A DNA stretch of 64,000 nucleotides, from NCBI RefSeq assembly GCF_000423825.1, contig NZ_AUIS01000004.1:1-64000 (forward strand). Direction: 5' to 3'. Positions 1 through 64,000 of the stretch are shown here, one piece after another (the stretch's first letter is position 1; each line of letters opens with the position of its first letter). The notes beneath the pieces are model-generated. The model did no database searches and was not told the origin of the DNA. It was given only the letters and a program-made list of their open reading frames with translations. The position numbers and the translations under genes are program-made. The stretch is from Thermithiobacillus tepidarius DSM 3134. GTDB lineage: Bacteria; Pseudomonadota; Gammaproteobacteria; Acidithiobacillales; Thermithiobacillaceae.

Positions 1-263
1 GTCTCCAGTTGGCTGCGCAGCAGCTTCACGTAGGCGTCGTCCGGCAGCACGTGGGAGGACTTGTCGGTGGGCTTGGTGATGTCCAGGTACACCCGCCCCA
101 GGGTGAACGCGCGGCCCTGCAGCTCGTTCTGCACCGTGGCCTTGTCGGGCAGCACGGCACCGCGCCCGCCGTCCACCAGCGCGGTGGTGGCGCAGCCGCC
201 GAGGGACAGCAGGGCGGCGAAGCTGCCGGCCAGCACGAGGGTCTTGTGGATCTGCTTCATCAT
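1..263 (-). CDS. Putative lipoprotein, N-terminal part (cut by window edge)
   Basis: The reading frame opens at 263 on the minus strand with an ATG ATG pair and a clear ribosome site (AAGGGAG) about 7 bases upstream, and runs off the window at base 1. The product begins MMKQIHKTLVLAGSFA, a charged N-terminus and hydrophobic stretch, followed by the lipobox LGGC. It is therefore probably a lipoprotein anchored at an acylated cysteine near residue 24. The visible mature part has no motif I recognise. No stop occurs in the 87 visible codons. Confidence 0.7.
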   Translation of the reverse strand, partial: MMKQIHKTLVLAGSFAALLSLGGCATTALVDGGRGAVLPDKATVQNELQGRAFTLGRVYLDITKPTDKSSHVLPDDAYVKLLRSQLE

Positions 264-536
264 GGGATCTCCCTTCTTTGGACTTGGTTCTGCCCAGACC
301 GTTGTCTGAGCCTGAAGCGACTGTACCGCAGAAGCTAGTTGCCGCAAGAAAATTTTCAACCCCTACGAATCACCCCCAAAGAATCCGCAAAATCCGCTTC
401 AAACCCCGCCCTTCTATATAGGGAGGGGCGAATACCGTCCCGCCCGCGGGCCGGGGAGCCGGCCTCTTGGATCACCAGACCCATTTCCTCCTCTCCGCAT
501 AACCTCTCGGGACCCAAAGCAGAGGAGTGACCCGCC

Positions 537-698
537 GTGACAAATCAGAACAACCATGCAAGCCAGAAACTCGCCCAGGAAATCGCCCGCTGGCGGGCCG
601 GCCGCCCCGGCCCGGCGCGGCGGCCGGAGGTGGAGTACCGCCGGCGCAAGCGCCAGGCGGCGGAAGCCGAGCGGCTTGATTTCCTCGGCAACGAATAA
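537..698 (+). CDS. Small basic hypothetical protein (53 aa)
   Basis: A GTG start at 537 sits about 10 bases after a good ribosome site (AGAGGAG, 521-527). The frame ends at TAA 696-698. The product begins MTNQNNHASQKLAQEIARW and is rich in Arg, Lys and Glu, with no membrane segment. I do not recognise a family. The ribosome site and uninterrupted frame support a real gene, but it is short. It precedes the beta-barrel gene at 741 by 42 bases, so they could be co-transcribed. A GC-rich hairpin (449-464) lies in the upstream gap. Confidence 0.45.
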   Translation: MTNQNNHASQKLAQEIARWRAGRPGPARRPEVEYRRRKRQAAEAERLDFLGNE

Positions 699-740
699 GC
701 GGCTGGCCGCAAATTTTTAGCTCAAAAAAGGAGAATCAAA

Positions 741-1694
741 ATGCTGAAAAAAGTACTGATTGCCGCACTGATGTTGCCCGCCGCCGCCCAGGCCGAGACC
801 GCGCGAGTGGATCTTGCCCCTGTTTTTTCCGGCGGCACGGTTGAGCTGGGCGGAGCGGAGGGCAGTGTCCAAGCAAAAACCCGCACCCTGGGCCTGGGAG
901 TGGATGTCACGCCCGCGCAGGCGCGGTGGCTCACCCTGAGCGCCCGCGTGCAGCAGATGCATCTGGATGCCGGCCCGGAAGAGGCGACGGTGGATACCCA
1001 GGCGGTGGCGGCGACCGCCCGGCAAAGCTTCATGATGGGCTGGTCGTCCTGGGTCACGCCGGGCTTGGCGATAGGCTACACCCGTGCGGAGGGAGGCGAA
1101 GGTTCGGCCCAGGGGTTCGCCCTGACTCCCCAGCTTGAGCTCAGCACCATGGTGGGCGACCCCTGGGGTCGCTTTGGCACCGTGGCGGTCGGTTTTCGCC
1201 AGGCGCCGTGGCGTTTGGCGGACCAGGGTGACAAGTTGGCGGCGCCGCGAGAAATCTATGGCCAGGTCAAGGGGGACGGCTGGTTCGCAGGTGCGTCATA
1301 CCTTGTGCCTGTGACTGATCAAAGCGAGGGTGCGAGTATTAGTCATGGCTGGTCGGTGCAGGGCGGCTATCAGCTTGGGCGGACGCAACTCCGAGCCCAG
1401 TACATCGAGGGGCTGGAATTCCAGGACAGCTCGGGCTTGGCGGTCACGGGCGCCGTCCAGTCCTATCTGCCGCTTGACCTGGCGAACCCCGAAGATGCTT
1501 ACCGAAGCGGCTTGTTCCTCCATGCGTCGCATCCGCTCGGCCCGGTCCAGGCGCGGTTGAGCGTTGGGTTCGACCGGAACAGCAGCCGGACTCGAGCGAG
1601 CAGCCAGCCCGGCCTGCTCGCGCCCGGGGACGGAGCGGCGACGCTGAGAGAAAAAAATTACAGCATAGGGCTTGGGTTGAGCCGAGATTTCTGA
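741..1694 (+). CDS. Predicted outer-membrane beta-barrel protein (317 aa)
   Basis: The start ATG at 741 follows a strong ribosome site (AAAAAAGGAG). The first 18 residues, MLKKVLIAALMLPAAAQA, form a typical Sec signal peptide with an AQA cleavage site. The mature chain alternates polar and hydrophobic residues with many Gly/aromatic pairs, as in beta strands. It ends in GLGLSRDF, with a C-terminal phenylalanine as recognised by the BAM machinery. I infer an outer-membrane barrel of unknown substrate. A rho-independent terminator follows immediately, so this is probably the last gene of its transcript. It is possibly cargo of the element and possibly a host gene. Confidence 0.7.
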   Translation: MLKKVLIAALMLPAAAQAETARVDLAPVFSGGTVELGGAEGSVQAKTRTLGLGVDVTPAQARWLTLSARVQQMHLDAGPEEATVDTQAVAATARQSFMMGWSSWVTPGLAIGYTRAEGGEGSAQGFALTPQLELSTMVGDPWGRFGTVAVGFRQAPWRLADQGDKLAAPREIYGQVKGDGWFAGASYLVPVTDQSEGASISHGWSVQGGYQLGRTQLRAQYIEGLEFQDSSGLAVTGAVQSYLPLDLANPEDAYRSGLFLHASHPLGPVQARLSVGFDRNSSRTRASSQPGLLAPGDGAATLREKNYSIGLGLSRDF

Positions 1695-1707
1695 GCATCG
1701 GCGACTT

Positions 1708-1731
1708 GGGGGCCTTCGGGCCCTCTTTTTT
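1708..1731 (+). terminator. Rho-independent terminator after the beta-barrel gene
   Basis: A 7-bp GC-rich stem (GGGGGCC pairing with GGCCCTC, one G-T wobble) closes a TTCG tetraloop and is followed by six T residues (1726-1731). It starts 13 bases after the stop codon of the 741-1694 gene. Confidence 0.85.
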
Positions 1732-1867
1732 GTTGCGAGCCCGGATCCTCCAGCCCTCCAGGACCGCGCAGGATGCCCGTAGAGGCATTTTTACGGGTCG
1801 CTGGCCCCCTTTCCCCGCTCTTCTTCCTTTCTCTTCTCTTGGCGCGTTTAGCAGCGCCTAGCCACGC

Positions 1868-2164
1868 TCAGGCGTGGGTGCGCTTGGCCACCAGCTCGAT
1901 GCCGAGCGCTTTCAGCACCGCCAGGATGGTCTTGAGCGTCGGATTGCCCCGCTCGCTGAAGGAGCGGTAGAGCTGTTCTCGCGAGAGCCCGGTTTCCTTG
2001 GCAATTTCGCTCATCCCGCGGGCGCGGGCAACCACACCCAGCGCGTGCGCGATGTAGCCGGCATCCCCGGATTCGAAGGCATCGGCCATGAAGGCCGCGA
2101 TGGCTTCATCCGAGCTTAAGAGTTCTGCTGGGTCGAAAGTTGTCAGGTGTTCAGTCATGGTCAT
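1868..2164 (-). CDS. Addiction-module antitoxin, HTH type (HI1420-like)
   Basis: This 98-residue protein begins MTMTEHLTTFDPAELLSSDE, a typical opening of the HI1420-type antidote family. The C-terminal half is an Xre-like helix-turn-helix (GMSEIAKETGLSREQLYRSF). It probably neutralises the toxin encoded just upstream and represses the operon. The start at 2164 is chosen because its ATG overlaps the toxin stop (ATGA), implying translational coupling; a second ATG lies at 2158. Gene order is toxin then antitoxin, as in HI1419/HI1420 and HigBA systems. Confidence 0.85.
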   Translation of the reverse strand: MTMTEHLTTFDPAELLSSDEAIAAFMADAFESGDAGYIAHALGVVARARGMSEIAKETGLSREQLYRSFSERGNPTLKTILAVLKALGIELVAKRTHA

Positions 2165-2457
2165 TCGCTCCACTCTGCGGCCAAGCGTTTGGCCGTCTTG
2201 ATGTCCCGGGCCTGCGAGTCTTTGTCGCCGCCGCACAGCAGGACGATGATCGTCGCGCCGTGCGACTTGAAATAGACCCGGTAGCCGGGGCCGTAGTGAA
2301 TTCGTAGCTCGCTGATGCCATCACCAACCGGTTCCACGTCGCCGGCCAGGCCGTAGGCCAGCCGGTCCAGGCGGGCGGCCACAATGGCGCGGGCCCGCTC
2401 GTCCCGCAGCTTCGTCCACCACTTCCTGAAGGTTTCGGTTTGCTTCAGCTCAATCAT
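2161..2457 (-). CDS. RelE/HigB-superfamily toxin (HI1419-like addiction module killer)
   Basis: The 98-residue product begins MIELKQTETFRKWWTKLRDE and contains HYGPGYRVYFKSHG followed by a strand ending LLCGGDKDSQ. These are hallmarks of the HI1419 'probable addiction module killer' family within the RelE/ParE fold. Family members are ribosome-dependent mRNA endonucleases; activity here is inferred. The gene overlaps the downstream antitoxin by 4 bases. A near-perfect 16-bp palindrome lies 10 bases upstream of its start and probably serves as operator. Confidence 0.85.
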   Translation of the reverse strand: MIELKQTETFRKWWTKLRDERARAIVAARLDRLAYGLAGDVEPVGDGISELRIHYGPGYRVYFKSHGATIIVLLCGGDKDSQARDIKTAKRLAAEWSE

Positions 2458-2466
2458 GGATCGATT

Positions 2467-2482
2467 GTAGTCTATAAACTAC
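2467..2482. promoter_or_regulatory. Probable operator of the toxin-antitoxin operon
   Basis: GTAGTCTATAAACTAC is a 16-bp palindrome with a single mismatched pair, located 10-25 bases upstream of the toxin start on the minus strand. Read in the direction of the genes it contains TATAGA, a plausible -10 element. Such an arrangement would let the antitoxin repress by occluding RNA polymerase. Confidence 0.55.
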
Positions 2483-2582
2483 GAATGTTCAACCATATCT
2501 GTCATGACCTTCCGGCGCGTGTAAAACCTCAGTTTCCTCTCCCGCGCATAACCAATCGAACACAGCAAAAAGGAGATTTTTC

Positions 2583-2831
2583 ATGGGCAAGCTTGCATTT
2601 CTGGTTCTGGTTGGGATTTTGGTTGGCATGCAACTCTTTCACCAAGCCGATGAAAAAACCGACCCGGCGCGCATCCAGCAGATCCTGGCCGAGCCGGCCG
2701 AGCCGGGGTTTTGGCTGAAGCAGCAGCAGGACGGCTCGCCCCTGTGGGTGGCTGCCCTGCAGACCTGCCAGACGGCACCCGAGTTGCCCGGCTGCAGCAC
2801 CGTGCGCCTCGTCAAGGTCGCGGATCTTTAG
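2583..2831 (+). CDS. Small membrane-anchored hypothetical protein (82 aa)
   Basis: ATG 2583 follows AAAAAGGAG at ideal spacing. Residues 4-18 (LAFLVLVGILVGMQL) form one hydrophobic helix, which could be a signal anchor. The remainder is soluble with two cysteines (TCQTAPELPGCS) about nine residues apart, compatible with a disulfide in the periplasm. I do not recognise the family. It heads a same-strand gene train (2583-10752) that includes a coupling-protein-like ATPase, so a role in a secretion or transfer apparatus is possible but unproven. It is 8 bases from the next gene. Confidence 0.6.
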   Translation: MGKLAFLVLVGILVGMQLFHQADEKTDPARIQQILAEPAEPGFWLKQQQDGSPLWVAALQTCQTAPELPGCSTVRLVKVADL

Positions 2832-2839
2832 GGGGCGGC

Positions 2840-3085
2840 ATGAAGGCATTCATCTGGCGAATTGCGGCGCTTTGCGCCGCAGTCATCGCGGCGCGCATCC
2901 TGTGGCCGGATGCCTTCCTGTTTCTGGCCTGGATCACTGCCAATCATCCCTTGTATCTCGTCATGCTGGGCGTCAGCGCCATCCTGGCGCGGGATGCCGC
3001 GATCACCTGGGCGCGGCTGCACATCGGCCTGCATGGCGCCGGCGGCAAGTCGCGGCGGCAGATCGGCCAGGCGGAGCATGAATGA
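2840..3085 (+). CDS. Small two-helix membrane protein (81 aa)
   Basis: The product starts MKAFIWRIAALCAAVIAAR and has two hydrophobic segments (about residues 6-20 and 26-50), the second preceding a basic tail (GGKSRRQIGQAEHE). The ATG at 2840 has GGGGCGG upstream. Its stop overlaps the next start (ATGA at 3082-3085), so translation with the recombinase-like gene is probably coupled. No family is recognised. Confidence 0.6.
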   Translation: MKAFIWRIAALCAAVIAARILWPDAFLFLAWITANHPLYLVMLGVSAILARDAAITWARLHIGLHGAGGKSRRQIGQAEHE

Positions 3086-4866
3086 TGGGCATCTTCAGTC
3101 GCGGTGGCGGCGAGATCGAGCGGCAACGCGCCAGCCCGAAAGCGCAGTACCTGACCAGGATAGCGGAGACCATCGAGCGGCAGCGGGCGGCCGAGCGGCG
3201 GCGGGTGGTGCGCCGGGTCGAGCGGCAGCTCGCCTATCGCCTGGCGCCCGGCATGGCGCGCCAGGCGGCCGTGATCCGGCGGGTGGATCGGGCCTTCAAA
3301 AGCGTCACGGGGCAGGGGCCGCGGGCGAACTACTTTGACCGGCTGCTGGCCGAAAACGGCCGCAAAACCTGGACCGGCAAAACCGCCCTCGATCCCCGCA
3401 GAGCCCGCAAAGCCCTGGCCGCGCGCATTCGGGCGGCGGGCGGGAGCGAACGCGACGTGCGCCGGGCGGACAAGGCCCTGCGCCGGCACGTGAAAAACCT
3501 CAAAAAATTCGGGGTGATCCAAAGCCGCTTTTTGGGCCTGTCGCAGCAGGCCAGCAGGCGCTGGACCCAGTCGGTGGAGCGGACGGAGCGCTGGATCCAA
3601 AAGCGACGCGCCGAGCGCGCGCGATCGGATGCCAAAACCGCCAGCCGCCCGGCATTTCTCAAATTCCGTCAGCGCCAGCCAAGTCTCCCGGATGGCGCCG
3701 GCAGGCAGGCCGTCGGCTCGGCCGCAAGCCGTGTGCAGGCCCGGCAGCAGCCGGCAAGAATGCCCGCGCGAGTCGCGCGGCCGGCGCCAGTTCCGCGCGG
3801 CACGCCCAGGCAGCCGCGGAGCGAGCCGGCGCGAGCCCGGCCGCCGGAAGCGGAGCGATCGAAAAGCTACGAGGAGATCAAGCGGGCTCGCGAATTCGTG
3901 CGTGGCTGGGATCCAAGCTCGGTGGCTGACAGAACCCGCACGCAGTACCACAAAGCGGTGGCGCGCCTGGGTGGTTTGGCGGCGGCCCGGCCCGAGGAGC
4001 GGGCCGGCACCTACCGTTCCTTTTTGTATCAGCGCGCGGCTCTGGTATTCGTCGCCCGCGCGCAATTGAAAGAGGCGCTGCGCGAGCGGGACCGCGCGGC
4101 GCGGGCCAAGGATCAGCAGGCGCAAAGCCAGGCCGAAAAGCGCATCCACGAAGCACTGGCGGTTCTCACCAGATACCCGCCCAGCGCCGGCGACCGGAGC
4201 GCCAACGCCGGCCGGGAAAATCCTTTCAGAAAATCCGACCTGGGCAGTCGTCACCGCAATGGCAAACGGGCTTCCCTGGATCACTTGCCGCGCGATTGGC
4301 GCGAGCGGATTTGGAACGAAATTCCCGCGCGCGACCGCGACGCCGTGGCCGTCGCCGCCCTCGCCGGCGCGCGGCCGGCCGAACTCAAAAAAGGCGTGCA
4401 AGTGGTCCGCGAGGGGCAGGACCTGGTGATCCGCATCCGGGGGGCGAAGCTCGATGAAAAACGCGGCAAGGGCCAGGCGTTGCGCGAGGTGCGCGTGGAC
4501 CTGCGCGACGTGGCGGACAGCGTCGAAGGCCGCCATCTGCTGGGGCGGGTCGGCGGGCGCGGAAAAACGGTGCGCATCGAGGGTCGGCCGGATGCGTTCA
4601 CGCACCGGGTGCGCGCCGCCAGCCGCCGCGCCATGCCCGAGGCGCGCACGGCCACGGTGAGCCCCTACACCTATCGCCATGCCTTCGCGGCCCGGCTCAA
4701 GGCGCAGCAGCTCGATGCGCAGGCGCGCGCCGCCGCCCTCGGCCACCAGCAGGAGCGCTCCGGCTGGCATTACGGACATGCCAGCCAAGCCGCCAGCGCC
4801 GGGCGCGGCGGCATCAAAAGCGCCCGCGCGACGCGCGCGGTTCGCCCGGCCCGCGGCCGGGCGTGA
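3082..4866 (+). CDS. Long protein with C-terminal tyrosine-recombinase-like domain (594 aa)
   Basis: Residues 1-260 are strongly basic and Arg/Ala rich, with no recognisable fold. About 260-370 looks like an SAM-like core-binding region. Residues 415-565 resemble the catalytic domain of tyrosine recombinases: AGARPAEL (Arg431), SPYTYRHAFA (Arg532), ALGHQQ (His555) and GWHYGH (Tyr564). The usual first His of the HxxR box is Tyr529 here, so the active site is non-canonical. At 594 residues it is far longer than an ordinary integrase (about 300-400). It overlaps the preceding gene by 4 bases, and a row of short hairpins begins at its stop codon. It could be an active variant recombinase, or a DNA-binding relative used for processing DNA during transfer. 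Confidence 0.7.
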   Translation: MMGIFSRGGGEIERQRASPKAQYLTRIAETIERQRAAERRRVVRRVERQLAYRLAPGMARQAAVIRRVDRAFKSVTGQGPRANYFDRLLAENGRKTWTGKTALDPRRARKALAARIRAAGGSERDVRRADKALRRHVKNLKKFGVIQSRFLGLSQQASRRWTQSVERTERWIQKRRAERARSDAKTASRPAFLKFRQRQPSLPDGAGRQAVGSAASRVQARQQPARMPARVARPAPVPRGTPRQPRSEPARARPPEAERSKSYEEIKRAREFVRGWDPSSVADRTRTQYHKAVARLGGLAAARPEERAGTYRSFLYQRAALVFVARAQLKEALRERDRAARAKDQQAQSQAEKRIHEALAVLTRYPPSAGDRSANAGRENPFRKSDLGSRHRNGKRASLDHLPRDWRERIWNEIPARDRDAVAVAALAGARPAELKKGVQVVREGQDLVIRIRGAKLDEKRGKGQALREVRVDLRDVADSVEGRHLLGRVGGRGKTVRIEGRPDAFTHRVRAASRRAMPEARTATVSPYTYRHAFAARLKAQQLDAQARAAALGHQQERSGWHYGHASQAASAGRGGIKSARATRAVRPARGRA

Positions 4867-4968
4867 TCGGCCTACGGCCGATGGGGCTTGGCGCTGACGC
4901 GCCCCGGCTTCGCCGGTCAGCCCCGCATTGTTCGAGTCCGCGCCGCAGGCGCGTCCTTCAAACAATGC
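4866..4968. repeat. Run of four short-loop hairpins after the recombinase-like gene
   Basis: Four adjacent inverted repeats occur in about 100 bases. They are ATCGGCC-TAC-GGCCGAT (4866-4882), GGCGC-TGAC-GCGCC (4890-4903), CCGGC-TTC-GCCGG (4904-4916), and a two-tier hairpin with outer arms at 4925-4935 and 4958-4968 (11 bp, one mismatch) enclosing GCGCC-GCA-GGCGC (4940-4952). No T-run follows, so these are not ordinary intrinsic terminators. They could fold in single-stranded DNA or RNA. Confidence 0.6.
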
Positions 4969-5201
4969 GCCAATTCAAAGGCTTAGCCGTGCCCGTAGGG
5001 CCCCGGATTCGCCAAGTTCGAGGCATTTCCCATGCTGCGCATAACCATGCGTATACCGCGATACCGAGGAAAACCGGCCGCAAGCCGCATAGCGGCGCCA
5101 ACGGCGAGTTTCGCGCCCCGTTTCCTGGCCGGTTTCGTCCGGGGTTGCGGGCGGTTGGGCTGATTTGTCGCGGTTTTTCAGGAAGCTTGGGAGGGGAGTG
5201 C
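4969..5201. other. Non-coding gap between recombinase-like and winged-helix genes
   Basis: I see no credible gene here. The gap holds a tandem ATACCG pair (5053-5058, 5061-5066) and a 9-bp inverted repeat (AAACCGGCC at 5071-5079, GGCCGGTTT at 5127-5135) with a 47-base spacer. A strong ribosome site (GGGAGGGGA) for the next gene lies at its end. Together with the hairpins on its left this is the most plausible place in the window for an origin of transfer or regulatory region, but no known nic sequence is evident. Confidence 0.35.
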
Positions 5202-6053
5202 ATGGCAATTTTGAATGAAAAGGAAGAGGGGCTCTTGCGCGCCGCCTTGCATCATGGCGGGGTGCTCAGCGCCGCGCTGGCCGCCCGCCTGCTGGACTGC
5301 TCGCCGCAGTTCGCGCGCCGTCTGCTGGCGCGGCTGGGCGAGCTGGATTTGCTGGCTCCGGTGTACCTCAGCGGGCTGCCCGGCGGCACGCTGCACCTGG
5401 CGCCGACGCGACGCGCCGCCCGATTTTTCGGGCATCCGAATGCGGCCGCGGCGCGCACGGACCGGAGTGAAACGGACTTGCTGCGCGGCCTCGCGCGCTT
5501 CTGGTTTCGTGCCAGCCATCCGCTGGCAAACGGCGAACGGTTTTTGGACGGCGGCCGGGAGATTGCCGCGGAATTTGCCGCGCGGGAGATTCCCGTGCCG
5601 ACGCTCGGAATGCGCGCCGGCGATCCCGGCCGCGCGCGCTTTTCGGAAACGGTGATCGCCGCGGCCGAGTCCCTGCAGGTGTATGCCTTTCCGCCTGTGC
5701 ACGCGGCGCCGGAAACGGTGGTGCGCGGCACGCTGGCCCGGTTCGCCGATGCCCTGGGCAGCGTGCGCATCGGCTTTGTCATCGAGCGCCGGCGTGCGCC
5801 ACTCCTAGCACACGCCCTGGCGGCATTCGGCGCCATCGAGCAGCTGGCGCCCAAGACGCCGGAATCGGATCGATTGGCGGAGCTGCGCGAGCAGTTGGCC
5901 CGCGAGCGCGCGGCCGGCGCCGCGCCGGTGGCCCTGGCGCGCCTGGCGGGCGAAATCGCGGCCTTGGAAAAGGCCGCAAACCAGCCTGAAGCGCCGGGCG
6001 TTTCCGCAGTGGCAGGGGTCTTCCTGCCAAGCATCATCCATGATCTTTTTTGA
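5202..6053 (+). CDS. Winged-helix protein, possibly replication-relaxation-like (283 aa)
   Basis: ATG 5202 is preceded by GGGAGGGGA. Residues 5-75 read as a winged helix: a helical stretch (LLRAALHHGGVLSAALAARL), a recognition helix (SPQFARRLLARL) and a wing (LSGLPGGTLHLAPT). The middle is unassigned, and the C-terminus (about 215-265) is a charged helix likely to coil. The plan resembles replication-relaxation or mobilization accessory proteins of plasmids; this is a resemblance only. It ends 7 bases before the preferred start of the coupling-protein gene, so the two probably form one operon. Confidence 0.6.
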   Translation: MAILNEKEEGLLRAALHHGGVLSAALAARLLDCSPQFARRLLARLGELDLLAPVYLSGLPGGTLHLAPTRRAARFFGHPNAAAARTDRSETDLLRGLARFWFRASHPLANGERFLDGGREIAAEFAAREIPVPTLGMRAGDPGRARFSETVIAAAESLQVYAFPPVHAAPETVVRGTLARFADALGSVRIGFVIERRRAPLLAHALAAFGAIEQLAPKTPESDRLAELREQLARERAAGAAPVALARLAGEIAALEKAANQPEAPGVSAVAGVFLPSIIHDLF

Positions 6054-6060
6054 GGCGGGC

Positions 6061-7863
6061 ATGAAACGAGAAGACTTGCTGGATTTTGTGGATTTTGGGG
6101 CACGCGGCGCGGCGATCGGCGCGAGCTTGTTTGTGGCCGGGGAGGCGGGGTTGCGCGAGGTGCTGACGCTGCCCCAGGCGCTGGCCTGGGGCGCGGGCCT
6201 GAGCGCGGTGACCCTCGCCGGCGCGAGCGTCGCCGGCCGTGCCATGCGCACCTACGCGGACCTGATTTTCCCGGCGCGCGAGCCGGATCCGCGCGAGGTC
6301 GAATACCTTCTGCCGGCATGGCCCGAAGGGCCGGAACTGCAAATTGTCTTGGGCGAGGATCACGACCGCGCCGGCGGCTTTTGCGAGCGCCCGCGTTGGT
6401 ACACCCTGCCGGCCCTGGGGCTGTTCACCGGGGTCGCGGTGCTGGGTGCGACCGGCGCGGCCAAAACCGCCGGCGTCGGCCTGCCGGTCCTGCGCCAGTT
6501 TTTCGAATACGCGGCCGCTGATCCGGCCCGGCGCTGCGCCGGGCTCATCATGGACTACAAGGCGTCCCTGGTGCGGCCCGCGCGGGAGCTCGCCGAGCAG
6601 CACAATCGGGCGGCCGATCTGATCCTGATCGGGCCGGATCACCCGATCCGCTGGAACCCGATCCACGCGCCGGAGCTGGAGCCGCGCGTGCTGGCCGCGC
6701 GCGTGCTGGCGGTGCTGGAAAATCTGTCCGGCCAATCCCATGCCGGCGATAGCTCCTGGGTGGCCGAGAACGCCGGTCGCATCATCGAAAACGCGCTGGG
6801 GATCATCCGCATCACGCAAGGCTATGTGACCCTGGCGGATATCCATGCCTTCCTGCAGGAGCTCGAGCGCGCCTTGGCGGGCGATGCCGACCAGGAGAAA
6901 AGCCCGGCGCAACTGATGGACGAATACCTGGCCGGCTGGCAGGCGTTGCTGCCCGCGGATCTTGATTCGGCAAGCCGAACCCAGTTCGAGCACCATTGCG
7001 CTTATTTCGCGCGTGAGTACATCGCCAATGATCGGAAGTTCCGGGGCATCTATCTCTCCGAGATTGCCCGGATCACGCAATACTTTGCCGACCCACGCTA
7101 CCTGGAGCAGTTTTCGCCGCGGCGCGAGGACATCAATTTCCCTGGCTTTCGCGCGGCGATCGACCGTGGGTTGATCGTGGTCTTGGACGCCACGGCCGAG
7201 CGCTTTGGTCCGCTGGCAAATGCGCTGGGCATCTTCGCCAAGCTGGAGTTCCAGCGCGCGGCCCTGGCGCGGCCGGACGAGCACCGGCGCAATCCGGACT
7301 ACAACTTCGAACGGCCGCTGGTGTTCTTCTGCGACGAGTATCAGGAGTTCGTCAGCACTGGCCAGCAGGGCGACGACCAGTTTTTTGCCCTATGCCGCGA
7401 ATCGAAAACCGCGAACGTGGTCATGACCCAAAGCCGCAGTTCCCTGGTGAAAAAGCTGGGCGAGGTCAAGACGCAGGTGGTGCTGGCGAGCCTGCGCAGC
7501 AAAGTCTTTCTGGGCCTCTCGGAGCCCGAGGATCGGGACTACGCCGCGCGGATCTGCGGCGAGGACTGGGGCTACGTGGAGCATGTATCGGCTTCGGAGA
7601 GCATCGAGGCGGCGGGGTTGACCGCGGGCGGGCAGTTCCTCGGCCGGCAGACCACGGTGGCGGAGTCGCGCAACCTCAGCCGGCAGAAGCTGAATCGCTT
7701 CGAGCCGACGGTTTTTCGCGACCTGCCGACCTTCAGCGCGGTGGTGTCCGGCTTCGACGGCCGCCAGGCCCTGCCGCCCAAGCTCATTTACCTGAAGCCG
7801 TTTTTCCGGCCGCGCGACGAGCGCTACCGGGATTTCCTTGCTGAATTCGGGAGGGAGGCATGA
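6061..7863 (+). CDS. VirD4/TraD-type coupling protein-like ATPase (600 aa)
   Basis: Type IV coupling proteins are inner-membrane hexameric ATPases that feed DNA-protein substrates to a conjugation channel. Here two hydrophobic segments (about 12-30 and 40-58) precede the ATPase. A P-loop-like GATGAAKT lies at 129-136 and a Walker B VFFCDEYQ at 421-428. This is followed by the family's typical FFALCRESKTANVVMTQSRS (441-460). The P-loop is odd: the glycine before Lys135 is alanine. I start at 6061 because an alternative ATG at 6040 lies inside the upstream gene; both are in frame. It overlaps the next small gene by 4 bases. No relaxase is visible nearby. Confidence 0.8.
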   Translation: MKREDLLDFVDFGARGAAIGASLFVAGEAGLREVLTLPQALAWGAGLSAVTLAGASVAGRAMRTYADLIFPAREPDPREVEYLLPAWPEGPELQIVLGEDHDRAGGFCERPRWYTLPALGLFTGVAVLGATGAAKTAGVGLPVLRQFFEYAAADPARRCAGLIMDYKASLVRPARELAEQHNRAADLILIGPDHPIRWNPIHAPELEPRVLAARVLAVLENLSGQSHAGDSSWVAENAGRIIENALGIIRITQGYVTLADIHAFLQELERALAGDADQEKSPAQLMDEYLAGWQALLPADLDSASRTQFEHHCAYFAREYIANDRKFRGIYLSEIARITQYFADPRYLEQFSPRREDINFPGFRAAIDRGLIVVLDATAERFGPLANALGIFAKLEFQRAALARPDEHRRNPDYNFERPLVFFCDEYQEFVSTGQQGDDQFFALCRESKTANVVMTQSRSSLVKKLGEVKTQVVLASLRSKVFLGLSEPEDRDYAARICGEDWGYVEHVSASESIEAAGLTAGGQFLGRQTTVAESRNLSRQKLNRFEPTVFRDLPTFSAVVSGFDGRQALPPKLIYLKPFFRPRDERYRDFLAEFGREA

Positions 7864-8012
7864 AGAAGTTCATCTTCTTTGGGATTGTGCTGCTGATCTG
7901 CGCGGCGCTGCTTTTTTCCTACCTGCCGGCCGCGGATCCCGTGTGGCCGGTGCTGGGCACGCTCCTGGCCGTGGATATCGTCCTGTTCCTGCTGCGGGCC
8001 GCCACGAAGTGA
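7860..8012 (+). CDS. Tiny two-helix membrane protein (50 aa)
   Basis: The ATG at 7860 overlaps the stop of the coupling-protein gene (ATGA) and follows GGGAGG. The product has two hydrophobic helices: FIFFGIVLLICAALLFSY (residues 4-21) and VLGTLLAVDIVLFLLRAA. Its overlap with the ATPase gene suggests a membrane partner of that protein, but the family is unknown to me. Confidence 0.6.
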   Translation: MKKFIFFGIVLLICAALLFSYLPAADPVWPVLGTLLAVDIVLFLLRAATK

Positions 8013-8034
8013 TTTCCGGCCAGTGCCATAACAG

Positions 8035-8161
8035 GTGAGAAGGAACCGCAACTGTGAGAAGGAGGAGACCATGAACGACTTTGCGTACATTTTCGCTGTG
8101 CTGCAAGGATACATACTCGACCGACGTGAGAAGGAGGAACTCATGAACGACTTTGCGTACA
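8035..8161 (+). repeat. Duplicated leader: ribosome site plus first codons
   Basis: A 36-base unit occurs twice, at 8054-8089 and 8126-8161, 72 bases apart with about three mismatches. Each copy holds GTGAGAAGGAGGA, a spacer, and ATGAACGACTTTGCGTACA, that is, ribosome site, start codon and the first five codons (MNDFAY). A third partial copy, GTGAGAAGGA, lies at 8035-8044. The 72-base offset keeps the reading frame. Confidence 0.85.
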
Positions 8162-8385
8162 CGATTACGTGCATGGATAGCGACAGCCTGCTTGAAGCCT
8201 TGTGCCATTGCGAAAGGGAAAAAGTCGGCCTGCAGTTTTTGCTTGGCTTGGTTGAAGATTCCAAGCGGCTTCAGGAGCTCAATGCCGAGCTGCAAGCCTG
8301 CATCGAGGCGAGCGCCTCAATTCGCGACGAAATGATGAATCGCCTGATGAATCGCCTGGAAGGAGGAAACCGTGGATTCCAGTAA
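8071..8385 (+). CDS. Small protein with two equivalent in-frame starts (104 or 80 aa)
   Basis: Two ATG codons, 8071 and 8143, each have their own identical strong ribosome site (GAAGGAGG) and both begin MNDFAY. They would give proteins of 104 and 80 residues. The shared C-terminal part (SDSLLEALCHCEREKVGLQF) is helical and probably coiled coil, ending with an MMNRLMNRLEGG repeat. No family is recognised. The 24-residue extension of the long form is encoded by the duplication itself, so the 80-residue form may be ancestral. It overlaps the next gene by 14 bases. Confidence 0.6.
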   Translation: MNDFAYIFAVLQGYILDRREKEELMNDFAYTITCMDSDSLLEALCHCEREKVGLQFLLGLVEDSKRLQELNAELQACIEASASIRDEMMNRLMNRLEGGNRGFQ

Positions 8386-8578
8386 GCTGAAAAGCAGAAA
8401 GGCACTGCTGCTGGAGCAATTGCGGGCCGTGGAGCGGCGCATTCGGGAGGCGGAGAAGCCGGAAATCCTCGATCCCGCTGCCGCCCGGCGCCTGGTGAAG
8501 ATCATCAACCGGCGCTGGCCCGCGCTGAGCACGGTGGATGCGGTCTTGGACGTGATCGAAAATGGCATGGCCAAGTGA
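8372..8578 (+). CDS. Small helical hypothetical protein (68 aa)
   Basis: A GTG start at 8372 follows GGAGGAAACC. The product begins MDSSKLKSRKALLLEQLRAV and is almost entirely helical and charged, with an N-terminal coiled-coil-like stretch and no membrane segment. It overlaps the previous gene and ends 7 bases before the next start, typical of a tightly packed operon. The function is unknown. Confidence 0.55.
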   Translation: MDSSKLKSRKALLLEQLRAVERRIREAEKPEILDPAAARRLVKIINRRWPALSTVDAVLDVIENGMAK

Positions 8579-8585
8579 GTCAGTC

Positions 8586-9377
8586 ATGAAGGAGTTCGAC
8601 AAGCTGCGCGAGCTTTGGTCCACCCCGGAGAAACGGCCGCACCTGCTCGGTGCGGTCGCGGCGCTCCTGGGCGCCGTCCTGATTGCCGGGAGCATGGTGC
8701 TGGATGCCTTTTCCCGTTCGCCAACCCAAGCGATGCCGGTTGCCCCGGCGGCCGAGGCGCCCGCCGGCGCCGCAACCGCAGTCGCGGTGTCGACAGCGGC
8801 CACGGCGCCGGCGGTGTCCGTTTCAGAACCGGTTGCCCCGGTCCCTGCCGCGTTCCCCCTGGCGTATCCGATGCGGCCGGGCCTGCAGTTGAAGTACGCG
8901 GTACTCGCCGAGAGCGGACCACCCGCAGAGATCGGCATCGAGGAGATAGCCAACGGCTGGGGATCGAACTTGCCATCCGCCCCAATCGGCAAAGATTTCG
9001 ACCTGTCGGACAAGAATCTGGCCGTCGACGCGCTGGGCTTTATCCGCGTGGACAGGGAGGGTCCAAGTACCATCGCGCTCAAGATGGTCCGCACTCAGGA
9101 GCCTGGGGTTTGGCAAGCTGATCCGGGCGTCCAGGCTCAAATCTGGCTGGACGGCATTGAGCTTGGCAGGGTGACGGCGGAACAGTTTGGGCCGAGCGAA
9201 AAAAGCGGTATCTTTGCTACGCCGCCCCTTGCTGTGGGCTGGCACAAAGTCGCCGTGCGTTATGCCAGCTTGGCCCGCTGGCGGGCGTCGGTCCAAGTGC
9301 GCCTGCCGGGCGGTGTCTTCCAGGAGGCGCAGCCGTCGCTGCCAGAAAACAAAAACGAGGAAAGAAATCATGTTTAG
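8586..9377 (+). CDS. Membrane-anchored hypothetical protein with C-terminal beta domain (263 aa)
   Basis: I chose ATG 8586 rather than 8562, which lies inside the upstream gene. Residues 21-42 (LLGAVAALLGAVLIAGSMVL) are one membrane helix, followed by an Ala/Val/Pro-rich linker (about 45-95). The C-terminal 150 residues are rich in predicted strands, with QAQIWLDGIELGR and VGWHKVAVRYA, a pattern like PA14 or carbohydrate-binding beta sandwiches. A bitopic protein with an extracytoplasmic binding domain is inferred. Its stop overlaps the start of the AAA+ gene by 8 bases, so the two are probably co-produced. Confidence 0.6.
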   Translation: MKEFDKLRELWSTPEKRPHLLGAVAALLGAVLIAGSMVLDAFSRSPTQAMPVAPAAEAPAGAATAVAVSTAATAPAVSVSEPVAPVPAAFPLAYPMRPGLQLKYAVLAESGPPAEIGIEEIANGWGSNLPSAPIGKDFDLSDKNLAVDALGFIRVDREGPSTIALKMVRTQEPGVWQADPGVQAQIWLDGIELGRVTAEQFGPSEKSGIFATPPLAVGWHKVAVRYASLARWRASVQVRLPGGVFQEAQPSLPENKNEERNHV

Positions 9378-10752
9378 TGCTGTATTGCGTTTCCTGCAAA
9401 TGCGCCTGGGGCCGATCCCGGTTTGGGGTTGGCTCATCATCTTGGAGCTGGTCGCCTGGGTCATCAAATCCGCCGAGACCGTGTTAGGGCTGGTGGTGTT
9501 GGGCTTGATCGGCTACGCATTGCACAGCAACCAGAAGCAACAACCGCAGGCCGGCACGGTTCCGCAACCCCAGGAACCCTTGCCGCAAACCCAGCCGCCA
9601 CATCCCCCGGCCGAAACCGCATCCATTCCCACCGACCCGCAGCCGAGCCCGCAAGCCGCCGGCCCCGCGCCGCAGGCGCAGGCCGCGGCAGGGCCGGCAT
9701 TCGCGTTGCACGTCGCGCCTGGCGTTGAAGCCCGGCCGCCGTTGGCGTTCCGGCCGCTGTCGGAGGCCTCCACCCGGATCGTCGGACAGGAGGCCGGCTT
9801 GGCGGTGATCGAGCAGGGCCTGCGCCTGGCGCTGGAGGGCATGACCGGCGGGCGCGGCAAGCCGCTCGCCACATTCCTGCTGCTGGGGCCGTCCGGCGTG
9901 GGCAAGACCGAAACCGCCAAGTCCATTGCGGAGGTGATTTATGGTGACGCCAATCGCATTGCCCGCCTGAATTGCAACGAGTGCGTGGGCGAGGGGGGCC
10001 AGTGGCGCGCCTTCGGCCCGCCACGCGGTTATATAGGCTCTGACCAGGGCGGCCAGATCACCCAGGCAATAAAGCGCTTTGGCGGCCGCTGTGTGATCCT
10101 CTTCGACGAGCTGGAGAAGGGCAGCCGCGAGTTGTTCGACGGGCTCATGACGGGTTTGGATGAAGGCTGGCTTGAGGATGCCAGCTTCGGAGAGCGGATC
10201 TCGATCGAGGAATGCGTCCTGATCATGACCTCCAACGCCATCCGGGAAGAGGGCGCGGAGCTGAACGAGGATGGATTGCGGCGCGCCATCACCGAGTTTG
10301 AATCGGTGGATCCCCGGCTGGGCCGGATTCGCCCCTTCCGGCCGGAGTTTGTCGGGCGCATCGGGCGCGTGCTGGCCTATCGGCCGCTGGAGCGGGCGGT
10401 TTATGCCGAGATCGTGCGCCAACGCTGGCAGCAGCGCCACGCCCCGCGCGTGTACCAGGCCCGCGGGCTCTACGTGCTGGACATGACGCCGGCGGCGGCC
10501 GAGCTGGTCGTTTCCAAGCTCGGTCAAGGGGAGTTCGGGGCCCGGGCAGTGGATCGGGTCATCGAGGATCTGATGCTGGCCGGCTTGGCGAATGCGAACG
10601 TGCCGCAGGATGGGTTCATCTGGCTTTGGGATTATGATTCGGCGACAAGTCATCTGCGGCTGATTGCGCCGGCGGATGCCAGCGAGAGCGTGGACACGGC
10701 GGCGCTGGCCAGGCTGGCGGAAGCGCTGCACGCAAACAAGCAGGCTAGATGA
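9370..10752 (+). CDS. Membrane-anchored single-ring ClpB/ClpA-like AAA+ ATPase (460 aa)
   Basis: The N-terminus has a membrane hairpin (about 18-32 and 36-52), then a Pro/Gln/Ala linker (55-115). One AAA+ module of the ClpB second-ring type follows: RIVGQE (137-141), Walker A GPSGVGKT (173-180), pore loop RGYIG (219-223), Walker B CVILFDELEK (241-250), sensor-1 TSN (287-289), RPEFVGRI (324-331) and a sensor-2 GAR motif near 385. The pore tyrosine is kept, so threading of protein substrates is plausible. No first ring, M-domain or ClpP-docking loop is seen. A membrane-tethered Clp-type motor next to a coupling-protein-like ATPase is unusual. It is the last gene of the train. Confidence 0.8.
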   Translation: MFSAVLRFLQMRLGPIPVWGWLIILELVAWVIKSAETVLGLVVLGLIGYALHSNQKQQPQAGTVPQPQEPLPQTQPPHPPAETASIPTDPQPSPQAAGPAPQAQAAAGPAFALHVAPGVEARPPLAFRPLSEASTRIVGQEAGLAVIEQGLRLALEGMTGGRGKPLATFLLLGPSGVGKTETAKSIAEVIYGDANRIARLNCNECVGEGGQWRAFGPPRGYIGSDQGGQITQAIKRFGGRCVILFDELEKGSRELFDGLMTGLDEGWLEDASFGERISIEECVLIMTSNAIREEGAELNEDGLRRAITEFESVDPRLGRIRPFRPEFVGRIGRVLAYRPLERAVYAEIVRQRWQQRHAPRVYQARGLYVLDMTPAAAELVVSKLGQGEFGARAVDRVIEDLMLAGLANANVPQDGFIWLWDYDSATSHLRLIAPADASESVDTAALARLAEALHANKQAR

Positions 10753-10804
10753 GCACTCGACCCCGGAGCGCTTGCAGAGCCGGCGCTGACCCGTTCCACG
10801 GTCT

Positions 10805-10838
10805 GGCGATTGCGTTGCAATTTTGGCACGCAATCGCC
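10805..10838. repeat. 11-bp perfect inverted repeat after the AAA+ gene
   Basis: GGCGATTGCGT (10805-10815) and ACGCAATCGCC (10828-10838) are exact reverse complements around a 12-base spacer. No T-run follows, so an intrinsic terminator is not clearly indicated. It could end the operon transcript by another route or be a protein site. Confidence 0.7.
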
Positions 10839-10899
10839 GGTGGCGGTTATTCTGAACATTCCCATTGATACAATGGCTTATGTGTTCCCGTTCATCATC

Positions 10900-10936
10900 C
10901 TATAGATGCGATATGGATGCGATATCGCATCTATAG
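10900..10936. repeat. 15-bp perfect inverted repeat with GATGCGAT units
   Basis: CTATAGATGCGATAT (10900-10914) and its exact complement (10922-10936) flank a 7-base spacer. The inner 16 bases GATGCGATATCGCATC (10916-10931) are themselves a perfect palindrome, and GATGCGATAT is repeated directly with an 11-base period. Confidence 0.85.
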
Positions 10937-10957
10937 GGCGCGCAAGGACGGGTGGAG

Positions 10958-10993
10958 CATCGTTATCGCATCGATATCGATGCGATAACGATG
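10958..10993. repeat. 36-bp perfect palindrome
   Basis: The half-site CATCGTTATCGCATCGAT (10958-10975) is followed without spacer by its exact reverse complement (10976-10993). GATGCGAT then recurs at 10990, again 11 bases after the copy at 10979. Together with the neighbouring repeat this makes a dense cluster of GATGCGAT octamers. Confidence 0.9.
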
Positions 10994-11129
10994 CGATGTC
11001 TGATGGAAAAATCCTGGAGTGGCGCGGGCTTAGGTGGATGTCGGCGTGACTTTTTGCGCGTGCTTTTGTACGGGCTTCAGCATGGGTGTCCCCACGGCGG
11101 AGACTTGGACGGGGGAGTGTGCCTTGTGT

Positions 11130-11157
11130 GTGTTACTCTTGACGTAACGGGTAACAC
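11130..11157 (+). promoter_or_regulatory. Probable higBA promoter and operator
   Basis: GTGTTAC (11130-11136) and GTAACAC (11151-11157) form a 7-bp inverted repeat 16 bases upstream of the toxin start. TTGACG at 11140-11145 within it resembles a -35 element. This would be a natural site for HigA autorepression. Confidence 0.5.
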
Positions 11158-11173
11158 CCTGCTACCTTGCATC

Positions 11174-11452
11174 ATGATCCGATCTTTCCGCGACAAAGAC
11201 ACCGAGGCACTGTTTGCCGGCCGGTCCGTGAGGCGCTTTGAGAGGTTTCGAGCGCAGGCCGAGCGGCGCTTGCAAATTCTCGATAGCGCCACCTGCATTG
11301 AGGATCTGGCGCAACTGCCCAGCAACCGCTTTGAAGCGTTGCGTGGCGATCGCCAGGGGCAGTTCAGCATCCGCATCAATGCTCAGTGGCGTGTCTGCTT
11401 CACGTGGCGGGAGGGTGGGCCGCACCAAGTGGAAATTGTGGACTATCACTGA
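11174..11452 (+). CDS. higB: HigB-type toxin (92 aa)
   Basis: The product begins MIRSFRDKDTEALFAGRSVR and contains FSIRINAQWRVCFTW and a C-terminal EIVDYH. This is the typical HigB plasmid-maintenance killer signature (RelE superfamily, ribosome-dependent mRNA cleavage). I chose ATG 11174 because it gives the standard 92-residue length; a longer upstream frame reads through the palindromic region and has no family support. The antitoxin gene follows 15 bases downstream. Confidence 0.9.
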   Translation: MIRSFRDKDTEALFAGRSVRRFERFRAQAERRLQILDSATCIEDLAQLPSNRFEALRGDRQGQFSIRINAQWRVCFTWREGGPHQVEIVDYH

Positions 11453-11467
11453 CCTGGAGGTGACGCC

Positions 11468-11767
11468 ATGACCCCGAACAATGCCATGCGCCCGATTCAT
11501 CCTGGCGAGATCTTGCGTGAGGAAATGGACGCATTGGGGCTGTCCGCGCGCGCGCTGGCGCAGGCGCTCGATGTGGCGCCCAACCGTATTACCGGTATCC
11601 TAAACGGCGAGCGGGCGCTGACGGCGGACACCGCGCTACGTCTTGCGCGCTACTTCGGCACCGCGCCGGAGTTCTGGCTGAATCTGCAGACCGCCTACGA
11701 CCTGCGCCTGACGCAACGCGAGAAGGGCGAGGAGATTGCCCGCCACGTCCATCCGCACGCAGCCTGA
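11468..11767 (+). CDS. higA: HigA-type antitoxin (99 aa)
   Basis: The protein starts MTPNNAMRPIHPGEILREE, the standard HigA/VapI opening. It carries an Xre-type helix-turn-helix (LSARALAQALDVAPNRITGI), followed by the conserved FGTAPEFWLNLQTAYDL. It should bind and neutralise HigB and repress the operon. The ribosome site CTGGAGGTG precedes ATG 11468. Confidence 0.92.
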   Translation: MTPNNAMRPIHPGEILREEMDALGLSARALAQALDVAPNRITGILNGERALTADTALRLARYFGTAPEFWLNLQTAYDLRLTQREKGEEIARHVHPHAA

Positions 11768-11807
11768 GGCCCACAACCCCGCACATGCTCGGAAAACCCG
11801 GCTTGGT

Positions 11808-12797
11808 TCATTCTGAGGCGGTTGCGCGGTACTGCAGTTTCTTTGCCAGATCCTCAGCCCGGAGGTGGGTGTAGCGCTTGAGCATCTGCAGGGTGGAATG
11901 CCCGGTAATGGAAGCCACTTCCATCAGGTTCAATCCCCGTTCGAACAGCCGGCTGGTAGCTTCATGACGCAGGTCGTGGAAGCGTAGATCCTGGAGGCCA
12001 GCCGCCTTGCAGGCGCGATCGAACGCCTGGGTGATGCTGTCCGGCCGGAATCCCCAGATCATGCCATCCAAGCGACGAGGCAGGTTTTGCAGGATGTGCA
12101 CGGCTTCCTGGGAGAGTGGAACCCAGCGCGTTTTGGTCTTGCCTTCCGGCACCAGCAGCACGCGTTTTTTAAAGTCCACGTGCTCCCAGCGCATGCGCGC
12201 CATTTCCGAGCGACGCATGGCGGTTTCGATGGCGAAACAGCACAGGGCGTCATGGGGAGCTGGCAGCGCGGCCAGGAGCGCGCCGCCTTCACCGGGCCGC
12301 AAGCGCCGATCACGTCCCTCCGGCAGCTTGGGCATCTTGATCTGCTGCACAGGATTGCCGCCAGGCAAGGCAATGCCCCATTCACGCATGGCCACGTTGA
12401 GCAAGCGCGAAAGCACCGACAGGTCATGCTTGACCGTCTGGGGCCCCACCTCCTGCAAGCGTTCGTCCCGGTATTTCGCTATCAGCGCCGAGGTGATAGC
12501 CGCCAAGGAGTAGCTGCCCAGGCGCTCTCTCAGGGCGCGGATATGTGGCAGCGTGCCGGTAATGGATTTCTTGGTGGGCAGGACTTCGCGTTCGTAGCGG
12601 TCCAAGGCTTCGGCCAGGGTGGTTTGTTCCGCCTCGGCCCGGGAGACGAAAACGCCCCGGTCCATTTCGGACTCCACCAGGCGCGCCCAGCGTTCCGCCT
12701 CGGCCCGGGTGTTGAAGGTACGGGATTGCACCGGGTAGCCCTTGCGGCGAATTTTTGCCCGCCATTGCAGGTCACCGCGCCGTTCGAACGTCGCCAT
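11808..12797 (-). CDS. Tyrosine-type site-specific integrase (329 aa)
   Basis: This is a full-length phage-type integrase. It has an N-terminal arm-binding domain (DLQWRAKIRRKGYPVQSRTF), a core-binding domain (about 60-160), and a catalytic domain with every key residue: Arg195 (AMRRSEM), Lys222, His274 and Arg277 (FHDLRHEA), His300 (ITGHST) and Tyr309 (KRYTHL). It probably catalyses insertion of this element at the adjacent tRNA-Arg gene, whose 3' end lies about 100 bases from the integrase start. The paired TGTCCCAAAA repeats in between may be arm sites. Confidence 0.95.
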   Translation of the reverse strand: MATFERRGDLQWRAKIRRKGYPVQSRTFNTRAEAERWARLVESEMDRGVFVSRAEAEQTTLAEALDRYEREVLPTKKSITGTLPHIRALRERLGSYSLAAITSALIAKYRDERLQEVGPQTVKHDLSVLSRLLNVAMREWGIALPGGNPVQQIKMPKLPEGRDRRLRPGEGGALLAALPAPHDALCCFAIETAMRRSEMARMRWEHVDFKKRVLLVPEGKTKTRWVPLSQEAVHILQNLPRRLDGMIWGFRPDSITQAFDRACKAAGLQDLRFHDLRHEATSRLFERGLNLMEVASITGHSTLQMLKRYTHLRAEDLAKKLQYRATASE

Positions 12798-12834
12798 GAA
12801 TTGCCCCTCCCTGGGTCTGATCCTTGCGAGTCAG

Positions 12835-12855
12835 TGTCCCAAAATTGTCCCAAAA
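12835..12855. repeat. Paired TGTCCCAAAA direct repeats, possible integrase arm sites
   Basis: TGTCCCAAAA occurs at 12835-12844 and 12846-12855, with an 11-base period (one helical turn), between the integrase start and the tRNA-Arg gene. The position and spacing fit accessory binding sites of the integrase near the attachment site. Confidence 0.45.
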
Positions 12856-12900
12856 ATTCAATCCGGGAGGGGTGTTGATGTTATAAGTTACTGATTTTGT

Positions 12901-12976
12901 TGGCGCCCCGGGCAGGAATCGAACCTGCGGCCTACCGCTTAGGAGGCGGTTGCTCTATCCACTGGGCTACCGGGGC
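12901..12976 (-). tRNA. tRNA-Arg (anticodon CCU)
   Basis: The minus strand gives a 76-base cloverleaf with acceptor GCCCCGG pairing with CCGGGGC, discriminator G and an encoded CCA. The anticodon loop CTCCTAA (anticodon CCT) is closed by ACCGC/GCGGT, and the T loop is TTCGATT. The 3' end faces the integrase, so it is the likely attachment site. Confidence 0.97.
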
Positions 12977-13019
12977 ACGCGGGCATTCTAGCAGACCGGC
13001 CGGGACCCGGCCAGTTGGC

Positions 13020-14024
13020 TCAGAAGACGAGCACCGTGAAGTAGGCGAAGTAGCACAGGCCGTTGAAGACCATGTGGATGGGGCGCAGGGTGCCGCGCCG
13101 GTGCATGAGGAAGAGCCAGAGGCTGGCGAGCAGGGTCAGGCCGGCGCCCAGGAGCACATCTGGGGTGGGTTGCCAAGGGGTGAGCATGACGCCGAGGGCG
13201 GGGAGGATGGACCCTTGGAACACCATGGCGCCGGTGATGTTGCCGAAGGCCAGGGTATCCTTGCCGCGGCGGATCCACAGGATGCTGTTGACCTTCTCGG
13301 GCAGCTCCGTCGCCACCGGGATGACCAGCAGGGACAGGGCCAGGGCGGACATGCCGAGCAGCACCGAGATGTGCTCGACGCCGGCCACGAAGCCGTGCGC
13401 GCCGGCGATGATCGCACCGAAGCCGAGGCCAAGCTGGGCGAGGATGGTGAGCAGGTTTTCCGGCAGGTGCAGCTTGCTCAGATACAGCGGAGCCTCGGCT
13501 TCGGTGCCGTGGCCTTCGTTGACCAGGCCGGCCGAGGCGCGCAGGGTCAGCATGATGTAGAAGAAGTACATCAGCACCAGGCTGATGCCGATGACGCCGC
13601 GGGTCAGGGTCTGTTCGATGGGCACGAACATGGCGATGACGCCCAGCGAGAAGGCGGCAAGGAACCAGCTCAGGTCGCGCTGGAAGCCGCTGCGCTCGGG
13701 CGTGAAGTCGCCGGCCCAGCCGCGCCGGCGGGCGGCGAAGTAGGCCATGAGGAAGATCGACAGGGTGGAGAGCATCATGGGCGCGCCAAGGATGGCGCCG
13801 ACGCCCACCTCTTCGCCCACGCGCTGGCTGCTGGCCGCGCCGCCCAGGATGGCGATGATGGGCACCATCGCCTCCGGCAGGGCGGTTCCCACTGCCGCGA
13901 AGATGGAGCCGGTCACGCCCTCGGAGATCTTGAGCCGTTCGCCCAGGTGTTCCAGGGCGTTGGTGAAGGCTTCCGCCCCGATCAGGATGACGATCAGGGA
14001 AACGAGCAGCAGCAGATAATCCAT
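13020..14024 (-). CDS. Calcium/cation antiporter, CaCA superfamily (334 aa)
   Basis: CaCA proteins exchange Ca2+ or Na+ for protons or other cations at the inner membrane. This one has about ten hydrophobic helices and the two alpha-repeats that form the ion site: SIFAAVGTALPEAMVPIIA near residue 45 and SLLVIPVATELPEKVNSI near residue 245, each with the conserved acidic residue. I use ATG 14024 (MDYLLLLVSL); a longer start seven codons upstream is less likely, as GGGAACAAG lies just before 14024. It sits between two tRNA genes and looks like a single-gene transcript outside the element. Confidence 0.88.
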   Translation of the reverse strand: MDYLLLLVSLIVILIGAEAFTNALEHLGERLKISEGVTGSIFAAVGTALPEAMVPIIAILGGAASSQRVGEEVGVGAILGAPMMLSTLSIFLMAYFAARRRGWAGDFTPERSGFQRDLSWFLAAFSLGVIAMFVPIEQTLTRGVIGISLVLMYFFYIMLTLRASAGLVNEGHGTEAEAPLYLSKLHLPENLLTILAQLGLGFGAIIAGAHGFVAGVEHISVLLGMSALALSLLVIPVATELPEKVNSILWIRRGKDTLAFGNITGAMVFQGSILPALGVMLTPWQPTPDVLLGAGLTLLASLWLFLMHRRGTLRPIHMVFNGLCYFAYFTVLVF

Positions 14025-14085
14025 TCTTGTTCCCGTTGGCCACACGAAAACGGGGTAGAACCCATGGATTCTACCCCGGTGAATT

Positions 14086-14161
<76 letters not shown>

Positions 14162-14217
14162 AAAGATCGCGCTAGGATACTGTGGAATCGTCCGCGGTGC
14201 AACCGGCGCTGTCTTGC

Positions 14218-14246
14218 TTGACAGCCGGGGGTGCGCCGGCTAGCGT
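14218..14246 (+). promoter_or_regulatory. Candidate sigma-70 promoter of the metal-uptake operon
   Basis: TTGACA (14218-14223), a 17-base spacer and TAGCGT (14241-14246) lie just upstream of the ATG at 14256. The -35 also sits in a small CTGTC/GACAG inverted repeat. I see no obvious Zur box, so metal regulation is not shown by the sequence. Confidence 0.45.
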
Positions 14247-14255
14247 AAAAAAACC

Positions 14256-14582
14256 ATGACTCCATCTTCCGCTCTCTCACCCAAGCATGTGCGCGGCTGG
14301 CAGCGCTGGGCGCTCCAGTGGGCGCTGCTCTGCTTCCTGGGTTTCTACAGCCTGGGCGCATTGCCGCACAAGCACACCAGTGTCCTGGGGGAGCTGGACT
14401 GCCCGGTCTGTCATGTGGCCGGGCATCAGTCGCTGGATACCCCCTCGACCGCCGGCCCCATGCCGGCCGTGGTCATGGTCTTCCTGCTGCTCCTGGCGCT
14501 GCCGGGTCTTGCAGTGGTGGTCGTCACCCGTCCCATCGCCCGGCCGCCCGGGCGTGGCCCGCCGTCTCTCTCCCGCGCTTGA
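14256..14582 (+). CDS. Small membrane protein with His/Cys metal-like motif (108 aa)
   Basis: An N-terminal hydrophobic segment (about 20-36) is followed by HKHTSVLGELDCPVCHVAGH (38-57), a cluster of three His, one CxxCH and a further His. A second membrane helix (68-92) follows. The layout resembles the DUF2946-type small proteins that accompany metal transport genes. It may bind zinc or copper at the periplasmic face. It lies upstream of, and probably in one transcript with, the outer-membrane protein and metal ABC transporter. A 9-bp GC hairpin (14599-14623) separates it from the next gene. Confidence 0.65.
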   Translation: MTPSSALSPKHVRGWQRWALQWALLCFLGFYSLGALPHKHTSVLGELDCPVCHVAGHQSLDTPSTAGPMPAVVMVFLLLLALPGLAVVVVTRPIARPPGRGPPSLSRA

Positions 14583-14673
14583 GATCCCATTGATCGTGCT
14601 CCGGCCGGCCGGTCCGGCCGGAGTGGTGCCGTGCGCACGGCTGTGCGCGCGCTTGCGCTGACGGAGAGAATAC

Positions 14674-16164
14674 ATGTTCGAGAAGAAGCTCCTGGCGGGT
14701 GCCGTGCTGGCGCTCGCCTATGCCCAGGCGGCAGACGCCCAGCCTGGACCGACCCTGGACGGCCTGCTGCAGAAGATCCAGGAACTGGAAAGGCGGGACG
14801 CCGAGAAACAGCGGCAGATCGAGGCGCTGCAGCAACGCTTGCAGACCCCGCAGGCGCCGGCGACCCCGCCGGCCGCCGCTGCGGCTTCACAGGCGGAGGC
14901 GGCTCCGCCGCCGACTGCCCAGGTCGCCCAGCCCCCCGTGACCGAACCGCAGTCCCTCGATCCGGTGCAGAGTCCCGGGTTGACCCCCTATCCGGTCCCC
15001 GGCCTCGGCAGTGGCACGGTGACCGCGGGCACCGCCTTCAATCCCGCCATCTCCATGATCCTGGATGGCGTGTACTATCACGACGACCGGGGGAGAGAGA
15101 TCCCGGAGGCGGACGGCTTCCATGCGCCCGCGGCGGACGGGCACGATCACGGCGGCGAGCTGGACCGCGGCTTCAATCTGCGCGAGACCGAGATCGTGCT
15201 GTCGGCGGCGGTGGACCCCTACCTGGACGCCACCGCCATCCTGAGCGTGAGCAAGGAGGGTGCGCGGGTGGAGGAGGCCTACGGCAGCACCCGGCGCCTG
15301 CCGGCGGGCCTGCAGCTCAAGTTCGGCAAGTTCTACAGCGACATCGGCTACATCAACAAGCAGCATCCCCACCAATGGGATTTCGTCGACCAGGCCCTGC
15401 CGTATCAGGCGCTCTTCGGCGGCTCCCTGAACGAAACCGGCGTGCAGCTCAGTTGGCTGCCGGACTCGCCGTTCTACACCCGCCTGGGCGTGGAAGTCCT
15501 GCAGGGGGAGAACCCGGGGGCGGCCAACTACCTGGGTCCGGATGCGGACCCCGCCTTCAGCCGCAAGGCCGGGCCGCGTCTCGTCACCGCTTTTGCCAAG
15601 TTCTCGCCCGATCTCGGCTACAACCACGCCCTGCAGGCGGGCCTCTTCGGCGGCCGCGGCTTCAAGCACCAGGAGCTGGACGAGGGCGCGGCCCTGGACG
15701 GCGACACTTGGTTTGCGGGCACGGACTGGGTCTACAAGTACGACTCGCCGCGTTCCTTTGGGCAGGGCGATCTCACCCTGCAGGGCGAGTACCTCTACCG
15801 GGTAAAGGATCTCACGGTGCGGAGCGACCCGGCCGACCCGGCCCTGCTCGGCCAAGGGCGGCGCTTCAGCCAGGATGGTTTCTACGTGCAGGGAGTCTAC
15901 GGTTTCGCGCCACGCTGGACCAGCGCCCTGCGCTTCGATACGGTGGGCCTGACCAACCGGCTCCAGGCCGGCACGGAGACGAGCAGCCTGGATGATTCCC
16001 GGCGCTGGAGTGCCAACCTGACCTGGAATCCGACCGAGTTCTCCCGCTTCCGCCTGCAGTACGCCCGCGGCGATTACGCGGTGAGCGGCGCCCGCGAGCG
16101 CTTCAACCAGATCTTTCTCCAGTACCAGCTGAGTCTGGGCGTCCACGGCGCGCACAAATTCTAG
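14674..16164 (+). CDS. His-rich outer-membrane protein of the metal-uptake operon (496 aa)
   Basis: The product has a signal peptide (KKLLAGAVLALAYAQAADAQ), a short coiled coil (residues 28-52, IQELERRDAEKQRQIEALQQ) and a Pro/Ala linker. A large predicted beta-barrel from about residue 120 follows, ending in a C-terminal HGAHKF with terminal phenylalanine. A loop near residue 150 (HAPAADGHDHGG) has several histidines, suggesting metal binding. Its position directly before a metal ABC binding protein (9-base gap) suggests it passes zinc or a similar ion through the outer membrane. The exact substrate is inferred. It lacks an obvious TonB-receptor plug domain. Confidence 0.8.
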   Translation: MFEKKLLAGAVLALAYAQAADAQPGPTLDGLLQKIQELERRDAEKQRQIEALQQRLQTPQAPATPPAAAAASQAEAAPPPTAQVAQPPVTEPQSLDPVQSPGLTPYPVPGLGSGTVTAGTAFNPAISMILDGVYYHDDRGREIPEADGFHAPAADGHDHGGELDRGFNLRETEIVLSAAVDPYLDATAILSVSKEGARVEEAYGSTRRLPAGLQLKFGKFYSDIGYINKQHPHQWDFVDQALPYQALFGGSLNETGVQLSWLPDSPFYTRLGVEVLQGENPGAANYLGPDADPAFSRKAGPRLVTAFAKFSPDLGYNHALQAGLFGGRGFKHQELDEGAALDGDTWFAGTDWVYKYDSPRSFGQGDLTLQGEYLYRVKDLTVRSDPADPALLGQGRRFSQDGFYVQGVYGFAPRWTSALRFDTVGLTNRLQAGTETSSLDDSRRWSANLTWNPTEFSRFRLQYARGDYAVSGARERFNQIFLQYQLSLGVHGAHKF

Positions 16165-16173
16165 GAGACCAAC

Positions 16174-17070
16174 ATGAAAACCTGGCTCGACAAGTGGCTT
16201 CTGGTTTTGCTTCTGCTGATCGTCGGCGCGCCCGCCCAGGCCGCCGTCAACGTGGTGGCCACCACCGCTTCCATGGGCATGCTGGCGCGCAGCGTGGGCG
16301 GCGACGGAGTGCGGGTGACCGTGCTGGCGCCGCCCGACCGCGACGCCCACTATCTGCAGGCCCGGCCCAGCATGATGCTGGCCCTGCGGCGTGCCGATCT
16401 GTTGCTGGCGGTCGGCGCCGATCTGGAGGTGGCCTGGCTGCCGGCGGCCCTGCGCGGTGCCGGCAATCCGCGCATCCTGCCGGGGCAGGCCGGCTATCTC
16501 GAAGCGGCGGCCCAGGTGCCGCTGCTCGACAGGGGCGGCGTGGCAGACCGCTCGCGCGGTGATGTGCATCCCATGGGAAATCCCCACATTTACCTGGACC
16601 CGCAGCGCATGGCCACGGTCGCCCAAGCCCTGGCGCAGCGCCTGGGCCGCCTGGATCCGGCCAACGTCGCCCGCTACCAGGCCAACGCCAAAGCCTTCGC
16701 CGGGCAGGTGGCGGCGCGCCTGCCCCAGTGGCGGGAGCGGGCGCGGGGTGCCAAGGGTGTGCTGCTCTATCACAAGGACGGCAACTACCTCATGAGCCTG
16801 CTGGGCGTGCCCATCCTGGGCTACGTGGAGCCCATCCCCGGCATTCCGCCCAGCGCCCAGTATCTGAGCGAACTGGTGCAACGCCTCAAGGGCCAGCAGG
16901 GCGTCATCCTCTACGCCGTGTTCCAGCCCAGCCAGGGGCCGCAGTTCCTGGCCGGGCAACTGGGCTGGAAGGCGTTCCGCCTGCCACTGGAGCCGGCCGT
17001 CGACGCCGACAGCGCCGGCTACTTCGCCCTCATCGACCAGTGGGTGAACGCCGTGGCCCAGGCGCGCTGA
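16174..17070 (+). CDS. Metal ABC transporter substrate-binding protein, ZnuA/TroA family (298 aa)
   Basis: A signal peptide (residues 1-24) precedes a cluster-9 binding protein fold. VVATTASMGMLARSVGGD opens the mature protein, DRDAHYLQARPS supplies the first His, and NPHIYLDPQRM the second conserved His. The flexible His-rich loop of many ZnuA proteins is missing. It should capture a divalent metal, most likely Zn2+ or Mn2+, in the periplasm for the ATPase-permease pair that follows. Its stop overlaps the start of the ATPase gene (TGATG). Confidence 0.88.
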   Translation: MKTWLDKWLLVLLLLIVGAPAQAAVNVVATTASMGMLARSVGGDGVRVTVLAPPDRDAHYLQARPSMMLALRRADLLLAVGADLEVAWLPAALRGAGNPRILPGQAGYLEAAAQVPLLDRGGVADRSRGDVHPMGNPHIYLDPQRMATVAQALAQRLGRLDPANVARYQANAKAFAGQVAARLPQWRERARGAKGVLLYHKDGNYLMSLLGVPILGYVEPIPGIPPSAQYLSELVQRLKGQQGVILYAVFQPSQGPQFLAGQLGWKAFRLPLEPAVDADSAGYFALIDQWVNAVAQAR

Positions 17071-17633
17071 TGGACGCCCTGCTCGAACTGGACGGGATCG
17101 TGGCGGGCTACGACGCGCCCATCATCGGTCCCGTGTCGCTTCGCGTGCAGCCGGGGGAGGTGGTCGGCATCCAGGGCCCCAATGGCATCGGCAAGTCCAC
17201 CCTGCTGCGCGCCGTTACCCGCGCGGCCCGCGTCTTCGCCGGCGAGATCCGGCGGCGGCCCGGGCTGCGGGTGGCGCACCAGCGGCAGCGGCCGGTGCGG
17301 CTCAGCCCCATGCCTATGTTGGGGCGGGAGCTGCTGCGCCTGACCGGCGCCGAGGGCGGTTCCCTGCCGCCGCTTTTGACTCCCCTCCTGGACCGGCGCC
17401 TGGACCGGCTGAGCGGCGGGCAGATGCAGTTCCTGCAGATCTGGGCCTGCCTGGGCGGCGCGGCGGAGCTGGTGCTGCTGGATGAGCCCACCAACAATCT
17501 GGACCCGAGGGGCACCGCGGCTTTGGTCGAGGTGCTGCGGACCCTGGATCGCAGGCGCGGCGTGCTGCTGGTCAGCCACGAGGCGGACTTTGTGCAACGC
17601 GTCTGCACGCGGGTGGTGGAGGTGGCGGCATGA
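17070..17633 (+). CDS. Metal ABC transporter ATP-binding protein, compact (187 aa)
   Basis: All ATPase motifs are present: Walker A GPNGIGKST (36-44), signature LSGGQMQ, Walker B LVLLDEPTNNLDPR and the switch histidine in LLVSHEADF. At 187 residues it is some 60 shorter than typical ZnuC-type subunits, with a reduced helical region between Walker A and the signature and no C-terminal extension. It overlaps the upstream gene by one base and the permease by 4 bases, so all three are translated as a unit. Confidence 0.9.
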   Translation: MDALLELDGIVAGYDAPIIGPVSLRVQPGEVVGIQGPNGIGKSTLLRAVTRAARVFAGEIRRRPGLRVAHQRQRPVRLSPMPMLGRELLRLTGAEGGSLPPLLTPLLDRRLDRLSGGQMQFLQIWACLGGAAELVLLDEPTNNLDPRGTAALVEVLRTLDRRRGVLLVSHEADFVQRVCTRVVEVAA

Positions 17634-18424
17634 GCCTGGGCCTCGTCTTCGACCCGCTGTTTCGCCTGCCCTTCCTGACCGGGCTCGGCTTTGCCGTCGT
17701 ATTGCCGCTTTTGGGCGCTTATCTGCGCCTGCGCGAGGAATGGCTGGCGGCCCTGGGTCTGGCGCAGGTGGCGGCCGCCGGCGGGGTACTGAGCCTCTTC
17801 GCCGGCCTGCCTGCGCTGGCGGCGGCCCTGCTGGCGGCGGGGATCGCTGCCGGAATCAAGGGCTGGATGCAGCGCCCCGGCAACGACACCTACGCGGTCA
17901 TGATCCTGCTGGGCTGGAGCGCGACCTTGCTCTTGGCCGCCAACAGCCCGCACGGCGAGGAACTGAGTCACGCGCTCATGGACGGCCAATTGTATTTCAC
18001 CGGCAAGTCGCATTTGCTGAGTGCCGGCGTGCTGGCGGCGGCGGTGCTCATCCTGCTGCCCTGGCTCTCGCCGCGCCTGCTCACGGCGCGCTTCTTTCCC
18101 GATCATTTCAGCGCCAACGGCTTGCCCGGCTGGCGTTATCACCTGGGCTTCGATCTCCTGGCCGCCTTCGGGCTGGCGCTGGCCACCGCCGCGATCGGCG
18201 TCATGGCCGCTTTCGCCCTGGTCTTCATCCCGCCGTGGCTGGCCTTCGCCTTCGCCAGCGGCTGGCGGTTCGGCCTGCTGGCGGCGGCGCTGCTGGGGAT
18301 GCTGGCTTACCTGGCCGCGTTCGCCCTGGCGGTGTCCCTGGATCAGCCCTTCGGGCCGGTGCTGGTGGCTGTGCTGCTGCTGTTGGCCGTGCTGCGCCTT
18401 TTCGCGCCGCGTCGCGCCTTTTAG
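17630..18424 (+). CDS. Metal ABC transporter permease, ZnuB family (264 aa)
   Basis: The protein has seven to eight hydrophobic helices and the ABC-3 permease layout, with GAYLRLREEWLAALGLAQVA near residue 25 and AIGVMAAFALVFIPPWLAF near residue 190. It forms the membrane channel for the upstream ATPase and binding protein. It is the last gene of the operon; the ATG overlaps the ATPase stop. The next 245 bases (18425-18669) hold no clear gene. Confidence 0.88.
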   Translation: MSLGLVFDPLFRLPFLTGLGFAVVLPLLGAYLRLREEWLAALGLAQVAAAGGVLSLFAGLPALAAALLAAGIAAGIKGWMQRPGNDTYAVMILLGWSATLLLAANSPHGEELSHALMDGQLYFTGKSHLLSAGVLAAAVLILLPWLSPRLLTARFFPDHFSANGLPGWRYHLGFDLLAAFGLALATAAIGVMAAFALVFIPPWLAFAFASGWRFGLLAAALLGMLAYLAAFALAVSLDQPFGPVLVAVLLLLAVLRLFAPRRAF

Positions 18425-18669
18425 TCGCGCCACGGCGGACATGGCGCTCACCCAGCGCCTGGATTTTCTCCCGTTTTGTTCTAATTTGGTATGTAACCGC
18501 CTATTTTCACGTCGCGGCCCGCAGGCGCGAAGATGCGTGGCGGTCTGGTCGGCATCAAAAGGCAGCATCTGCGGCGCGTCCGGGCCGGCGATGGCTGCTG
18601 AGAACCGAGCTTGCCGCGTGGCGCATGCCATCGCCTGTAGGCCCGACAAGAACGAGACATGCACCTCCG

Positions 18670-20526
18670 ATGTTCAGTTTGTCCTCCTGGGTGATGAGTC
18701 ACCTGGATCTGCTTTTTTTCTTCTATGGTCTCGCTTTCGTGGTGCTCGGCATCACGGTGCTGGCCCAACCCAAGAGTACGAGTTCGCACGCTCCGTTTGT
18801 CCATTTCTGGCTGCTGGGCGCCTTCGGTCTGCTCCACGGCGCACTGGAGTGGTTGGATTACTTGATCCTGTTCCAAGGCGATGATCCGAGATTCTGGTGG
18901 CTGAAGCCATTTTTGCTGTTTTTTTCCTTTGTCGCGCTCTTCGAGTTCGGTCGTCGCCTGGTCGCGAGCGCCGATCATCCGCTTTTGCGCGCATGCTGGT
19001 GGCTGCGCTGGGTCACGAGTCGCTGGGTTCATGTGGCGATTGTGGCACTGCTCGCCACGAGCATCGGAGGCGCGGCTGATCCACTGGGCCAGTCGGAAAT
19101 CAGCATTCGTTACTTGCTGGGGTTGCCGGGTGCCCTTTTGACCGGAGCCGGCTTTCTGTTGCACCTGCGGCGTGCCGGCCAAGCCCGTGACATCCCAACG
19201 CGAGCCGGAATGCGTTGGGCGGGTGGCGCCTTCATCGCCTATGCGCTGTTCGCCGGCCTCGTGGTGCCGCCGGGAATGTGCTTCCCCGCGGACTTCATTA
19301 ATACCCGGTCCTTCTTTGCCCTGGTCGGCCTGCCGGTGCAGCTTTTCCGGGCGGCCATCGCTTTGACGGCTGCGCTGGCCGTGGGAATATTGCTAAGGGG
19401 CTTTCACCAGCAGGCGCAAGAACGGCTCGAAACGGCGCTGGCGCAGGCGCGGCAGTCCCTGGCTGAGACCGTGCGCCTGCGCCAGCGCAACGAGCTGATC
19501 CTGCAGGCGACCGGGGAGGGCATTTTCGGCCTGGACCGGCAGGGGCGCATCACCTTTGTGAACCGGGCCGCGCAGGAGTTGCTGGGCTTTGCTGAAGACG
19601 ATCTGCTGGGCAAGCCGGTGGCGGAACTGCTGGCGACCGAAATGGCGAGCCCGGGATCGTCCGCTGACCCGCTGGCGGCCAGTTACGCTCGCGGGATGGC
19701 CCTGCGCTCCGACGGGGAGTGCTTCCGCCGCCGGGACGGCACCGTGTTCCCGGTGGAATTTTCCAGCGCCCCTCTGCATGAGGAGGATAGCTTGCTCGGT
19801 GCCGTGCTCGCTTTCCAGGACATCAGCGCCCGCAAGGCGGCCGAGCGGACGGCTCATTGGGAGCAGGAGGAGCGCTTCCGCAGCATCTTCGAGCAGGCGG
19901 CCGTTGGCATGGCACTGTCTGCTCCCAATGGGCAATTGCTGCAGGTTAATCAGAAGCTCTGCGAGATGCTTGGCTATGCACGCGAGGAGCTGCTGCGACT
20001 CACCGTGCAGGACATCACCCTGGCCGAGGACGTGGCGGATGAGTGGGCATTGCGTGAGCGCCTGCTGAGCGGTGATTTGTCCAGCTACGCCCTGGAAAAG
20101 CGTTTCCGGTGCAAGGCCGGCAGTTGGGTATGGGTCAAGCTCAATGTCGCCTTGGTGCGCGACGCCGACCGGCAGCCACTGTACGCCGTGGGTGTGGCCG
20201 AGGATATCACGGCACGCAAGCAAGCGATCCTGTCCTTGGAGGAGGAGCGCAACTTCATTTCCGCGGTGCTGGATACGGCCGGGGTGCTGGTGCTGGTGCT
20301 GGTGCTGGATCGCGAGGGCCGCATCCTGCGTTTCAACCGCGCTTGCGAGGCCCTGACCGGCTACCGCTTCGCCGAGGTCGAGGGGCGCCTCGTCTGGGAT
20401 GTGATATTGCCGCCGGAGCAGGTGGAGGAGACCCGGCAGTACTTTGACCGGCTGGTCGCCGGCGATTTCCCGAGCCAGCGGGAGAAGAGGCCGAGGAACT
20501 GCTCGGCCGGACGCCCTTCGACCTGA
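18670..20526 (+). CDS. Membrane PAS sensor, 5' part of a frameshifted PAS-GGDEF-EAL gene
   Basis: Residues 1-240 contain about seven membrane helices. A coiled segment (about 245-270) and three PAS domains follow, with typical strands such as GIFGLDRQGRITFVNRAAQE. The third PAS breaks off after FDRLVAGDFPSQRE and the frame runs into an unrelated tail ending at TGA 20524-20526. The following open frame resumes inside another PAS (AEELLGRTPFDLMPA), so one ancestral protein has lost a segment of length not divisible by three near 20480. The start could also be ATG 18691. If intact, it would sense a signal and set cyclic-di-GMP levels through the downstream domains. Confidence 0.7.
   Translation: MFSLSSWVMSHLDLLFFFYGLAFVVLGITVLAQPKSTSSHAPFVHFWLLGAFGLLHGALEWLDYLILFQGDDPRFWWLKPFLLFFSFVALFEFGRRLVASADHPLLRACWWLRWVTSRWVHVAIVALLATSIGGAADPLGQSEISIRYLLGLPGALLTGAGFLLHLRRAGQARDIPTRAGMRWAGGAFIAYALFAGLVVPPGMCFPADFINTRSFFALVGLPVQLFRAAIALTAALAVGILLRGFHQQAQERLETALAQARQSLAETVRLRQRNELILQATGEGIFGLDRQGRITFVNRAAQELLGFAEDDLLGKPVAELLATEMASPGSSADPLAASYARGMALRSDGECFRRRDGTVFPVEFSSAPLHEEDSLLGAVLAFQDISARKAAERTAHWEQEERFRSIFEQAAVGMALSAPNGQLLQVNQKLCEMLGYAREELLRLTVQDITLAEDVADEWALRERLLSGDLSSYALEKRFRCKAGSWVWVKLNVALVRDADRQPLYAVGVAEDITARKQAILSLEEERNFISAVLDTAGVLVLVLVLDREGRILRFNRACEALTGYRFAEVEGRLVWDVILPPEQVEETRQYFDRLVAGDFPSQREKRPRNCSAGRPST
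20283..20306 (+). repeat. Four tandem GGTGCT hexamers inside a PAS domain
   Basis: GGTGCT is repeated four times, encoding a run of alternating Val-Leu (VLVLVLVL) at the first strand of the third PAS domain. Loss or gain of one unit would keep the frame but change the strand by two residues. Confidence 0.8.
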
Positions 20527-22553
20527 TGCCGGCCGCGGAGGCCGAGCGCGTCGCCCCTGTGTTCGATGCCATTGTCGCGCGGCGGGAAAGCTTTGCCGCG
20601 CTGGAGAACATCAACCGCCATAAGGACGGCCGTCTGGTCATCCTGGAAAGCAGCGGCGTGCCCGTCCTCGACGAGCAGGACCAACTGCTGGGCTATCGCG
20701 GCATCGACCGCGACATCACCGAGCGCAAGCGCGCGGAGATGCTGCTGGCCGAGGAAAGGCGCGTTCTGGAAATGATCGCCCGCGGCGCGCCGCTTCAGGA
20801 AGTGCTCGAAACGCTGATTTGCACTTTCGAGCAACAGGCCCGCGAGCGGCTCTTCGGCTCCGTGCTGCTGCTCGATGCCGACGGTCGGCACCTGCGTCTC
20901 GGTGCCGCGCCCAACCTGCCCATGGATTACAACCGGGCGATCGAGGGCACGGCCATCGGCCCGCAGGCCGGCTCGTGCGGCACCGCGGCCTACTTTCAGG
21001 CTCCGGTCATCGTCACCGATATCGCCCGCGACCCGCTGTGGGCGGATTTCCGTGCCCTGGCCCTGCAATATGGCCTGCAGGCCTGCTGGTCCACGCCGAT
21101 CCTGTCCGCCAAGGGCAAGGTGCTGGGCACCTTCGCCATCTACTATCCCGAGCCGCGCAGCCCCAGCGACGAGGAGGTGACGCTGATCGGGCGCATCTGC
21201 AACGTGGCCGCCATCGCCATCGAGCGGGAACAGGCCGAGGAGTCGCTGGCGACCATGGCCTACTACGACATCCTGACCGGCCTGCCCAACCGCACCCTCC
21301 TGCAGGACCGCCTGGCGCAGTCCATCGCCCACAGCCGCCGCCAGGGGCTGTCCATGGCCGTGCTGTTCCTGGACCTGGACGGCTTCAAGCAGATCAACGA
21401 CACCCTCGGCCATGAAGCCGGCGATCAATTCCTCGTCGAAGTGGCCGCGCGGTTGCGGGAGCACCTGCGCGCAGGGGACACGGTGGCGCGCCTGGGCGGC
21501 GACGAGTTCGTCCTGGTGGTGGACGATGTGGCGCAGGACGAGGAAGTGGCGCCGCTGGCCGAGCGCATCCTGGAGGCCCTCGCCCGGCCGGTCCTGCTGG
21601 CCGGCCAGGAACTCTTCGTCACCACCAGCATCGGCATCAGCGTGTTTCCACGGGACGGCGAGGACGTCACCACCCTGCTCAAGCACGCGGATACCGCCAT
21701 GTACCAGGCCAAGGCGCAGGGCCGCAACCGCTACCAGTTCTACACGCCGGCCATGAACGCCGAAGTGGTCAAGCGCCTCACGCTCAGCAACCAGTTGCGC
21801 CGCGCCTTGGAGCGGGACGAGTTCTGCCTGCACTACCAGCCGCAGGTGGACACGGCCAGCGGCCGGGTGCTCGGGGTGGAGGCGCTGCTGCGCTGGCAGC
21901 ATCCGGAGCGGGGCTTGGTCGCGCCGGGCGACTTCATTCCGCTTTTGGAGGAAACCGGGCTGATCGTGCCGGTCGGCGAATGGGCGCTGCACAGCGCCTG
22001 CGCCCAGGCGTCAGCTTGGCAGCGGCAAGGCTTTGCCGGATTGCGCATTGCCGTCAATCTGTCCGGGCGCCAATTCAGGCAACAACACCTGCTGCGTACC
22101 GTGGCCCAAGCCCTGGACAGCAGCGGCCTGCGTCCGGAGCACCTGGAGTTGGAGCTGACCGAAAGTCTGCTGATGCAGGACCCCGTGAGCGCGGCGGCGG
22201 TGCTGCAGGCCCTCACCGCCATGCGGGTATCGGTGGCGCTGGATGATTTCGGCACCGGCTACTCCTCCCTCAATTACCTGCAGCGCTTCCCCATCCACAC
22301 GGTCAAGATAGACCGTGCCTTCGTGGCCGACATCCTGGAAAACCCGCGCGATCGGGCCATCATCACCGCGATCATCACCATGGCCCACAGCCTGGGCCTG
22401 AAGGTGGTGGGCGAGGGCGTGGAAACGGCGGGCCAGCTCGATCTCCTGCGTCAGCTCCGCTGCGACGAAGTGCAGGGCTACTATTTCAGCCGGCCGCTGG
22501 CGGCCGATCAGCTGCCTGCCTTCCTGGAAGCAAGCACCTTGATGCCGGCCTGA
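20526..22553 (+). CDS. GAF-GGDEF-EAL cyclic-di-GMP protein, 3' part of the frameshifted gene
   Basis: The open frame holds the end of a PAS domain, a GAF domain (about 85-235), a diguanylate cyclase domain with GGDEF motif (RLGGDEFVLV) and its I-site-like region, and an EAL domain (GVEALLRWQHP, ELTESLL, LDDFGTGYSSL). It could both make and degrade cyclic-di-GMP. Its first ATG overlaps the TGA of the upstream part (TGATG), but no ribosome site is seen, and homology extends upstream of that ATG in the same frame. It is thus best read as the separated C-terminal half of one gene. Whether any protein is made depends on coupling or on the frameshift being an assembly error. Confidence 0.8.
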   Translation: MPAAEAERVAPVFDAIVARRESFAALENINRHKDGRLVILESSGVPVLDEQDQLLGYRGIDRDITERKRAEMLLAEERRVLEMIARGAPLQEVLETLICTFEQQARERLFGSVLLLDADGRHLRLGAAPNLPMDYNRAIEGTAIGPQAGSCGTAAYFQAPVIVTDIARDPLWADFRALALQYGLQACWSTPILSAKGKVLGTFAIYYPEPRSPSDEEVTLIGRICNVAAIAIEREQAEESLATMAYYDILTGLPNRTLLQDRLAQSIAHSRRQGLSMAVLFLDLDGFKQINDTLGHEAGDQFLVEVAARLREHLRAGDTVARLGGDEFVLVVDDVAQDEEVAPLAERILEALARPVLLAGQELFVTTSIGISVFPRDGEDVTTLLKHADTAMYQAKAQGRNRYQFYTPAMNAEVVKRLTLSNQLRRALERDEFCLHYQPQVDTASGRVLGVEALLRWQHPERGLVAPGDFIPLLEETGLIVPVGEWALHSACAQASAWQRQGFAGLRIAVNLSGRQFRQQHLLRTVAQALDSSGLRPEHLELELTESLLMQDPVSAAAVLQALTAMRVSVALDDFGTGYSSLNYLQRFPIHTVKIDRAFVADILENPRDRAIITAIITMAHSLGLKVVGEGVETAGQLDLLRQLRCDEVQGYYFSRPLAADQLPAFLEASTLMPA

Positions 22554-22699
22554 GCCGGGCCGCGCTTTGGCCGCCCGCCGGGACCTGCGGGGAAGCCATA
22601 GGCGCCCTGGCGGTACGCCGATTTGCAGATCCCCGGAAAAAGCATTATGAATAGGCCTCAAAAAGGCCGCCGCGCCGGGGACAAGACAAGAGGGGAGAC

Positions 22700-24784
22700 A
22701 TGCAAAGCGAAAACAGGATGAGGCTGGGCGCCGTGCTCGGCTGGGGCGCGGTGGCCGTGCTGGGGGCGGGCGCGGTGGGCGGCATCGCCCTGCATCGGGG
22801 CGAGCAGATCAACGCCCTCTGGTTCATCGTCGCCGCCGTCTGCGTCTACGCCATCGCCTACCGCTTCTACAGCGCCTTCATCGCCGCCAAGGTCCTGGCG
22901 CTGGACGCCACGCGCGCCACGCCGGCGGAGCGCTTCAACGACGGCCGCGACTTCGTGCCCACCAACAAGTGGGTGGTCTTCGGCCACCACTTCGCCGCCA
23001 TCGCCGGCCCCGGCCCGCTGATCGGCCCGACCCTGGCCGCCCAATTCGGCTACCTGCCGGGCACCCTGTGGATCCTTTTCGGCGCCGTGCTGGGCGGCTG
23101 CGTGCAGGACTTCGTCACGCTCTTCTTCTCCACCCGCCGCGACGGCCGCTCCCTGGGCCAGATGGCGCGCGACGAGCTGGGCCCGGTGGGCGGCGTCACG
23201 GCGCTCGTCGGCGTGCTGATGATCATGGTCATCCTCATCGCCGTGCTGGGCCTGGTGGTGGTCAACGCCATGAAGCACAGCCCCTGGGCCACGGCCACGG
23301 TGGCGGCCACCATTCCCATCGCCGTGCTGGTCGGTCTCTACATGCGCAACATCCGCCCCGGGCGCGTGCTGGAAGGCACGCTGCTCGGCGTGGCCCTGCT
23401 GCTGCTGGCGGTGGTGGGCGGCGGCTGGCTCGATCATCAGCCCGGCCTGCGCGAATGGTTCGACTACGACGGCCCGGCCCTGGCGCTGATGATCATCGCC
23501 TACGGCTTCGTCGCCGCCGTGGTGCCGGTATGGCTGCTGCTCGCCCCGCGCGATTACCTGTCCACCTTCATGAAGCTCGGCACCGTCACCCTGCTGGCCA
23601 TCGCCATCGTGCTGCTGGCGCCCGAGGTGAAGATGCCGGCCCTGACCCAATTCGTCGACGGCACCGGCCCGATCTTCGGCGGCGCGCTCTTTCCCTTCGT
23701 CTTCATCACCATCGCCTGCGGCGCGATCTCGGGCTTCCACGCCCTGATCGCCTCCGGCACCACGCCCAAGCTGCTGGCCAACGAGGTGGACGCCCGCTTC
23801 ATCGGCTACGGCGCCATGATGATGGAGTCCTTCGTTGCCATCATGGCCATGATCGCCGCCACCGTGCTCGACCCCGGCGTCTATTTCGCCATCAACAGCC
23901 CGGCGGGGGTGGTCGGGCAGACGGCGGAGCAGGCGGTGGCGACCATTTCGAGCTGGGGCTTCCCGGTGAGCGTGGCGCAGATGCAGGAGCTGGCCCGCGA
24001 GATGGGCGAGGCGACCCTCTTCGCCCGCACCGGCGGCGCCCCGTCGCTGGCGGTGGGCATGGCCAACATCTTCGCCACCGCCTTCGGCTCCAGCCTGCTG
24101 TCCATGTGGTACCACTTCGCCATCATGTTCGAGGCGCTCTTCATCCTCACCACCCTGGACGCCGGCACCCGCGTGGGCCGCTTCATGCTGCAGGACCTGC
24201 TCGGCAACATCTACCCGCCGCTGGGGCGCACCAGCTGGTACCCGAGCGTGCTGCTGAGCAGCGCCGTGATCGTGGCGGCCTGGGGCTATTTCCTGTACAT
24301 GGGCACCATCGATCCCTTGGGCGGCATCAACAGCCTCTGGCCGCTCTTCGGCATCTCCAATCAGATGCTGGCCGCCATCGCCCTGTGCGTGGGCACCACC
24401 ATCCTGGTGAAATCGGGCCGCGCCCGTTACGCCTGGGTCACGGCCGTGCCGCTGGGCTGGCTGGTGGTGGTGACCACCAGCGCCGCCTGGGAGAAGCTCT
24501 TCAGCCCCGAGCCGCGCATCGGCTTCATCGCCCATGCCCACGACCTGGCGCAGAAGCTGGCTGCGGGCGCGCTGCCGCCGGACAAGGCGGCCCAGGCGCC
24601 GCAGCTCATCTTCAACGACAAGCTGGACGCGGTGCTGACCGCCTTTTTCCTGATCACCACCTGGGTGCTGGTGCTCGACACCCTGCGGGTCTGCTACCGC
24701 GCCCTGCGCCGGCTGCCGGTGCCGCCCATCAGCGAAAGCCCGCACGAGCCGAGCCGGCTGGTGGAGGACTGGGTGCGGGATTGA
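22700..24784 (+). CDS. cstA: Carbon starvation protein A family transporter (694 aa)
   Basis: CstA-family proteins import pyruvate or peptides under carbon limitation. The long polytopic sequence has the family motifs: [37 protein letters not shown] and [20 protein letters not shown] near the N-terminus, then many helices, and the [18 protein letters not shown] region near residue 560. The length matches the family. Seven bases after its stop lies the small YbdD-like partner gene, the usual cstA neighbour. Confidence 0.93.
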
Positions 24785-24797
24785 GAGGAGAATGCGC

Positions 24798-24989
24798 ATG
24801 CGCACTTGCTTGAGCCACCTGCGCCGTTTCTGGCGCGGCTTGCGCCAGGCCACCGGCGACGACGCCTACGAACGCTACCTGGTCCACTGGCACGCCTGCC
24901 ACGCCCACGAGGGCCGGCCCCTGAGCCGCAAGGCTTTCTTCAAGGCCGAGCAGGAGCGCAAGTGGAATGGGATTCGGCGGTGTTGTTGA
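24798..24989 (+). CDS. YbdD/YjiX family (DUF466) small protein (63 aa)
   Basis: This short basic protein contains RRFWRGLRQATGDDAYERYL and ends KAFFKAEQERKWNGIRRCC, matching the YbdD/YjiX family. Its members are needed with CstA/BtsT-type pyruvate transporters. I prefer ATG 24798 because GAGAGGAG is then at normal spacing; ATG 24792 is only three bases from it. It is co-transcribed with cstA. Confidence 0.85.
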   Translation: MRTCLSHLRRFWRGLRQATGDDAYERYLVHWHACHAHEGRPLSRKAFFKAEQERKWNGIRRCC

Positions 24990-25080
24990 GCGGGGAGCGT
25001 AGCCTGCTTTTTGAGACGTGTGGTGGGCTGACCCGGATCAACCGTACCAGTTAATGATGGGGTAGGTTGCCGCCCCCGGC

Positions 25081-25150
25081 TGTAGGAGCGAGCTGGCTCG
25101 CGATCAGCCGTGTCGATTAACGAGCAATCGCGAGCCAGCTCGCTCCTACA
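25081..25150. repeat. REPIN-type element, first copy
   Basis: Two 24-base arms, starting TGTAGGAGCGAGCTGGCTCG (25081-25104) and its exact reverse complement (25127-25150), flank a 22-base spacer. Each arm is a REP-like unit with its own internal inverted repeat (CGAGC...GCTCG), as in Pseudomonas REP families. Confidence 0.9.
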
Positions 25151-25250
25151 AGCCAAGGTGCGGCCCGCCACGCTTGGCACCGCACCCGCCCGGAGCGGGC
25201 CGGGTGAGGGCGCCCGGCCATTGCCCCTGGGCTGAGCTGCCGCCGCCGGC

Positions 25251-25320
25251 CGTAGGAGCGGGCTTGCCCGCGATAGTCCGCCGGCCGGCTTGGGTGATCG
25301 CGGGCAAGCCCGCTCCCACG
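25251..25320. repeat. REPIN-type element, second copy
   Basis: Arms at 25251-25274 (CGTAGGAGCGGGCTTGCCCG...) and 25297-25320 are inverted with one mismatch around a 22-base spacer. This belongs to the same family as the copy at 25081-25150 but a different sequence subgroup (GGGC/GCCC core). Both lie in the 415-base gap between the YbdD-like gene and the glycosylase gene; nothing else is visible in that gap. Confidence 0.9.
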
Positions 25321-25404
25321 TGCCCTCCTCCGGCATGTCATGGGTTTGCAGCTGACAGTGCCGGACGGCCAGAGCCCCATCTGCCCCGCCTGGCGACTCA
25401 GCAT

Positions 25405-25950
25405 TCATCGCTTGGACACCGCCCGGCTGTCCGCGTCGTAGAAGCGCAGCGGCGCTTCCTTCCAGGGGCCGGCGTAGTCCACGCCGATGCGGGTGGTGGT
25501 CACCATGCGGGCCGGGGACGGGCCGGGTTCCAGGAAGAGCCGGCCGCCGGTCAGGTCCTCGCGATTGAGGCTGCGGTCGATGCCCAGCGCGCGGGTCAGG
25601 CGCCCCGGTCCGTTCAGCGGTCCCGTGCAATGCGCCAGCGGTTCGGCGGCGCGGATCAGCACGGCCTGGGCATCGCCTGCGGCGCCGGTCACGACATTGA
25701 ACAGCTCGTGCATGCCGTAGACGAGATAAATGTAGGCATGGCCGGGCGGGCCGAACATCACCTCGGTGCGCGGGGTGCGGCCCCGGGCGGCGTGGGAGGC
25801 GCGATCGTGCACCCCCACGTAGGCTTCCGTTTCCACGATGCGGGCGCGCCGCTCCACGCCAGCGTGACGGTGCACCAGTACGCTGCCCAGCAGGTCGCGC
25901 GCTACGCTTTCGGCATCGCGGGCATAGAAGCCGCGCTCGAAAGCGCTCAT
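25405..25950 (-). CDS. DNA-3-methyladenine glycosylase, AAG/MPG family (181 aa)
   Basis: This enzyme excises alkylated purines for base-excision repair. The sequence shows the family motifs in order: ARDLLGSVLVHR, ETEAYVGVHDRASHAARGRT (with the catalytic Glu), MFGPPGHAYIYLVYGMHELF, VLIRAAEPL and NGPGRLTRALGID. The length is normal. It stands alone on the minus strand, downstream of REPIN repeats. Confidence 0.92.
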   Translation of the reverse strand: MSAFERGFYARDAESVARDLLGSVLVHRHAGVERRARIVETEAYVGVHDRASHAARGRTPRTEVMFGPPGHAYIYLVYGMHELFNVVTGAAGDAQAVLIRAAEPLAHCTGPLNGPGRLTRALGIDRSLNREDLTGGRLFLEPGPSPARMVTTTRIGVDYAGPWKEAPLRFYDADSRAVSKR

Positions 25951-26001
25951 GGCGCCCGGCCTTTGGCCTTGATCCGAATCGCCAGCATGGGGGACCTGAG
26001 C

Positions 26002-26535
26002 TCAGGCACTCGGGATGTGTTTTTCCAATGCCCGTTCCAGCACTTCCGGATGGGAGCTTTCCTCCAGTTCGCGGGTCTCTTCATCGCGTGTGTATTCGAG
26101 GCCCAGGTGCTCGCAAATGGCTTCCAGCATCTGCAGCGCCTTGGTGGACTCCTGTTCGGCGAGCAGGTTGATCTGCAGGTCCAGATGCGCCCGGCGATCC
26201 GCCTGACGACTGGCGCGGTTTTGGCTGATCAGCACGAAAATGGTCAGAAAGATCGCTTCCAGCGAGACGACGGTGGTCAGCAGTTCGAAAGGGAAGGGGT
26301 CGAAGGGGGGCAGGAAGGGAATCATGCCCGAGTTGACCACGACCCATCCCCCGAACCAGAGCACGTGCAGGATGACCGTGGTCATGCTGCCGGTCCAGCG
26401 GGTGACCGCGTCGGCGATGCGGTCCGTGGTCGACCGGCTTTGCCAAGCTTTTTCTTCGAGCTGGGCAATGGTGCGGATGTTGCGCTGGACGAGCTGCCCC
26501 AACTCCAGCGGTTCTTTGGCTTCGAGCTTGCTCAT
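26002..26535 (-). CDS. DUF1003 family membrane protein (177 aa)
   Basis: The protein has the DUF1003 pattern: SRSTTDRIADAVTRWTGSM, two membrane helices (TTVILHVLWFGGWVVVNSGM and LLTTVVSLEAIFLTIFVLIS), then a polar ISQNRASRQADRRAHLDLQI stretch and an acidic C-terminus. Its function is not established. I start at ATG 26535 (MSKLEAKEP); a longer frame adds 26 basic residues without family support. Confidence 0.85.
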   Translation of the reverse strand: MSKLEAKEPLELGQLVQRNIRTIAQLEEKAWQSRSTTDRIADAVTRWTGSMTTVILHVLWFGGWVVVNSGMIPFLPPFDPFPFELLTTVVSLEAIFLTIFVLISQNRASRQADRRAHLDLQINLLAEQESTKALQMLEAICEHLGLEYTRDEETRELEESSHPEVLERALEKHIPSA

Positions 26536-26848
26536 GGAATGGCCCCTGAAGGTGAAAGCTGTCGGTCGGAATGCGCCGGGATGCCGCCGGCGCCGTGTTC
26601 TCCTGCTATTCATCGCCTGAAGGACACCCTATAATCGAATTTTGCCAGAAAATGGCACTTCCGCTATACGCCTGCCGTCCCCGTGGGCTGCCCGCGGCAT
26701 CTGCCGTTCTGCTTTCCGGCAGTCCGGCTCGGCTCACGGGAGGGCTGCCTCCCTGGTGGCTGTAGCTATTATGGCGGATTGCCCCCCGGCCGGCCGCGCT
26801 GCGAAAATGCTTGTTTCCAGGCCGATTGGCGGCTAGCCCCGAACAACT
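26536..26848. other. Divergent intergenic region with a possible long leader
   Basis: This lies between the DUF1003 gene and the histidine kinase. TATAAT at 26630-26635 reads as a good -10 element on the plus strand. If used, it would leave a leader of about 200 bases before the kinase start, containing TGCCA-GAAAA-TGGCA near 26642 and several GC-rich inverted segments. I recognise no known riboswitch class. Confidence 0.35.
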
Positions 26849-29800
26849 ATGTCCTCAAGGCTGAAAACCGAGCGAGCGTCCATGGCGACAGAAGAGCGCG
26901 GCGGCAACGAGGCCGCCCGGGAAAAGCTTTGGTCTCCCATAGGCGGCATCCTGGTCACCATTGCGTTGCTGCTGCCCATCGAGCTGCTGCACCAGACCGT
27001 GCTGCAGATCGTCAATCCCAGTCCCATCATCCTCACCGCGGTGGTATACGCCGCCTACAGCGGCGGTCTGCGCTCGGGACTCATCAGCGCGGCCATCGCC
27101 CTGGCCTACGTGGTCTACTACTTTTCCGAGCCGGGCCAGTTGTTCCAGTACAGCGATCATGATTCCGAAAGCCTGATCATCCTGGTCTTTTCCATCCTGC
27201 TGGTGGTGCCCATGGTGGCTTTTCTGAAGCGCCGCGCCCGGACCGCCGTGCGCGAGCAGATCGCCCGCGGGCGGGCGGAGCTGCGGGTGCGCGAAACCCA
27301 GCGCCAGCAGAAGTGGCTGGAGACCGTGCTCGACCGCATGCCCACGCCGCTGCTCCTGACCGAGCCGAATTCCGGGCAGGTGCTGTTTGCCAACACGGCG
27401 GCCAAGGAGCTCACCGAGGCCGTCGCGCCGAGCGGCGCCGCGGCGCTCCAGCCCGCCGCCGGCGCCGAGGATGCCCCCCTGGAAACCGCGGACGACCAGA
27501 TGCTCTGCGTGCGCGCCGCGCGGGGCGAGTACGCCAATATCTTCCGCCTGCAGTGGCGCACCTCCGCCGGGCTGCGCTCGTACATCACGCGCACCAGCAA
27601 CCTGCCGGCCATGTACGGCCATCCGGAGGCCGTGCTGATGGCCTTCGAGGACATCACGGAGCTGAAGCGGGCGGAGGATCTGTCCAGCCGCCTGGGCCGC
27701 ATTCTGGATGACTCGGTCAACGAGATCTACGTCTTCGATGCCGCCTCGCTGCGCTTCATCCAGGTCAACCGGGGCGCCCTGCGCAATCTGGGCTACTCCG
27801 CCGCCGAGATGGCGCGCAAGACCGTCCTGGACCTGAAGCCCATGACCCTGGCGGAGTTCGAAGCCCTCGCCGAACCCCTGCACAGCGGCAGGCAAAATCA
27901 GGTCCTCTTCGAGAGCGAGCATCGGCGCAAGGACGGCAGCCGTTATCCCGTGGAGGTCCGGCTGCACCTGTCGACGGCCGAAAAGCCGCCGGTCTTCGTG
28001 GCCATCGTGCAGGACATCAGCGAGCGCCGTCAGGCCGAGGACGCCTTGCGCCAGGCGATGCTGATCATCGAGAACAGTCCGGCGGTGATCTTCCAGTGGA
28101 AGGCGGAGCCCGGCTGGCCGGTGGAATACGTCTCCAGCAACGTGGCCCGCTTCGGCTATCGCGCCGAAGAGTTTCTGTCGGGCGGTCTGGGTTATGCCGC
28201 CATCATTCATCCCGACGACCTGGCGCGCATCCAGGCGGAGGTGGCCGAGAAGACGCAGGCGAGCAGCCCCACCTTCAGCCAGGTCTATCGCATCTGCACC
28301 GGCACCGGCGGGGTGCGCTGGGTGGAGGATTACACCACCATCGAGCAGGACGCCGACGGCCAGGTCACCCACTACCAGGGCGTCATTCTCGACATCACCG
28401 AGCGCAAGCAGGCGGAGAACGCCCTGCGCGAGCGCGAGGAGCAGTTCCGCGCCACCTTCGACCAGGCGGCGGTCGGCATCGCCCACGTGGCGCCCAGCGG
28501 GCAGTGGCTGCTGGTGAACGACAGGTTCTGCGAGATTCTGGGCTATGAGCGGGGCGAGCTGCTGCAGCGCAGCTGGATGGACGTGACCTATCCCGAAGAT
28601 GTCGAAGACGACCTTGAGCACCTTGGTCGGATTCTGGGCAACCAGGTTCAGCACTACACTAAAAGAAAACGTTACATCCAGAAAAACGGCACGCCGATCT
28701 GGGTGAATCTGACCCTGTCTCTGGTCCGTACGCCGGCCGGAGAACCGAAGTATTTCATAACTGTCATTGAAGATATTACCCAAACCAAGCAGGCGGAAGA
28801 GGAGCTGAAGAAGGCGAACGAGTTCCGCGAAAAGGTGCTGGAAAGCGCAACGAACGCCATTTTCGCATTGAATCTGGGGGGCTATTTCACGCTGCTCAAC
28901 CGGCGCGCCTCCGAGATCAGCGGCTATGCCGCCGACGAGCTCATCGGCCAGCCCTTTGCCAAGCTCTTCTCTCCGGAAACGCTGGGCGCGGTGCAGGAGC
29001 AGATCAACCGCACCACCGGGCGCGGGGAAGAGATCCGCAACTACGAGGTGGAGCTGACCCGCAAGGACGGCAGCAAGCGCATGATCAGCTTCAGCGTGGT
29101 GCCGCTGGCCGAGGACGGCCGGGTGATCGGCTCCGTGGGCACCGCCGAGGACATCACCGAGCGCAAGCAGGCGGAGGAGGAGGTGCGCCGCCTGAATGCG
29201 GAGCTGGAGCAGCGGGTGGAAGAGCGGACGGCGGAACTGACGGCCGTGAACCGGGAGCTGGAGGCGTTCAGCTATTCGGTGTCGCACGATTTGCGCGCGC
29301 CGCTGCGCGCCATCGACGGCTTCAGCCAGGCGCTGCTGGAGGACTATGCCGATCGCCTGGACGGCGAGGGCATCCGCCATCTCGAGCGGGTGCGGGCCGC
29401 CACCCAGCGCATGGGCCAGCTCATCGACGATCTGCTGAATCTCTCCCGGGTCACGCGCAGCGAGATGCACCGGGAGCGGGTGAACCTGAGCGCCATTGCC
29501 CAGCGCTTTGCCGAAGAGCTGCGCGCCAGCCAGCCGCAACGGCAGGTGGAGTTCGTCATCGCGCCGAACGTGACCGCCCGCGGCGACGCTCGCCTGTTGC
29601 AGGTGGTGCTGGAGAATCTGCTGCGCAACGCCTGGAAATTCACCAGCAAGCACGAGCGGGCGCGCATCGAGTTCGGCGTGACGCAGCGCGACGGCAAACG
29701 GACTTATTTCGTGCGCGACGACGGCGCCGGCTTCGACATGAGCTATGCCCACAAGCTCTTCGGCGCCTTCCAGCGCCTGCACGGCGCCACCGAGTTCGAG

Positions 29801-29914
29801 GGTACCGGCATCGGCCTGGCCACGGTGCAGCGCATCATCCACCGCCACGGCGGCCGCATCTGGGCCGAGGGTGCCATCGAACAGGGCGCCACCTTCTACT
29901 TCACCTTGAGATAA
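26849..29914 (+). CDS. Multi-PAS membrane histidine kinase (1021 aa)
   Basis: About four N-terminal membrane helices (residues 28-130, MASE1/DUF4118-like) are followed by a coiled linker and five or so PAS domains, each ending in a DITE/DISE-type motif. A HisKA domain follows with phospho-accepting His813 ([15 protein letters not shown]). The C-terminal ATPase domain carries [17 protein letters not shown] and [11 protein letters not shown]. It should autophosphorylate in response to one or more ligands or redox states and pass phosphate to the response regulator encoded 12 bases downstream. The start could also be ATG 26882. The strong antisense open frame across it is a codon-bias shadow. 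Confidence 0.92.
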
Positions 29915-29926
29915 GGCCATCAACCC

Positions 29927-30385
29927 ATGCAGAACAAGCTGATCTTATTGGTGGAAGACAATCCGGATGACGAGGCGCTGACGTTGCGGGCGCTGAAGAA
30001 GAGCAATCTGGCCAACACCGTGGACGTGGTGCGGGACGGGGTGGAGGCGCTGGACTATTTGTTTGGGACGGGGACCTATGCCGGGCAGGAGAACGGGCTG
30101 CTGCCGCAGGTGGTGCTGTTGGATCTGAAGCTGCCGAAGATGACCGGGCTGGAGGTGCTCAAGCGGCTGCGCGCCCATGAGCGCACGCGGCTGCTGCCGG
30201 TGGTGGTGCTGACCACCTCCAACGAGGAGCGGGATCTGATCGAGAGCTACAGCCTGGGCGCCAACAGCTACATCCGCAAGCCGGTGGACTTCGCCCAATT
30301 CATGGAAGCCGTCCGCCAACTCGGCCTCTACTGGCTCGTCCTCAACGAGCCCCCGCCGCCCTACGAGCAGCGGAGCGGCAAGTAG
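29927..30385 (+). CDS. Single-domain response regulator (152 aa)
   Basis: A receiver domain fills the protein: acidic pair Glu10/Asp11, phospho-acceptor Asp66 (VVLLDLKLPKM), a Thr in VVLTTSNEE and Lys in YIRKPVDF. There is no output domain, and the insert (FGTGTYAGQENGLLP) is typical of Rcp1-like regulators paired with phytochrome-type or multi-PAS kinases. It is in one operon with the upstream kinase. It probably acts by protein-protein contact or as a phosphorelay intermediate. Confidence 0.92.
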   Translation: MQNKLILLVEDNPDDEALTLRALKKSNLANTVDVVRDGVEALDYLFGTGTYAGQENGLLPQVVLLDLKLPKMTGLEVLKRLRAHERTRLLPVVVLTTSNEERDLIESYSLGANSYIRKPVDFAQFMEAVRQLGLYWLVLNEPPPPYEQRSGK

Positions 30386-30399
30386 CTTGCCGTTCCGTC

Positions 30400-30424
30400 C
30401 GCTCCGGCCCGTCGTGCCGGAGCG
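30400..30424 (+). terminator. Hairpin ending the kinase/regulator operon
   Basis: CGCTCCGGC (30400-30408) pairs perfectly with GCCGGAGCG (30416-30424) around a 7-base loop, 15 bases after the regulator stop. Only a weak T/C-rich tract (CGCTTTCCC) follows, so termination efficiency is uncertain. Confidence 0.5.
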
Positions 30425-30553
30425 CGCTTTCCCTGCTAAGCCCTTGGACCGATTCCAAAGATCTGCCAGGAAGAGAAACATAGAACCTGTCTGAATCCCA
30501 CCGTCAGCGTGCGCTTGCCGCCTTTGCCACGCTGTCCGACAGAGGAGATTCTC

Positions 30554-30955
30554 ATGGGTTCCATGCGCGATGGTCCGCTGTTCGATTTCGACGAGTGGCT
30601 CGATTTGGCCAGCACTGATCCGGCGGGCTTCGAGCGGCGCCGCCAGGAATGGATCGAGGCCGCCATTCAAAGCGCACCGCCCAAGCACCACCGGCGCCTG
30701 CGCGGCCTGCAGTTCCGCATCGACATGGAGCGGACGCGGGCGCGCACGCCGATGGCGGCCTGCCTGCGCGTTGCCGACCTGATGTGGGATTCCCTGCTCG
30801 GCCCGCGCGGGCTCCAGCCGGTGCTCAAGTCCCTGCTGGCCGTCCTGGGCGGGGCAGAAGCGGTGCCAAGCCGGCCGTCGCCGGCTCAATCCGCGCGCAT
30901 TCTGCCTTACCCGAAGATCACACCCGATCCGGACGCCCGTTTGGGCGAGCATTAG
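30554..30955 (+). CDS. DUF3135 family protein (133 aa)
   Basis: ATG 30554 is preceded by GAGGAG. The first 70 residues match the DUF3135 pattern: FDFDEWLDLASTDPAGFERR, then EWIEAAIQSAPPKHHRRLRG and LQFRIDMERTRARTPMAACL. The function is unknown. The C-terminal 40 residues are Pro-rich and probably disordered. No membrane segment is seen. It is followed by two decaying genes. Confidence 0.8.
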   Translation: MGSMRDGPLFDFDEWLDLASTDPAGFERRRQEWIEAAIQSAPPKHHRRLRGLQFRIDMERTRARTPMAACLRVADLMWDSLLGPRGLQPVLKSLLAVLGGAEAVPSRPSPAQSARILPYPKITPDPDARLGEH

Positions 30956-31063
30956 ATCTGCTCGTGCGCTGCGGGGGCCGATTCCCGCAGGCTTGGTAAT
31001 TCTCCGTCCGGGCGTGGCATCGCCGTTCCGTGGTGCCATGGCGGCTTGAGCCAAGGAGGGATA

Positions 31064-31578
31064 GTGAGAGAGGCGCAGCGCGTAGGCGACTTGGCACTGA
31101 TGCAGGATCTCGAGTTCCAGCATCGCGCCTGGATGGTGCAGCGTGCCGGCTGGGTGCTGATGGCGTTGGCGGTGCTGGCGGCGCTGCTGGGCCTGCTGGG
31201 TTCAGGTGGCCCCTGGAGCCGTGCCAGTGCGGCATGCCGGGAACGCCGTCGCCGGCGCAAGTGGACTACGACCGCTTCGGCCGCGTCAGCGCTCCCACGA
31301 CCTTGGAGCTGCGCTTGGCGCCCTACAGCGCACAAGCTGGGCAAGTCCGCGTTTGGCTGAATAGCGAGTATCTGGCGGGCGTGGGGGGGAGCGGATGACG
31401 CCGGTGCCGGAGCGCATGGAGTCCGGGCCGCTTGGCTTTCGTCTTCGCGCTGCGGGATGCGCAAGGGCCTATGGCAGTGAAGCTTCACCTGAAGCCTGAG
31501 CGCCCGGGATTGCTGAAAGGTGAACTGGCCCTGGACAATGGGCAAGCGCTTCGCTTCAGCCAATTCATCTACCCATAG
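31064..31578 (+). pseudogene. Frameshifted remnant of a conserved hypothetical membrane-anchored gene
   Basis: Coherent protein sequence continues across at least three frame changes. It starts at GTG 31064 (VREAQRVGDLALMQDLEFQH, then one membrane helix), switches near 31225-31240 (QVDYDRFGRVSAPTTLELRL), and switches again near 31392 (MTPVPERMESGP). It switches a third time near 31430 (FVFALRDAQGPMAVKLHLKP) before ending QFIYP at TAG 31576-31578. The pieces join into one plausible protein of about 170 residues: a membrane anchor plus a beta-rich domain, of the kind found next to YetF-like genes. Function is lost unless these are sequencing errors. Confidence 0.7.
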
Positions 31579-31610
31579 CAAGCGGCATAGCCCACAAAAA
31601 GGGTCGTTCC

Positions 31611-31998
31611 ATGGAATCGGTATTCCGCGGCGTCGCCATTTATCTGTTCGTGTGGCTGATTTTCCGCATTGCCGGCAAGCGCTCCTGGGCGAGGATTTTT
31701 CCATCACCAATGCGTTCGTGGTGATTGTGACCATGGTGGGTCTGGACATCGGCCTGTCGCTGCTCAAGCAGCGCTGGCCTTTTTTTGACAAGCTGCTGGA
31801 GGGGGCCCCCTGGTCCTCGTCGAAGACGGGCACCCGCTTCGGGAGCGCATGAGCAACGCGCGCGTGGACGAGGAGGACATCCTGACGGCGGCGCGCGAGC
31901 TCCAGGGCCTCGAACGCATGGATCAAATCAAATACGCGGTGCTGGAGCGCAGCGGCGGGATTTCGATCGTGCCGAAACGGGGGTCGGGCGGGGAGTAG
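31611..31998 (+). pseudogene. YetF-like (DUF421) membrane protein pseudogene
   Basis: The start MESVFRGVAIYLFVWLIFRI followed by AGKRS is typical of DUF421 proteins. Near 31683 the frame jumps straight to LLGEDFSITNAFVVIVTMVG, skipping about 20 residues that the family normally has between the two LGE motifs; the junction lies in the short repeat CTGGGCGAG. A second break is a missing base in the C-run at 31806-31810. After it the normal [20 protein letters not shown] sequence resumes to the TAG at 31996-31998. Two independent lesions indicate decay. Confidence 0.8.
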
Positions 31999-32037
31999 GG
32001 CCGGCTTGGCCCGGCCCCGCTGCAATACCGTGCGTTG

Positions 32038-33348
32038 TCAGCCGGCGAGCTGCTCTGGCTGAATGGCTTCCCGATGGCGCGGCGCCACGCTGCCGTCCGG
32101 CCAGCGCGGCTGTGCCAATTGCGCGCCGTCCGCCGGTGCCGATCCGTACTGGTACTCCCGCGTCCAGGGGCAGGGAGCCAGTCCCGGCTGCGTCTGCTTG
32201 GAAGCCAGCAGTTGATGGATGGATACCCAGCCACGCTCGAACGCGTGTGCGCAACCGGCCATGTAGATCCGCCAGATCCGATAGCGCTTCTCGCCCACCA
32301 TGGCAATGGCCTGCTCCCGCTGCGCTTCCAGCCGCGTGACCCAATGCATCAGCGTTTGCGCGTAGTGGGGGCGCAGGCATTCCACATCCTGCACCTCCAG
32401 ATGCTGCTGCTCCATCTCCAGGGCGGCGCGACTCACGTGCGGCAATTCGCCGTCGGGGAAGACGTACTGGTGGATGAAGCTGTCCGTATTCGGGCCGCCG
32501 TCCTGCTGGGCCGGGTCGCGGGTCGTGATGCCGTGATTCAGCACCAGGCCGCCTTCCTTGAGCAGGCGCTGAATGCTGTGGAAATACACGGGCAGATTCT
32601 TCAGGCCCACGTGCTCGAACATGCCCACTGAAGCGACCTTGTCGAAGACGTTCTCGCCAGGAATATCGCGGTAATCCTGCAAACGCACTTCCACCTGTCC
32701 GGCCAATCCTTCCGTCTCCACCCGCGCCCTGGCGTACGCATATTGCTGCCGGCTGAGGGTCACGCCGACCGCCTTGACGCCGTAGTGCTTGGCCGCCCAG
32801 CGGATCAGCCCGCCCCAGCCGCAGCCGATGTCCAGAAACTGCTCGCCGGGCCTGAGCCGCAGCTTGCGGCAGATGTGGTCCAGCTTCTGCTCCTGGGCGC
32901 GGTGGATGTCCTCTTCGCCCGTTTTGAAGTACGCGCAGGAGTACACCATGTTGCGATCCAGCCACAGCGCGTAGAAATCGTTGGAAACATCGTAATGATA
33001 TTGAATGGCCCGGGCATCGCGCTGGCGGGTATGGCGTCTGACGAAGTACTTGAGCATGGTGCTGGAGCGCCGGCGCGGCGTGTCGCCGCTCAGCTGCTCC
33101 GCGATGGACATGACGGCTGGCAGCGGGCCCTCGATGTCGATCTCGCCTTCCACGTAGGCGCAGCCAAGGCGGTCCAGGTTGGGAGACAGAAAGTGGCGCA
33201 CGGCCTGGGGCGCTTTGAGGCGCACCTGGACGCAGGGCTGGGGCCCCAGGTCGGCCATGTGGCCGTCCCAGAAGCAGATGCGCAGCGGCAGCTGCCTCGA
33301 GTGCCAGCGTTTGCTGAGCTGCGACAGCAGGCGAGCCTCGTAACGCAT
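32038..33348 (-). CDS. cfa: Cyclopropane-fatty-acyl-phospholipid synthase family (436 aa)
   Basis: The enzyme methylenates unsaturated acyl chains of membrane lipids using S-adenosylmethionine. Motifs include AIQYHYDVSNDFYALWLD, the SAM site FLDIGCGWGGLIRWAAKHYG, SVGMFEHVGLKNLPVYF and IHQYVFPDGELP. The C-terminus (about 385-436) is an extra Pro-rich tail. I start at ATG 33348 (MRYEARL) because AAGGAGGGG lies at ideal distance; an upstream start adds nine residues. Acid or solvent stress tolerance is the usual role. Confidence 0.9.
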   Translation of the reverse strand: MRYEARLLSQLSKRWHSRQLPLRICFWDGHMADLGPQPCVQVRLKAPQAVRHFLSPNLDRLGCAYVEGEIDIEGPLPAVMSIAEQLSGDTPRRRSSTMLKYFVRRHTRQRDARAIQYHYDVSNDFYALWLDRNMVYSCAYFKTGEEDIHRAQEQKLDHICRKLRLRPGEQFLDIGCGWGGLIRWAAKHYGVKAVGVTLSRQQYAYARARVETEGLAGQVEVRLQDYRDIPGENVFDKVASVGMFEHVGLKNLPVYFHSIQRLLKEGGLVLNHGITTRDPAQQDGGPNTDSFIHQYVFPDGELPHVSRAALEMEQQHLEVQDVECLRPHYAQTLMHWVTRLEAQREQAIAMVGEKRYRIWRIYMAGCAHAFERGWVSIHQLLASKQTQPGLAPCPWTREYQYGSAPADGAQLAQPRWPDGSVAPRHREAIQPEQLAG

Positions 33349-33738
33349 AAAGCAGCCCCTCCTTTTGAGAGACAAACACTTTTCGGCTCCGGTCCGGGTA
33401 CGTCCGGACCGCGCGTCGACAGGATCAGTGATTGTAGGCGACAGTCCGTGTGAGCCGCGCGAGACAGCGTTTCAGCGCAGGGCGCGGCAATGAACAAGTA
33501 TTATGAATGGCGCCCGTGGGCTTCCCAATAGGACCTTCATTGTATCCAGCTTTGGTCAGGTCATGGGAGCGGCGGGCGGGGCAGGGCGAAAAGGGCAGGA
33601 TCAGGGTGTGCGGTTCGGCAAGTGCAGGCCGGCGCCGCCTGCGCTTGCACGCAAAGCTGCTGCGCTCTTCTGCGTGGCGCCCGTGTGCTGGGGCTCGCGC
33701 CTGGCCTGCCGAAATACGTCGAGTAGGAGTGGAACGGA
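33349..33738. other. Intergenic region upstream of cfa
   Basis: I see no credible gene. It contains one clear hairpin, GGTCCGG/CCGGACC (33391-33410), about 45 bases upstream of the cfa start. On the minus strand it may separate the coiled-coil gene from cfa, though no T-run follows. Confidence 0.4.
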
Positions 33739-34119
33739 TCAGAGTGTGCTGCTCGCCGGTCTGCGCCCCCGGCGCCCACGCCGGCTCTGCAGTTGCTGCT
33801 GCTGGGTTTGCCCCTCGGTTTTCAGCTGCTCCGATACGTGGGGATTGGACTCGGCTTCCTGCTTCATGCGGGCCACCGCGCCCAGCACCTGAATGGGTTC
33901 CCAATCCGGTACCAACTGGAAAATTTGCTTCATCAGCGCCTTGCGCTCCTTTTCAGCCGCGCGGTTTGCCTGGGAGCTCTGCTGCAGGCGTCGGATCTTG
34001 GCTTCCATGGCGTCAAGCTGCTGTTTTGCACGCAATTCGATTTGCCGTTTTTTCTCGGCCAATTCCGCCAATCGCTCTTCCTTGGATTTGCGAACACGCT
34101 TGGTGCCTTCCGTCGTCAT
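33739..34119 (-). CDS. Coiled-coil hypothetical protein (126 aa)
   Basis: ATG 34119 follows AAGGAGATC. The N-terminal 75 residues are highly charged and helical (SKEERLAELAEKKRQIELRA) and should form a coiled coil. A short less charged stretch follows (IFQLVPDWEPIQVLGAVARM), then a Gln-rich and Arg-rich tail (GQTQQQQLQSRRGRRGRR). It vaguely resembles small plasmid TraD/MobC-type accessory proteins, but I would not assign it. The surrounding DNA is less GC-rich than the rest of the window, consistent with recent acquisition. Confidence 0.55.
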   Translation of the reverse strand: MTTEGTKRVRKSKEERLAELAEKKRQIELRAKQQLDAMEAKIRRLQQSSQANRAAEKERKALMKQIFQLVPDWEPIQVLGAVARMKQEAESNPHVSEQLKTEGQTQQQQLQSRRGRRGRRPASSTL

Positions 34120-34846
34120 GACGTGATCTCCTTGTCTTTTGAATTAATTATTCACTACCTGGATTTCGAATGCCAAGTATAAGCACAAATTTTGAAATGC
34201 GCCACGTTTGCCTTACGAGCAGACAGTATTTTTGCATTGCGCATCATGAGAAAACGGCTCTTGTCGAATCCGGTTTTTTACATGGCAGGGCACATCGAAT
34301 TAGCGCGTGGAGCAATTCGCGCAATTCATATGAAAAGCATGAGAGGCACGCATGATCACAGGTGTGCGCGTGCGCGGTTTGACGCCCAGGGATGCCGGAC
34401 GCCGGCTCAAGCCGGGCCCGGCACGGAGCAATGCTCCCAATCCGCGGGGGCGGCACATGTCTGCATCGGCATGGACACACCAAGCCGCTGTCGCGCGATG
34501 AATTTCTCCGACGTAGGTCAGATTCGGAAAACATGACTTACCTTTAGATTAGCAAACAGCCAAAAATTCCAACTTTGCGCCCGCCTTTTGCCGGCGGTGA
34601 AGCCGTCTCGCCAAAACCATTCTTGAATGCGGATGCGCAGTATTCGGCCATTGAGGAATACTGCATTTCCTGCGGTTGCAGGAAGGCATCAATTGTTGCG
34701 TGAGGTTCGGCAAGCGCTCCAGCTCCAGTTTCCGGTGTTCGGGAGCAGGGGTGTCGGACAGGGTAGGCGTGGTGATGGCTTGCCGCAGTACAGTCGGCTG
34801 TCCGGCCTCTTCGATATTTATCGCAGTGACATTGTTGGGAGGCGAG
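34120..34846. other. 727-base gap of lower GC content, no clear gene
   Basis: The stretch 34130-34340 is visibly A/T-richer than its surroundings (for example GAATTAATTATTCA at 34141-34154). Open frames here have unnatural composition and no ribosome sites, so I do not call them. The end near 34840 has a ribosome site (GGGAGGCGAG) for the glycosyltransferase. The gap probably carries promoters for both flanking divergent genes. Confidence 0.5.
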
Positions 34847-36127
34847 ATGGATAATCCGGGTAGGTACGACGGCGTACGCTCGCTTGGCCCGGATTTCACG
34901 CTGCTGGTACACAGCCACTGGCGCTGGGACTTGGGGGAGCGACGCTCGCAACAGATCCTCGCGCGGCTGGCAAAGCGACACCCCGTGCTGTTCGTGGAGG
35001 AGCCTGGTTTTGCGGCGGCTGGTACGTCCGGGTGCTTGGATTTGAGCGAAGTCCATCCCAATGTCCTGCGCGTAACGCCGCAACTGCCCGCGCACTGTCG
35101 ACATGCGCGAGACGCGACCCGGCTGCGGGTGCGTGCCCTGCTGCAGAATTTCTGGGCCGCGGCGGGACGGGGAAGACGTTGCGTGCAGTGGTTCTGCACG
35201 CCGCAGCCGGCGCCGGTGATGCTGGGTCGCTTCAACGAGGTCGGGGTGGTGTACGACTGCACGGCCGACCTGTCGCGCCTCGATGCCGGCCCAGCGGAAT
35301 GGGCGCAGCGGGAGGCCCATCTGTTGCGGGCGGCGGATGTGGTGCTCACCAGCGGGCATCAGCTGCATCGGGCCAAAGCGCAGCAGCACCCGAACACGCA
35401 TTACTGCGGCTGCGGCGTGGACGCGGCGCACTTTCACGCCGCTCGCGTGCCGGACACGGCGCTGCCCGCCGACATCGATTTCATCCGCGGGTCCATACTG
35501 GGATACTGCGGCATCATCGACGCGCGGCTGGATTATGACCTGCTGCAGCGCTTGGCGCAGGCGCGGCCGGACTGGTCCGTGGTCATGATCGGTCCGCTGG
35601 TCGGGGTGGAGCCGGCGATGCTGCCGCAGCTGGAAAATCTGTACTGGCTGGGGCCGCGGGGCTACGACGAACTGCCGGCTTATATAAAAGCCTTCGACGT
35701 GTGTCTGATGCCTTATGCGCTCACTGCGGCAACCGAACATCTCAATCCCGTCGAGGCGCTGGAGTACCTGGCCGCCGGCAAGCCGGTGATTTCCACCGCG
35801 CTGTCAGAGGTGATCCACGAGTTCGCCCCCGTCGTGCAGGTGGCGCACGGCCACGCCGAGTTTGTGCACTTGGCGCGCGAAGCGCTGCAACGGCCCGATC
35901 CGGAACGCTTGGCTGCCGGACTGGCGCGGGCGCAAGCCGCCAGTTGGCACGCCGTGGTCCAGCAGGTGCAGCAGCGGCTTTACACCGCCCTGGGCACCAA
36001 GCTGGCCGCAGCGATGTGCGCGCAGGCCGGGCAGGGGCCGGGGATTGCTTGGGAAGGGACAGCCGGTACCTGCCCGCCATCCGGCCTGGCGCCCGCCACG
36101 GAGCCCGCGGGCAGGTTGCGACGGTGA
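34847..36127 (+). CDS. GT-B fold glycosyltransferase, group 1-like (426 aa)
   Basis: The N-terminal half contains FTLLVHSHWRWDLGERRSQQ and VVYDCTADL. The C-terminal half carries the GT4-type signature: ILGYCGIIDARLDYDLL, FDVCLMPYALTAATEHLNPV, then EALEYLAAGKPVIST with the acidic residues that bind the nucleotide-sugar. It probably transfers a sugar in surface polysaccharide assembly; donor and acceptor are unknown. I choose ATG 34847 (after GGGAGGCGAG) because the frame upstream is low-complexity. The last 40 residues are unconserved. Confidence 0.8.
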   Translation: MDNPGRYDGVRSLGPDFTLLVHSHWRWDLGERRSQQILARLAKRHPVLFVEEPGFAAAGTSGCLDLSEVHPNVLRVTPQLPAHCRHARDATRLRVRALLQNFWAAAGRGRRCVQWFCTPQPAPVMLGRFNEVGVVYDCTADLSRLDAGPAEWAQREAHLLRAADVVLTSGHQLHRAKAQQHPNTHYCGCGVDAAHFHAARVPDTALPADIDFIRGSILGYCGIIDARLDYDLLQRLAQARPDWSVVMIGPLVGVEPAMLPQLENLYWLGPRGYDELPAYIKAFDVCLMPYALTAATEHLNPVEALEYLAAGKPVISTALSEVIHEFAPVVQVAHGHAEFVHLAREALQRPDPERLAAGLARAQAASWHAVVQQVQQRLYTALGTKLAAAMCAQAGQGPGIAWEGTAGTCPPSGLAPATEPAGRLRR

Positions 36128-36157
36128 TCTTGAGCCAAGGCGGAGAATCCACGATCT

Positions 36158-37072
36158 ATGGCACCTGCCAGCGAGCGTAGCAAGCAAGCCCATGACCCCT
36201 GGAAACTCGGCGGCCTGTCGGTGGTGGAACTCGGCAAGCGGGTCTGGAAGAACTACAACGAGCACAACGTCCCAGTGTGGGCCACTTTCCTGGCTTTTTC
36301 CTTTTTGCTCTCCCTCTTTCCCATGTTCATCGTGTTTGCCAGCCTAGGCGCTTACCTGGACATCACGCCGGCCCAGGTGTTGGATCTGCTGGCGCGCTTC
36401 GCGCCGCCGGAGGCCGTGCAGCTGCTGCGGGGCACGGTGCACGAGGTGTTGGGCAACCGGAATCCTGGGCTCATTTCCTTCGGTATCCTGCTGTCCTTAT
36501 GGGCCGCTTCCCGCGGCATCATGGCTATCATGCGCGCCCTGAACCACGCCTACGAGATCGAGGAAGACCGCAATTTTTTCATGCAGCGAGCCACTGCGCT
36601 CTTTCTTCTTCTCACGGCCGGCGCCATTCTGCTGTTCAATCTGCTGCTCATCACCGTTGGGCCGGTGATCGGCGATTGGCTGAACCAGCACATACCGCCG
36701 GGCTCGCTGTGGGAGCTGGTCTGGAACGTCTCGCGCTGGCTGGCGCAGTTCATCCTCGCCCTGCTGATGGTCGCCCTGATCTACTATTTCGCGCCCGCAG
36801 CCGACAACGACTGGAAATGGATCACCCCCGGCTCGCTGGTGGCGGTCATCCTGTGGATCATCGTTTCCATCGGCTTTTCCCTCTACGTGCAGAACTTCGG
36901 TCATTACTCCACTGCCTACGGCAGTCTCGGAGCGGCCATCGTGCTCATGCTGTGGCTGCAGCTGACCGGCATGGTCATCCTGATCGGCGGCGAAATCAAT
37001 GCCCAGATCGACAAGGCGGCGGATGCCGCCCGGGAAAAAGACAAGACATCGGAAGACAGGACGTCGGAGTGA
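36158..37072 (+). CDS. YihY/BrkB family inner-membrane protein (304 aa)
   Basis: Six hydrophobic helices and the family's signature stretches are present: ATFLAFSFLLSLFPMFIVFA, LISFGILLSLWAASRGIMAI and RALNHAYEIEEDRNFF. SIGFSLYVQNFGHYSTAYGS and IVLMLWLQLTGMVILIGGEI follow near the C-terminus. The family was once called ribonuclease BN in error; its role is unknown. A charged C-terminal tail follows the last helix. It starts 30 bases after the glycosyltransferase stop and could be co-transcribed. Confidence 0.9.
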   Translation: MAPASERSKQAHDPWKLGGLSVVELGKRVWKNYNEHNVPVWATFLAFSFLLSLFPMFIVFASLGAYLDITPAQVLDLLARFAPPEAVQLLRGTVHEVLGNRNPGLISFGILLSLWAASRGIMAIMRALNHAYEIEEDRNFFMQRATALFLLLTAGAILLFNLLLITVGPVIGDWLNQHIPPGSLWELVWNVSRWLAQFILALLMVALIYYFAPAADNDWKWITPGSLVAVILWIIVSIGFSLYVQNFGHYSTAYGSLGAAIVLMLWLQLTGMVILIGGEINAQIDKAADAAREKDKTSEDRTSE

Positions 37073-37215
37073 TTCCTGGCCCGCAGATGCGTTCACGGGC
37101 CAAAGCTGCATGACAATCGGCGTCGTATTCCCCGACGCGTCAAATCCGAGTAATATCTCATGCCAATCCGCGTTGCCTTCACAGGCAAAACCGGCTACGG
37201 ACTTTGGAGGAAGCG

Positions 37216-38307
37216 ATGAGCAACATCTCGGAGTTGCAGGTTCAGACCGCCTTGAAGGAGGTCCAGGATCCTTACCTGGGGAAGGACCTGGTCGGCGCCA
37301 ACGAGGTCAAGAAAATCCAGGTCGACGGCGGCCGCGTGCAGGTCGACATCGAACTGCCGTATCCGTCCGCTGGGGTGAAGGACAAGTTTGCCGCCGAGGT
37401 CAGCCGGCGCGTGCAGGCCATCAAGGGCGTGGAGCAGGTGACCGTGAACGTTGGCCACAACATCAAGGCCCATCAGGCGCAACGCGGCGTCAAGCTGTTG
37501 GCCGGCATCAAGAACATCATCGCCGTGGCTTCCGGCAAGGGCGGCGTCGGCAAGTCCACCACCGCCGTCAACCTGGCTCTGGCCCTGGCCCGCGACGGTG
37601 CCCGGGTGGGCATCCTGGACGCGGACATCTATGGTCCGAGCCAGCCGCGCATGCTGGGCATCAGCGGCAAGCCCACCTCCAAGGACGGCAAGAGCATCGA
37701 GCCCATGGAGAACTACGGCGTCAAGGCCATGTCCATCGGCTTCCTCATCGAGGAGGAGACTGCCATGGTCTGGCGTGGCCCCATGGTCACCCAGGCCTTG
37801 GAGCAGCTGCTCAACGACACCCGCTGGGGCGAGCTGGATTACCTGGTCATCGACCTGCCGCCCGGCACCGGCGACACGCAGTTGACCCTGGCGCAGAAGA
37901 TCCCGGTCACCGGCGCGGTCATCGTCACCACGCCCCAGGACATCGCCCTGCTGGACGCCCGCAAGGGCTTGAAGATGTTCGAAAAGGTGGGCATCCCCAT
38001 CCTCGGCATCGTCGAGAACATGAGCTTCTACATCTGCCCCAAGTGCGGCAACGAGGACGACATCTTCAGCCACGGCGGCGGCGAGCGCATGGCGGAACAG
38101 TACGACGTGGACTTTCTGGCGGCCATTCCGCTGGACCGGCGCATCCGCAACGAGGCGGACGGCGGCAAGCCTACCGTGGTGGCCGAGCCTGACTCCCGCC
38201 TGGCCGAGCTGTACATGGAGCTGGCGCGTCATGTGGCGGCGAAGCTGGCCGCCCAGGCGGTGGACTTCAGCCACAAGTTCCCCAATATTGTCATCCAGAA
38301 CAAGTAA
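37216..38307 (+). CDS. apbC: Mrp/ApbC family iron-sulfur cluster carrier ATPase (363 aa)
   Basis: This P-loop NTPase carries and inserts Fe-S clusters. An N-terminal MIP18/DUF59-like domain (residues 1-85) precedes a deviant Walker A SGKGGVGKST, then DADIYGPSQPRMLG, DLPPGTGDTQLTL and the cluster-binding CPKC near residue 275. ATG 37216 is chosen because GGAGGAAGCG precedes it. It is followed by a rho-independent terminator that isolates it from dcd. Confidence 0.93.
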   Translation: MSNISELQVQTALKEVQDPYLGKDLVGANEVKKIQVDGGRVQVDIELPYPSAGVKDKFAAEVSRRVQAIKGVEQVTVNVGHNIKAHQAQRGVKLLAGIKNIIAVASGKGGVGKSTTAVNLALALARDGARVGILDADIYGPSQPRMLGISGKPTSKDGKSIEPMENYGVKAMSIGFLIEEETAMVWRGPMVTQALEQLLNDTRWGELDYLVIDLPPGTGDTQLTLAQKIPVTGAVIVTTPQDIALLDARKGLKMFEKVGIPILGIVENMSFYICPKCGNEDDIFSHGGGERMAEQYDVDFLAAIPLDRRIRNEADGGKPTVVAEPDSRLAELYMELARHVAAKLAAQAVDFSHKFPNIVIQNK

Positions 38308-38335
38308 GCCCCGCGCCGAGGGTCTGAACCAGAGC

Positions 38336-38371
38336 ACTGAGGCTGGTGGGCAACGGCCTCAGTCGTTTTTT
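38336..38371 (+). terminator. Rho-independent terminator between the Mrp ATPase gene and dcd
   Basis: ACTGAGGC (38336-38343) pairs with GCCTCAGT (38356-38363) around a 12-base loop and is followed by six T residues (38366-38371). It ends the Fe-S carrier transcript 29 bases after its stop. Confidence 0.85.
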
Positions 38372-38394
38372 ATGTCGCCCGGGAGGACGGCCGT

Positions 38395-38961
38395 ATGGCC
38401 CTGAAGTCGGACAAGTGGATCCGCCGCATGGCGGAGCAGCACGGCATGATCGACCCCTTCGAGCCGCGCCAGATCAAGAGCGTGGACGGCAACCCCATCG
38501 TTTCCTACGGCCTGTCGTCCTACGGCTACGACATCCGCTGCGCCGACGAATTCAAGATCTTCACCAACGTGCGCAGCGCCATCGTGGACCCGAAGCAGTT
38601 TTCCGAAGACTCCTTCGTGGACTTCAAGGGCGACGTCTGCATCATCCCGCCCAACTCCTTCGCCCTGGCGCGCACGGTGGAGTACTTCCGCATTCCGCGC
38701 AGTGTGCTGACCATCTGCCTGGGCAAGTCCACTTATGCCCGCTGCGGCATCATCGTCAACGTCACCCCCTTCGAGCCGGAGTGGGAGGGCTACGTGACTC
38801 TGGAGTTCAGCAACACCACCCCGTTGCCTGCCAAGGTCTACGCCAACGAGGGCGTGGCCCAGGTCTTGTTCCTGGAGTCCGACGAGGAGTGCGAGGTCTC
38901 CTACAAGGATCGTGGCGGCAAGTATCAGGGGCAGCACGGCGTCACTTTGCCGCGTACCTGA
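38395..38961 (+). CDS. dcd: dCTP deaminase (188 aa)
   Basis: It deaminates dCTP to dUTP, feeding dTMP synthesis together with the dUTPase encoded further right. The length and motifs match the bacterial enzyme: [58 protein letters not shown] (with the catalytic Glu) and [20 protein letters not shown]. The C-terminal lid [13 protein letters not shown] is present. Confidence 0.96.
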
Positions 38962-39167
38962 TCATCCCGGCGGCTGGCCGGCCCGGCCGGACCCATTCGC
39001 CCGACCCATCCTTTGGTGCCGCCGGCCTCGTGCTGCTGCCTGCGCGCATCTGACTTTCGTCTTTCCAGGTCACCGTCCCACCTTTGCCATACTGAAGACG
39101 TTGCCGGCGATCGGCCGCGCGTTGTCCACTCCGCACAAGCATCGTTGCTTCCGAAGACAGGTGAGCC

Positions 39168-39704
39168 ATGCCCCCGAACACTGGCGGACATCCCCGACGG
39201 TTGTGGTCGCGGCTTGGGCCCGGCCTGCCGCGCCTTGCCTTTCTCACCTTGCTGTGGTGGGTGCTGAGCGGCGGTGCGGCCGCCGCTTGGGCGGTGGGCG
39301 TGCCGACCATCGCCGCCGCCTACCTCCTGAGCCTGGCCTTGTCCAAGCCCGTGGTCCGGCGCTGGCGCTTGCCGGCGCTGTTCCGTTTCCTGAGCTATTT
39401 CGCCATCCATTCGGTGCGCGGCGGCGTGGATGTGGCATGGCGAGCCCTCCATCCAAGCATGCCGCTGCATCCCGGTATCGTGCACTACCGCTGGCGTCTG
39501 CCGGCCGGTCCGGAGCGCATCTTTCTGGCCAACATCGTCAGCCTGTTGCCGGGTAGCCTGAGCGCCGAGTTGGATAGCCGCAGCTTGACGTTGCACGTGC
39601 TGGACAGCCGATTGCCTTTTGCGACGGCGTTGCGGGAGCTGGAAGCTCGGGTCGCCGATGTCTTCGGCCTGCCGCTCCCGGCGCAGGAGGGCGGACGTGA
39701 CTGA
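39168..39704 (+). CDS. mnhE: Mrp/Mnh cation antiporter subunit E (178 aa)
   Basis: MnhE proteins have two N-terminal helices and a cytoplasmic domain. Here the helices lie at about 23-58, followed by VWRALHPSMPLHPGI-type sequence and FLANIVSLLPGSLSAELDSR, the family signature. It is the first gene of an eight-gene operon for a multisubunit monovalent cation/proton antiporter. Its stop overlaps the mnhF start by 8 bases. Confidence 0.88.
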   Translation: MPPNTGGHPRRLWSRLGPGLPRLAFLTLLWWVLSGGAAAAWAVGVPTIAAAYLLSLALSKPVVRRWRLPALFRFLSYFAIHSVRGGVDVAWRALHPSMPLHPGIVHYRWRLPAGPERIFLANIVSLLPGSLSAELDSRSLTLHVLDSRLPFATALRELEARVADVFGLPLPAQEGGRD

Positions 39705-39981
39705 GTTCTACGGCGCGCTTGCCGTCTTGCTGCTGCTGAGCATCACTGCCGGCCTGGGCCGTATCCTGCGCGGGCCGACGCCGGCGGACCGCATGCTGGC
39801 GGCGCAGCTTTTCGGCACCACCGGGGTGACCATCCTGCTCCTGCTGGCCCACGGTCTGCATATGTCCGCGCTGCAGGACGTGGCCCTGGTCTTCGCCCTG
39901 CTGGCGGCACTGGCTGCCATCGCCTTCGTGCGCCGGGTCTGGCAGCCCCCGGCTGCGAAAGGAGGCAAGGGTGACCATTAG
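39697..39981 (+). CDS. mnhF: Mrp/Mnh cation antiporter subunit F (94 aa)
   Basis: Three membrane helices and the MrpF/PhaF motif GRILRGPTPADRMLAAQLFG are present. The GTG start at 39697 lies inside the end of mnhE after GGAGG, giving a standard-length protein. It overlaps mnhG by 11 bases. Confidence 0.88.
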   Translation: MTEFYGALAVLLLLSITAGLGRILRGPTPADRMLAAQLFGTTGVTILLLLAHGLHMSALQDVALVFALLAALAAIAFVRRVWQPPAAKGGKGDH

Positions 39982-40279
39982 CGACTGGGTCGGCGGGGCA
40001 CTGGTGCTGCTCGGCATGCCGTTCTTTCTGGCCGGCACCGTGGGCCTGCTGCGCTTCCCCGATGTCTACACCCGCCTGCACGCCTTGACCAAGGCCGACA
40101 ATCTGGGCCTGGGACTGGTGGTGGCAGGGCTGGCGCTGCAGGCCGATTCGTGGCTCGCCGTCATGAAGTTGCTGCTGATCTGGCTCTTGGTGCTGGTGGC
40201 CAGCGCCACGGCCAGCCACCTGGTGGCGCGCACCGCGCTGCACCGGGGCCTGGCACCCTGGCGAGCGGAGCGGCCATGA
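39971..40279 (+). CDS. mnhG: Mrp/Mnh cation antiporter subunit G (102 aa)
   Basis: The protein has three helices and the MnhG/PhaG signature GTVGLLRFPDVYTRLHALTK ADN. It starts with GTG 39971, after AAAGGAGGCAAGG, inside the end of mnhF. Its stop overlaps the next start (ATGA at 40276-40279). Confidence 0.9.
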   Translation: MTISDWVGGALVLLGMPFFLAGTVGLLRFPDVYTRLHALTKADNLGLGLVVAGLALQADSWLAVMKLLLIWLLVLVASATASHLVARTALHRGLAPWRAERP

Positions 40280-41232
40280 GCCTCTGGGCTTTTGATGTCT
40301 TGCTGGTTCTGAACCTGCTTTGGCTGGCCTGGCGCATGCTGGCGGCGCGGGATCTTTTCAAGGCGGTGGTCCTCTTCATCGCCTTTGGACTGCTCATGTC
40401 GCTGGCCTGGGTACGGCTGCGGGCGCCCGATGTGGCGCTGGCCGAGGCCGCCATCGGCGCCGGCCTGACAGGTGCCTTGTTTCTCGCGGCCCTGGGGCGC
40501 ATGCGCGGCGATGATGAGGAAGGCCCGGCAATGGTCCGCAGCATGCGCGCGGGCAGGGTCTTGCTCATGAGCTTGAGCGGCGTGCTGCTGCTGGGGCTCG
40601 CCTGGGCGGTGTGGACACTGCCTTTGTACTCGGTTGGCCTCACCCGGCACGTCCTGGCCGCGCTGCCCGACAGCGGCGTGGAGAATCCGGTGACCGCGGT
40701 GCTGCTGAATTTCCGGGCTTATGACACCTTGCTGGAATTGGCGGTCCTGCTATTGGCGGTGCTGGGGGTGTGGTCCTTGGGGAAAGCGGCGCCCCGGCAA
40801 TTGGCCGCGCCGCCCAGCCCGGTACTGCGGGCGATAGCCAGACTGCTGCTGCCCGTCATGGTGCTGGTGGCGGGTTACCTGCTCTGGGTTGGCGGTCATG
40901 CGCCCGGCGGCGCCTTCCAGGGCGGTGCGGTGCTGGGCGGTGCCGCCGTACTGCTGTTTCTGGCCCATGTGGCGTTGCCGCGCCTGGCCGGCGCTTGGGT
41001 GTTGCGTCTGGGCCTCGCGCTTGGACTGATGGTGTTCCTGGCGGTGGCACTTGGTGTCATGGCGCTGGGCGGGCGCCTGCTCGAATATCCCGGGAGCTGG
41101 GCCGGCCTGCTGATCCTGGGGGTGGAGGCGGCCGCCACCTTGTCCATCGGCCTGACGCTGGCGGCGCTCTTCGCCGGCGGGCGGCCGCCGGCAACGGGCG
41201 GACGCGCGTCCGACCGGGGGGCGCTGAGATGA
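40276..41232 (+). CDS. DUF4040 plus MnhB fusion subunit (318 aa)
   Basis: The N-terminal 90 residues (FKAVVLFIAFGLLMSLAWVR, RAPDVALAEAAIGAGLTGAL) match DUF4040, the segment normally at the end of MnhA or in MbhD. After a short linker comes an MnhB/PhaB-like region with YLLWVGGHAPGGAFQGGAVL. This combination links the parts that conventional seven-gene Mrp operons encode as the MrpA tail and MrpB. It overlaps mnhG and mnhC by 4 bases each. Confidence 0.85.
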   Translation: MSLWAFDVLLVLNLLWLAWRMLAARDLFKAVVLFIAFGLLMSLAWVRLRAPDVALAEAAIGAGLTGALFLAALGRMRGDDEEGPAMVRSMRAGRVLLMSLSGVLLLGLAWAVWTLPLYSVGLTRHVLAALPDSGVENPVTAVLLNFRAYDTLLELAVLLLAVLGVWSLGKAAPRQLAAPPSPVLRAIARLLLPVMVLVAGYLLWVGGHAPGGAFQGGAVLGGAAVLLFLAHVALPRLAGAWVLRLGLALGLMVFLAVALGVMALGGRLLEYPGSWAGLLILGVEAAATLSIGLTLAALFAGGRPPATGGRASDRGALR

Positions 41233-41537
41233 CGGCGGCGCAGCTCTACGCTCTGCTCGGGATAGCGCTTTTCGTCATCGGCACTCATGCGCTCGTTGCC
41301 CATGCCCATCTCTTACGCAAGATACTGGCCGTGAACGTCATGGGCAGCGGCGTCTTTCTGGTGCTGGTCGGGCTGGCCGACCGCAACCCGGCGGGTGGTC
41401 CCGATCCAGTGCCGCACGCCTTGGTGCTGACTGGCATCGTGGTAGCCGTCAGTGGGACGGCAGTGGCTCTGGCGCTGGCGTTGCGCATCCACCGTCTGAC
41501 CGGCTGGATGACGCTGCCCGAGGACGAGGAAACGTGA
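41229..41537 (+). CDS. mnhC: Mrp/Mnh antiporter subunit C, NuoK-like (102 aa)
   Basis: Three helices with the NuoK/MrpC pattern are seen: LLRKILAVNVMGSGVFLVLV and DPVPHALVLTGIVVAVSGTA. It begins at ATG 41229 and its stop overlaps the GTG of the next gene by 4 bases. Confidence 0.88.
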   Translation: MTAAQLYALLGIALFVIGTHALVAHAHLLRKILAVNVMGSGVFLVLVGLADRNPAGGPDPVPHALVLTGIVVAVSGTAVALALALRIHRLTGWMTLPEDEET

Positions 41538-43036
41538 ACGGTCCGGCCGATATCCTGGCTGGCTGGCCCTGGGCGGCTTGGACCGTGCTGTTGCCCTTCA
41601 TCGCGGCGTTGCTGAGCTTCATCGATCAGCGCCGTGCCGCGGCTTGGGGCGTGGGCGCGGGGCTGGCTACGCTGCTCGCCGTGGCGGGACTGGTCTGGCA
41701 GGTAGTCCAGCAGGGAGCGCAGCGCTACGCGGTGGGCGGCTGGGGCGCGCCGCTGGGCATCGAGCTGTATGCGGATGGACTCAGCGCCCTCATGCTGGCC
41801 ATGACCGCGGTGGTGGGCGCGGTGGTGAGCCTTTATGCGGTGCCTTACTTCGGCGGCACGCGTGCCGATGCCGCGCCCGCTGGAACCTGGTTCTGGCCGC
41901 TGTGGTTGCTGCTGTGGACGGCGCTCAATGCGCTGTACCTCTCCGCCGACGCCTTCAACCTCTACGTGACCCTGGAGCTGCTCGGTCTGTCGGCCATGGC
42001 GCTGGTGGCCCTGGCCGGCGGCGCGGCGGCTGTTGGCGCCGCCATGCGCTATCTGCTGGTGGGGTTGCTGGGCTCCCTGGCGTATCTGCTGGGCGTGGCC
42101 CTGCTTTACGCAAGCTATGCCACCCTCGATTTGGCGGCCTTGCGGGCCGCCGTGGCGGCGGGGCCGGCGGCCTGGACCGCCATGGCGCTGATGACGGCGG
42201 GCCTGCTGCTGAAGACGGCGCTCTTTCCCCTGCATTTCTGGCTGCCGCCGGCCCATGCCAACGCGCCCACGCCGGTCAGCGCCTTGCTCTCGGCGCTGGT
42301 GGTGAAGGCGTCCTTTTATCTGCTCTTGCGGCTCTGGTTCGATGTCTTCGCCCCCCTCGCGACCCCGCTGGCTTACCAGATGCTGGGTGCGCTGGGGGCG
42401 GCGGCCGTGCTCTGGGGCTCGCTGCAGGCGTTCCTCGCCACCCGCCTCAAGCTCCTGGTGGCGTACTCGACCGTGGCGCAACTGGGCTATCTCTTCCTTG
42501 CCTTTCCCCTGGCCCAAGGCGGGGCCGCCTTCACGGCCTGGAGCGGAGCGGTCTATCTGGCGCTCGCCCACGCCTGCGCCAAGGCCGCGCTTTTCCTCAC
42601 GGCCGGGAACATCGCGCAGTCGGCGGGACACGACCGCATCGCGGAACTGCCCGGGCTGAGCCAGCATCTGCCGGTGACGCTCTTTGCTTTCGGCCTGGCC
42701 GGCGTCAGCTTGATGGGACTGCCGCCGAGCGGCGGCTTCGTGGCCAAGTGGTTGCTGCTCAACGCCGCCCTGGCCGGCGGCCAGTGGTGGTGGGCCGCCG
42801 TGATCGTGCTGGGCGGCTTGCTGGCCGCCGCTTATATCTTTCGGGTGGCCGTCAGCGCCTTTCGGCCGGCCGCGGCCGACCCCGGTTGCCGGCCGGTGGC
42901 GGCGGGCATGGAGTGGGCGGCTCTGTCGCTGTCGATACTGGCGATCCTCTTGGGTTTGGCGGCGTCGCCGCCCCTCGCGCTGCTGGCCGTGGGCGCGCCC
43001 GTGGCCGGTCCGGTGCTTACCACGGGGGCGCCATGA
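41534..43036 (+). CDS. mnhD: Mrp/Mnh antiporter subunit D, NuoM/N-like (500 aa)
   Basis: This is a 14-helix proton-conducting antiporter module. Conserved features are LELLGLSAMALVAL (conserved Glu on helix 5), KTALFPLHFWLPPAHANAPT, SALLSALVVKASFYLLLRLW with the channel Lys, and LLVAYSTVAQLGYLFLAFPL. It starts with GTG 41534. It is the first of three consecutive large modules. Confidence 0.88.
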   Translation: MNGPADILAGWPWAAWTVLLPFIAALLSFIDQRRAAAWGVGAGLATLLAVAGLVWQVVQQGAQRYAVGGWGAPLGIELYADGLSALMLAMTAVVGAVVSLYAVPYFGGTRADAAPAGTWFWPLWLLLWTALNALYLSADAFNLYVTLELLGLSAMALVALAGGAAAVGAAMRYLLVGLLGSLAYLLGVALLYASYATLDLAALRAAVAAGPAAWTAMALMTAGLLLKTALFPLHFWLPPAHANAPTPVSALLSALVVKASFYLLLRLWFDVFAPLATPLAYQMLGALGAAAVLWGSLQAFLATRLKLLVAYSTVAQLGYLFLAFPLAQGGAAFTAWSGAVYLALAHACAKAALFLTAGNIAQSAGHDRIAELPGLSQHLPVTLFAFGLAGVSLMGLPPSGGFVAKWLLLNAALAGGQWWWAAVIVLGGLLAAAYIFRVAVSAFRPAAADPGCRPVAAGMEWAALSLSILAILLGLAASPPLALLAVGAPVAGPVLTTGAP

Positions 43037-44535
43037 ACTGGGATGCTTGGCTGCCCTTGCTGATCGTTCTGAGCTCCCTGGTGCCGGGCTTGGCCATCTT
43101 CATTCTGCGGGAGGAAAGCCATGCCCTGCGCACGGCACTCAACATGAGCGGTGCGGTGCTGAAACTGTTCCTGATGGCGGTCATGACCTGGGGCGTATTC
43201 CATGGCCACGCCTACGAAACACGCTGGACCCTGGTGCCCGGCTGGGATCTGGTGCTGCGTGCCGACACCTTGTCGGTGCTCTTCGCCAACCTGTCCGCGC
43301 TGCTCTGGTTTCTCACCACCCTCTATGCCATCGGCTATCTGGAGGGCTCCCCCCACCGCAGCCGCTTTTTCGGCTTTTTCAGTCTCTGCGTCAGTGCCAC
43401 CGTGGGCATTGCTCTGTCCGGCAATCTGATCACCTTTCTGCTTTTTTACGAGGCCCTCACCCTTGCCACTTATCCGTTGGTGGTGCACCGCGGCACGGAG
43501 GCCGCTCTGCGGGCCGGGCGGATTTATCTGGCCTACACGCTCGGCGGTGGCGCGCTGCTGCTGGTGGGTGTGGTGTGGCTGCAGGTGCTGGCGGGCCCCC
43601 TGGACTTCACTGCTGGCGGCGTGCTTGCCGGCCTGGGAGATGCCCGCCGTGCCACGCTGATCGTGATTTTCGCCCTGCTGATCGCGGGTTTGGGCGTCAA
43701 AGCGGCGCTCGTGCCGCTGCACGGTTGGCTGCCAATGGCCATGGTGGCGCCGGCGCCGGTGAGCGCCCTGCTGCACGCGGTGGCGGTGGTGAAGGCCGGA
43801 GCTTTCGGCATCGTTCGGGTCGTCTATGACGTGTACGGGGTGCAGTTCGCCGAGCAGCTCGGCGTGCTCGGCCCGTTGGCGGCACTGGCGGCCGCGACCA
43901 TCGTGTACGGCTCCCTGCGCGCCCTCGGGCAGGATGATCTGAAGCGCCGGCTGGCTTACTCCACGGTAAGCCAAGTGTCTTACATCACGCTGGGCACGGC
44001 CATCTTCGGTCCGGTCGCCACCATCGGTGGGGTGGTGCATCTGGTGCACCAGGGATTGATGAAGATCACCCTCTTTTTTTGCGCGGGCAACCTGGCGGAG
44101 ACGCTCGGCATCCACCGGGTCAGCGAAATGAACGGCGTGGCGTGGCGCATGCCCTGGACCATGGGGGCGTTCACGCTGGGCGCGCTGGGCATGATCGGCG
44201 TGCCGCCGTTGGCGGGATTCATCAGCAAGTGGTATCTCGGTGTAGGCGGACTCGTGGCCGACCAGCCCTGGGTGGTCGGCGTGCTGGCCGTCAGCACCTT
44301 GCTCAATGCCGCCTATTTTCTGCCCATCCTGTACGCCGCCTGGTTCCGGGAGGCGGCACAGCCCTGGCCCGCGGCCAATGCCGGCCAATGGGAGACGCGT
44401 TGGATGCTGCTGTTGCCACCGCTGGTGACGGCATTCTTGGTGCTGGGCGCAGGACTCCTGGCCAACCTGCCCCTCAGTCCGCTGGCGTGGTCCCGCCTGA
44501 TCGCCGACCGCGAGTACGTCTCATGGACGCCATAA
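43033..44535 (+). CDS. Second MnhD/NuoM-like antiporter module (500 aa)
   Basis: A paralogous 14-helix subunit with FYEALTLATYPLVVHRGTEA, KAALVPLHGWLPMAMVAPAP, ALLHAVAVVKAGAFGIVRVV and RLAYSTVSQVSYITLGTAIF. The conserved Glu and Lys residues of proton channels are retained. It overlaps its upstream neighbour by 4 bases and the next gene by 13 bases. Confidence 0.88.
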   Translation: MNWDAWLPLLIVLSSLVPGLAIFILREESHALRTALNMSGAVLKLFLMAVMTWGVFHGHAYETRWTLVPGWDLVLRADTLSVLFANLSALLWFLTTLYAIGYLEGSPHRSRFFGFFSLCVSATVGIALSGNLITFLLFYEALTLATYPLVVHRGTEAALRAGRIYLAYTLGGGALLLVGVVWLQVLAGPLDFTAGGVLAGLGDARRATLIVIFALLIAGLGVKAALVPLHGWLPMAMVAPAPVSALLHAVAVVKAGAFGIVRVVYDVYGVQFAEQLGVLGPLAALAAATIVYGSLRALGQDDLKRRLAYSTVSQVSYITLGTAIFGPVATIGGVVHLVHQGLMKITLFFCAGNLAETLGIHRVSEMNGVAWRMPWTMGAFTLGALGMIGVPPLAGFISKWYLGVGGLVADQPWVVGVLAVSTLLNAAYFLPILYAAWFREAAQPWPAANAGQWETRWMLLLPPLVTAFLVLGAGLLANLPLSPLAWSRLIADREYVSWTP

Positions 44536-46229
44536 TGGTTCTGCTGCTGATTCTGGTGCCCGGCTTGCCGCTGGCGTGGGCGCTGGCTCTCGTCTGCCGC
44601 TCTTGGCGTTCGGTGTTCCTGCGCCTGGCGCCGTGGACCGTGCTGCCGGGCATGCTGGCGGCCATGCCGTTCGCCGATGGCACGGTGCTGCAAGTGCCGT
44701 GGCTGCTCCTGGGCGCGCGCTTGGGACTCGATCCCGTCGGCCGGGTTTTCCTGGGCGTCAGCGCCTTCTCATGGCTTGTCGCCGGCATATACGCACAGCG
44801 CTCCTTGGCAATGGACCCGCGCCGCAGTCGCTTTTTCTTTTTCTATCTGCTGACGGCGAGCGGCAATCTGGGCATCATCGTGGTGCAGGATCTGGCGAGT
44901 TTTTATCTGTTTTTCACCCTGATGAGCTTGGCATTCTATGCTTTGATCATTCACGACGGCACGCCCGGCGCGCGACGCGCCGGGCGCGTCTACATCAGCT
45001 TGGCCATCATCGGCGAGGCGCTGCTCTATGCTGGTTTCACGCTGCTTGCCCGACGTGCCGGGACGCTGGATTTGCCGGCAGTCGCTGTGCCTGCCGGCGA
45101 GGCGGCCTTCGCTCTGCTCTTTCTGGGCTTCGGGATCAAGGCAGGCAGTTTGCCGCTGCACGTCTGGATGCCGCTCGTCTATCGTCATGCGCCCATAGCG
45201 GCCGCCGTGGTGTCGAGCGGCGCCCTGATCAATGCTGGCCTGCTCGGTTGGCTGCGCTTTCTCCCTCTGGGACAGGAGGCGCAGCCCGAATTGGGGCTGC
45301 TGTACCTGACCGCAGGCCTGGCGGCCGCTTTTTATGGTGTGATGGTCGGGCTGACCCAGACCGAGCCGAAGAGCCTGCTGGCTTATTCCAGCATCAGCCA
45401 GATGGGACTCATGACCGTGCCCGTCGGCATCGGCCTGGCGGCGCCGGCCGCCTGGCCGCTCGCCCTGGCGGCCGTGCTCGTCTATGTCGTCCATCATGCC
45501 CTGGCCAAGGGCGCTCTCTTTCTCGGCGTCGGGCTCGCCGCCGCGAACGGCGGCCCGGACCGGCGTCGTCTGCTGAGTGTCGGTCTGCTGCTGCCGGCCC
45601 TTGCCCTGGCCGGTATGCCGCTGACCAGCGGCGCCATTGCCAAGCTGGCCCTGAAGCAGGCGGCGGCCGCTTGGCCCGTGTCCTGGATCGGCTGGCTCGA
45701 ACTGCTGCTGTCCCTGACGGCGGTGGGCACCACGCTGCTGATGGTGCGTTTTTTGTTTCTCTTCCGGGCCCACCCATCCGGCAGAACAAACCTGGAGAAG
45801 GGCTTGAGCATGCCATGGGGCATCTCGCTGGCCGCCGTCGCCGCGGCTCCGGTGCTTTGGCCCTCGTTGGCCGTGGCCTCGCTCGATCCAGCCAAGCTTT
45901 GGTCGGCTTTCTGGCCGGTAGGGTTGGGTGCGTTGATCGGTGGGGGAGCGGCTGCGCTGGCCGGGAGGACGGGCACACGCATGCCGGTGCGGATCCCGGC
46001 TGGGGATATCCTGTTGCCGGTCGAGCGCGGCGGCCGGTCCCTGGTCGCGGCTTGGGCGGCACTGGCTGAGCGGCGGCCCGCGTCCTTCTGGCCGCGTGCG
46101 TTGCCGGCAGGGCTGGCTGGCCACGACCGCTGGTTGCGGCTGGAGGCCCGGTTGCGCCAGTGGTTCGTTGCCGGTTTGCTGTTCCTCGCCATCACGGCAG
46201 CGTTGTTGCTCGCTCTTCCTGATCCCTGA
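44523..46229 (+). CDS. Third NuoL/M-like antiporter module (568 aa)
   Basis: This is the most divergent large subunit. It keeps GSLPLHVWMPLVYRHAPIAA and KSLLAYSSISQMGLMTVPVG, but the helix-5 region reads VQDLASFYLFFTLMSLAFYA with no glutamate of the usual LE motif, so its proton pathway may be altered. The C-terminal extension (about 430-568) adds two or three helices. It closes the antiporter operon; the universal stress protein gene begins 58 bases later. Confidence 0.82.
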   Translation: MDAIMVLLLILVPGLPLAWALALVCRSWRSVFLRLAPWTVLPGMLAAMPFADGTVLQVPWLLLGARLGLDPVGRVFLGVSAFSWLVAGIYAQRSLAMDPRRSRFFFFYLLTASGNLGIIVVQDLASFYLFFTLMSLAFYALIIHDGTPGARRAGRVYISLAIIGEALLYAGFTLLARRAGTLDLPAVAVPAGEAAFALLFLGFGIKAGSLPLHVWMPLVYRHAPIAAAVVSSGALINAGLLGWLRFLPLGQEAQPELGLLYLTAGLAAAFYGVMVGLTQTEPKSLLAYSSISQMGLMTVPVGIGLAAPAAWPLALAAVLVYVVHHALAKGALFLGVGLAAANGGPDRRRLLSVGLLLPALALAGMPLTSGAIAKLALKQAAAAWPVSWIGWLELLLSLTAVGTTLLMVRFLFLFRAHPSGRTNLEKGLSMPWGISLAAVAAAPVLWPSLAVASLDPAKLWSAFWPVGLGALIGGGAAALAGRTGTRMPVRIPAGDILLPVERGGRSLVAAWAALAERRPASFWPRALPAGLAGHDRWLRLEARLRQWFVAGLLFLAITAALLLALPDP

Positions 46230-46287
46230 GGGAAAGGATTTCCGGTGCGGCTGTCTCAGCAAAAGCAAGGCAGGCAAGGAGGCGGGT

Positions 46288-47217
46288 ATGTTCAAACGCA
46301 TTCTACTTATGGCGGATCAGCGCACCCGGTGGCAGTCGGCCCTGGAGCGCGCGGCGGCGCTGGCCAGACGGCATCAGGCCGAGTTGGTGGTGGTGGATGT
46401 GCTGGAAAATTTGCCGGGACATGTGGAGAAACTACTTCGCGGGCAGTCATTGGCGGCTGTGCAGGCGGCGGCCGTCGCCCGCCGGCGCGAGCAGCTCGAA
46501 CGGGCAACGGCCCCCCTGCAGCAGGCGGGGATCTGCCGCGCAGTCCGAGTGCTGACGGGCAAGCCTTTCCTGGAGGTCATCCGCGAGGTACTGCGGGAGA
46601 AGCACGATCTGGTGATGAAGGCTGCCGAAGGCAAGGGCGGTGCACGGACGCGGCTCTTCGGCAGCACCGATATGCACCTGCTGCGGGTTTGCCCGGTGCC
46701 GGTCTGGATCATCAAACCCGGTCAGCCCCCGAACTATGCCCGGATCGTGGCGGCAGTGGACCCGGATCCCACGGACGACCGGCGGGATTCGCTGAACGCG
46801 CAGATCCTCTGCCTGGCCGGGGAGCTGACGCGCGCCGAACAGAGCGAGCTCCATGTCGTCCACGCATGGACCATGCAGCGCTGGGGTGGGCTCGGCATTT
46901 CGCGCGCGGAGCAGCACGCATTGGCCCAGCAGGAACAGTCCTGGCATGAGGAGCGAATTGCCGCGCTGCTGAAGCGCTGGATACCCGACGACCTGCAGCC
47001 GCAGGCGCATCTCCTGCTTGGCGATGCACGGGAACGCGTTCCGGCCTTGGTTCGGGAACTGCGAGCCGACCTGCTGGTCATGGGCACCGTCGGCCGGACG
47101 GAGATCCCCGGTTTTTTCATCGGCAACACCGCTGAGGACATTCTCAATGAAGTGCGGAGCGACGTCCTGACGGTCAAGCCCCGCGGCTTCGCCACGCCCG
47201 TGCGCCTGGCGGACTGA
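46288..47217 (+). CDS. Tandem universal stress protein, UspE-like (309 aa)
   Basis: Two Usp domains are fused (about 1-148 and 150-309). Each ends with an ATP-binding-type glycine motif: GKGGARTRLFGST in the first and GTVGRTEIPGFFIGNT in the second. The start ATG 46288 follows AAGGAGGCGGGT. Its proximity to the antiporter operon (58 bases, same strand) suggests joint expression. Usp domains often sense energy state and bind transport proteins; that role here is inference. Confidence 0.88.
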   Translation: MFKRILLMADQRTRWQSALERAAALARRHQAELVVVDVLENLPGHVEKLLRGQSLAAVQAAAVARRREQLERATAPLQQAGICRAVRVLTGKPFLEVIREVLREKHDLVMKAAEGKGGARTRLFGSTDMHLLRVCPVPVWIIKPGQPPNYARIVAAVDPDPTDDRRDSLNAQILCLAGELTRAEQSELHVVHAWTMQRWGGLGISRAEQHALAQQEQSWHEERIAALLKRWIPDDLQPQAHLLLGDARERVPALVRELRADLLVMGTVGRTEIPGFFIGNTAEDILNEVRSDVLTVKPRGFATPVRLAD

Positions 47218-47232
47218 GCGGCGGCGCGCCGG

Positions 47233-49983
<2,751 letters not shown>

Positions 49984-50127
49984 GGCCAAGTCGTCGGAGG
50001 CGGGGAGGCAAGGACAAGCCTAGCGTGCAGCTACGGGGAGAGCGCCCGACCAAAGGGGGACCGCAATCGCGGTCCCGTGCAGAGGCAAGCGGAAGGCGGG
50101 GTGTCAGAGAAGGGCGGCTGCGGACGC

Positions 50128-50685
50128 TCAGTGGCCGCTTTCCGTCTTTTCACCGGGGGCGTGACCACCGCTCTTGTGGGTGAAGTAGAGTGCCAGCGAG
50201 ACCAGCAGGATGCCGATGGCGAAGTAAAGGAGATCCAGCGGGCCCTCGAAGGCCATGCGCACGGAGCGCTCGAAAAAAGTCACCACCAGGATCATCAGCA
50301 CCACCTTGGCCAGGCGGTCCTTGAGGTCGTCCAGGTTGCGGATGAAAAGCACCCGGGAGGAACCCTGGCTCTGTTCGGCGGCGTCGATCTTGCTGATGAA
50401 AAGCTCGTACAAGCCCAGCGCGAAGATGAGCATGACGGTGGAGAGCAGATAGCCGTCCACCGCCGCCACCACGTGCGCCACGGTTTCGGCCCGGATGTTC
50501 TCGCGCATCTCGGCCGTGAGATTCGGGTCGCCGTAGTGGGTGACGTGCAGCACCAGGTGGTAAACGTCCACGCTGGTCAGGTAGAAGAGCCCGATGGCGG
50601 CGGCCAGGCTGGCGATCACCGCGGTCAATACGATCAGGCGGCTGTTCCAGAGGAACTTTTCAAACAGCAACTCGATTTGCTTCAT
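50128..50685 (-). CDS. YqhA/UPF0114 family membrane protein (185 aa)
   Basis: The protein has four hydrophobic helices with the YqhA pattern: LFEKFLWNSRLIVLTAVIAS at the N-terminus, a long polar segment with VDGYLLSTVMLIFALGLYEL, IRNLDDLKDRLAKVVLMILV, and a final helix. The function is unknown. ATG 50685 has GGAGCACAGG upstream. Confidence 0.85.
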   Translation of the reverse strand: MKQIELLFEKFLWNSRLIVLTAVIASLAAAIGLFYLTSVDVYHLVLHVTHYGDPNLTAEMRENIRAETVAHVVAAVDGYLLSTVMLIFALGLYELFISKIDAAEQSQGSSRVLFIRNLDDLKDRLAKVVLMILVVTFFERSVRMAFEGPLDLLYFAIGILLVSLALYFTHKSGGHAPGEKTESGH

Positions 50686-50738
50686 CCTGTGCTCCGATTG
50701 TTTGGGAGCCGCAACGTTAGCAAGCAGTCGATGGTGTT

Positions 50739-51602
50739 TCAAGCCGCGCGGGCCGGCGCCGGCGTGGCGGTGGCCGCCAGCAGGCCGGCCAGCACCAGCA
50801 CGCCGAGCCCCAGCCAGCCCAGCAGATCCGGATGCACGTGCCACAGCGCCAGGCCGAGCAGGGCGGCGAAGCCGACCGTGCTGTAGGACAGCGCGCTCAT
50901 TTGGCTGGCCGGCGCCATCTGGTAGGCGCGGGTGATCAGCAGTTGCCCCAGGGTGGCCGGGATGCCCATGCCGAGCAGCAACGGCAACGACTCCCAGGTG
51001 AGAGGGCTGAACCCGTCCACGGCGGCCCAGACGCCGCTGATGGCGCTGGACAGCAGGCTGAAATAAAAGACGATGCGTCCCACCGGCTCCGTTTTGGAGA
51101 GCAGCTTCACGCTGAAAAGCGCAATGCCGGCCGCCAAGCCGGAGCCGAGGCCGACGGCGCCCGCCAGGAGCGGTCCGCCCAGACCCGCCGGGCGCATCAC
51201 CAGGACCACGCCGACGAAGCCCAACAGCAGGCCCAAGGCCAAGCGCAGGTTGATGCGCTCCCGCAGGTAGAGCAGGGACAGCAGGGCGATGAAGATGGGC
51301 GAGGTGTACTGCAGGGTCACGGCGGTGCCCAGCGGCAGGTGGACGACGGCGTAGAAATACATGCCCATGGAGACCACCCCCATGGCGCCGCGGGTCAGAT
51401 GCGCCCACGGCCGCGCCGTCCCGAGCTGGATGCCGCCGCGGCTCAGGGCCGGCAGCAGAAAGAGCAGACCGACGAAGGAGCGGTAGAACACCAGCTCCGA
51501 AAGGTGGAAGTGCTGGGCACCGAGCTTGACGAAGGCGCCCGTCACGGCAAAGAAGCCCGAAGCCGCCACCATGATGGCGGCGGCTTGCGCGCCCTGGGTC
51601 AT
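50739..51602 (-). CDS. EamA-family drug/metabolite transporter (287 aa)
   Basis: Ten hydrophobic helices arranged as two EamA repeats, each starting with a pattern like [20 protein letters not shown] and [16 protein letters not shown]-type sequence, mark a DMT-superfamily exporter. The ATG at 51602 overlaps the stop of dut (ATGA), so the two genes are translationally coupled. The substrate is unknown. Confidence 0.87.
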
Positions 51603-52054
51603 TGGTGGCCGGTGCTGCCGAAGCCGCCGATGCCCCGGCCGCTCTCGCCGAAATCGGCGACCACCTGCAAAGCCGGCCGCAGGACCGGCACGAAGAGGAG
51701 CTGGGCGATGCGATCGCCCGGCTCGATGTGGATGACCTGGCTGCCGCGGTTCCAGGCCGAGATCATGAGCGGTCCCTGATAGTCCGAATCGATGAGGCCG
51801 AGGAGATTGCCCAGCACCAAACCCTGCTTATGGCCCAGGCCCGAGCGCGGCAGGATCATGGCGGCCACCCCGGGATTGTCGATGTGCATGGCAAAGCCCG
51901 TGGAGATCAGCTCCGCCTGTCCGGGTGCCAGATCCAGGGGCGCTTCCAGGCAGGCGCGCAGGTCCATGCCGGCGGCCTCTTCAGTGGCATAGGCGGGCAG
52001 GGGCCACAGGGTCCCCAGGCGGGAATCGAGAATCTTGATGTCAACGGCCTGCAT
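51599..52054 (-). CDS. dut: dUTP diphosphatase (151 aa)
   Basis: It hydrolyses dUTP to dUMP, preventing uracil incorporation and supplying thymidylate synthesis. All five trimeric dUTPase motifs are seen: [43 protein letters not shown] and the C-terminal P-loop-like [10 protein letters not shown]. It lies 19 bases downstream of coaBC on the same strand, a common gammaproteobacterial pairing. Confidence 0.96.
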
Positions 52055-52073
52055 GTTCTCTCCAGTCAGATTT

Positions 52074-53300
52074 TTATGATGAAAGCCTTCGCGCCAGCTC
52101 GGCGACCAGCGCCCGCGCCAGCGCGAGCTTGTCGGCCGTGCCCAGGTCCAGTCGCCCGTCGGGCCCGATCAGCACCAGGCGGTTGCGTTCCGAACCGAAA
52201 CCCAGCCCCGGCTGGCTCACGTCGTTGACGGCGATCAGATCCGCCCCCTTTTCCTGGCGCTTGGCCGCCGCCAGCGCTTCGGCATCGTGGGTCTGGGCGG
52301 CGAAGCCGACCACCAGGCGCGGGCGCTGCGCATGGCGGGCCACCTGGGCCAGGATGTCCGGATTGGGGATGAGCGCGATCTGCGTCCCCAGCTCTGCTTT
52401 CGTCAGTTTGACGGCGGCGCTTTGCGCCGGCCGGTAATCCGCCACCGCCGCGGTGGCCACGAAGATATCGGTGCCGGCCAGGTGCGCCTCGACGGCCTGC
52501 AGCATCTCCTGGGCATTCTGCACGGCGACACGTTCCACGCCGACCGGCGCGGGCAGGCTGGTGGGCCCGCTCACCAGCAGCACCTGCGCGCCGGCCTCCG
52601 CCAGCGCCTGGGCCACGGCGTAGCCCTGCCTGCCGCTGGAGCGGTTGCTCAGGCCGCGCGCCGGGTCGATGGCCTCCCAGGTCGGCCCGGCCGTGACCAG
52701 GGCGCGCCGCCCCAGGAGCGGCTTTGGCGCCAAGTGCAGGCGCACGTGAGCCAGCAATTCCTCCGGTTCCAGCATGCGGCCGGGACCGGCTTCGCCGCAG
52801 GCCTGCTCGCCTTCCGCCGGGCCCAGGATCACGGCGCCGTCCGCCTGCACCTGGCGCAGGTTGCGCTGGGTGGCTGGGTGGCGCCACATCTGCTGGTTCA
52901 TGGCCGGCGCCAGCAGCGGCGGGCGCGGGCTGGCCAGCACCAGGGTGCTCAGCAGGTCGTTGGCCATGCCCTGGGCGAAGCGGGCCAGCAGGTCCGCCGT
53001 GGCCGGCGCCACCAGAATGGCGTCGGCCCAGCGGGACAGGGCGATATGGTCCATGCCCGCCTCGCTGGCGGGATCCAGGAGCTCGCTGCGCACGGGATTG
53101 CCGCTCACCGCCTGTAGCGCGAGCGGCGCCACGAAGTGGCCGGCGGCGGCGGTGAGCACCACCCGCAGCTCGGCGCCGCAGCCCTTCAGGCGGCGCACCA
53201 GTTCCGGGATCTTGTAAGCCGCGATGCCGCCGCCGACGCCGATCAGAATGCGTTTGCCTGCCAGCGGGTCATTCATGGTAGAGTTGGGCTGAATAGTCAT
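52074..53300 (-). CDS. coaBC: Bifunctional phosphopantothenoylcysteine decarboxylase/synthetase (408 aa)
   Basis: This catalyses two steps of coenzyme A synthesis. The N-terminal flavoprotein decarboxylase domain has [15 protein letters not shown], the active His in [11 protein letters not shown] and PAMNQQMW, plus the [13 protein letters not shown] substrate lid. The C-terminal synthetase has [20 protein letters not shown] and [11 protein letters not shown]. The start could be ATG 53300 or ATG 53276 (MNDPLAGKR); neither has a clear ribosome site. It is divergent from radC, 28 bases away. Confidence 0.94.
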
Positions 53301-53328
53301 GCGAGCAGTTTAAGGGAGGAATAAGAAT

Positions 53329-54003
53329 ATGGCTATTCGCGACTGGCCCGAAGGGGAGCGACCGCGCGAAAAACTCTTGGCCTTGGGTGCCGGGGCCCTG
53401 TCCGATGCCGAACTGCTCGCCATCTTTCTGCGCACCGGCGTGGCCGGCAAGAGCGCCGTGGATCTGGCCCGCGAGCTCCTGCAGCGCTTTCAGGGGGTGC
53501 GCGGGCTGCTGAGCGCCGAGCGGCGCAGCTTCTGCGAAGGACTGGGTCTCGGCGCGGCCAAGTACGCCCAGCTGCAGGCGGTGCTGGAACTGGCGCGCCG
53601 CCACCTCAGCGAGCACCTGCGGCGCGGCGAGGCGCTGGAATCGCCGCAGGCGGCCAAGGCCTATCTGCGCGCTTGTCTGCGCGATCAGCCGCGCGAGGTG
53701 TTCGCCTGCCTCTTCCTGGATACCCGCCACCGGGTCATCTGCTACGAAGAGCTCTTTTTCGGCAGCATCGACAGCGCCACCGTCCACCCGCGCGAGGTGG
53801 TGCGCCGCGCCCTGGTCCACAATGCCGCGGCGCTCATCTTCGCCCACAACCATCCCTCGGGCGTGGCCGAGCCCAGCCAGGCAGACCTCCTGCTGACCCG
53901 GCGCCTGGCCGACGCCTTGAGTCTCGTCGAGATCCGGGTCCTGGACCATCTCATCGTCGGCGATGGTGAACCGGTTTCCCTGCAGGAGCGGGGCGGCTGG
54001 TGA
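53329..54003 (+). CDS. radC: RadC family JAB-domain protein (224 aa)
   Basis: The N-terminal helix-hairpin-helix-like part ([20 protein letters not shown]) and a C-terminal JAB/MPN domain with the metal motif HNHPSG ([16 protein letters not shown]) match RadC. Despite the name, a DNA-repair role is not established. The start has a strong ribosome site (GGGAGGAATAAG). It is divergent from coaBC, the usual bacterial arrangement. Confidence 0.94.
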
Positions 54004-54013
54004 GGAGGGGGTG

Positions 54014-54364
54014 GTGAAAGGGCGCCCCTTCCGATGGCGTGCCGGCTTCGCGCTGGCTGGACTCCGCGCCGCCTGGCGCCTGGAGGCGAGCTTTCGCACC
54101 CATGTGCTGGCGGCCCTGGGCGCGCTGGGGCTGTTGGTGCTGTTGCGCCCGCCGGCCATCTGGTGGGCGCTGGTGATCCTCGTGGTGGCGCTGATCCTGG
54201 CGGCGGAGCTCTTCAACACCGCCCTGGAGCATCTGGCCGACCATCTGCATCCGGAGGAGCATCCCACCATCAAGATCGCCAAGGATTGCGCGGCTGCGGC
54301 GGTGCTGGTGCTGAGCCTGGCGGCGCTAGGACTTTCGGCCCTTATACTTTGGCAGTTTTTGTAG
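54014..54364 (+). CDS. dgkA: Diacylglycerol kinase (116 aa)
   Basis: This small integral-membrane lipid kinase recycles diacylglycerol. It has three hydrophobic helices, an N-terminal amphipathic stretch (GRPFRWRAGFALAGLRAAWR) and the catalytic motif AAELFNTALEHLADHLHPE followed by IKIAKDCAAAAVLVLS. The start is GTG 54014 (or 54011) just after GAGGAGGGG. It is 10 bases from radC and likely co-transcribed. Confidence 0.88.
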   Translation: MKGRPFRWRAGFALAGLRAAWRLEASFRTHVLAALGALGLLVLLRPPAIWWALVILVVALILAAELFNTALEHLADHLHPEEHPTIKIAKDCAAAAVLVLSLAALGLSALILWQFL

Positions 54365-54546
54365 AAAGATTGCAAAAAACAAGTTTTTGCATGTCGGAAC
54401 CAGCAACGAAGCGCTGGGTGCGCGACCAAGATTTGCTTCCGCACCTGCTTTCCCGGCTCGCGGCAGTGGGATAAACATTTTCTAACATCCTTGCCAAGGC
54501 AATTTGTCGCTTCTATATTAAAAAAACAAATAAAGAGGAGCTGCTC

Positions 54547-54900
54547 GTGAGCGCCGATCTCGCCCTGAGTATCATTGCAATCGTCATGGTGGTCTTTCTG
54601 CTCATCGGCTTGGGCCTGGCCCTGGCCTTGTGGCGCACGCTCAGCATCATGGTCCGGCTGGCCCAGCGGGCGGAGCAGGAGTTGAATCCGCTGATCTTCG
54701 ATTTGCGCATGATCCTGGCGGACGCCAAGAAGATCAGCGAGACCGCGGAGCAGCAGGTGCGGCGCGTGGATCACACCATGCATTACCTGAGCCACAACCT
54801 GATGGACGCAGCCGATGCCGTGATGGCGCCCGTGTATCGGATGCGGATCTGGTCCCGCGCCCTGGCCACCGGCATGCGTTATTTTTTTCGGCGCGGTTGA
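54547..54900 (+). CDS. Small single-span membrane protein, DUF948-like (117 aa)
   Basis: GTG 54547 follows AAAGAGGAG. One membrane helix (LALSIIAIVMVVFLLIGLGL) precedes a long helical region with heptad-like spacing (AKKISETAEQQVRRVDHTMH), as in DUF948 proteins, and a basic C-terminus. The next gene encodes a YtxH-like protein, so the pair may form a membrane stress module. An inverted repeat (TGCAAAAA/TTTTTGCA, 54371-54391) lies upstream. Confidence 0.65.
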   Translation: MSADLALSIIAIVMVVFLLIGLGLALALWRTLSIMVRLAQRAEQELNPLIFDLRMILADAKKISETAEQQVRRVDHTMHYLSHNLMDAADAVMAPVYRMRIWSRALATGMRYFFRRG

Positions 54901-54940
54901 AAGCGCTTCGTTTGACAATGCCCCATCTTAGGAGTCGTTC

Positions 54941-55303
54941 ATGAACAATACCGAAAGCTTTATCCTGGGTGGCCTCGTCGGCGCAGCTGCCGCACTGCTG
55001 CTGACCCCGCGCACCGGCGCCGAGAACCGCCAGGAGCTGCGCCGGGCCTTGGAGAAGGGCCGGGAGCGGCTCGGCGACGCTGAAGCGGTGGCGCAAATCA
55101 GGGTCATGGCGCTGGTCGACGAGATCCAGGAGAAGACCGGCAAGTTGCTGGCGGCCGGCAGTGAAATGGCCGAGGCCAAACGCCAGGATCTCATGGAGGC
55201 GATCCAGGTGGCCAAGCGCGCGTTGGCCGAAGAACGGGAGATCCTGATGCGCAGCCACCGCGAGCGGCGCGCCGCCATCGAAGACGCCGCCAACGAGGAA
55301 TAA
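54941..55303 (+). CDS. YtxH-like general-stress-type protein (120 aa)
   Basis: The N-terminus SFILGGLVGAAAALLLTPRT is the characteristic YtxH glycine-rich membrane segment with its LL(T/A)PxxG ending. A long charged helix (QELRRALEKGRERLGDAEAV) fills the rest. The ribosome site is AGGAG upstream of ATG 54941. It is likely co-transcribed with the preceding small membrane gene. Confidence 0.75.
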   Translation: MNNTESFILGGLVGAAAALLLTPRTGAENRQELRRALEKGRERLGDAEAVAQIRVMALVDEIQEKTGKLLAAGSEMAEAKRQDLMEAIQVAKRALAEEREILMRSHRERRAAIEDAANEE

Positions 55304-55626
55304 GCCCGTCGCACGCCGGCTGGCCGGAGCGGGTACCGTCGGCCAGCCGGACGGCCTCTGTCGGGAGTGCGCCCTGCTGCGTGGCGAGCGCCACGCAGCT
55401 CAAGGTGGCCTTTGCTGCCGGGAGGGGCATCCAGTGGGTCGGTTGCGCCGGCACGCTTCGTATGCCCACGGGTTCTGCCGCTTGTCCTGTGGCCGGCCGA
55501 TCTTGCTCCCGTCTCTTGCGTCATATCCGGACGAAGCTTGGCCCGCACTGGCTTTTCCGCCTGTCCGGACATAAAATGTCACGGACGCCAGAGATGGCAT
55601 CTCTGGTCGCAAAGGAGCCATCTCTC
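55304..55626. other. Intergenic gap before tRNA-Leu with two hairpins
   Basis: No gene is apparent. It holds a perfect 11-bp inverted repeat with only two unpaired bases (GCTGCGTGGCG, 55376-55386, and CGCCACGCAGC, 55389-55399). A second hairpin, CCAGAGAT-GGC-ATCTCTGG, lies at 55588-55606, 20 bases before the tRNA. The first may end the YtxH transcript although no T-run follows. Confidence 0.45.
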
Positions 55627-55711
55627 GCGAAAGTGGCGGAATTGGTAGACGCACTGGATTTAGGTTCCAGCGCCGCAAGGCATGCGGGTTCGAGTCCCGC
55701 CTTTCGCACCA
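55627..55711 (+). tRNA. tRNA-Leu (anticodon UAG)
   Basis: An 85-base class II tRNA: acceptor GCGAAAG pairs with CTTTCGC, and the anticodon loop TTTAGGT is closed by CTGGA/TCCAG. A long variable arm, T loop TTCGAGT, discriminator A and an encoded CCA are present. Confidence 0.97.
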
Positions 55712-55850
55712 TCTCACGCTGTCGCAGGGTCTGATGCGCCCTCTTGCCGGTTCCGTCCGGCGCCCGCCGTGCCTTGTGGGCCCGGCTTGCTGCCGCTATG
55801 ATTGTTTCGAATTGCCCGTGAGTTTTTTACCCTAGTATGAGGAATTTGTA

Positions 55851-57146
55851 ATGCAAGTCTCCGTCGAAGCCGGTGGACCACTCGAAAAACGCTTGAAGGT
55901 GACGGTGCCCGCCGAAGAAGTGGAAAGCACCGTCTCCAGCCGCCTGCGCCGTCTGGCCTCGACCGTACGGATGCCCGGCTTCCGTCCCGGCAAGGTGCCC
56001 ATGCGCTTGGTTGAGCAGCGCTACGGTGATCAGGTGCTGATCGAGGCTTACGACGAGCTCATCAACCGTACCTACTCCAGCGCCATTGCCGAACAGGGCC
56101 TGCGCCCCGTGGGCCAGCCGGACATCGCCATCGAAGCCAGCGGCCGAGGCCAGGACTTCTCCTACTCCGCCACCATCGAGATTTACCCCGAATTCGAACC
56201 CGCGCTGGGCGAAGGCGAGCTGAAGCGGCCGACCGCCGAGGTCGGCGATGAGGACGTGGAGCGCACCATCCAGGCTTTGCGCGAGCAGCGCCGCACCTAC
56301 GAGACCGTGGACCGCCCGGCGGCTCTGAACGATCAGGTGATCATCGATTTCAAGGGCTTCATCGGCGATGAGGCCTTCCCCGGCGGCGAGGCACAGGGCT
56401 TCAATCTCGTCCTCGGTTCCAAGCGCACCATCGAGGGCTTCGAGGAAGGCATCGTCGGTGCCGTTGCGGGCGAAACCCGCAGCGTCGAAGTCGCTTTTCC
56501 CGAGGACTACGGCAACAAGGAGCTGGCGGGCAAGCAGGCGCGCTTCGAGATCAAGGTCCAAGCCGTCATGGAGCCCCGGCTGCCCGAGGTGAACGACGAG
56601 TTCGCCAAGTCGCTGGGCGTGGAGGAGGGCGGCGTGGATGCCCTGCGCCAGGAAGTGCGGGAAAATCTGGCCTTCGAAGCGGAGCGTGCCAGCCGCGCAC
56701 GGATGAAGTCCCAGGTGCTGGACATGCTGGCCGATGCCAATCCCATCGACGTCCCGCGCAAATTGCTGGATGCGGAAATGCAGCGCCTGCGCGAGACCCT
56801 GGGCTCGCAAGGCCAGCAGCAGGAGCCCTCGGCCGAGGCCGACGGCAAGCTGGAGGAGCTGGCGCGCCGGCGCGTGATCCTGGGCCTGGTCATTTCCGAG
56901 CTGGTGCGACGCAATGACCTGCAGCCCGATCGCGACGCGGTTCGCCAGGAGCTGGAGCGCATTGCCAGCCAATATCAGAACCCGGATCAGGTCGTGGCCT
57001 GGTACCTGGGCAACCCCGAGCGCCTGGGCGAAATCGAGGCCATGGTGCTGGAAAACAAAGTGGTGGACTGGGTGCTGGCACGTGCTAAAGTTAAGGAAGA
57101 GGCCGTCACTTTCAACCAACTCATTGGGCGCGATGAGGTCGCTTAA
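55851..57146 (+). CDS. tig: Trigger factor (431 aa)
   Basis: This ribosome-bound chaperone has the N-terminal docking signature GFRPGKVPMRLVEQRYG (residues 43-59). An FKBP-type peptidyl-prolyl isomerase domain follows (DQVIIDFKGFIGDEAFPGGE to GSKRTIEGFEEGIVG, about 160-220), then a helical C-terminal substrate-binding domain. The ribosome site GAGGA lies before ATG 55851. The order tig-clpP-clpX-lon is conserved in Gammaproteobacteria. Confidence 0.96.
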   Translation: MQVSVEAGGPLEKRLKVTVPAEEVESTVSSRLRRLASTVRMPGFRPGKVPMRLVEQRYGDQVLIEAYDELINRTYSSAIAEQGLRPVGQPDIAIEASGRGQDFSYSATIEIYPEFEPALGEGELKRPTAEVGDEDVERTIQALREQRRTYETVDRPAALNDQVIIDFKGFIGDEAFPGGEAQGFNLVLGSKRTIEGFEEGIVGAVAGETRSVEVAFPEDYGNKELAGKQARFEIKVQAVMEPRLPEVNDEFAKSLGVEEGGVDALRQEVRENLAFEAERASRARMKSQVLDMLADANPIDVPRKLLDAEMQRLRETLGSQGQQQEPSAEADGKLEELARRRVILGLVISELVRRNDLQPDRDAVRQELERIASQYQNPDQVVAWYLGNPERLGEIEAMVLENKVVDWVLARAKVKEEAVTFNQLIGRDEVA

Positions 57147-57179
57147 GATCCGCCGTCCTTTCACAAAGAGGCTATCTCA

Positions 57180-57821
57180 ATGATACATGCCCCTCATGAC
57201 CGTTCCGCCCCCGCTGTGCAGAACCTGGGTTTCGTGCCGATGGTCGTCGAGCAGACCGGCAGGGGCGAGCGTGCCTACGACATCTACTCCCGCATGCTCA
57301 AGGAGCGGGTCATCTTCCTGGTCGGTCCCGTGGAAGACAACATGGCCAACCTCATCGTGGCCCAGCTGCTCTTCCTGGAAGCGGAGAATCCGGACAAGGA
57401 CATCTACATCTACATCAACAGCCCGGGCGGTTCGGTGACGGCGGGTTTGGCGATCTACGACACCATGCAGTTCATCCGCCCGCAGGTGGGCACCGTCTGC
57501 GTGGGCCAGGCGGCCAGCATGGGAGCCGTGCTGCTGGCCGCCGGCGCGCCCGGCAAGCGCTTCGCGTTGCCCAATGCCCGCATCATGGTGCATCAGCCCT
57601 CCGGCGGCTTCCAGGGGCAGGCGATGGACATCGAAATCCACGCCAAGGAAATCCTGCGCATCCGGGAACGACTCAATCAAATCTTAGTCCAACATACTGG
57701 ACAGCCTTACGAGCGCATCGACCGCGATACGGAACGGGACTTCTTCATGTCTAGCCAGGAAGCCCTGGAGTACGGCCTTGTCGATGCCGTGATGGCGCAT
57801 CGAGACACCAAACTGGGCTAA
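57180..57821 (+). CDS. clpP: ATP-dependent Clp protease proteolytic subunit (213 aa)
   Basis: The serine peptidase has its catalytic triad at Ser113 (QAASMGA), His138 (MVHQPSGG) and Asp187 (DTERDFF). The short N-terminal propeptide and [20 protein letters not shown] strand are typical. It forms the two-ring chamber for ClpX, encoded 15 bases downstream, and is probably co-transcribed with it. Confidence 0.97.
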
Positions 57822-57836
57822 GAGAAGGAAAGAGAA

Positions 57837-59108
<1,272 letters not shown>

Positions 59109-59190
59109 AGCGCGCTTGACAGCCCGCTTGCCCAGCTCCGTCCCGATAGCACCTTGAAAGCGTCAGGGCTGGCACAGGCCGACCGCCACG

Positions 59191-59223
59191 GAATGCCGGC
59201 CCCAGGGCCGGCGTTCCTGTTTA
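59191..59223 (+). terminator. Hairpin terminator after clpX
   Basis: GAATGCCGGCCC (59191-59202) pairs over 12 bp (one wobble) with GGGCCGGCGTTC (59205-59216), followed by CTGTTT. It lies between clpX and the lon promoter; the T tract is short. Confidence 0.6.
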
Positions 59224-59232
59224 GAAGCAAAG

Positions 59233-59259
59233 CTTGAAATACGCCGCGCCTGCCCATAT
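59233..59259 (+). promoter_or_regulatory. Sigma-32 heat-shock promoter of lon
   Basis: CTTGAAA (59233-59239), a 13-base spacer and CCCATAT (59253-59259) match the RpoH consensus (CTTGAAA, 11-16 bases, CCCATNT) with no mismatch. It lies 37 bases upstream of the lon ATG. Confidence 0.85.
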
Positions 59260-59295
59260 TTAAAGTTATGCGACACTTTGCATGAGGTGCACCTT

Positions 59296-61719
59296 ATGGC
59301 ACAAGAGGAAAACAAAATAACAGTCGTGGAGAATGCCTCCGTCACCGTGCCGGTCCTGCCGCTGCGCGACGTGGTGGTGTTTCCCCACATGGTCATTCCG
59401 CTTTTCGTCGGCCGGCAGAAATCCATTACCGCACTGGAAGACTCCATGGCCGGCGACAAGAACATCCTGCTCGTGGCCCAGAAGAACGCGGCCGACGACG
59501 AACCGGATGCCAAGGACATCCACACGGTCGGCACCCTGGCGACCATTCTTCAGCTCCTGAAACTGCCGGACGGTACCGTCAAGGTGCTGGTGGAGGGCAA
59601 CGAACGGGCCAAGGTCGAGGAGTTCATCCCCAGCGCCAATCGCCTGATGGCCCGGGTGCATGCCTGGTCCGAGCAGCCGGTCGAGGACCGCGAGGTGGAA
59701 GCCCTCATGCGCTCGGTTCTCAACCAGTTCGAGCAGTACGTCAAGCTGAACAAGAAGATTCCGCCGGAGATCCTGGCCTCGCTGGCCAGCATCGACGATC
59801 CCGCGCGCCTGGCGGACACGGTGGCTGCCCACCTCTCCCTCAAGCTGGAGGAGAAGCAGGAAATTCTCGAAATGAAGGGCATTCGCCAGCGCCTCGAGCA
59901 TCTTCTGGGCCTGATGGAATCGGAAATCGACCTGCTGCAGGTGGAAAAGCGCATTCGCGGCCGCGTCAAGCGGCAGATGGAGAAGAGCCAGCGCGAGTAC
60001 TACCTGAACGAACAGATGAAAGCCATTCAGAAGGAACTCGGCGATCTGGAGGGCGAGGGCGGCGGCGATCTGGACGAGCTGGCCAAGCGCATCGAAGCGG
60101 CCGGCATGTCCAAGGAGGCGCGCGCCAAGGCGGAAGCGGAGCTCAAGAAGCTGCGCATGATGAGTCCCATGTCCGCCGAGGCCACGGTGGTGCGCAACTA
60201 CATCGATTGGCTGGTGAACGTGCCCTGGAAAAAGCGCAGCAAGGTGCGCAAGGACATCGCCCTGGCCAAGCAGATCCTGGACGAGGACCACTACGGGCTC
60301 GAAGAGGTCAAGGAGCGCATCATCGAATATCTTGCGGTGCAGAACCGCACCGGCGGCTCCAAGGGGCCGATCCTGTGCCTGGTCGGCCCGCCCGGCGTCG
60401 GCAAGACCTCGCTCGGCCGCTCCATCGCCCGGGCCACCAACCGCAAGTTCGTGCGCATGGCCCTGGGCGGCGTTCGTGACGAGGCGGAGATCCGCGGCCA
60501 TCGGCGCACCTACATCGGCGCCCTGCCGGGCAAGATCATCCAGACCATGGCCAAGGTGGGCACCAAGAATCCGCTGTTGCTGCTGGACGAGGTGGACAAG
60601 ATGTCCATGGATTTCCGCGGCGATCCGGCTTCCGCCCTCTTGGAGGTGCTCGACCCCGAACAGAACAGCACCTTCAATGATCATTACCTGGAGGTGGACT
60701 ACGATTTGTCGGAGGTCATGTTCGTGACCACCGCCAACACGCTGCACATGCCCGGGCCGTTGCTGGACCGCATGGAGATCATCCGCTTGGCGGGCTACAC
60801 CGAGGACGAAAAGACCCACATCGCCCTCAAGTACCTGGTGCCGAAGCAGATGCAGAACCATGGCCTCAAGGACGGCGAGATTGCCATTCACGAGGACGTG
60901 ATCCGCGACATCATCCGCCACTACACCCGGGAGGCGGGCGTGCGCGATCTGGAGCGCCAGATCGCCCGCATCTGCCGCAAGGTGGTCAAGGAACTGCTGC
61001 TGGACAAGCAGATCACCAGCGTGACGGTGACCCAGGACAGCCTGGACAAGTATCTGGGCGTGCGCCGCTTCAGCTTCGGCAAGGCGGAGACGGAAAACCG
61101 CATCGGCGAAGTGACCGGCCTGGCCTGGACCGAGGTGGGCGGCGATCTGCTCACCATCGAGGCGGTGGCCCTGCCCGGCAAGGGCAAGCAGACCTTTACC
61201 GGCAAACTGGGCGACGTCATGCAGGAGTCCATCCAGGCGGCCATGAGCGTGGTGCGCTCCCGGGCCCGTCTGCTGGGCATCGATCCGGAGTTCTACCAGA
61301 AGATGGACGTGCATATCCATGTGCCCGAAGGCGCCACGCCCAAGGACGGCCCGAGCGCAGGCATCGGCATGTGCACGGCCCTGGTGTCCGCGCTTACGGG
61401 GATTCCGGTCAAGGCCAGCGTGGCCATGACCGGCGAAATCACCCTGCGCGGCGAGGTGCTGCCCATCGGCGGCCTGAAGGAGAAGCTGCTCGCGGCTCAC
61501 CGCGGGGGCATCGAGACCGTCGTCATTCCCAAGGAAAACGAGAAGGATCTGAGGGATATTCCCAACAATGTCCTGGAGCAGCTGACCATCAAGCCGGTGC
61601 GTTGGATTGACGAAGTGCTGGAAACGGCATTAGAGTACCAGCCCACGCCCCTGCCCGAGGCGGCGCATTCGGAGAAAACCGCGGGCGCCAAAGTGGGGGA
61701 AGGGGCCACGGCCCATTAA
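59296..61719 (+). CDS. lon: ATP-dependent Lon protease (807 aa)
   Basis: Domains in order are an N-terminal substrate-binding LON domain ([20 protein letters not shown]), a coiled coil, and an AAA+ module with Walker [12 protein letters not shown] and Walker [11 protein letters not shown]. The C-terminal protease domain has the Ser-Lys dyad (Ser in [11 protein letters not shown], Lys in [11 protein letters not shown]). It degrades misfolded and regulatory proteins. I choose ATG 59296 after GAGGTGC; a TTG 18 bases upstream is less likely. The upstream RpoH-type promoter indicates heat-shock control. Confidence 0.97.
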
Positions 61720-61729
61720 AAACCAAGGC

Positions 61730-61754
61730 GTGTCAAGGCTTCCGGCCTTGACAC
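61730..61754. other. 10-bp hairpin between lon and hupB overlapping the hupB -35 box
   Basis: GTGTCAAGGC (61730-61739) pairs perfectly with GCCTTGACAC (61745-61754) around a 5-base loop, starting 11 bases after the lon stop. No T-run follows. Its right arm contains the TTGACA of the hupB promoter. Confidence 0.65.
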
Positions 61755-61777
61755 CCTCTTCGCGGGCTTGCTATATA
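61748..61777 (+). promoter_or_regulatory. Sigma-70 promoter candidate of hupB
   Basis: TTGACA (61748-61753), an 18-base spacer and TATATA (61772-61777) form a strong promoter-like pair 40 bases upstream of the hupB start. Confidence 0.65.
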
Positions 61778-61816
61778 GATATCCAGGCACACAAACAACT
61801 AAAGGGGGAGTAAAAC

Positions 61817-62089
61817 GTGAACAAATCTGAACTCGTGGAAAAAGTAGCGCAAGGTGCTGGCATTTCCAGGACCGCCGCTGGCCATGCCATTGACGCGACC
61901 GTCAAAGCCATCACCGAAGCGCTGGCTGCGGGTGATCAGGTGACTTTGGTCGGCTTTGGCACTTTCTCCGTTGCTGCCCGCGAAGGCCGCAAGGGCCGCA
62001 ACCCGCGCACCGGCGAAGAGATTGAAATCAAGGCTTCCAAGACGCCTAAATTCAAGGCTGGTAAAACGCTGAAGGATGCGGTAGGATAA
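61817..62089 (+). CDS. hupB: DNA-binding protein HU-beta (90 aa)
   Basis: This is the small nucleoid protein that bends DNA. The sequence has the HU signature GFGTFSVAAREGRKGRNPRT in the DNA-binding arms and the dimerising helices MNKSELVEKVAQGAGIS. It begins with GTG 61817 after AAAGGGGGAG. Position downstream of lon is conserved. Confidence 0.97.
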   Translation: MNKSELVEKVAQGAGISRTAAGHAIDATVKAITEALAAGDQVTLVGFGTFSVAAREGRKGRNPRTGEEIEIKASKTPKFKAGKTLKDAVG

Positions 62090-62099
62090 GCATCTTTCA

Positions 62100-62175
62100 G
62101 GGCGGTTAGCTCAGCTGGGAGAGCGTCGGTTTTACACACCGAATGTCGGGGGTTCGAACCCCTCACCGCCCACCA
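62100..62175 (+). tRNA. tRNA-Val (anticodon UAC)
   Basis: A 76-base tRNA: acceptor GGGCGGT pairs with ACCGCCC, and the anticodon loop TTTACAC is closed by TCGGT/ACCGA. Discriminator A and an encoded CCA are present. Confidence 0.97.
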
Positions 62176-62194
62176 GTGTGAGTGTCCAAAATCA

Positions 62195-62271
62195 GGGGTG
62201 GTAGTTCAGTCGGTCAGAATGCCGGCCTGTCACGCCGGAGGTCGCGGGTTCGAGCCCCGTCCACCCCGCCA
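62195..62271 (+). tRNA. tRNA-Asp (anticodon GUC)
   Basis: A 77-base tRNA: acceptor GGGGTGG pairs with CCACCCC, the anticodon loop is CTGTCAC, discriminator G and an encoded CCA are present. It is 19 bases after tRNA-Val, so the two are probably one transcript. Confidence 0.97.
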
Positions 62272-62277
62272 CAACCG

Positions 62278-62308
62278 AAAGGCGAATCTGCAAAGGTTCG
62301 CCTTTTTT
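62278..62308 (+). terminator. Rho-independent terminator after the tRNA pair
   Basis: AAAGGCGAA (62278-62286) pairs with TTCGCCTTT (62297-62305) around a 10-base loop, continuing into a T-run to 62307. Confidence 0.85.
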
Positions 62309-62441
62309 ATTGCTTGCGGCATCCGTCTCCTGCCGCTTGCAGAATCGGCAGGAAATGGTCTGAAAGTACTGTTTAGCCGACAGGATTTGGGTATCATGTA
62401 GCGCGAATTCGTTTCCGCCTTCTGAATTGGATCATTGACCT

Positions 62442-64000
62442 ATGCTTGACGCGTTTCGAAATGTTGGCCAGTCCTGGGTGGCCAAGCTGCTGTTGGTGCT
62501 GATTGCCCTGTCTTTCGTCTTGTGGGGCGTAGGCGACTATTTTACGGATCGGCCGGACAAAACCGAGGTGGCGGAGGTGGACGGCACGCCCATCAGCCAG
62601 AAGATCTTCCAAGAGCGCTACAAGCAGGAAAGCGAACGCTATCGGCAGATGCTGGGCAAGGATTTCACCCCGCAGATGCTGGAACAGCTCAAGCTGAAGG
62701 AGCAGGTGCTGGACGCCCTGATCAATTACCAGGTACTGGTGAACGAATCCAAGCGCTTGGGGCTGCAGGTCACCGATGCCGAGGTGGTGCGCTTCATTCA
62801 GGGATTGCCGGTTTTTTCCGACGAGAAGGGTTTTTCCAAGCAGCGCTATGAGCAACTGCTGGCGCAACAGGGACTGACGCCCACCGCCTTCGAGGCGCAG
62901 GTGCGCGAGGAACTGGCGGTGCGCCAACTGGAGCAGGGCATCACCGTCGCGCCGCTGACGACGCCGCAGGAAGTGGCCGCCCTGTACGCGATCAGCGAGG
63001 AAACGCGCAATGTCCAGGTGGCCTTTCTGCCGGCGCAGGCCTTCAGCGCCCAGGTGAGCGTGACCCCGGCGGAGGTGGAGCAGTACTACAAAACGCACCA
63101 GGCGGAGTTCAAGCTGCCGGAGCGGGTGAAGGTCAATTACGTGATCCTGGGACCCGAGCAGTTCGCAGCGCAGGCCAAGGTCAGCGAGGACGAGCTGAAG
63201 GCGGCCTATGAGAAGCAGAAGTCGAATTTCACCGTGGAAGAGCAGCGTCGCGCCCGCCACATTTTGATCAGCGTGCCGCAGGATGCCAGTGCCGAAGCGG
63301 TGAAGCAGGCACAGGGCAAGGCGGAAACCCTGGTCAAGCAGTTGCGCGGCGGCGCGGATTTCGCCGCCCTGGCCAAGGCGGAGTCGCAGGATCCCGGTTC
63401 CGCCGCGCAGGGCGGCGAGCTCGGCTTCTTCGGGCGCGGCACCATGGTCAAGCCGTTCGAGGATGCCGTATTCGCGCTGAAGCCGGGCGAGATCAGCGCG
63501 CCGGTGCGCACTCCCTTTGGTTTCCACATCATTCAGCTGGAAGAGATCCGTCCGGCCCACACGCAGCCCTTCGAGGACGTGCGCGCCGAACTGGAGAATC
63601 AGGTGCGTCGCCAGAAGGCCGAGCAGGCCTTCGATGCCGCCGTGGAGAACTTCAAGGACGTGCTGTTCACCCAGCAGACCCAGGGGCTGGCAGGAGTGGC
63701 CAAGGAATTCGGGCTGCAGGTGGAGCAGAGCGACTGGCTGACGCGCGACGGTCCGGCCCAGGGGGTGTTTGCCAGTCCCAACGTGGTCGCCCAGGCTTTT
63801 TCGGCCAAAGTGCTGCAGGGCAAGAACAGCGATGCGGTGGATCTGCCCGATGGGCGCGTGCTGGCAATGCATCTGGCGGCGCGTGAGCCGGCCAAGCAGC
63901 AGGATCTGGCGGCGGTGCAGGAGCGCATCAGCACGCTGCTCAAGGAGCAGAAGGCGGAGGCGCTGGCCAAGGAGAACGCCCAGGCGCTGCTGAAGGCGGT
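62442..64000 (+). CDS. ppiD: Periplasmic folding chaperone/peptidyl-prolyl isomerase PpiD (cut by window edge)
   Basis: The product starts [20 protein letters not shown], the PpiD-type N-terminus with one membrane anchor (about residues 14-31). A SurA-like N-domain and a parvulin domain ([20 protein letters not shown] to [20 protein letters not shown]) follow. It is anchored in the inner membrane and helps newly exported proteins. The frame stays open to the window end, so about the last 100 residues are missing. The location after hupB and tRNAs is the usual one. Confidence 0.94.

Follow-up and report, generated by a model that had tools for sequence, protein, structure and literature searches.

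In the sulfur bacterium Thermithiobacillus tepidarius DSM 3134T, we observed a compact array of perfect inverted repeats, built from a single octamer and situated in a non-coding gap of a mobile element. Within the window (the whole stretch of 64,000 nucleotides that we analysed, which starts at the beginning of contig C2), the array follows a train of genes encoding a homologue of the relaxase MobK and a coupling protein. We interpret it as a multi-site protein platform that acts in cis and most probably serves as the origin of transfer (oriT) of a MobK-type module on an integrative mobilizable or conjugative element, a reading that we rank first and hold tentatively, with less than even confidence. 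An origin of transfer was not among the functions put forward in the initial annotation of this DNA, and was suggested by the homology of the protein P0006 to MobK. The annotation's broader view, a multi-site binding platform on a mobile element, remains the best reading. Among the more specific options under its headings of replication or partition, recombination and operon-switch sites, a higBA switch, a ParA-type partition site and a DnaA-dependent origin are now disfavoured.

The gap that holds the array (10753–11173, 421 bp, no strand assigned) lies between an AAA+ ATPase gene and higB. IR-C (10805–10838) has perfect 11-bp arms, GGCGATTGCGT and ACGCAATCGCC (10805–10815 and 10828–10838), around a 12-base spacer, the arm length being that described initially, and is followed by a small inverted repeat or hairpin, CCATTG-ATA-CAATGG (10862–10876). 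IR-A (10899–10937) consists of perfect 16-bp arms, CCTATAGATGCGATAT, on either side of the 7-base spacer GGATGCG, and IR-B (10957–10994) is a perfect palindrome of 38 bp; the spacer and the perfect symmetry had been recognised before, with the lengths understated at 15 bp for the arms and 36 bp for the palindrome. The octamer GATGCGAT occurs six times inside 93 bp, in both orientations and at all of the previously listed positions: 10905(+), 10916(+) and 10924(−) in IR-A, and 10965(−), 10979(+) and the start of 10990(+) in IR-B. Successive forward copies are spaced by 11, 63 and 11 bp, equivalent to 1, 6 and 1 turns at 10.5 bp per turn, which agrees with the earlier remark that each forward pair is 11 bases, or one helical turn, apart, and the reverse copies are separated by 41 bp, near whole helical turns. 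This phasing is suggestive, given the few data points.

The array is far above chance expectation, as had been claimed for its density. The longest perfect arm in the gap is 19 nt, whereas 2,000 dinucleotide shuffles averaged 5.7 and never exceeded 11, and the remainder of the 64-kb window also reaches 11 at most. Similarly, a single octamer is clustered at six copies per 100 bp in the array, against three or fewer both in shuffles and in the rest of the window. Nowhere else in the non-coding part of C2:1–12949 are inverted repeats this long, and the array occurs once in the T. tepidarius genome. That the site is both extremely non-random and non-coding counts in favour of an oriT. As single-stranded DNA, the array region folds with z = −8.2, and a transcript of it would also form very stable hairpins (z −7.9), which would suit a role at the RNA level for the AAA+ operon, as a transcription stop, a protected mRNA 3′ end or an attenuator. 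However, the large hairpins lack a T-run behind them, ruling out an intrinsic terminator in line with the initial annotation, no Rfam family was found at threshold (sub-threshold matches were chance matches only), and the reuse and phasing of the octamers have no obvious use in RNA, making this role very improbable.

The array resides about 1.9 kb from an attachment site, inside one end of its element. A tyrosine integrase (11808–12797, minus strand; Pfam Phage_integrase) faces tRNA-Arg(CCT), of which the 49-bp 3′ part forms attR (12901–12949, minus strand) and is repeated exactly at C28:4149–4197. An arm-like repeat, TGTCCCAAAATTGTCCCAAAA, at 12830–12855 has its second copy near the other element end, at C28:4023–4048, and arm-like TGTCCCAAAA repeats are found on the element side of both 49-bp att copies. 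Since the att repeat is present on both contigs and arm-like repeats accompany both copies, the element comprises C28:1–4197 and C2:1–12949, with an assembly gap between them. Judged from the sequence, these repeats show that the array is carried by a mobile element inserted into tRNA-Arg(CCT). The octamers are apparently not used by the integrase, and arm-like TGTCCCAAAATTGTCCCAAAA repeats are present at both ends. Elsewhere on the element, the left end carries a BrnT-like toxin ORF, a neighbouring antitoxin-like ORF and an HVO_A0114-family winged-helix gene (C28:2091–4044), and a toxin-antitoxin pair at 1868–2457 (minus strand) shares 79% DNA identity with a pair annotated in a plasmid record of Bordetella pertussis.

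Next to the array is a higBA toxin-antitoxin cassette that has an operator to itself (11129–11767, plus strand; Pfam). In the sister genus, the same cassette, with an operator region 87% identical, has a vapBC-like pair upstream in place of the array. The cassette is therefore separate from the array, and we rejected the proposal that the array is a higBA switch. A ParA-type partition role is disfavoured as well, as no ParA-family gene for type I partition was found on C28:1–4197 or C2:1–12949, the two parts of an element with an assembly gap; among the ParA-family hits of the genome, those on C27 and C8 were retrieved, and the small gene on C27 was rejected as carboxysomal.

The 421-bp gap has a higher AT content than the element and is among the lowest-GC DNA between 8 and 13.5 kb. 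This composition would fit a role in replicating the element after excision, with an initiator binding to the octamers, as would a protein encoded at the left element end (C28:583–1721), which has weak STY4528-type or replication-initiator similarity and adjoins a small sigma-factor-like protein. However, the array contains neither a DnaA box, even at one mismatch, nor an AT-rich unwinding stretch (the best 40-mer has 67% AT), so that a DnaA-dependent origin is disfavoured, and some 5 kb, including attP, separate the array from the replication-like gene, which has a large non-coding gap of its own. We consider an origin of replication unlikely. In the gap before the replication-initiator-like and sigma-factor-like genes there is a 21-bp GC-rich inverted repeat (C28:1884–1936).

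Upstream of the array, the gene train runs on the plus strand, beginning with P0006 (3082–4866), a MobK-like tyrosine-recombinase-type protein. It is followed by a putative winged-helix protein (5202–6053), a candidate DNA-binding accessory that had no match in family searches and whose structure model is of low confidence, too poor for use. The VirD4/TraG-type coupling protein (T4CP) P0004 (6040–7863; Pfam TraG-D_C) is 33–35% identical to its homologue on the Agarilytica plasmid pSU3, and searches based on it returned distant relatives only, at about 30–35%. The train continues with the membrane protein P0003 (8562–9377), for which relatives were not found, and an AAA+ ATPase with a ClpB-like D2 domain (9187–10752), whose true start codon is internal to the listed ORF and which is probably membrane-anchored. 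Over its AAA core, this ATPase is 47% identical to one encoded by megaplasmids of Acidithiobacillus caldus, its best plasmid match, near which the array is absent; the search for AAA+ relatives was swamped by ClpB-type proteins. In the small ORF at 8035–8385, we observed a short tandem duplication (8035–8160) in which the coding start MNDFAY is present twice.

P0006 is a clear MobK homologue by sequence comparison, with 27% identity to MobK of pIGRK over 212 aa (pairwise blastp, E 1.6e-15), far stronger than its match to the integrase of its own element (E 0.023). R431, K456, Y529, R532, H555 and Y564 of P0006 align with the MobK catalytic residues (R, K, Y-x-x-R, H and Y). The closest characterized homologue of this protein, initially labelled recombinase-like, is a relaxase. 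MobK has been demonstrated to act in conjugation as a relaxase of the tyrosine-recombinase (TR) type, of which only three had been described by 2021, with an unclear mode of action (PMC8152469). As P0006 is homologous to this proven relaxase, it is a candidate relaxase itself. A TR-type relaxase of this family would be expected to lack core-binding and arm-binding domains; P0006 has a long N-terminal part of no recognised fold, and its AlphaFold model is of low confidence. The closest plasmid homologue is in Paracoccus pCP157_17 (E 1.9e-24). A homologue in a gammaproteobacterial MAG (L022) retrieves pSU3 and pIGRK-family plasmids by tblastn, pIGRK included, among them small Klebsiella and Escherichia plasmids. 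The pair of recombinase-like and T4CP genes is common to the T. tepidarius element, pSU3 and this MAG, whose cluster also has a winged-helix gene of a length similar to that at 5202–6053, with undetectable sequence similarity to it.

Tyrosine-recombinase core sites such as loxP, dif and the TnpI IRS have an arm-spacer-arm geometry. IR-A (16-7-16) matches this geometry, and with the catalytic residues of P0006 intact, the array might be a crossover or resolution site of this enzyme, with IR-A as the core and IR-B as an accessory site. Yet the closest characterized homologue of P0006 is not a resolvase, and the array is single-copy, 6 kb from the gene and devoid of a dif-like arm. We regard a crossover site as quite unlikely, slightly more so than an origin of replication.

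An element that encodes a relaxase and a coupling protein requires an oriT. Our preference for the array as this oriT draws on several observations. Firstly, P0006 is homologous to a proven TR-type relaxase with its catalytic residues aligned, and the T4CP sits in the same gene train, as it does in pSU3 and the MAG. Secondly, TR-type oriTs are short stretches rich in inverted repeats: that of SGI1 is a 125-bp non-coding stretch with several inverted repeats (PMC6414798), and that of pIGRK is a 186-bp non-coding stretch with several inverted repeats plus direct repeats (PMC8152469). The array is likewise short, non-coding, made up of inverted repeats and carried by a mobile element, and is by far the strongest inverted-repeat site on C2:1–12949. 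Lastly, long inverted repeats are usual in MobK-like plasmids about 160–450 bp upstream of the relaxase gene; together with the nature of TR-type oriTs and the strength of the array, these place an oriT first in our ranking. In three unrelated MobK-like plasmids, the inverted-repeat spacer is 7 bases long, as in IR-A (p about 0.013, post hoc). In several unrelated MobK-like plasmids (L167–L176), an inverted repeat whose ends read CATTAT...ATAATG lies about 160–450 bp upstream of the relaxase-like gene; it may represent an oriT or operator element shared across this family.

If the array is an oriT, the integrase would excise the element out of tRNA-Arg(CCT). The octamers would be bound by an accessory, for instance the winged-helix protein, or by the MobK-like enzyme, and the bound protein would load the MobK-like enzyme onto the palindromes. 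Using the conserved tyrosine, this enzyme would cut one strand, after which the T4CP encoded nearby would dock the nicked complex to a secretion channel. We infer both the placement of the oriT in the array, rather than in another gap of the element, and the candidate identity of the binding protein; P0006 would presumably act at the array.

Several observations count against an oriT. The array is 6 kb from the P0006 gene, even if it closes the gene train to which P0006 belongs. The known MobK and MpsA oriTs, in pIGRK and SGI1, adjoin the relaxase gene, an adjacency that is frequent and no strict requirement for an oriT. The pIGRK oriT motif AGCGA is absent from the array (the oriTs of known members also differ from one another), the outermost inverted-repeat pair of the pIGRK oriT is dispensable, no nic site can be named in the array, and a large gap of the element has another long GC-rich inverted repeat, at C28:1884–1936. 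A related element carrying the array was not found either: array and motif searches in plasmids, phages, viral contigs and genomes of the order and class returned no related array, the 421-bp gap has no DNA relative among order genomes, plasmids and phages, and the spaced octamer pair was found in 0 of 368 other genomes sampled from the class, the 17 viral matches to it being at about chance level. In the literature, we found no paper treating these octamer palindromes. Two further motifs were dropped: a G-quadruplex-type motif, carried by 316 of 318 windows of this GC-rich DNA, and an IncP-like hexamer, ATCCTG, just after IR-B, which is expected by chance, no MOBP relaxase being seen on C28:1–4197 or C2:1–12949.

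The main rival to an oriT, which we judge possible but doubtful, is that the array is a multi-copy operator or a stability (centromere-like) site bound by an oligomerizing DNA-binding protein of the element, in the manner of a KfrA operator. The operator of RA3 KfrA, comprising five 9-bp repeats in both orientations that are found nowhere else in the plasmid, is the same style of site (PMC7783346), and the helical phase of the octamers is also consistent with such a role, as are the repeat-built palindromes that both transfer-module relatives, pSU3 and the MAG, carry just upstream of kfrA. However, searching the genome for the KfrA family (KfrA_N) gave nothing above cut-off, no gene starts directly downstream of the array, with higB about 176 bp away behind its own operator, and both parts of the element lack a detectable ParA-family gene. 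The palindromes of the relatives, directly upstream of kfrA at 13987–14027 in the MAG and at 27090–27123 in pSU3 (L007), resemble the RA3 operator. In pSU3, dispersed ACTCATTTACTCA-type palindromes (503–536, 1528–1565, 1748–1775, 2914–2941 and 29364–29397) surround a ParA-like ATPase and a small ORF; a partition or regulon site is possible for these.

An oriT may, more speculatively, be of a new design, with helically phased octamers that make up two perfect palindromes and are recognised by a large MobK-type relaxase together with a coupling protein of the same element, which we put forward as a conjecture more apt to fail than to hold. If true, it would represent a new branch of TR-type conjugation modules, common to Thermithiobacillus, Agarilytica pSU3 and a gammaproteobacterial MAG. 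The combination of a MobK-like enzyme, a coupling protein and a compact, ordered palindrome site would provide a clean substrate for studying how TR-type relaxases choose and cut DNA. Such an element would also indicate that pSU3 and other MobK-like plasmids, which are non-mobilizable by standard typing, may be transferable after all.

Compared with known systems, the array shares with tyrosine-recombinase core sites (loxP, dif and the TnpI IRS) the inverted arms around a 7-base spacer and extra inverted and direct repeats, but differs in that its octamers point inward in IR-A and outward in IR-B, with neither a second copy nor a dif arm. KfrA operators (RA3 OK, pSU3 and the MAG) are likewise made of a short repeat in both orientations, closely packed and unique in the replicon; unlike them, the array neither adjoins a kfrA gene nor sits at the promoter of the next gene. 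With the TR-type modules (MobK, TcpM and MpsA of pIGRK, pCW3 and SGI1), the element has in common a homologous catalytic protein retaining all catalytic residues of MobK, albeit one of 594 aa compared with 242 aa for MobK, and, as in SGI1, an integrative element is combined with a short non-coding site rich in inverted repeats. In contrast to the oriTs of pIGRK, pCW3 and SGI1, and as judged by motif, the array lacks the pIGRK motif AGCGA and has long perfect palindromes built from one octamer, and in contrast to all three modules, its element carries a T4CP in the same gene train.
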